IMG/VR virus record: IMGVR_UViG_3300025151_000337
Span: 1 to 22,309 of that record
DNA length: 22,309 bases
Reading direction: 5' to 3' (one strand)
Source: a virus
Within the stretch, counting starts at the first letter, position 1; each line of letters starts with the position of its first letter. A program made the translations under genes and the position numbers. Below, in pieces: positions 1-22,309 of the stretch. Below the pieces are notes generated by a model, which saw nothing but the letters and a program-made list of their open reading frames with translations, was not told the DNA's origin and did no database searches.

Positions 1-2220
1 CCAAATACAGTATCAAAACTTTGGTTTATAGAAAATGGAACATCAGGCTCACAAAACATAATTATTTCTCAAGGTAGTGGTGCTAATGTAACCATACCAG
101 CAGGTGATGTAAAAGCAGTTTATTCTGATGGTGCAGGTTCAGGTGCAGCAATAGTAGATGCTTTTGCTAGTCTTAATGTAGTAGATTTAAAAGTTGAAGA
201 TGATTTAACAGTTACAGATGATTTAATTGTAAATGGTGATATAGATTTAGCTGGTTCAATAGATGTAGATGGCACAGCTAACCTAGATGTAGTAGATATT
301 GATGGAGCTTTAACCCAAGATGGAGGTGCTGTATTTAATGAAGATAGTGCTGATGTAGATTTTAGAGTTGAATCAAATGGACAAACTCATGCTTTGTTTG
401 TTGATGGTGGTTTAGATAATATAGGTATAGGGTATTCAGCAGCACACACAGCAACTAATAAAGGGTTAGTTATATTAACTGGTGACGGTAATGGCGGCAT
501 ACAGTTAAATAAAGAAGATGGTAGCTATCCTAGCGACGGAGAAACTTTAGGTTCAATAGGTTGGAAAGGTGCAGATAGTGCTAATAGTAACGCTGCTGCT
601 GGAGCATCTATAGTAGGTATTGCTGCCGAAGATTTTAGTGGTAGTACAGAAGCTACAAACTTGGCTTTTAATACAAAACCTACAGGCACAGGTCCAGGTT
701 CTGCTCCAACGGAAAGGATGCGTATAAATTCAAATGGCACAATCGGAATTGGAACTGCTGGTGGTTCTTATGCTATAGATTTATTAACTACAGGAAACAA
801 TGGTTTACGAGTTAATACAGGAACTTCAAGTGCTGACCAACTTTATTTAGGTAATACTGGTGGCGTATCAAGTGTTGGAACTTTAACTAGCGATAATTTA
901 GGAATAATTACTGGTGGTTCAGAAAGAATGAGAATTGATACTTCAGGAAATGTAGGAATTGGCTCTACAACAATAAATGCTAAATTTAATGTACATGGAA
1001 CTATACGAGCAGAAAACGATAGATTTTTAGCAGGTAGAGAAGATGCTGCTGCACCAGCATACTCATTTCATGATGATGGTGATACAGGAATGTTTAATGT
1101 TGCATCAAATATACTTGGATTTTCTACTTCAGGTACAGAAAGGATGCGTATTACTGACACTGATATAACTGTTGATGCAGCAGGAGATATTATTCTTGAT
1201 GCAGATGGAGGTAACATACTGTTTAAAGATGGTAGTGTTGGAACTTTTTTAGATATACAACAAGACTCAAGCGGTCCTGAATTGATTTCAAGAGTATCTG
1301 ACGCAGATTTTAAAATTAGAGGTAATGATGGAGGTTCTACAGTAACAGCTCTTAGTTTTGATATGTCAGAAGGAGGTCTTTGTGCAATAGGCTCACACAC
1401 ACCTACAGCAAGACTAGATGTTAGAGGTTCAACAAATTCAGAACACGTAGTAATTACAGGTGGAGCTAACTCAGGTAGAGGTTTATCAATACAAACTGCT
1501 GCTAGTGGTGGTCAACAAGATGCTGGTGTAGTATTTGATGCACAAGATACTGAAAGTGGTGCAAATCCATATCATGCTTTTGAAACTGCTGGTAGTGAAG
1601 CTATGAGAATTACAAGCGATGGAAAAATTGGTATAGGCACATCATCACCCCAAGAACTGTTACACGTTTCTACTGGTTCTACTGTTGCTATTAGAGCTAG
1701 TGGTGGTGGAAATTCTGCTAGAAAAGTAGAAATAGGTTATGACAACACTAATGGTCCATATTTAAAAAGTGGAAGTAGTGGCGTAATAAGTATTCAGTTT
1801 TATGTAGACAACACAACATTAGCAGGAAAATTTGATACTAATGCAGATTTTTATACTAACGATGGAACTGTTCATAGTCTATCTGATTCAAGAGTTAAAA
1901 CAGATATAAAAGATTTAATTGATGGATTAGATGTTGTAAAACAATTACAACCAAAAACATTTAAGTATAACGAAAAATCAGAATTTTATAGTGAAAAAAC
2001 TAAAGATGAAGTTAGGTATGGTTTTATAGCTGATGAAGTAAAAGAAGTTGCACCACAATATATGCAGGTTGGAAAAGGTAAAATTGATGGTGTAGAAGTT
2101 GATGACTTTAAAACGCTTTCTACTACTAAAATGATACCTATGCTTGTAAAAGCTATACAAGAACAACAAACACAGATTGATGCTTTACAATCTGAAATTA
2201 ATATTTTAAAAGGAGAATAA
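1..2220 (+). CDS. Tail fibre / receptor-binding protein with C-terminal peptidase S74 chaperone (5' partial)
   Basis: The reading frame is open from the first base of the window, so the N-terminus lies outside; 739 codons are present. The protein is Gly/Thr/Asp-rich and beta-repetitive, with the ERMRI...GIGT shaft repeats common in marine phage fibres. The last 112 residues form a peptidase S74 (endosialidase-type) intramolecular chaperone. Its motif SDSRVK has Ser at window codon 628 and Lys at 633, the same five-residue spacing as the Ser-Lys dyad of phage K1F endosialidase. The family trimerises the fibre and then cleaves itself off before the Ser. A heptad-like tail (MIPMLVKAIQEQQTQIDALQ) ends the protein and probably forms the chaperone's trimeric coiled coil. 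Role: host recognition at the virion surface. The family call is strong; the receptor is unknown. Confidence 0.9.
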   Translation, partial: PNTVSKLWFIENGTSGSQNIIISQGSGANVTIPAGDVKAVYSDGAGSGAAIVDAFASLNVVDLKVEDDLTVTDDLIVNGDIDLAGSIDVDGTANLDVVDIDGALTQDGGAVFNEDSADVDFRVESNGQTHALFVDGGLDNIGIGYSAAHTATNKGLVILTGDGNGGIQLNKEDGSYPSDGETLGSIGWKGADSANSNAAAGASIVGIAAEDFSGSTEATNLAFNTKPTGTGPGSAPTERMRINSNGTIGIGTAGGSYAIDLLTTGNNGLRVNTGTSSADQLYLGNTGGVSSVGTLTSDNLGIITGGSERMRIDTSGNVGIGSTTINAKFNVHGTIRAENDRFLAGREDAAAPAYSFHDDGDTGMFNVASNILGFSTSGTERMRITDTDITVDAAGDIILDADGGNILFKDGSVGTFLDIQQDSSGPELISRVSDADFKIRGNDGGSTVTALSFDMSEGGLCAIGSHTPTARLDVRGSTNSEHVVITGGANSGRGLSIQTAASGGQQDAGVVFDAQDTESGANPYHAFETAGSEAMRITSDGKIGIGTSSPQELLHVSTGSTVAIRASGGGNSARKVEIGYDNTNGPYLKSGSSGVISIQFYVDNTTLAGKFDTNADFYTNDGTVHSLSDSRVKTDIKDLIDGLDVVKQLQPKTFKYNEKSEFYSEKTKDEVRYGFIADEVKEVAPQYMQVGKGKIDGVEVDDFKTLSTTKMIPMLVKAIQEQQTQIDALQSEINILKGE
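712..1614 (+). repeat. Degenerate ERMRI / GIGT shaft repeats in the fibre
   Basis: Copies of a (E)RMRI-x-(S/D)-x-G-x-(I/V)-GIG motif begin at 712, 922, 1138 and 1597; the last reads EAMRI. They are spaced unevenly (210, 216 and 459 bases), so this is a diverged protein repeat and not a DNA tandem array. Such units typically build the triple-beta shaft of trimeric fibres. Confidence 0.7.
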
Positions 2221-2221
2221 C

Positions 2222-2569
2222 ATGGCAATATCTTACGCATGGGATTGTAAAACTTGTGATACATATCCAACAAAAAGCGGTAAATCAAATGTCGTACACA
2301 CAGTTCATTGGAGATTAACTGCTACAGACGATACTAATAAAGACAGTGATGGTAATAACTGGACAGCATCTTCTTATGGAGCACAGTCATTAGATACATC
2401 TGATTTATCTAGTTTTAAAAACTGGTCTAGTCTTACTAATAGTGATTTGCAAGGCTGGGTAGAAACAGCATTAGGTAGCGACAAAGTAACTAGTATAAAA
2501 GCAGTGCTAGACGCAAGCATAGCTGAAAAAGTTACTCCAACTTCTGTACAAAAAGTATTGAGCTCTTAA
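2222..2569 (+). CDS. Conserved marine-phage hypothetical protein, downstream of the fibre
   Basis: This 115-residue protein starts one base after the fibre stop and is preceded by aaaggagaataac, a good ribosome binding site. It opens with MAISYAWDCKTCDTYP, contains HVxWR-like (VHTVHWRLTATDD) and DGNNWTASSYGAQ segments, and ends in a helical tail. It has no signal peptide or membrane segment. From memory, short proteins with this beginning recur next to tail-fibre genes in marine cyanophage and pelagiphage genomes, but no biochemical role is known to me. Position suggests a fibre-associated or accessory virion protein. That is an inference from context only. Confidence 0.75.
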   Translation: MAISYAWDCKTCDTYPTKSGKSNVVHTVHWRLTATDDTNKDSDGNNWTASSYGAQSLDTSDLSSFKNWSSLTNSDLQGWVETALGSDKVTSIKAVLDASIAEKVTPTSVQKVLSS

Positions 2570-2570
2570 T

Positions 2571-2819
2571 ATGGCTACGCAAGAACCAGTTGTAATGATT
2601 GATGACAAAGAAATTAAAGTAAGCGAACTTACTAACGAACAACAATATTTTCATAGTCAAATACTAGATTTAACCAATAAACAAAAACGCATACAGTTTG
2701 AACTTGATCAAATTAACGCCAGTTTAAGTGTGTTTCAAAACGCATTTATAGAGTCTGCTAAACAAAAAGCAGATGAAGTCTTAAATAATCCAGAGGAGGA
2801 TCAAAATGACAATACTTAA
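2571..2819 (+). CDS. Small coiled-coil protein, DUF6447-like
   Basis: The gene encodes 82 residues starting one base after the previous stop. The N-terminus MATQEPVVMIDDKEIKVSEL followed by a long helix (residues about 22-70) rich in Gln, Glu and Leu resembles the short phage family I recall as DUF6447: a beta-hairpin 'dGkey.l..Ls' followed by a helix. There is no membrane segment. Its 3' end carries the ribosome binding site of the next gene (gaggagga, 2793-2800), and the two genes overlap by 14 bases. Function is unknown; the family assignment is a recollection and not a search result. Confidence 0.65.
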   Translation: MATQEPVVMIDDKEIKVSELTNEQQYFHSQILDLTNKQKRIQFELDQINASLSVFQNAFIESAKQKADEVLNNPEEDQNDNT

Positions 2820-2970
2820 TATATTAGCGTGGGTCACTGCAATTATATCTATAGCTTCTGTTGTAGCAGCAATAACACCTACACCTAAAGATGATCATTG
2901 GTTTAGTTACTTATACAAAGTAATAGATTGGTGTGCATTAAATGTGCTTAAAGCAAAGGATAAAGGATGA
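2806..2970 (+). CDS. 54-residue single-TM membrane protein
   Basis: A strong Shine-Dalgarno (gaggagga, 2793-2800) precedes this ATG. Residues about 4-23 (LNILAWVTAIISIASVVAAI) form one hydrophobic helix, followed by TPTPKDDHWF and a short amphipathic tail. Its stop overlaps the next start as ATGA. The 'AITPTPKDD' junction is familiar from small proteins of marine phages. Its small size, single membrane segment and late-region position allow a holin or antiholin role, but nothing proves it. Confidence 0.7.
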   Translation: MTILNILAWVTAIISIASVVAAITPTPKDDHWFSYLYKVIDWCALNVLKAKDKG

Positions 2971-3128
2971 GTTGGTTAAGCAAAATGTGGGGTAAAATTA
3001 CTGGTACTGAAAAAATTAAAGTAAGAGCTAGAAACAAAAAAGGACATTATGTAGGTGATGATAAATCAACACCTGATGTAAATGAAGCTTGGACCACTAA
3101 GAGAGTTAAAAAATCTAAAGAATCCTAA
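2967..3128 (+). CDS. 53-residue basic hypothetical protein
   Basis: The start overlaps the preceding stop (ATGA) and the stop overlaps the next start (TAATG), so the gene fits the translationally coupled string. The product is lysine-rich and soluble: MSWLSKMWGKITGTEKIKVR, then a basic stretch and a Trp-containing tail (NEAWTTKRVKKSKES). The opening could be an amphipathic membrane-binding helix. I recognise no family. It is called on position, tight overlaps and codon use like its neighbours. Confidence 0.6.
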   Translation: MSWLSKMWGKITGTEKIKVRARNKKGHYVGDDKSTPDVNEAWTTKRVKKSKES

Positions 3129-3508
3129 TGGCTAAATCACCTGATGCGTTTGTTTATAACGCTACACTAGAACGTATTGTAGATGGGGACACCTTTGATT
3201 GTTGTCTTGATCTTGGTTTTGATGTGAAGTTACATAAACAGCGTGTCAGACTTGCAGGTATAGATACTCCAGAAAGCCGTACAAGAGATTTAGCAGAAAA
3301 AAAACTAGGTTTAGCAGCCAAATCGCGGTTACAAGAGCTATGTATCGGTAACTTTAAAGTAAAATCTTTGGGTAAAGGTAAGTATGGTCGTATATTAGGG
3401 ATACCTTACACAGAAGACGGTAGAGATATTTGCCAGGTTCTAATTAAAGAAGGTCATGCTGTGGAATATGACGGAGGCAAAAAGAAAAAAGTTTGGGGTG
3501 ATTACTAA
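3128..3508 (+). CDS. Staphylococcal-nuclease-like (SNase/TNase) endonuclease
   Basis: The 126-residue protein has the SNase fold signatures in order: VDGDTF (Asp19, Asp21), QRVRLAGIDTPES (Arg41, Asp46, Thr47, Glu49) and GKYGRILG (Arg88). These correspond to the Ca-binding Asp21/Asp40/Thr41 and the catalytic Arg35/Glu43/Arg87 of the Staphylococcus aureus enzyme, so it is predicted to be an active Ca-dependent DNA/RNA phosphodiesterase. It lacks a signal peptide and therefore acts in the cytoplasm or is packaged. It overlaps both neighbours by one base (TAATG). It may degrade host nucleic acid late in infection. The enzyme call is firm; the role is inferred. Confidence 0.9.
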   Translation: MAKSPDAFVYNATLERIVDGDTFDCCLDLGFDVKLHKQRVRLAGIDTPESRTRDLAEKKLGLAAKSRLQELCIGNFKVKSLGKGKYGRILGIPYTEDGRDICQVLIKEGHAVEYDGGKKKKVWGDY

Positions 3509-3858
3509 TGGAATCAGCCGTTATTTTAATTCAAGAAGTTGGATTCCCAATTGCAGCAGCATTAGGCCTTGGTTGGTTTATTTATAAGCTTATCATGCGT
3601 ATTGTTGATGGTATGGAAACCAAACTTGATACCGTAGATGAAAAAGTAGAAGCACAAATAGCCGCAATAGAAGAACGACTTGGCACAAAACTTGATTCAC
3701 AACACGGTATTTTGGTAGCATTAATAGATAGAGTGCGTAGTTTAGATAACGAAATAATACGTCAAGATACTTTGATAAAAACTATATTAGGAGTGCCTAA
3801 CTTAATTGATAGCGGAAAAATAGCCAAGGCAGGTAGAGATGATCAAAGAAAAGACTAA
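3508..3858 (+). CDS. Membrane-anchored coiled-coil protein, possibly holin-related
   Basis: This 116-residue product has one N-terminal hydrophobic segment (about residues 8-31, including GFPIAAALGLGWFIYKLIM). A long charged helix follows, with heptad-like spacing (METKLDTVDEKVEAQIAAIE and RVRSLDNEIIRQDTLIKTIL). The architecture, a short exposed N-terminus, one TM and a cytosolic coiled coil, resembles small holin or lysis-regulator proteins, but there is no diagnostic motif. The gene overlaps the SNase gene by one base and the csgF-like gene by 20 bases. It could belong to the lysis set or to the curli-like cassette. Confidence 0.7.
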   Translation: MESAVILIQEVGFPIAAALGLGWFIYKLIMRIVDGMETKLDTVDEKVEAQIAAIEERLGTKLDSQHGILVALIDRVRSLDNEIIRQDTLIKTILGVPNLIDSGKIAKAGRDDQRKD

Positions 3859-4351
3859 ACAAGAAAAAATGGAAGAAGAAATTGTAAAAACTAAAATAGC
3901 TATATGGGCATTTTTTATAGGTGCTATTATGTTTTCAGCAGTTCTAGGAATGAATTTAGCTGCTGATACCATAACTCATAAATTTAAGTCACCTAGTTTT
4001 AACGGCGTGGGAACGTCTAGTCATTACCTTACAATAGAAAATCAACAATATACTCGTAAACTAACAATCAAAGAAGAAATAAAAGCGTTACAAGATGAAA
4101 TCAAAAGAGAAAAAGAAAATTCTACTCTTGCAAGGTTTATGCGTAATCTTGAATCTAGGGTTTATGCAGAACTATCAAGACAGTTAGTAAATAACTTATT
4201 CGGAGAAACACCGCAAAGCGAAGGTGTCATCACTTTAGAGGGGAATACCATTGAGTACACAAGTGATGGTGTAACTTTAACCCTTAAAATAACCGAGGCG
4301 GATGGAACAGTTACCGAAATCGTCATACCTATTGGTACTTTTACTTTCTAG
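3839..4351 (+). CDS. csgF: CsgF-like curli assembly factor
   Basis: CsgF is the secreted partner that plugs into the CsgG channel and presents the curlin nucleator at the cell surface. This 170-residue protein has a hydrophobic export segment (residues about 20-42, ending LGMNLAAD). Residues 44-56, TITHKFKSPSFNG, match position by position the start of mature E. coli CsgF (TMTFQFRNPNFGG), the part known to insert in the CsgG pore. A helical region follows with LARFMRNLESRVYAELSRQL, then a beta-rich C-terminus (GVITLEGNTIEYTSDGVTLT...). The N-terminal extension before the hydrophobic segment is long and charged; Met11 (3869) is an alternative start, and neither start has a strong ribosome binding site. 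The 3' end overlaps csgG by 50 bases. Family assignment rests on remembered E. coli sequence. Confidence 0.85.
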   Translation: MIKEKTKQEKMEEEIVKTKIAIWAFFIGAIMFSAVLGMNLAADTITHKFKSPSFNGVGTSSHYLTIENQQYTRKLTIKEEIKALQDEIKREKENSTLARFMRNLESRVYAELSRQLVNNLFGETPQSEGVITLEGNTIEYTSDGVTLTLKITEADGTVTEIVIPIGTFTF

Positions 4352-5201
4352 TTGTTCTATATTTGATCAATTTGAAGATACTTACGAACAAAGGTTTTCT
4401 AAAGACGTAGCAACAATACAAGAACTGCAATCAGCAGAACTTAAAAATGTGCCTATACCAAAGGTAAGTCCTGTGGTTGCTGTGTATCCTACTTCATTTT
4501 CAGATCAAACAGGACAGCGTAAAAGCAATAGTGAGTTTGCTTTGTTTAGCACAGCTATAACTCAACAACCAAATGCGTTACTTATAAGAGCTTTAAAACA
4601 TGCAGGGGACGGTAAGTTTTTTAGGGTTGTAGAAAGGGTAGGCTTGGATAATCTTACCAAAGAAAGACAACTTATAAGATCAGCAAGAGAACAATCGACT
4701 GATGAAGAAGTAAAAAAACAAGCACTTAGACCTTTATTATTTGCAGGTATATTAATTGAAGGTGCTGTCATATCTTATGAAACAAATTTAGAAAGTGGTG
4801 GAGCAGGAGCCAGGTATTTGGGCATAGGCAAAAGCGTTATGTATAGAGAAGACAATATAACCATTAGTATGCGTATGGTATCAGTTGCAACAGGCGAGGT
4901 TTTGTTAGAAGTATTAAGTCAAAAAACAATATTTAGTTACGGTAAATCTGAAGATGTATTTAGATTTGTTGAAGCTGAAAGCGAGCTAGTAGAAATAGAA
5001 CTAGGCAACGCAAGAAATGAGTCATCAACCATAGCTTTGATGAAAGCTATAGAAGGAGGTGTGCTAGAAATCATTAACACTGGTTATGATCGTGGTTTCT
5101 GGGTTTTACAAAATGATAACCAAGGAGTAGAATTAAATGATGAAATTAAAATTGATAAGCCTGATTGTGATGATAACTGCGTTGACGACATACGCGGCTG
5201 A
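4302..5201 (+). CDS. csgG: CsgG-like outer-membrane curli secretion channel lipoprotein
   Basis: E. coli CsgG forms a nonameric outer-membrane channel that exports curlin subunits. This 299-residue homologue has a short signal with lipobox LLSSC (Cys18). It then shows the CsgG hallmarks in order: FSDQTGQRK (66-74), FSTAITQQPNALLIRAL, FFRVVERVGLDNLTKERQLI, ILIEGAVISYETNLESGG, GAGARYLGIGKSVMYRED, VATGEVLLEV, FRFVEAESELVEIELG and GYDRGFWVLQN. It is complete. The signal peptide is encoded inside the last 50 bases of csgF. In the constriction loop, Phe82 aligns with Phe56 of E. coli, but the Tyr51 and Asn55 positions differ. Next to CsgF and a curlin-like protein, it is expected to be the exporter of this cassette. 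No CsgE adaptor is seen. Confidence 0.93.
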   Translation: MEQLPKSSYLLVLLLSSCSIFDQFEDTYEQRFSKDVATIQELQSAELKNVPIPKVSPVVAVYPTSFSDQTGQRKSNSEFALFSTAITQQPNALLIRALKHAGDGKFFRVVERVGLDNLTKERQLIRSAREQSTDEEVKKQALRPLLFAGILIEGAVISYETNLESGGAGARYLGIGKSVMYREDNITISMRMVSVATGEVLLEVLSQKTIFSYGKSEDVFRFVEAESELVEIELGNARNESSTIALMKAIEGGVLEIINTGYDRGFWVLQNDNQGVELNDEIKIDKPDCDDNCVDDIRG

Positions 5202-5868
5202 CAACGAAATATATGTAGATCAATCTGGTACTGGAGCCAATATAGACCTAGAACAACTAGGTATTTCTAATATCATAGGCGGGTTAAATAGCTCTGCAGG
5301 TAATTTAACCCCCTTTGATTTAGATGGTAACAGTATGACACTTGACATAAATATGATAGGTGCAACCAACAAGTTTCTTGGTGATATATTTGCTGATAAC
5401 TTTACTGGTTTTTACGAGTTTGATGGTGGTACTAATTCATTTACTATTCAAGTTGACCCTACAGATACTTATAGTGCTGATGGATCTAATCAAAATGTAG
5501 ATGTAACAGGGAGCGGTAATACATTTACTTTGAACCAAGGCACCACAGCATTAGCAGCTTCTCTTGACTTAGACTGGATAATTAACGGTTCTAATAACAC
5601 AGTAACATCAAATATTAATATAGATGGTGCTACCAATTATATGGATATAGATGGTTCTGATAATACAGTCACTTATACAGGCACAGGAGTTACAGCGTCA
5701 GCAGGTGGATATTTCTATCTTGACCACACAGGAGGCTCAAGAACATTTAATATTCAACAACTAAGTACCCAAGACAATGACTGGCTTAAGATTATATCCG
5801 TTTCTGGCACTGCTGCTTCTACCGTTTGTGTTGTTCAAAACGACCAAGGTACAAGCACAAGCTGTTGA
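5137..5868 (+). CDS. Exported curlin-repeat-like protein, probable CsgG substrate
   Basis: The 243-residue product begins with a signal peptide (MMKLKLISLIVMITALTTYA, cleavage near residues 20-21). Directly after it, residues 23-45 read N-x5-Q-x-G-x3-N-x4-Q-x-G-x2-N, close to the curlin repeat. The rest is a diverged Gly/Asn/Thr/Asp-rich beta repeat with alternating residues (GSGNTFTLNQG, GSNNTVTSNINIDGATN, GSDNTVTYTG), suggesting a beta-solenoid or amyloid-like fold. Two cysteines near the end (TVCVVQNDQGTSTSC) could form a disulfide. A good ribosome binding site (aaggag, 5122-5127) supports this start, inside csgG. It overlaps csgG by 65 bases and the FecR gene by 92. Role as curlin-type substrate is inferred from the repeat and the neighbours; amyloid formation is untested. 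Confidence 0.8.
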   Translation: MMKLKLISLIVMITALTTYAADNEIYVDQSGTGANIDLEQLGISNIIGGLNSSAGNLTPFDLDGNSMTLDINMIGATNKFLGDIFADNFTGFYEFDGGTNSFTIQVDPTDTYSADGSNQNVDVTGSGNTFTLNQGTTALAASLDLDWIINGSNNTVTSNINIDGATNYMDIDGSDNTVTYTGTGVTASAGGYFYLDHTGGSRTFNIQQLSTQDNDWLKIISVSGTAASTVCVVQNDQGTSTSC

Positions 5869-6895
5869 TATTGGAGACATATCTGAATTAAACGGTACGG
5901 CTCAAATTGTCAGAGACAAACCTTATGATGCAGATTTAAAGTTTGCTATTCAAAGTAATGATGAGGCCATAACCAAAGATGGTCGTATGGCTATTACTTT
6001 TCTTGATGATTCTACTGTAAAACTTACAGAACATAGTCAGCTACTTATTGACGAGTACATATATGATCCAGACCCAAGCAAAGCAAAAATGGCTCTTACC
6101 TTTGGTCTTGGTACAGCTAGGTTTATTACAGGCAATTTAAACCGTATAGATAAACAGAATATAACTCTTAAAACACCAACAGCTAACATAGCAATACGTG
6201 GGACTGATTTTACGGCTACAGTTGATGAACTAGGGCGTAGCCTTATAATTTTGCTACCAGACGCTCTAGGGCTTTCTAGTGGCGAAATAGAGGTGGTTAC
6301 AGCTATGGGAACTGTTATACTAAACAAACCCTACGAAGCCACTACGGTGAACGTATTTGAGTCTGCTCCAACCAAACCTGTTATTTTAGATTTAACACTT
6401 GATGTTATAGATAACATGCTTATTGTTACGCCACCTAAAGAAGAGATGTTAGTAGAAGAAGAAACCACTACTACGCAAGCAGATAGTGTATTAGATTTTA
6501 ATGATCTTGATATAGATTATCTTGCAGAGGATTATTTAAAAGAAGATAGTCTTGAGTTTACAGAATTAGATATAAATTATCTTGATGTAAATTATCTTGA
6601 AGACTTGCTTAATGTATTAGATGCTTTAGCGATAGACGAAGATGAAGATGTGTTAGCACAAGCTACAAGCACACAGATAGCAGGCACTCTGTTAGGCAAA
6701 GATCCAGACACACAAATAACAGCTTTAATTACAGGAAATGTAGTAAGTTTGCGAAGAGAGGTAAATGAAAGTGTTAGAGTTGATCTAAATGGTAGTAATG
6801 CTTATACAGTTATTTTGATTCAAGATGGTGTATCTAATATAATAAAAATCAACGGAGGGAGCGACAGTGTTATTACTATCACTCAAAGTGATTAA
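5777..6895 (+). CDS. Exported FecR-domain protein with C-terminal curlin-like repeat
   Basis: The 372-residue protein starts with a signal peptide (MTGLRLYPFLALLLLPFVLF...VQAQA). Residues about 35-160 are a FecR domain: LNGTAQIVRD, DGRMAITFLDDSTVKLTEHS, then the hallmark KTPTANIAIRGTDF. A region rich in Glu, Asp and Thr (about 220-290) contains repeated D-(I/V)-(D/N)-Y-L units. The final 40 residues (333-372, for example NAYTVILIQDGVSN and SDSVITITQ) resemble a curlin repeat. The ATG at 5777 is the first possible start after an in-frame stop at 5762, and it alone gives the signal peptide, so the 92-base overlap with the curlin-like gene is probably real. FecR-domain proteins often neighbour CHASE2 cyclases, as here; the cyclase gene starts on the next base. 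Confidence 0.88.
   Translation: MTGLRLYPFLALLLLPFVLFKTTKVQAQAVDIGDISELNGTAQIVRDKPYDADLKFAIQSNDEAITKDGRMAITFLDDSTVKLTEHSQLLIDEYIYDPDPSKAKMALTFGLGTARFITGNLNRIDKQNITLKTPTANIAIRGTDFTATVDELGRSLIILLPDALGLSSGEIEVVTAMGTVILNKPYEATTVNVFESAPTKPVILDLTLDVIDNMLIVTPPKEEMLVEEETTTTQADSVLDFNDLDIDYLAEDYLKEDSLEFTELDINYLDVNYLEDLLNVLDALAIDEDEDVLAQATSTQIAGTLLGKDPDTQITALITGNVVSLRREVNESVRVDLNGSNAYTVILIQDGVSNIIKINGGSDSVITITQSD
6506..6603 (+). repeat. Short imperfect direct repeats encoding D-(I/V)-(D/N)-Y-L
   Basis: Three near-identical 19-base units lie at 6506-6524, 6566-6584 and 6581-6599, the last two abutting with a small overlap. They encode LDIDYL, LDINYL and LDVNYL within the acidic linker of the FecR-domain protein. 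The DNA similarity suggests recent local duplication and possible length variation between relatives. Confidence 0.6.
6773..6892 (+). other. Curlin-like repeat at the C-terminus of the FecR-domain protein
   Basis: The last 40 codons before the stop encode N-x6-I-Q-x-G-x2-N-x4-N-G-G-S-x-S-x5-Q, with alternating hydrophobic residues (YTVILIQ, SNIIKIN, SVITITQ). This follows the strand-turn-strand spacing of curlin repeats and resembles the start of the mature curlin-like protein encoded just upstream. The call is by eye. Confidence 0.55.
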
Positions 6896-8656
6896 ATGAG
6901 ACGACTATTATTACCAATACTTATAATACTAGCTTTGCCATTATTGTTTCAAAGCACTCCTACAGAAATATTAAAACTAAAAACTTTTGATAAATTTATA
7001 GAAACACCAGAGCCATCAGGTAACTTTGTCATACTTAACATAACCGAAGAAGATGTAGAGCGTGAGGGAGGTTGGCCCTTACCTAGACAAAGACTTGCAG
7101 AAATACAACTAGAAATGATAGGTAAAGGTGCCTTGGGTGTAGGATGGGTAATAAGTTTTCCACAAGCAGACAGAATGGGTGGTGATGAAGACTTTGCTAG
7201 ATCATTAGGATACGCTCCTTCTGTCATAGCTATGTTTGAAGATGGTAAAGGAAATTATCCTAAATCACCTGGAACTGTTGTGCTTGGTGATGATAATGGT
7301 GGTATACTCTCTACAGGAGTAAAGTCAAACCTACCTCTACTATCCAATCATGTTCTACAAGGTTTGGCTATTGCTCCTACTGATATAGATTTATTAGTCC
7401 GTAAAATACCTCTTTTAGTTAAAACACCAAATAATGAATGGATACCTAGTTTTGGCACACAAATATATAAATCTTTGTTTAATGTAAAAACTTATATTAT
7501 AAAAACTAATGATAATGGTATATCAGAAATATCAATCAGAGGAATACCACCGATTAAAACAGATAGTCTTGGTCGTAAGTGGGTTAGTTGGGTTAATACA
7601 CCACAAACAGACTTACAAGAAATGAATGTAAATGGTAAGTTTGTATTTGTAGGCGTTACTGCTAACGGTGTTATGCCACAAGTAGCCACGCCTGTTGGAC
7701 TTTTAGAGCCACATAAAATACAAACTGCACTTGCTGAGTCTATACTAATAGAGGATTCACCATACATACCTGACTGGTCATTAGCAGCAGAACTTTTAAT
7801 TTTAATAATATTTGTTAGTTTAGTTTGGTTTGCATTACATTACTTTGGCATTACATGGGGAGTATCTATTGCTACTGTATTAATGTTAATTACAGGAACG
7901 TTTGGTATCTATATGATTAAACAAGGTTTATTGGTAGATGTATCTTGGACTTTAGTATCTGAATTTATAACAGGATCAATAGCTTTTTACTTAAGATTTA
8001 GACAACAATACAAACTAAGACAGCAGATTAAGAAACAGTTTGAACATTACCTTGATCCACGCCAAGTAAAAAAACTACAAGACGATCCTAGTTCTTTAGT
8101 GTTAGGTGGTGAAAAAAGATATTGCACTTTTTTATTTACAGATGTTAGAGGTTTTACTGCTATGTCAGAAAAACTAGAACCAGAAGAAGTAACTAAAATT
8201 ATGAATAAAGCTTTAACTATACAAGCTGATGCAGTTAAAAAGTATGGTGGTATGGTAGATAAGTACATTGGAGATGCCATGATGGCAATATTTAATGCAC
8301 CGATAGATTTACCAAATCACGAAACTGTAGCAGTTTTATGTGCTGAAGAGATACAAGACAATGTTAAAAAAGCTGATCTTGGTATTGAAATAGGACTTGG
8401 TGTTAATACTGGATATGCTGTTGTGGGTAACATGGGTAGCGATACTAGGTTTGATTACTCAGCGATTGGTGATGCTGTTAATCTTGCAGCAAGGCTTGAA
8501 AGCTCAACTAAGGATGTTGGAGAAGATATTGTTATAGGTTATGATACTATCAGTGCAAGTAGCTTTAGCGATCAAATTATGTTAAAGGAGCTTGATAGTA
8601 TTTTTGTAAAAGGCAAAGAAAAGCCAATTAAAATATATACATTACAAAATGGTTAA
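6896..8656 (+). CDS. CHASE2-domain membrane-bound class III adenylate/guanylate cyclase
   Basis: This 586-residue receptor cyclase makes a cyclic nucleotide in the cytoplasm in response to a periplasmic cue. It has an N-terminal TM (residues 3-19) and a periplasmic CHASE2 domain (about 20-290, with ILNITEEDVEREGGWPLPRQ, GKFVFVGVTANG and TPVGLLEPHKIQTALAES). Three TMs follow at about 297-366, then a short linker and the class III cyclase domain (about 408-585). Catalytic positions are intact: metal-binding Asp416 (FTDVRGF) and Asp460 (KYIGDAMMAIF), purine-contacting Lys456, and transition-state Asn529 and Arg533 (VNLAARLE). Ser522 occupies the site that is Asp in mammalian and Thr in many bacterial adenylate cyclases. 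cAMP is likelier than cGMP because Lys456 is kept. It follows the FecR gene without a gap. Confidence 0.95.
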   Translation: MRRLLLPILIILALPLLFQSTPTEILKLKTFDKFIETPEPSGNFVILNITEEDVEREGGWPLPRQRLAEIQLEMIGKGALGVGWVISFPQADRMGGDEDFARSLGYAPSVIAMFEDGKGNYPKSPGTVVLGDDNGGILSTGVKSNLPLLSNHVLQGLAIAPTDIDLLVRKIPLLVKTPNNEWIPSFGTQIYKSLFNVKTYIIKTNDNGISEISIRGIPPIKTDSLGRKWVSWVNTPQTDLQEMNVNGKFVFVGVTANGVMPQVATPVGLLEPHKIQTALAESILIEDSPYIPDWSLAAELLILIIFVSLVWFALHYFGITWGVSIATVLMLITGTFGIYMIKQGLLVDVSWTLVSEFITGSIAFYLRFRQQYKLRQQIKKQFEHYLDPRQVKKLQDDPSSLVLGGEKRYCTFLFTDVRGFTAMSEKLEPEEVTKIMNKALTIQADAVKKYGGMVDKYIGDAMMAIFNAPIDLPNHETVAVLCAEEIQDNVKKADLGIEIGLGVNTGYAVVGNMGSDTRFDYSAIGDAVNLAARLESSTKDVGEDIVIGYDTISASSFSDQIMLKELDSIFVKGKEKPIKIYTLQNG

Positions 8657-8864
8657 TAAAAAAATGACAGTAAACGATGTAGCAGAGAGACTAACAAAGT
8701 TAGAAACTATATCACATGAGCGTTGGAAAACTGCTTTTAACGAGTTTTCCGATATAAAACAAGAAATTACCTATATTAATTCAACCATAAAGGCCACTAC
8801 CTTTGGAGTGTTTGGCTTTCTTGGTGCGATTGGTATAGCTGTATTAACGAGTATATTAATATGA
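8649..8864 (+). CDS. 71-residue tail-anchored membrane protein (XhlA/holin-accessory-like)
   Basis: The product has a helical charged N-terminus (MTVNDVAERLTKLETISHER) and one C-terminal hydrophobic segment (about residues 49-71, TTFGVFGFLGAIGIAVLTSI). This layout is like XhlA-type lysis accessory proteins, though similarity is by architecture only. The start overlaps the cyclase by eight bases; Met6 at 8664, just after the cyclase stop, is an equally plausible start, and neither has a clear ribosome binding site. The stop overlaps the holin start (ATGA), so it is probably part of the lysis operon. Confidence 0.7.
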   Translation: MVNKKMTVNDVAERLTKLETISHERWKTAFNEFSDIKQEITYINSTIKATTFGVFGFLGAIGIAVLTSILI

Positions 8865-9340
8865 AAGGATTGTTAAAAAATATAGTTGGAGCTGTAGCAC
8901 CAACACTAGGAACAGCAATTGCAGGGCCTATGGGTAACATGGCTTTAGGTAAAATAGCAGAAGTTTTAGGATGTCCAGCAGATCAAAAGTCTGTTCAAAA
9001 AGCAGTGCAAAATGCAACACCAGAACAAATGATTGAACTTAAAAAAGCTGAACAAGAGTTTGAAGTACAAATGAAAGAATTAGATGTGGATGTTTTTAAA
9101 CTTGAAGCACAAGAAAAACAACATGCTAGAGGTATGTTCAGCAAAGATTGGACTGCTAGGATTATAGGTTTATTTACCATAGGTGGTTTTCTTGGTTATA
9201 TTTTTTTAGTAACACTACAACCACCTGAACAAAATTCTGAAGCATTAATAAATTTAGTGCTTGGTTATCTTGGAGGATTAGCAAGTGCTATTATTTCGTT
9301 TTATTTCGGAGCATCTCACACCAACGATAAAGGAGAGTAA
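8861..9340 (+). CDS. Holin, 3-TM type of gene-transfer-agent/phage lysis
   Basis: Holins permeabilise the inner membrane to release or activate endolysin. The 159-residue protein has a hydrophobic/amphipathic N-terminus (LKNIVGAVAPTLGTAIAGPM), a charged coiled-coil middle (about residues 50-90, rich in Glu, Lys and Gln), then KDWTARIIGLFTIGGFLGYI and LINLVLGYLGGLASAIISFY as two strong TMs. This layout matches the family named 'holin of 3TMs, for gene-transfer release' (GTA_holin_3TM). It sits directly before the lysozyme gene, as holins usually do. Confidence 0.82.
   Translation: MKGLLKNIVGAVAPTLGTAIAGPMGNMALGKIAEVLGCPADQKSVQKAVQNATPEQMIELKKAEQEFEVQMKELDVDVFKLEAQEKQHARGMFSKDWTARIIGLFTIGGFLGYIFLVTLQPPEQNSEALINLVLGYLGGLASAIISFYFGASHTNDKGE
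9331..9337 (+). promoter_or_regulatory. Ribosome binding site that fixes the lysozyme start
   Basis: The sequence aggagag lies about five bases before the ATG at 9342. It favours this start over an in-frame upstream ATG at 9285, which would overlap the holin gene by 56 bases and add a non-family N-terminus. Confidence 0.75.
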
Positions 9341-9341
9341 T

Positions 9342-9785
9342 ATGAATATATCACAAGAGGGACTTTCCTTAATTAAAAAGTTTGAGGGTTGTGAGCTTGA
9401 AGCATATAAGTGTGCTGCAGGTGTTTGGACTATAGGATATGGAAGCACTGATGGTGTAAATGAAGGTATGGAAATATCGCAAGAAAGAGCAGAAATGTTA
9501 TTACTTGAGGATGTAGCAGTATTTGAAGAGTCTGTAAACAAGCTTGTTGAAGTGCCATTAGAGCAAAATCAATTTGATGCTTTAGTATCTTGGACATTTA
9601 ATCTTGGATCAACCAATCTTAAAAACTCTACTTTGTTAAAAGTTTTAAATAATAAAGATTATGAGGGAGTGCCTGCACAAATTAAACGTTGGAACAAAGC
9701 AGGCGGTAAAGTTTTACAAGGTTTAATAAGAAGGAGAGAAGCAGAAGCCTTATTGTTTGAAGGTAAAGAATGGCATGAGGTATAA
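9342..9785 (+). CDS. GH24 (T4-type) lysozyme, endolysin
   Basis: The 147-residue muramidase cleaves peptidoglycan. Its start motif ISQEGLSLIKKFEGCELEAY gives catalytic Glu15, and KCAAGVWTIGYGST gives Thr30. The Asp20 of T4 lysozyme is replaced by Cys24, with the same 9- and 6-residue spacings. Cys at this site is common in prophage lysozymes, and from memory T4 D20C remains active. The usual C-terminal motifs follow: LEQNQFDALVSWTFNLGS, LLKVLN, RWNKAGGKVLQGLIRRREAE. There is no signal peptide or SAR domain, so it needs the holin encoded upstream. Confidence 0.95.
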   Translation: MNISQEGLSLIKKFEGCELEAYKCAAGVWTIGYGSTDGVNEGMEISQERAEMLLLEDVAVFEESVNKLVEVPLEQNQFDALVSWTFNLGSTNLKNSTLLKVLNNKDYEGVPAQIKRWNKAGGKVLQGLIRRREAEALLFEGKEWHEV

Positions 9786-9787
9786 CT

Positions 9788-11671
9788 ATGCCATTAACTA
9801 AATTACAATTTAATCCGGGAATCAACAAAGAAATGACTGACCTTATGAGTAAGGGAGGTTGGACAGATGGTAATTTAGTTAGGTTTAGAAAAGGACTACC
9901 AGAAAAAATAGGCGGTTGGGAAAAAGAAACCAGTGCGTCTTACTTAGGTACAGGCAGAGCACTGTTAGGTTGGGTTGCTTTAAGCTCAACTAAATATTTA
10001 GGACTTGGAACTACTTTTAAATATTATATTAAAGAGGGATCTGCTTTTGATGATGTTACTCCAATAAGATCAACCACAGGTGCAGGCGATGTAACATTTT
10101 CTGCGAGCAATGGCGATGCAACAATAACAGTTGCAGATACAGGTCATGGTGCTGTGCAAAATGATTTTGTTACGTTTAGTGGTGCATCTAGTTTAGGTGG
10201 CAACATTACTGCTGCTGTTCTTAATCAAGAATATCAAATAGCAACCATAGTAAATGCAAATAGTTACACCATAGAAGCAAAAGATACATCTGGTTCTACA
10301 GTTACTGCAAACTCCTCAGATAGCGGTAATGGTGGCTCCTCTGTTGTAGGTGCTTATCAAATAAATGTAGGACTAGATGTTTTTGTAGCATCAACAGGCT
10401 GGGGTGCTGGCACATGGGGTGGTGGTACTTGGGGTTCAGGAACATCAATAACAGAAACTGGACAGTTAAGATTGTGGTCACACGATGCTTTTGGAGAGGA
10501 TTTAATTATAAACCCAAGAGCAGGCAGTATTTATTATTGGGATGAGACTAATGGAACTAGCACCAGAGCAGTTGAGTTAAGTAGTTTAAGTGGTGCTAAT
10601 CTTGTACCAACTAGAGGATTACAAGTAATCGTAAGCGATATTGATAGGCATGTTATAGTTTTAGGTGCTGATCCTATTAGTGGTAGTTCAAGAACAGGTG
10701 TTATAGATCCTATGCTTATAGCATTTTCAGATCAAGAAAGTGCAACTAACTGGGAGCCGACTGCTACTAATACAGCAGGTTCACTAAGACTATCGTCAGG
10801 ATCACAAATAGTAGGTGGTTTGAGATCAAGACAAGAAATACTTATTTGGACTGATACATCTTTGTATAGTATGCAGTTTGTAGGTGCACCATTTACTTTT
10901 GGTGTTAATCTTATAAATGAAAACGTAGGACTTATATCTCCTAATGCTGCAATAAACACGCCAGACAGCGTGTATTGGATGGCAAGAGATGGTTTTTATA
11001 CATATTCAGGATCGGTAAAAAGATTAGTATGTAGCGTGTTAAATTATGTGTTAGATGATTTTAATTCATCTCAATCATTTAAAACCATAGCTTTTACAAA
11101 CAAAGAGTTTAACGAGGTTGGTTGGTTTTACTGTTCATCTTCATCTGAGGAAATAGATAGATATGTTACTTATAATTATTTAGAAGGTGTATGGAGTATA
11201 GGAAACCTATCAAGAACAGCTTGGCTAGACGAAGGCGTATTTGAAAAGCCAAAAGCAACAGGTAAAGATAGCGGCACAAGTTATTTGTATATACACGAAG
11301 ACTCTGACGATGATGACGGATTGCCAATGGACAATGTTTATATAGAGTCAGGCGATATAGATATAGAAGATGGAGATAGTTTTGGTTTTATTAGCAGAAT
11401 TATTCCTGATGTAAAGTTTTTTGGTACAGATGCATCAAGTGGTCAAATAAACTTTGTTCTTAAAACTCGTAACTTTCCAGGCGATACCTTAACCACCAAC
11501 TCAACAAACGATGTTACTAGCTCTACACAACAAAATTTTACACGTGCTAGAGGTAGGCAGCTAGTTCTTAGAGTTCAATCTGATGATGACGCAGCTACAG
11601 GAGTGCGAACAGGTTTTAGATGGAGACTAGGCTCTAGTAGAATAGATGTTAAAAACGATGGTAGAAGGTAG
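9788..11671 (+). CDS. Large head-tail / tail structural protein (P22 gp10 'stabilisation' type)
   Basis: The 627-residue protein opens with MPLTKLQFNPGINKEMTDL and GGWTDGNLVRFRKGLPEKIG, a signature I know from tail or head-tail-connector proteins of many marine short-tailed phages. Residues about 95-185 look like an inserted Ig-like domain (ATITVADTGHGAVQNDFVTF, GGNITAAVLNQEYQI). The rest is beta-rich with repeated SLYSMQF-, VYWMARDGFYTYSG- and YNYLEGVWSIG-like blades, consistent with a beta-propeller. Similarity to P22 gp10 is at fold or role level and is not proven here. It begins two bases after the lysozyme gene. Confidence 0.8.
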   Translation: MPLTKLQFNPGINKEMTDLMSKGGWTDGNLVRFRKGLPEKIGGWEKETSASYLGTGRALLGWVALSSTKYLGLGTTFKYYIKEGSAFDDVTPIRSTTGAGDVTFSASNGDATITVADTGHGAVQNDFVTFSGASSLGGNITAAVLNQEYQIATIVNANSYTIEAKDTSGSTVTANSSDSGNGGSSVVGAYQINVGLDVFVASTGWGAGTWGGGTWGSGTSITETGQLRLWSHDAFGEDLIINPRAGSIYYWDETNGTSTRAVELSSLSGANLVPTRGLQVIVSDIDRHVIVLGADPISGSSRTGVIDPMLIAFSDQESATNWEPTATNTAGSLRLSSGSQIVGGLRSRQEILIWTDTSLYSMQFVGAPFTFGVNLINENVGLISPNAAINTPDSVYWMARDGFYTYSGSVKRLVCSVLNYVLDDFNSSQSFKTIAFTNKEFNEVGWFYCSSSSEEIDRYVTYNYLEGVWSIGNLSRTAWLDEGVFEKPKATGKDSGTSYLYIHEDSDDDDGLPMDNVYIESGDIDIEDGDSFGFISRIIPDVKFFGTDASSGQINFVLKTRNFPGDTLTTNSTNDVTSSTQQNFTRARGRQLVLRVQSDDDAATGVRTGFRWRLGSSRIDVKNDGRR

Positions 11672-12006
11672 TGGCTAAACTACTTGAAACAAGATTACCT
11701 CAAGCAAATGGTCAAGTTGAAGCAGGAACTTTTAACCGATTAATTAGAATACTTGAAATAAACTTAGGTAAATTTGATACAAACTCTACACCACAGTTTA
11801 GTGATTCTGAAATATCATCTTTAAATTTTAACGCTGGTGATGTAATATGGAATACATCTATTGATGTTTTACAGGTTTATACTGGCAATCAATGGATACA
11901 GTTACATACTCCAAGCAATGCACAAGGCTTTGAGATGGCTGCATCAGTAGGATCACTCTCTGTTAAAACCAACGGAGATATATCCATCAATATAACTGCA
12001 AATTAA
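11671..12006 (+). CDS. Small virion-associated protein, GTG start
   Basis: The 111-residue protein uses GTG overlapping the preceding TAG by one base. It contains LPQANGQVEAGTFNRLIRIL and a segment FNAGDVIWNTSIDVLQVYTG followed by NQWIQLHTP. The latter resembles the 'G.mw.ntt.g.l.vytG..W..l' motif of small phage tail or neck accessory proteins. It has no membrane segment. Its place after the large structural protein suggests a virion component or assembly factor; I cannot name it. Confidence 0.7.
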   Translation: MAKLLETRLPQANGQVEAGTFNRLIRILEINLGKFDTNSTPQFSDSEISSLNFNAGDVIWNTSIDVLQVYTGNQWIQLHTPSNAQGFEMAASVGSLSVKTNGDISINITAN

Positions 12007-12008
12007 AT

Positions 12009-12995
12009 ATGAAAAAATTATCTGAAGGAAACAAAGGGATACAGGCACTAGCAAAAGAAAACCCTGCCTTAGTAGAAGACAAGTTCGGTTATGATGTGCC
12101 AGGCTACTTTATGGGTGGAATGCCTGGTTATGATGAAGCTCAAGACGAAGCACTAAAAGACTTAAAAGATTTTCAAAATAGAATTGCAGGCTTAGATCCT
12201 GACGAAGACAAAGCTACAATAATAGGAGAAATGCTTTCAATGATAGGAGATTCAGCAGACTTTGCTCCTTTAGTAAGACCAGGTAAGGTTGCAGGAATTG
12301 AAGCAATTATACCTAAGATAAGAAGACCAGATCCTGAAACACTAATGCCACAAGGTTTTAGAAGAGGTGGTATGCCAGGTGGTTTGGGTAGTTTATACGA
12401 AAGAGATTTTATAGCTGATGATTTTAATATAAAAGATTATATTAATAACGTTTTAGGTGCTGGAACAACAACACCATTAACAGAAGAAGAACAAGAGGCT
12501 ATGAGATTAGCAAGAGGTTACGGTGCCTCTGGTGCTATGGGTGGTAATCGTTATAGAGGCACAACTCCAGGTGCAGATATAACCATAGATGCACGATCAG
12601 AAAACCCTGCTGTTTACAAATTTTATCCTAGTGAGGTCTCAAAACTTTACTCTCAAATGAAAGGCGTGCCATTTTCCCCCTTGGTGGCACCGCCTAAAGA
12701 AGCAACTTTTGTTGATGATTTACAGCCAAAAAGAATTACAAGTCAACTATATGCTAAAGACGGTAAGTTTGTAGATAGAAGTGAATTAGTTACAGGTCCA
12801 GGCGGAGAGCGAGGCGACAAGATACCAGCCATGTTAAGTGATGGCGAGTTTGTTGTAAACGCTGCTGCCGTAAGAGGTATAGGTTTACAAGCTGGTGCAG
12901 ATCCAGATGATGAATACGAACAAAGATTACTCGGAGCTCGTAAAATGTACGAAATGCAAAAAATTGGAGAAGATTTTGCTAAGAAGTTGACATGA
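12009..12995 (+). CDS. Virion-region protein with 'IPAMLSDGEFVV' motif
   Basis: This 328-residue protein ends with the motif ERGDKIPAMLSDGEFVV (268-284) followed by NAAAVRGIGLQAGA. From memory, this motif recurs in large virion or tape-measure-type proteins of marine phages. It also contains two Gly-Gly-Met elements (YFMGGMPGY, 33-41, and FRRGGMPGG, 117-125) and a proline-rich middle. No enzymatic motif or TM is visible. It overlaps the acetyltransferase gene by four bases (ATGA). It is probably an internal or tail-associated virion protein by position; its biochemical role is unknown. Confidence 0.7.
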   Translation: MKKLSEGNKGIQALAKENPALVEDKFGYDVPGYFMGGMPGYDEAQDEALKDLKDFQNRIAGLDPDEDKATIIGEMLSMIGDSADFAPLVRPGKVAGIEAIIPKIRRPDPETLMPQGFRRGGMPGGLGSLYERDFIADDFNIKDYINNVLGAGTTTPLTEEEQEAMRLARGYGASGAMGGNRYRGTTPGADITIDARSENPAVYKFYPSEVSKLYSQMKGVPFSPLVAPPKEATFVDDLQPKRITSQLYAKDGKFVDRSELVTGPGGERGDKIPAMLSDGEFVVNAAAVRGIGLQAGADPDDEYEQRLLGARKMYEMQKIGEDFAKKLT

Positions 12996-13465
12996 ATTTA
13001 GTATTAGAAACTGTAGTTCCTAGTGCTGAAAATGGTCAAGAGATTGCAAAATTTTTATCTGAAAATTTTTGGACAGAGCATTCTTTATCAGGAGAGCAGT
13101 CTCCTGAAATAGATTGGTCAAGAGCTTCTGCTCACATAAATCATTTTATGTTTGAAGGTATTGTGTATAATGTGAGTGATGGCGATAAAATCGTAGGTAG
13201 TATAGCTGTCGCACCTGATAAACATTGGTGGTCAGCAGAAGAATATGTAGGAGATGGATGGTTTTTTGTTTTACCTGAATACAGAAACCTAAAAGATCAA
13301 ACATCGCCTTCACATCTTTTAATAGATGCAGTTATAGATTATGCTAATAAACTAGAAAAGCCTTTAATAATGGGCGTGTTTAACTTACAAGGAGTTGAAC
13401 GAGCTAAAAAATTATTTGATAAAAAAGGCTTTCACCAAATAGGTGGTATGTATTATAGGAATTAA
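12992..13465 (+). CDS. GNAT-family N-acetyltransferase-like protein
   Basis: The 157-residue product has the GNAT order of elements: an N-terminal helix pair, a beta hairpin (YNVSDGDKIVGSIAVAPD), strand 4 and motif A (DGWFFVLPEYRNLK, then a helix LLIDAVIDYANKL), a strand (PLIMGVFNLQG) and a final KKLFDKKGFHQIGG. The acetyl-CoA pyrophosphate loop, usually (Q/R)xxGx(G/A), is degenerate (NLKDQTSPS), so either binding is altered or the alignment is imperfect. Similar small GNAT proteins lie among structural genes of other marine podoviruses. The substrate is unknown; acetylation of a virion or host protein is a guess. Confidence 0.8.
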   Translation: MNLVLETVVPSAENGQEIAKFLSENFWTEHSLSGEQSPEIDWSRASAHINHFMFEGIVYNVSDGDKIVGSIAVAPDKHWWSAEEYVGDGWFFVLPEYRNLKDQTSPSHLLIDAVIDYANKLEKPLIMGVFNLQGVERAKKLFDKKGFHQIGGMYYRN

Positions 13466-13471
13466 ATAAAT

Positions 13472-14728
13472 ATGTGTCTTAGTAAAACAAAGTCAGCACC
13501 AGAAGCAGACATTATAACCACCCCCCAAACTGGTTATTCTTTTGTATCTCCTTACATTGAAGACTATTCAAGAAGAATACTAGCCTCTTACTTTGGATCA
13601 CCTGGTGAGTATGAGGGTTTAATATCAAGGCCTAGAGACATACCTATAGAACAAACAGCAGGTCTTACACCACTACAAATACAAGCACGACAAGCTTCAC
13701 AGAGATTAGGTCAATTTGATCCTTACATAGATCAAGCTAGAGGCATGATAGAAGAGGGTGCTGGAACTGTATCAGGTGGTATAGGTGCATTACAAAGAGC
13801 AGAACAAAGCGGTATTGGTGCAACTCAAATGTTTGATCCTAGAAGTGCATCAATGTTTTATGATCCATACGAAGATCAAGTGGTGCAACAAACACTTCAA
13901 GACATAAACCGAGCAGCGGCACAGCAAGACATAGGATTGCGTGATAGAGCTATAAGCCAAGGTGCGTTTGGTGGATCAAGAGGTAGAATAGCTCAAGAAG
14001 AACTAGCTAGAGCAACAGGAAGAGGTGCAGCTGAGGCTGTAGGTGCTCTTAGAAGTCAAGGTTTTGGCAGAGCACAAGACGCTGCAAGACAATCATTTGA
14101 AGCACAACAAGGCAGACAAGCTGGACTTGCAAACTTACAGTCAGGATTAGCTGGACAACAAGCAGCTTTAGGTGGACAACAAGCAGCCTTAGGTCAAGGC
14201 ATTGCAGGTCTAGGGCAACAAGGTCAAGGTATGTTAGGAAGTCAGATCAATATGCTGAATCAACTTGGAGCTCAAGGACAAGCGACACAACAAGCCGCAC
14301 TATCAAGACAGTTTGGTGCAGCACAACAGCTTGCTGCTGAACCAATGCAAAGATTACAACAAGGTCAAGCATTACTTGCTGGGTCACCAATGGGAGGTAT
14401 CTCTGGTGGCACTGGTACAAGTGCATATCAACGTGGTGTCTATCAACAACCAACAGCACTAGGACAAGCAGTGGGTGCTTTTGGAACTATTGCAACTGGT
14501 ATAGGAGCTTTATCTGACTCCGACTTAAAAGAAAACATTAAAAAGATAGGTGAACTAGAGCCAGGTATTAATTGGTACACATGGGATTGGAACGACAAAG
14601 GTAAGGCCATAGGTGCTGAATCAGAGCCAAGCGAGGGTGTGTTAGCTCAAGAAGTATTAGAAGTTAAACCAGAGGCAGTTGTAGTTAAAGACGGTTACTA
14701 TGCTGTTGATTATAGCAAGGTGATGTAA
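13472..14728 (+). CDS. Gln/Ala/Gly-rich internal virion protein with C-terminal S74 chaperone domain
   Basis: The 418-residue protein starts MCLSKTKSAPEAD. It has an N-terminal PYIEDYSRRILA and LTPLQIQARQASQRLGQFDP region, then a long helix-prone Gln/Ala/Gly stretch (about 150-310, including GGQQAALG repeats). The last 71 residues form a short peptidase S74 domain: SDSDLKENIKKIG puts Ser348 and Lys353 at dyad spacing, followed by WYTWDWNDKGKAIG and EGVLAQEVLEVKPEAVVVKD. As first of three large proteins with the 634- and 1321-residue products, it resembles T7 gp14 in position. A role in genome ejection is inferred. Ser348 would be the self-cleavage point. Confidence 0.82.
   Translation: MCLSKTKSAPEADIITTPQTGYSFVSPYIEDYSRRILASYFGSPGEYEGLISRPRDIPIEQTAGLTPLQIQARQASQRLGQFDPYIDQARGMIEEGAGTVSGGIGALQRAEQSGIGATQMFDPRSASMFYDPYEDQVVQQTLQDINRAAAQQDIGLRDRAISQGAFGGSRGRIAQEELARATGRGAAEAVGALRSQGFGRAQDAARQSFEAQQGRQAGLANLQSGLAGQQAALGGQQAALGQGIAGLGQQGQGMLGSQINMLNQLGAQGQATQQAALSRQFGAAQQLAAEPMQRLQQGQALLAGSPMGGISGGTGTSAYQRGVYQQPTALGQAVGAFGTIATGIGALSDSDLKENIKKIGELEPGINWYTWDWNDKGKAIGAESEPSEGVLAQEVLEVKPEAVVVKDGYYAVDYSKVM
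14153..14194 (+). repeat. Tandem 21-base repeat encoding GQQAALG twice
   Basis: Two adjacent in-frame 21-base units (14153-14173 and 14174-14194) differ at one base. They lie within the Gln/Ala/Gly-rich part of the virion protein, a likely site of length variation. Confidence 0.75.
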
Positions 14729-16632
14729 TGCAAGGAATAATGTCTGGGCTAGAGCCTAAAAATTTAAAAGACGGTGGCTTTCCTGATTTAAGTGGTGACG
14801 GAAAGATAACTCAAAAAGATATTCTTATGGGTAGAGGAGTTATTAAAAAAGCTAATGGTGGTATAGCTGCTTATGCAGACGGTGGGCCATTAGATGTAAC
14901 TAATTTATCTGAAGAAGAATCTCAAATGTTAGAAAACATTTTAACTAAATTATATCTTAGTGACTATGATTCTTTTAGAACGAGAAGATCTCCAGACTAT
15001 AGCAAAATAACAGATGAAGAATATGATTTTTTAATGCGTTACGATAGAGGTAAAGTTGCAAGAGATATGCCTTTGCTTTCAAGATACCAAGAAAGAGTAG
15101 GGTTTTATCCAAGCGGTAAAGCATTTGAAGAGTCTGATGGATTACCTATGAAAGAGTTTGGTGCATCAACAGGTATAGCTATGTTAGCGACAATACCTAA
15201 ACAACTTAGAAAAGCTTTTTACGGAAAAGAATACATGTCTAATCCAATAGAAGAGCGTATAAAAGCAGAAGCTAGAGATATAGCAGATCAAGAGTATAAC
15301 GAACTAATAGGTAGAAAAGACGGAGGCATAGTTAAGCTTCAAGAAGGTGGTGAAATTGAATATGATGTTGAGGGTGGTCCTTTTGGACTAGGTGTTTTTG
15401 ATGAAGATTTTTTGCAATATAAAAATATACCAGGTGATATAACTATAAAAGATTTTACTGATTTTGGTTTTAATCCAGATAGTAAAGTTGATTACGCTCT
15501 TTTGCCTTTATTATTTGTTCCACCAGCGTACGCAGCAGCAAAATTAATAAAAGCTGGTTATGGTGGGTATAAATTAGTTAAAACTTTAAAAAAAATATCT
15601 GAAGCTCAAAAGAAAATTCCTTTAATTAAAGGAACTAGTGGTCCTGCAACTTATGTTCAAGGTCAAATTGGTGCTGAAATTGCAGGTGTACCATCTGTTT
15701 TAGCAGGAGAGGAAATAGAACCAGAAGGAATGAAAAAGGGTGGATTGGCTTTTGGAAGTAAACTGTTCGGTAAAATAAAAGAAAAATTCAAAAAGAAAAA
15801 AGATACAAAAAAAGAAAAAGAAATTACGGATAAAAAACCTGATCCACCTGTAAGCACAATTATTAAAGAAGAAGCAATGCTCCCAGTTACTTTTGGAAAA
15901 AATATTCTTAGTAAAATAGGTGGAGGTAGCCCAACTAGAGGGTTTGTAAGATCAACTTTATATCCAGGTGGCGGTTATGCTGCATACAAATTATTATCAA
16001 GAGATGATGAAGATTCAGAACCTAAGACACGTACGATTACTACTGAAGAATCAACAGAAGTAGAAAAATCAGATAGACTAGGAGACATACTCAGAGAAAG
16101 AACCATGACCATAGCTGCTGAATCAGGCAGAGCAACACCTGTATTCTTTGACTATGTAAAAGCTTTCCCATCTAGTTACATGGAAAAGGTAGGTAGAGAT
16201 CCTGAGTTTGCAAAACAAATGATGGCAGGATTCTTAGCAATGATGAAACCTGTTGCTGGACCTGTGCCTGTAAATCCATTCGTAGCTTTTGGCGAGGCTG
16301 CAATGGCAGAGGGAGTAAGACAAGAAGGTGAAATACCAGATCAACTTAAACTAATACAATCTATAAGCGAAGATCCAGAACTATCAAAAGCTTTCAAAAA
16401 GTTCCAAAGAGAATCTACACAAACACCAATAACTCAAAGACAGGCTAATGCCGCTGCATTAGAAAATATAGTAAAAGAAGAATTGTATGGTAAAGACTAT
16501 GATGATAAAGATAAGGTGATTAGTGTAGCTACTGGTAATGAGTTAAGTAAAAACACTTTATTAGAAATGTATTACGATAGTGGTGAAGACATGAGCGTAT
16601 TATTGGAAAAAGTTGCAGCCTCAGACAACTAA
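14728..16632 (+). CDS. Internal virion protein with EF-hand-like loop and GG motifs
   Basis: The 634-residue product begins (ATG in TAATG overlap) with a calcium-binding-type loop, DLSGDGKITQKD (residues 20-31: Asp20, Ser22, Asp24, Lys26, Asp31), as in EF-hand or dockerin repeats. Gly-Gly elements recur: KDGGF (14-18), KANGGIAAYADGG (41-53), KDGGIVKLQEGG (197-208) and KKGGLAF (336-342). A hydrophobic/amphipathic stretch (about 256-285) and a very Lys-rich segment (about 344-372) follow. The C-terminal third is helical. Position between the 418- and 1321-residue proteins parallels T7 gp15. It is probably part of the internal core or ejection channel; no catalytic motif is seen. Confidence 0.75.
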   Translation: MQGIMSGLEPKNLKDGGFPDLSGDGKITQKDILMGRGVIKKANGGIAAYADGGPLDVTNLSEEESQMLENILTKLYLSDYDSFRTRRSPDYSKITDEEYDFLMRYDRGKVARDMPLLSRYQERVGFYPSGKAFEESDGLPMKEFGASTGIAMLATIPKQLRKAFYGKEYMSNPIEERIKAEARDIADQEYNELIGRKDGGIVKLQEGGEIEYDVEGGPFGLGVFDEDFLQYKNIPGDITIKDFTDFGFNPDSKVDYALLPLLFVPPAYAAAKLIKAGYGGYKLVKTLKKISEAQKKIPLIKGTSGPATYVQGQIGAEIAGVPSVLAGEEIEPEGMKKGGLAFGSKLFGKIKEKFKKKKDTKKEKEITDKKPDPPVSTIIKEEAMLPVTFGKNILSKIGGGSPTRGFVRSTLYPGGGYAAYKLLSRDDEDSEPKTRTITTEESTEVEKSDRLGDILRERTMTIAAESGRATPVFFDYVKAFPSSYMEKVGRDPEFAKQMMAGFLAMMKPVAGPVPVNPFVAFGEAAMAEGVRQEGEIPDQLKLIQSISEDPELSKAFKKFQRESTQTPITQRQANAAALENIVKEELYGKDYDDKDKVISVATGNELSKNTLLEMYYDSGEDMSVLLEKVAASDN

Positions 16633-16634
16633 TC

Positions 16635-19600
16635 ATGCCAATCATTAAGCTACCAGATGGCACAAACCTTTTTGTTCAAAGTAGCAATCCAGAAGATGTA
16701 GAGATAGCTAAAAAAAGATTTCAAAAAAGAAAAGCATCAGGAGGATCATCTGGTTCTTTTGTAGGAGACATAGGCAGAGGTATAGCTGCTGGTGTTGTAT
16801 CCATACCACAAGGTCTTGCTACCTTACCAACCACAGGTATTGATTTACTATTCGATACAAATGTTACAGCAGATGTAAACGCATTCTTTGAAAAGTTTAA
16901 ACCTGAAGTCGATAGCACTGCTGGTAAAACAGCACAACTTATAACACAATTTGGTATTCCAGGTTTAGGAACAGCAAGTGCATTATCTAAGTTAAGCAAA
17001 GTTAAACAGTTGGCTGGAGTTGCTGCAGTAGACGCAGCAGTAGCAACAGATGATGTTGAAACATTTGCAGACATGATTTTTGATGATGAGTCAGATGAAG
17101 AAAGATTACAAAAACTTGAAGGCAGAGATGCTGCTACTGAAAGATTAAAAGAAAGACTACAAGTTTTTGGAGAGACAGCAACTTTTGTATATGCCACTCC
17201 TAAAATTGTAGGAGGCACCATTAAAGCAACAGGTGCTGGATTAGATTTAGCTGCACCTTATATGAGTGCTTTAGCAAAGGCTACCATAAGAGATGGCTCT
17301 GACGGTGTTGCAGCGGCAGCCAAAGCAGACAGAAATTTAGGAGATTGGTTAAGAAAAAACTTTACTTACGGTGGTGCTTTTGAACAGACTGCAAAAAACA
17401 ATAAAGTCATAGCGGATGCTATGCAATCAAAAATGTTATATGCCTCTACTCTTGAAAGAGAGGTTATTGATAACATGGAAAAGATTAGAAAAACAATGGA
17501 AAGAGCATCTAAAGATGGTCGCAAACTAACAGATAAAGATGCCTTAGAACTTACCAAAGCTATATCAGCGTATCGAACACCTTTGTTGGTTGTGGAAAGA
17601 CAGTATCCTAATTTAAAAAGTGTTGCAAAGAAAAAAGCAATAATGAAAAGAATCAGAGAAGATGCACTTAAAAAAATAAAAAGTTTTGAAGGATCAGGAA
17701 ATAAAATAGATTACGAAACATTAGGTGTTAATCCTAATAATTATATATCTAAATTGTTAGAAGAAAACAATGGCTTATTTAGACAAGAACAACAAATGAT
17801 GTTAGAACTTAGCGACCCTAAAGCGGCTGTAACTTCTTTATTAATACCAAAAGAATTTAGAAAAGCTATAGAGAATAACATTGGATACTACGGAACAACC
17901 ATATATAGATCAATTCTTGAAAAAGGTTATAAAGTTCCTAAACAATTAAAAGATAAAGCTGTAAAACAAATAAAAGAAACTTTTAAAACAGATGATAATA
18001 CTGCAAGAGATATATTTTCAAAATTAATTAAAGGATCTCAAGGTGGACAAAAATATGAAACACCTGAAATGTTTGTAGAAAATATTAAGTTTGGACTATT
18101 ACAAGGCAAGGATTTAAAAAACCTACCTGCTGTTAGAGAGGCTATGGGTGAGGTTACACCTTTAAGTTATAAAAATCCTAGTGATTGGAGAAAAGCTTTA
18201 AAAGACGAAGCAACCGCAACATCAGCTACTATGTCTAAACTAGGTTCTCTCGTTGGTAGTGCTAAAACTTTTGCTACCATAAGACAGTTAAATGATGATG
18301 CAATTACACTAGGATCAACTCCATTTTTAAAAACTGCTGATGATTTTGGAGGACAACTTCCAAGAGAAGCAAAAAGAATAGACCCTAAAACAGGTAAGCC
18401 AGAGGTATATAATTCAGGACCTTTAAAAGGTCAAGAAAAACCTGCACCAATTAAACAAACTCTTTTTCTTGATGATGCTAACGGCAATCCAGTTGAGTAT
18501 GTAAAGTTTGGTAAAGAGTCTGGTGCATTGATGGACACCTATGCACCTAGAGTTTTCTTTGATGCAGTTACAGGAGCACGAAAAGATTTTATATCTATAA
18601 TGCCAGTGCCGATTAAAAAATTATATCAAGGGTTGTTAGGATTAAAGTCTTTTGCACAATATGGTAAAACAATATTAGGCCCAACAGCACAAATAAGAAA
18701 CAACACCAGTGTGCCCTTTATGGCACTTATGAATGGCAACCTTGGACCATCTGGTAATTTTATGAACAACTTTAAAATGGCTTTTGCTGGTGCTCTTGAT
18801 CCAAGACAAAAAACTAAATTTACAAAAGAAGTTAGAGAGGCATCAGAGTACGGTCTTATGGTAGGCAGAGGAACTCAGTTACAAGAGATAGCTGATGTTG
18901 CTACCTTTGCTACTGATGATAGTTCTTTGTTGTTAAAACTTAAATCAACTGGTGTTGGAGATACAATCAATAGAATAAAAGGTGTACCAGAAAAAATATA
19001 TACAGGATCAGATAACGCAGCCAGGTTAATAAATTGGAGTGGTGAGCAATCTAAACTAACCAAAGTAATAGCTAAATCATCTGATGATTCTATGATGCCT
19101 GTAGCTTCTGCTAAAAATATGACTGACTCAGATATAGCAAAACTAATTACAGTAGATAAAGATATGGGTGCTGTAGTAAATGTAGGTCAATTAAAAAAAG
19201 CAGGTGACAAAGTTTTAGATAAATTTATAAAAGGAGAAGCAGCTGACATAGCTTTAAATGTAACTCCTACTTATTCGAGAGTTCCTAGAATAGTAAAACA
19301 ATTAAAATACATACCATTTATAGGTAACTTTACAGCTTTCCCTGCTGAAATAATAAGAAACACTGGCAATACTTTATCAAGAGCTGTAAAAGAATTAGCT
19401 AGCAATAATACTGAATTACAAAAAATAGGAGCTAGAAGAATAGCGGGTGGTTTAACTGCAACCGTTGGTATTCCATCTGCACTTACGGCTACAGCGTTAG
19501 CATTGACAGGTGCAGAACAAGAACAAGTAGATGCTTACAAAAGATCATTTGCTGCACCTTGGGAAAAAAATGCAACTATGATACCAACAGGTACAGACTC

Positions 19601-20600
19601 TAAAGGCAACATAACTGGTTTTTATAATTTTAGTTACACCAATCCTTATGATTACTTACAAAGACCATTTAAGGCAGTATCCAATGCCATAGCTAATGGT
19701 AATAGAAATGAAGCTAGTTTAATAAGCATAGCTAATAATGCTTTATACGATTCGATATACGGAGAGTTATTAGATCCATTTGTATCAGGCAGTATAGGTG
19801 CAGCAGCAATTCAAGAGTCTATTGAAGGCAAGACTGCTACAGGAAAAATTATATGGAATGAGTCAGATATGTTAGGAGAAAAATACTATAAAGGAATGTT
19901 ACATACTTTAAATGCAGTGGCACCGACTGCTACTCCATTTAAAATAGAAGTAGATGCAGAGGGAACTCAATTTGTACCTAAAGATTTTACAACTGCGGCA
20001 GCGTCTTTATTTACAGGAGAAGATGGCACGATCAGTCCTAGAGGTAAAGAGATAGATGTAGCAGAAACCTTAGTATCTGCTTTTTCTGGTGTTAAGATAG
20101 CAAAACCACAAATACAAAGATCGTTATATTACAAGGCGGCAGAATCTAAACGAGCTATTAGAGAAACAACTAATGAATTTAATAGATTACTTAGATCAAA
20201 CAATAGAAGAGACGCAGAAGATTTTATTAAAGGATATATTAATACTAATGAGAGTAGATATAACTCATTAAGAACTCTTTATACAGCTATAGAAGATGCA
20301 AGAACTTTAGGTTTAGCTGAATATGAAATAGATGAACAATTAAAAATTGCAAAAGTAGCAGACAGAGATTTAGTTATGTTGGGTATATTTAAACCTAGCG
20401 AGATCAATCCAGATGTGCTTCAGTTTGCTATACAAGGCACAAAAACTAAGTCACCACAACCTGTTCCTATTGGTGGATTAGCGGTAACTGGAGCAGAATT
20501 AACTGGACAATCCTTAAGAGGTCAATTTATACCACCACAAACTAGAGCATCTAGTGTGTTAAGACAAGAAGAAATAGATAAGCTATTAGGAGGCACCTAA
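16635..20600 (+). CDS. Giant internal virion / DNA-ejection protein
   Basis: At 1321 residues this is the largest gene and close in size to T7 gp16 (1318). The N-terminus MPIIKLPDGTNLFVQSSNPE plus a following helix is a short capsid-targeting-like motif I have seen at the start of large marine phage virion proteins. The rest is mostly helical, with a glycine-rich hydrophobic segment (IAAGVVSIPQGLATLPTTGI) near the start and a likely membrane-active segment around residues 935-960 (IAGGLTATVGIPSALTATAL). I find no lytic-transglycosylase motif of the T7 gp16 type. Role in ejection is inferred from size, position and composition. Confidence 0.75.
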   Translation: MPIIKLPDGTNLFVQSSNPEDVEIAKKRFQKRKASGGSSGSFVGDIGRGIAAGVVSIPQGLATLPTTGIDLLFDTNVTADVNAFFEKFKPEVDSTAGKTAQLITQFGIPGLGTASALSKLSKVKQLAGVAAVDAAVATDDVETFADMIFDDESDEERLQKLEGRDAATERLKERLQVFGETATFVYATPKIVGGTIKATGAGLDLAAPYMSALAKATIRDGSDGVAAAAKADRNLGDWLRKNFTYGGAFEQTAKNNKVIADAMQSKMLYASTLEREVIDNMEKIRKTMERASKDGRKLTDKDALELTKAISAYRTPLLVVERQYPNLKSVAKKKAIMKRIREDALKKIKSFEGSGNKIDYETLGVNPNNYISKLLEENNGLFRQEQQMMLELSDPKAAVTSLLIPKEFRKAIENNIGYYGTTIYRSILEKGYKVPKQLKDKAVKQIKETFKTDDNTARDIFSKLIKGSQGGQKYETPEMFVENIKFGLLQGKDLKNLPAVREAMGEVTPLSYKNPSDWRKALKDEATATSATMSKLGSLVGSAKTFATIRQLNDDAITLGSTPFLKTADDFGGQLPREAKRIDPKTGKPEVYNSGPLKGQEKPAPIKQTLFLDDANGNPVEYVKFGKESGALMDTYAPRVFFDAVTGARKDFISIMPVPIKKLYQGLLGLKSFAQYGKTILGPTAQIRNNTSVPFMALMNGNLGPSGNFMNNFKMAFAGALDPRQKTKFTKEVREASEYGLMVGRGTQLQEIADVATFATDDSSLLLKLKSTGVGDTINRIKGVPEKIYTGSDNAARLINWSGEQSKLTKVIAKSSDDSMMPVASAKNMTDSDIAKLITVDKDMGAVVNVGQLKKAGDKVLDKFIKGEAADIALNVTPTYSRVPRIVKQLKYIPFIGNFTAFPAEIIRNTGNTLSRAVKELASNNTELQKIGARRIAGGLTATVGIPSALTATALALTGAEQEQVDAYKRSFAAPWEKNATMIPTGTDSKGNITGFYNFSYTNPYDYLQRPFKAVSNAIANGNRNEASLISIANNALYDSIYGELLDPFVSGSIGAAAIQESIEGKTATGKIIWNESDMLGEKYYKGMLHTLNAVAPTATPFKIEVDAEGTQFVPKDFTTAAASLFTGEDGTISPRGKEIDVAETLVSAFSGVKIAKPQIQRSLYYKAAESKRAIRETTNEFNRLLRSNNRRDAEDFIKGYINTNESRYNSLRTLYTAIEDARTLGLAEYEIDEQLKIAKVADRDLVMLGIFKPSEINPDVLQFAIQGTKTKSPQPVPIGGLAVTGAELTGQSLRGQFIPPQTRASSVLRQEEIDKLLGGT
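20588..20593 (+). promoter_or_regulatory. Ribosome binding site supporting a TTG start
   Basis: aggagg lies within the end of the 1321-residue gene, eight bases before the TTG at 20602. No ATG or GTG in this frame precedes the conserved NKYGAKK motif, so this site decides the start of the DUF1064-like gene. Confidence 0.75.
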
Positions 20601-20601
20601 C

Positions 20602-20931
20602 TTGTATAACAAGTATGGAGCAAAGAAAGTAAGACAAGACGGTTACACTTTCGATAGCAAACTAGAGGCAGCCAGATACAATCATCTTAAAGAACTAGAA
20701 GATCAAGGCCTAATCTCTGACATAGAAGTGCACCCACCTTTCCCATGTGTAGTCAATGACAAGAAAGTATGTCTTTACAAAGCTGACTTTAGATACAAGA
20801 ACATCAATGGCGATGAGATCATAGAAGATACCAAAGGTATGCAGACTCCCATGTTTAGATTAAAAAAGAAACTTGTTGAGGCTTTATATCCTGATGTTGA
20901 GATTATGGTTATAAGTAAAGCTAAAGCTTAG
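20602..20931 (+). CDS. DUF1064-like PD-(D/E)XK nuclease-fold protein (TTG start)
   Basis: The 109-residue protein has the DUF1064 signature: NKYGAKKVRQDGYTFDSKLE, then AARYNHLKELEDQGLISDIE, the acidic YKADFRY (Asp62) and EDTKG (Asp76-x-Lys78). Together with Glu22 these form a PD-(D/E)XK active site. Family members are small phage proteins predicted to be endonucleases acting in recombination or DNA processing; none is well characterised to my knowledge. It begins one base after the giant virion gene with a TTG. Its TAG overlaps the stop of the opposite-strand nuclease by four bases (20928-20931). Confidence 0.88.
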   Translation: MYNKYGAKKVRQDGYTFDSKLEAARYNHLKELEDQGLISDIEVHPPFPCVVNDKKVCLYKADFRYKNINGDEIIEDTKGMQTPMFRLKKKLVEALYPDVEIMVISKAKA

Positions 20932-22007
20932 AAAGGCACACCTGTTTCAACCCAAGGTCTTATACTAGATATTGTTCCATTCAAAAGCTTTCTAACATTC
21001 TCACACTGAGCAATCAGTTCTTTTGGAAAGTTGCTATTGACTATCTCTATTAGCTCCTCACTAGAATAAAAATTATCTCCTGTAGATTGTTTGTCTTTGG
21101 CTACATTGACAAACCTAAAGTCATCTTTCTCATAAACTACAAAGGTATCATCAACTTGTAATACTTTAGCTGGTATTAGTTCAGGTATGTAGTTGTGATC
21201 TGCACAGCCTGTAACTTGTTTTTCTTTGCTTATCACTTTGTTCCACGTAGAACAAATCCACTCGCCTGTTTCAATATCTGGATTAGAAAAACGACAAGAC
21301 CTACAATGTAGTTTCTCAGGCAAAGACCTACCAAGATATGCGGCCTGTTGTTTCTTTGACATGTAGCTACGTATCCTGTAGTCAGTCAATGGTATGTGAT
21401 TCTCTGGTGGTGTCTTGGTCTTTAATATGTTTTCAGCTTTGTCCATAAACATTTCAAACTTTAAGTAATCAAAGTCTATAATTTCTGTGTATAGAGCAGA
21501 ATTGTTCTTGTTATAAACAATAGCTATGCAGTGATCTAGTTTAAACAAGCCCATATACAAATGGATCTGTGCGTCATACTCCTCTGACCAATTACAATAA
21601 CTACCTAGTTTTTCTAGCTTGTTAAAACGATTGTCGTTAGCTGTCTTGAACTCTAGTAGGTATGGTTTGTTTGGTTTAAGTCCGGGTAAATTCTTAGCCA
21701 CACCATCTATGTGTCCTTTCAAATGCCCACCAAATGCTTTGGTTTCAAACTGTCTGCCGTCCTTTTGCACATCGTAGATAGTTGCACCTGGTATCTTGCG
21801 TAGCTTTTCGATCAAGTGATCTTCTACTACATTACCTAAGTCTAGCAACCTAAGAACTCTTGGCTCCCATTCATCAGGCATGAGCCAGCGGTATCGCATC
21901 CAAAGGAGCCTTTGATTAGGATTACCGATACCACTGATGCCCAAATAAAATCTTCGTGGTTGTTTGTTGTTTGTTTCTACTTCATCAAGTAGATGATTGA
22001 TTGTCAT
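20928..22007 (-). CDS. RecB/Cas4-like PD-(D/E)XK exonuclease
   Basis: The 359-residue nuclease-fold protein has RecB-family motifs: G58-x3-Glu62, GHIDG (Asp101), LLEFKTAN (Glu119-x-Lys121) and YDAQIHLY (Gln147-x3-Tyr151). Four cysteines follow at 235, 238, 252 and 268 (C-x2-C-x13-C-x15-C), likely binding zinc or an Fe-S cluster, although Cas4 and AddB use a different layout with one N-terminal Cys. Similar proteins serve as phage recombination or replication exonucleases. It is the last gene of a leftward block, and its start overlaps a small upstream ORF by 23 bases. Its codons appear slightly less AT-rich than those of the virion genes. Confidence 0.9.
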   Translation of the reverse strand: MTINHLLDEVETNNKQPRRFYLGISGIGNPNQRLLWMRYRWLMPDEWEPRVLRLLDLGNVVEDHLIEKLRKIPGATIYDVQKDGRQFETKAFGGHLKGHIDGVAKNLPGLKPNKPYLLEFKTANDNRFNKLEKLGSYCNWSEEYDAQIHLYMGLFKLDHCIAIVYNKNNSALYTEIIDFDYLKFEMFMDKAENILKTKTPPENHIPLTDYRIRSYMSKKQQAAYLGRSLPEKLHCRSCRFSNPDIETGEWICSTWNKVISKEKQVTGCADHNYIPELIPAKVLQVDDTFVVYEKDDFRFVNVAKDKQSTGDNFYSSEELIEIVNSNFPKELIAQCENVRKLLNGTISSIRPWVETGVPF

Positions 22008-22119
22008 TTTGTTTCTCTTTTTTAATTAATTTTTTTTTGGCATACACCTTGTAATGCACCACTAAATTTAATGCTTTGTTTTCATATACAAGAATTTTTT
22101 TTGATTTACCTTTGTTCAC
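21985..22119 (-). CDS. 44-residue basic hypothetical protein, GTG start
   Basis: A GTG at 22119-22117 is preceded by ggag at seven-base spacing. The frame encodes a lysine-rich peptide (MNKGKSKKILVYENKALNLV...KKKLIKKEKQND). It overlaps the partial upstream gene by 14 bases and the exonuclease start by 23. Coupling and the ribosome binding site support it; the very low complexity argues for caution. No family is recognised. Confidence 0.45.
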   Translation of the reverse strand: MNKGKSKKILVYENKALNLVVHYKVYAKKKLIKKEKQNDNQSST

Positions 22120-22309
22120 TTTGTTTCTCCAATATTTTTTCTGCTGTTTCTACAGACTTTTTAATACTTTTTAAACTTTGATTTGATAATTGTTGTAATG
22201 CTCCCCAATAACAATTATATTTTTTAGATAAATATCTACAGGTAGCAATTTCACCTATACCTTGATCTGTATAAGATTTTATTTCTTCTGCAATAATTTC
22301 TCTTGCTTT
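22106..22309 (-). CDS. Hypothetical protein, 5' partial (runs off the window)
   Basis: The minus-strand frame is open from the window end to the stop at 22106-22108, giving 67 C-terminal residues. It is helical and charged (EIIAEEIKSYTDQGIGEIAT, then RYLSKKYNCYWGALQQLSNQ), with a Lys/Glu tail. The IGEIATCRYLSKKYNCYWGAL stretch is vaguely like a helix-turn-helix, but this is not firm. It is the first visible gene of the leftward block. Confidence 0.6.
   Translation of the reverse strand, partial: KAREIIAEEIKSYTDQGIGEIATCRYLSKKYNCYWGALQQLSNQSLKSIKKSVETAEKILEKQSEQR

Follow-up and report, generated by a model that had tools for sequence, protein, structure and literature searches.

The window analysed here, the whole 22,309-base IMG/VR virus record IMGVR_UViG_3300025151_000337, carries five adjacent genes that appear to join a phage-borne curli (type VIII) module to a bacterial-type FecR-CHASE2 pair. 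The exported FecR-domain protein of this set ends in the same short motif as the curlin-like protein encoded just before it, and we propose, at a probability of about 0.5, that FecR senses the state of the curlin and sets cAMP. The module is real and conserved and belongs to an already published pelagiphage kind; the curlin-type tail of FecR is the part worth following.

The original prediction placed five consecutive plus strand genes at 3839–8656, and this arrangement was borne out, with ORF ends that overlap. It also held that the full set had not been described as a phage operon, which is wrong: PMC9599517 (2022) reports pelagiphage podoviruses and myoviruses with CsgF, CsgG, CsgA/B, FecR, often a second CsgA/B, and adenylate cyclase, names the set a type VIII secretion (T8SS) module, and proposes superinfection defence, aggregation, sibling capture, and uptake as its possible roles. 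The first part of the module, CsgF and CsgG with their neighbours, had been reported in pelagimyophages (PMC7029224, 2020), and the pore is described in phage Melnitz, where a role in lysis was proposed (PMC9004378, 2022). A literature search combining curli, FecR, adenylate cyclase, and phage returned PMC9599517 only. The order csgF-csgG-curlin-FecR-(curlin)-cyclase of the published module is found in the window, and HTVC008M and Melnitz keep it too, with a second curlin-type gene inserted between FecR and cyclase in both phages.

Relatives were collected by one IMG/VR scan with CsgG (best 80 of 343 taken) and two with FecR (best 80 of 578 from each). Counting distinct FecRs with at least 4.5 kb of downstream sequence, and among the matches listed, a cyclase follows FecR on the same strand within 3 kb in all 36 podophage-type loci from the CsgG scan and in 40 of the 42 remaining distinct loci from IMG/VR or phages; of the two that differ, L176 has a cyclase-type ORF on the other strand, and the second is L221. 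Again among the matches listed, a second curlin gene is found in none of the 36 podophage-type loci, window included, and in 34 of the 42 others. The module order is kept in IMG/VR contigs, HTVC008M, and Melnitz, and because it recurs across many separate contigs wherever the locus is uncut, misassembly or an order unique to this contig, which had been named in advance as grounds for abandoning the prediction, is rejected. At the nucleotide level, a blastn search of the cassette against phages matched HTVC008M alone, with 2% covered. Four contigs assigned to MAGs of Flavobacteriaceae, Pirellulales, and Pelagibacter (L084, L085, L086, and L154) carry a phage-type module and probably come from phages whose sequences were binned with bacteria; a csgG match in the 1,499-base record OR851715.1 (Salmonella phage S.Kent 1-2-1) may be bacterial DNA filed as phage.

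The export genes were correctly named. The CsgF homologue (3839–4351, plus strand) scores above the Pfam curated cut-off (PF10614, E = 1.5e-14) and has an N-terminal hydrophobic segment and the segment F-K-S-P-S-F-N-G, whose pattern, F-x-[NSTDG]-P-x-[FL]-x-G, occurs in 113 of 122 distinct phage copies. The matching segment of E. coli CsgF presumably binds inside CsgG, and the phage CsgF, as judged from its sequence, retains the segment expected to sit there. CsgG (4302–5201, plus strand) is likewise above its curated cut-off (PF03783, 5e-45), is matched by solved E. coli CsgG structures at about 3e-49, and has a lipobox-like LSSC recognized by eye; with the lipobox pattern present in 132 of 136 distinct phage copies, it is predicted to be a lipoprotein-type channel relative. 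One loop is unlike that of E. coli in the alignment (KSNSEFALF versus KPYP-ASNF), and we take this loop to be the pore constriction of E. coli CsgG. A search of 15 phage records that carry the module, several of which are fragments, found the CsgE gate (PF10627) in 0 of 15; CsgE is missing from alphaproteobacterial modules too (PMC9599517).

The curlin-like gene (5137–5868, plus strand) is less plain. The window ORF alone falls below the cut-off (Curlin_rpt, PF07012, E = 0.17), and its curlin-like identity stands at the level of the family, in which 20 of 27 aligned members match PF07012 at E<=0.1 (best 9.5e-6). The family has a common curlin-like N-terminus and an invariant Q-x-D near its end, and the fibre gene product is best described as a weak curlin relative that is predicted to be exported. 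Its AlphaFold model is beta-rich (mean pLDDT 79.6); a Foldseek check of the model, as the prediction had suggested, was run and gave 77 matches, and since the best PDB match had an E value of 0.41 the curlin fold is left unconfirmed by structure search. The podophage-type curlins extend shortly beyond the end motif described below (QGTSTSC in the window), and the curlin gene and the start of FecR overlap by 92 bases (5777–5868).

The FecR-domain protein (5777–6895, plus strand) was also correctly identified (PF04773, 2.7e-9, above the Pfam curated cut-off). It begins with a hydrophobic signal-like segment and its last residues are SVITITQSD; it is predicted to be exported, and its end matches the curlin end. 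Among the matches listed, the motif [VIL]x[VIL]xQ, lying no more than three residues from the stop, is present in 130 of 130 distinct complete phage FecRs, which are homologous and therefore not independent cases. The same end is found in 107 of 163 phage curlins and 6 of 11 alphaproteobacterial curlin-repeat ORFs. It is absent from all 1112 other ORFs of at least 150 aa from the same loci, and by family it occurs in 0/130 CsgG, 0/97 CsgF, 1/89 cyclases, and 0/142 small upstream proteins. Bacterial FecRs have it in 3 of 84 cases (6 of 84 with a looser motif), and the idea that the tail is a general FecR trait is rejected on the strict count. These FecR counts omit ORFs that contain X, have fewer than 300 residues, or are cut at the locus end; 177 complete phage FecRs came down to 130 once copies sharing the same last 250 residues were collapsed, and the bacterial set came from the best 80 of 281 relatives (79 loci), excluding the four contigs binned with bacteria.

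An alignment of 34 FecRs, the window protein plus 33 of 36 picked (L002, L003, and L215 were left out), has PF04773 in every member, and its 47 invariant columns include the terminal Q370 even though all but one of the sequences are only 33–37% identical to that of the window. Scored with a position matrix derived from internal segments of curlin, the FecR end averages 9.1 bits and is the top site of the protein in 108 of 130 cases; this test is soft, since 2.4% of shuffled tails score as high as the observed mean, and the motif count carries more weight. In myophage FecRs, the tail beyond its last strand does not clearly resemble curlin repeats. Structure prediction gave a weak FecR model (mean pLDDT 57.5, falling below 50 at the last residues), with residues 299–370 modelled at low confidence as short strands. 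Structure matches to the FecR domain of this model include 4m0h (8.7e-5) and the PupR signalling domain 6ovk (8.5e-4), whereas a PDB sequence search with the FecR profile gave 0 matches. No cytoplasmic N-terminal anti-sigma domain of the FecR/PupR type, and no other Pfam domain, was found in the 34 members at E<=0.1. We saw no mention of the FecR tail in PMC9599517, in whose main text “c-terminal” occurs 0 times, and a literature search joining FecR with “curlin” found no title about phages, a search that texts writing only “curli” escape.

The cyclase (6896–8656, plus strand) has the predicted layout of a CHASE2 sensor (PF05226, 9.3e-24), transmembrane segments, and a class III adenylate cyclase domain (Guanylate_cyc, PF00211, 1.2e-18), both domains being above curated cut-offs. 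The metal Asp pair and the Lys/Asp and Asn/Arg catalytic residues are all present in the window protein. Across 96 distinct phage copies the catalytic D, K, D, and R are invariant, while the adenine-type Asp and Asn are each kept in 82, so some copies may be inactive; in 14 of the 96 the Asn is replaced by Ser. The Melnitz cyclase (L003:12541-14589) has Ser in place of the conserved active-site Asn of the window.

FecR-CHASE2 neighbours are also found outside phages. Bacterial FecR loci have a CHASE2/cyclase-type ORF in 24 of 75 cases, directly adjacent and on the same strand in 5 of 75. Seven such partners were scanned, of which four are CHASE2 with cyclase and three, all from SAR11, CHASE2 with SpoIIE, which indicates that FecR stays paired with CHASE2 as the output domain varies. 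In PMC5192318, FecR and a CHASE2 kinase belong to a biofilm operon with a biofilm phenotype; in S. meliloti, which has a CHASE2 cyclase, the cAMP regulator Clr counts a FecR-domain protein among its targets (PMC5498481). We searched 16 SAR11 genomes, chosen for their FecR loci and consisting of incomplete single-cell or similar assemblies of 0.9–1.3 Mb; CHASE2 was found in 15 and a cNMP-binding domain in 3, and class III cyclase and CsgG in 0. The 15 phage records with the module, of which several are fragments, gave a cNMP-binding domain in 0 cases, and with only 3 of the 16 SAR11 genomes having one, no cAMP reader is evident. The SAR11 FecR-domain proteins near CHASE2-SpoIIE genes are at L115:5629-10890, L124:5416-9411, and L105:5425-9375; by eye, neighbouring ORFs resemble a prepilin peptidase and, in L105, type IV pilins.

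The gene immediately before csgF (3508–3858, plus strand) encodes, from its translation and family alignments, a small membrane protein of 116 aa in which one TM segment at the N-terminus is combined with a coiled coil. From its position we infer that it corresponds to the published “histidine kinase” (“HK”). Members of its family are about 91–116 aa long with one N-terminal TM and a coiled coil, and 157 of 196 viral loci contain one or two copies; many of the other loci are cut. Eight members of the family matched no kinase family at E<=1, the weak matches being to unrelated small or coiled-coil families, and HATPase_c was found in 0 of the 15 module-bearing phage records, several of which are fragments; a HATPase-type histidine kinase upstream of csgF is rejected on these grounds. 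In some myophage-type loci both small proteins lie after the cyclase on the other strand; L174, L199, L214, L224, L235, and L243 have the one-TM pair in this position and not before csgF, so that it is still with the module. Downstream, a 71-aa protein with a coiled coil and a C-terminal TM (8649–8864, plus strand) adjoins the cyclase, and a gene of this kind follows the module in many podophage-type loci.

The surroundings are those of a phage, as predicted: S74 tail fibre, SNase, Phage_lysozyme, and a virion structural family are all recognizable. A holin-like gene and the lysozyme gene directly follow the module; the identity of the claimed holin (8861–9340) is weakly supported (GTA_holin_3TM, E = 0.087, below cut-off). 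Among the virion genes is a weak GNAT acetyltransferase-like ORF (12992–13465; E = 0.0028, below cut-off), and the virion block of Roseobacter phage CRP-902 likewise has an annotated GNAT gene. A 56.6 kb contig (the source of L019) whose csgG is 92% identical to that of the window has 129 six-frame ORFs of at least 80 aa, many of which are not genes; 25 match phage 023Pt_psg01 (whole record), 23 match Pelagibacter phage HTVC023P, 25 CRP-902, and 21 phage DSL-LC04, the last three compared over their first 50,000 bases. Several of these ORFs are 59–72% identical to HTVC023P, and at 47–52 kb those with any match are to CRP-902 only. We take the window phage to be a marine podophage related to the HTVC023P type. 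Promoter and terminator scans gave 17 promoter-like sites (28.3 in shuffles) and 4 terminator-like sites (3.3 in shuffles).

The reading we favor runs as follows. During infection CsgG-CsgF would export the curlin protein, which would build fibres on a host that has none; FecR would dock, through its curlin-like last strand, on curlin that is ready for export or already assembled, and the FecR domain would relay the state of export or of the fibre across the periplasm to CHASE2 and so set the cAMP output. The likely benefit would be that infected cells change their surface, or cluster, during phage maturation. In favor of this reading are the profile matches of the export and signalling genes, the conserved CsgF segment and CsgG lipobox, the curlin family, the regular succession of FecR and cyclase, the end motif common to FecR and curlin, the bacterial FecR-CHASE2 neighbours found without curli, and the likeness of the FecR domain model to 6ovk. 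At the level of genes, the idea that surface remodelling is tied to cyclic-nucleotide signalling, as the original prediction proposed, is plausible. The specific role of fibre-state sensor, in which a protein combining a curlin-type strand with a periplasmic signalling domain docks nascent curlin and gates the CHASE2 cyclase, is more tentative than the scheme as a whole.

The identical end motif on FecR and curlin might instead mean that FecR is itself a fibre component or nucleator, like CsgB, whose tail is an export or assembly signal and which anchors or starts fibres, with the cyclase as a separate output. The podophage-type loci, none of which (0/36) has a second curlin, do leave room for another partner of this kind. 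We consider such a role rather unlikely, since the loci with a second curlin (34/42) retain the FecR tail, and bacterial FecR-CHASE2 neighbours have no curli genes called beside them, which points to signalling.

Two other proposals concern the pore. The one made for Melnitz (PMC9004378) is that CsgG-CsgF opens late, depolarises or opens the envelope, and so aids the lysin. It suits the window, where the module directly precedes the holin-like gene and lysozyme, and the small one-TM proteins that travel with the module; but the lysozyme neighbourhood is not kept in HTVC008M and Melnitz, where tail genes follow the module, and the curlin, FecR, and cyclase are kept alongside the pore, so that we rate it slightly below a structural role for FecR. 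Least probable of the three, in our view, is that the pore serves the uptake of nutrients or cofactors in infected cells (PMC7029224, PMC9599517). With no CsgE gate found in any of the 15 records that carry the module, the pore might stay open. In other systems, FecR domains sense uptake. Against import, CsgF and curlin are conserved with CsgG, and uptake leaves the common end of FecR and curlin unexplained. Returning to a FecR that reads the curlin and sets cAMP, clustering is one of its suggested benefits, and OM43 cells infected by Melnitz are reported without clumping (PMC9004378), which counts against it. Also against it are the lack of an evident cAMP reader, the missing CsgE, the loss of the active-site Asn in 14 of 96 cyclases, the weak FecR model, the soft matrix test, and the unclear curlin likeness of the myophage FecR tails beyond their last strand.

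If FecR does act as a sensor, these phages would have a checkpoint linking the assembly of fibres to a second messenger, in hosts where neither curli nor class III cyclases are seen. Very abundant marine bacteria have phages that keep a fibre-export kit, and the C-terminal strand common to FecR and curlin offers a concrete, testable link between its fibre half and its signalling half. The options for the signalling half are altered by the non-kinase upstream gene and by the finding that none of the phages and few of the SAR11 genomes searched offer a candidate cAMP reader. To the module as published in PMC9599517 we would add the curlin-type end of FecR, the non-kinase upstream gene, and the SAR11 FecR/CHASE2-SpoIIE loci in genomes where class III cyclase was not found.

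Compared with known systems, the window shares with the pelagiphage T8SS module the order CsgF, CsgG, curlin, FecR, cyclase on one strand, with small upstream gene(s); it differs from HTVC008M and Melnitz in having no second curlin gene, and its upstream gene is a non-kinase by profile, in contrast to the “histidine kinase” of PMC9599517. Bacterial csg operons and the phage module both have CsgG, CsgF, and a curlin subunit, and alphaproteobacterial curlins often share the end motif of phage curlin and FecR. Among 385 genomes, CsgF exceeded its cut-off in 5 (one more scored below it and was left out of the locus count), and none of these five alphaproteobacterial loci has FecR or a CHASE2 cyclase within about 10 kb, whereas the phage module has both; in this small sample, bacterial curli operons are not supported as a ready source of the FecR-cyclase pair. 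FecR/PupR anti-sigma regulators have the FecR domain in common with the phage protein, and only the former have the anti-sigma N-terminus. The bacterial FecR-CHASE2 pairs are closer, with an exported FecR-domain protein beside a CHASE2 membrane sensor in both settings and an output that is a histidine kinase in the BiofilmReg operon of PMC5192318, SpoIIE in SAR11, and a cyclase in the phage. What sets the phage pair apart is the curlin-type end, rare on bacterial FecRs (3/84) and universal on the phage set (130/130).
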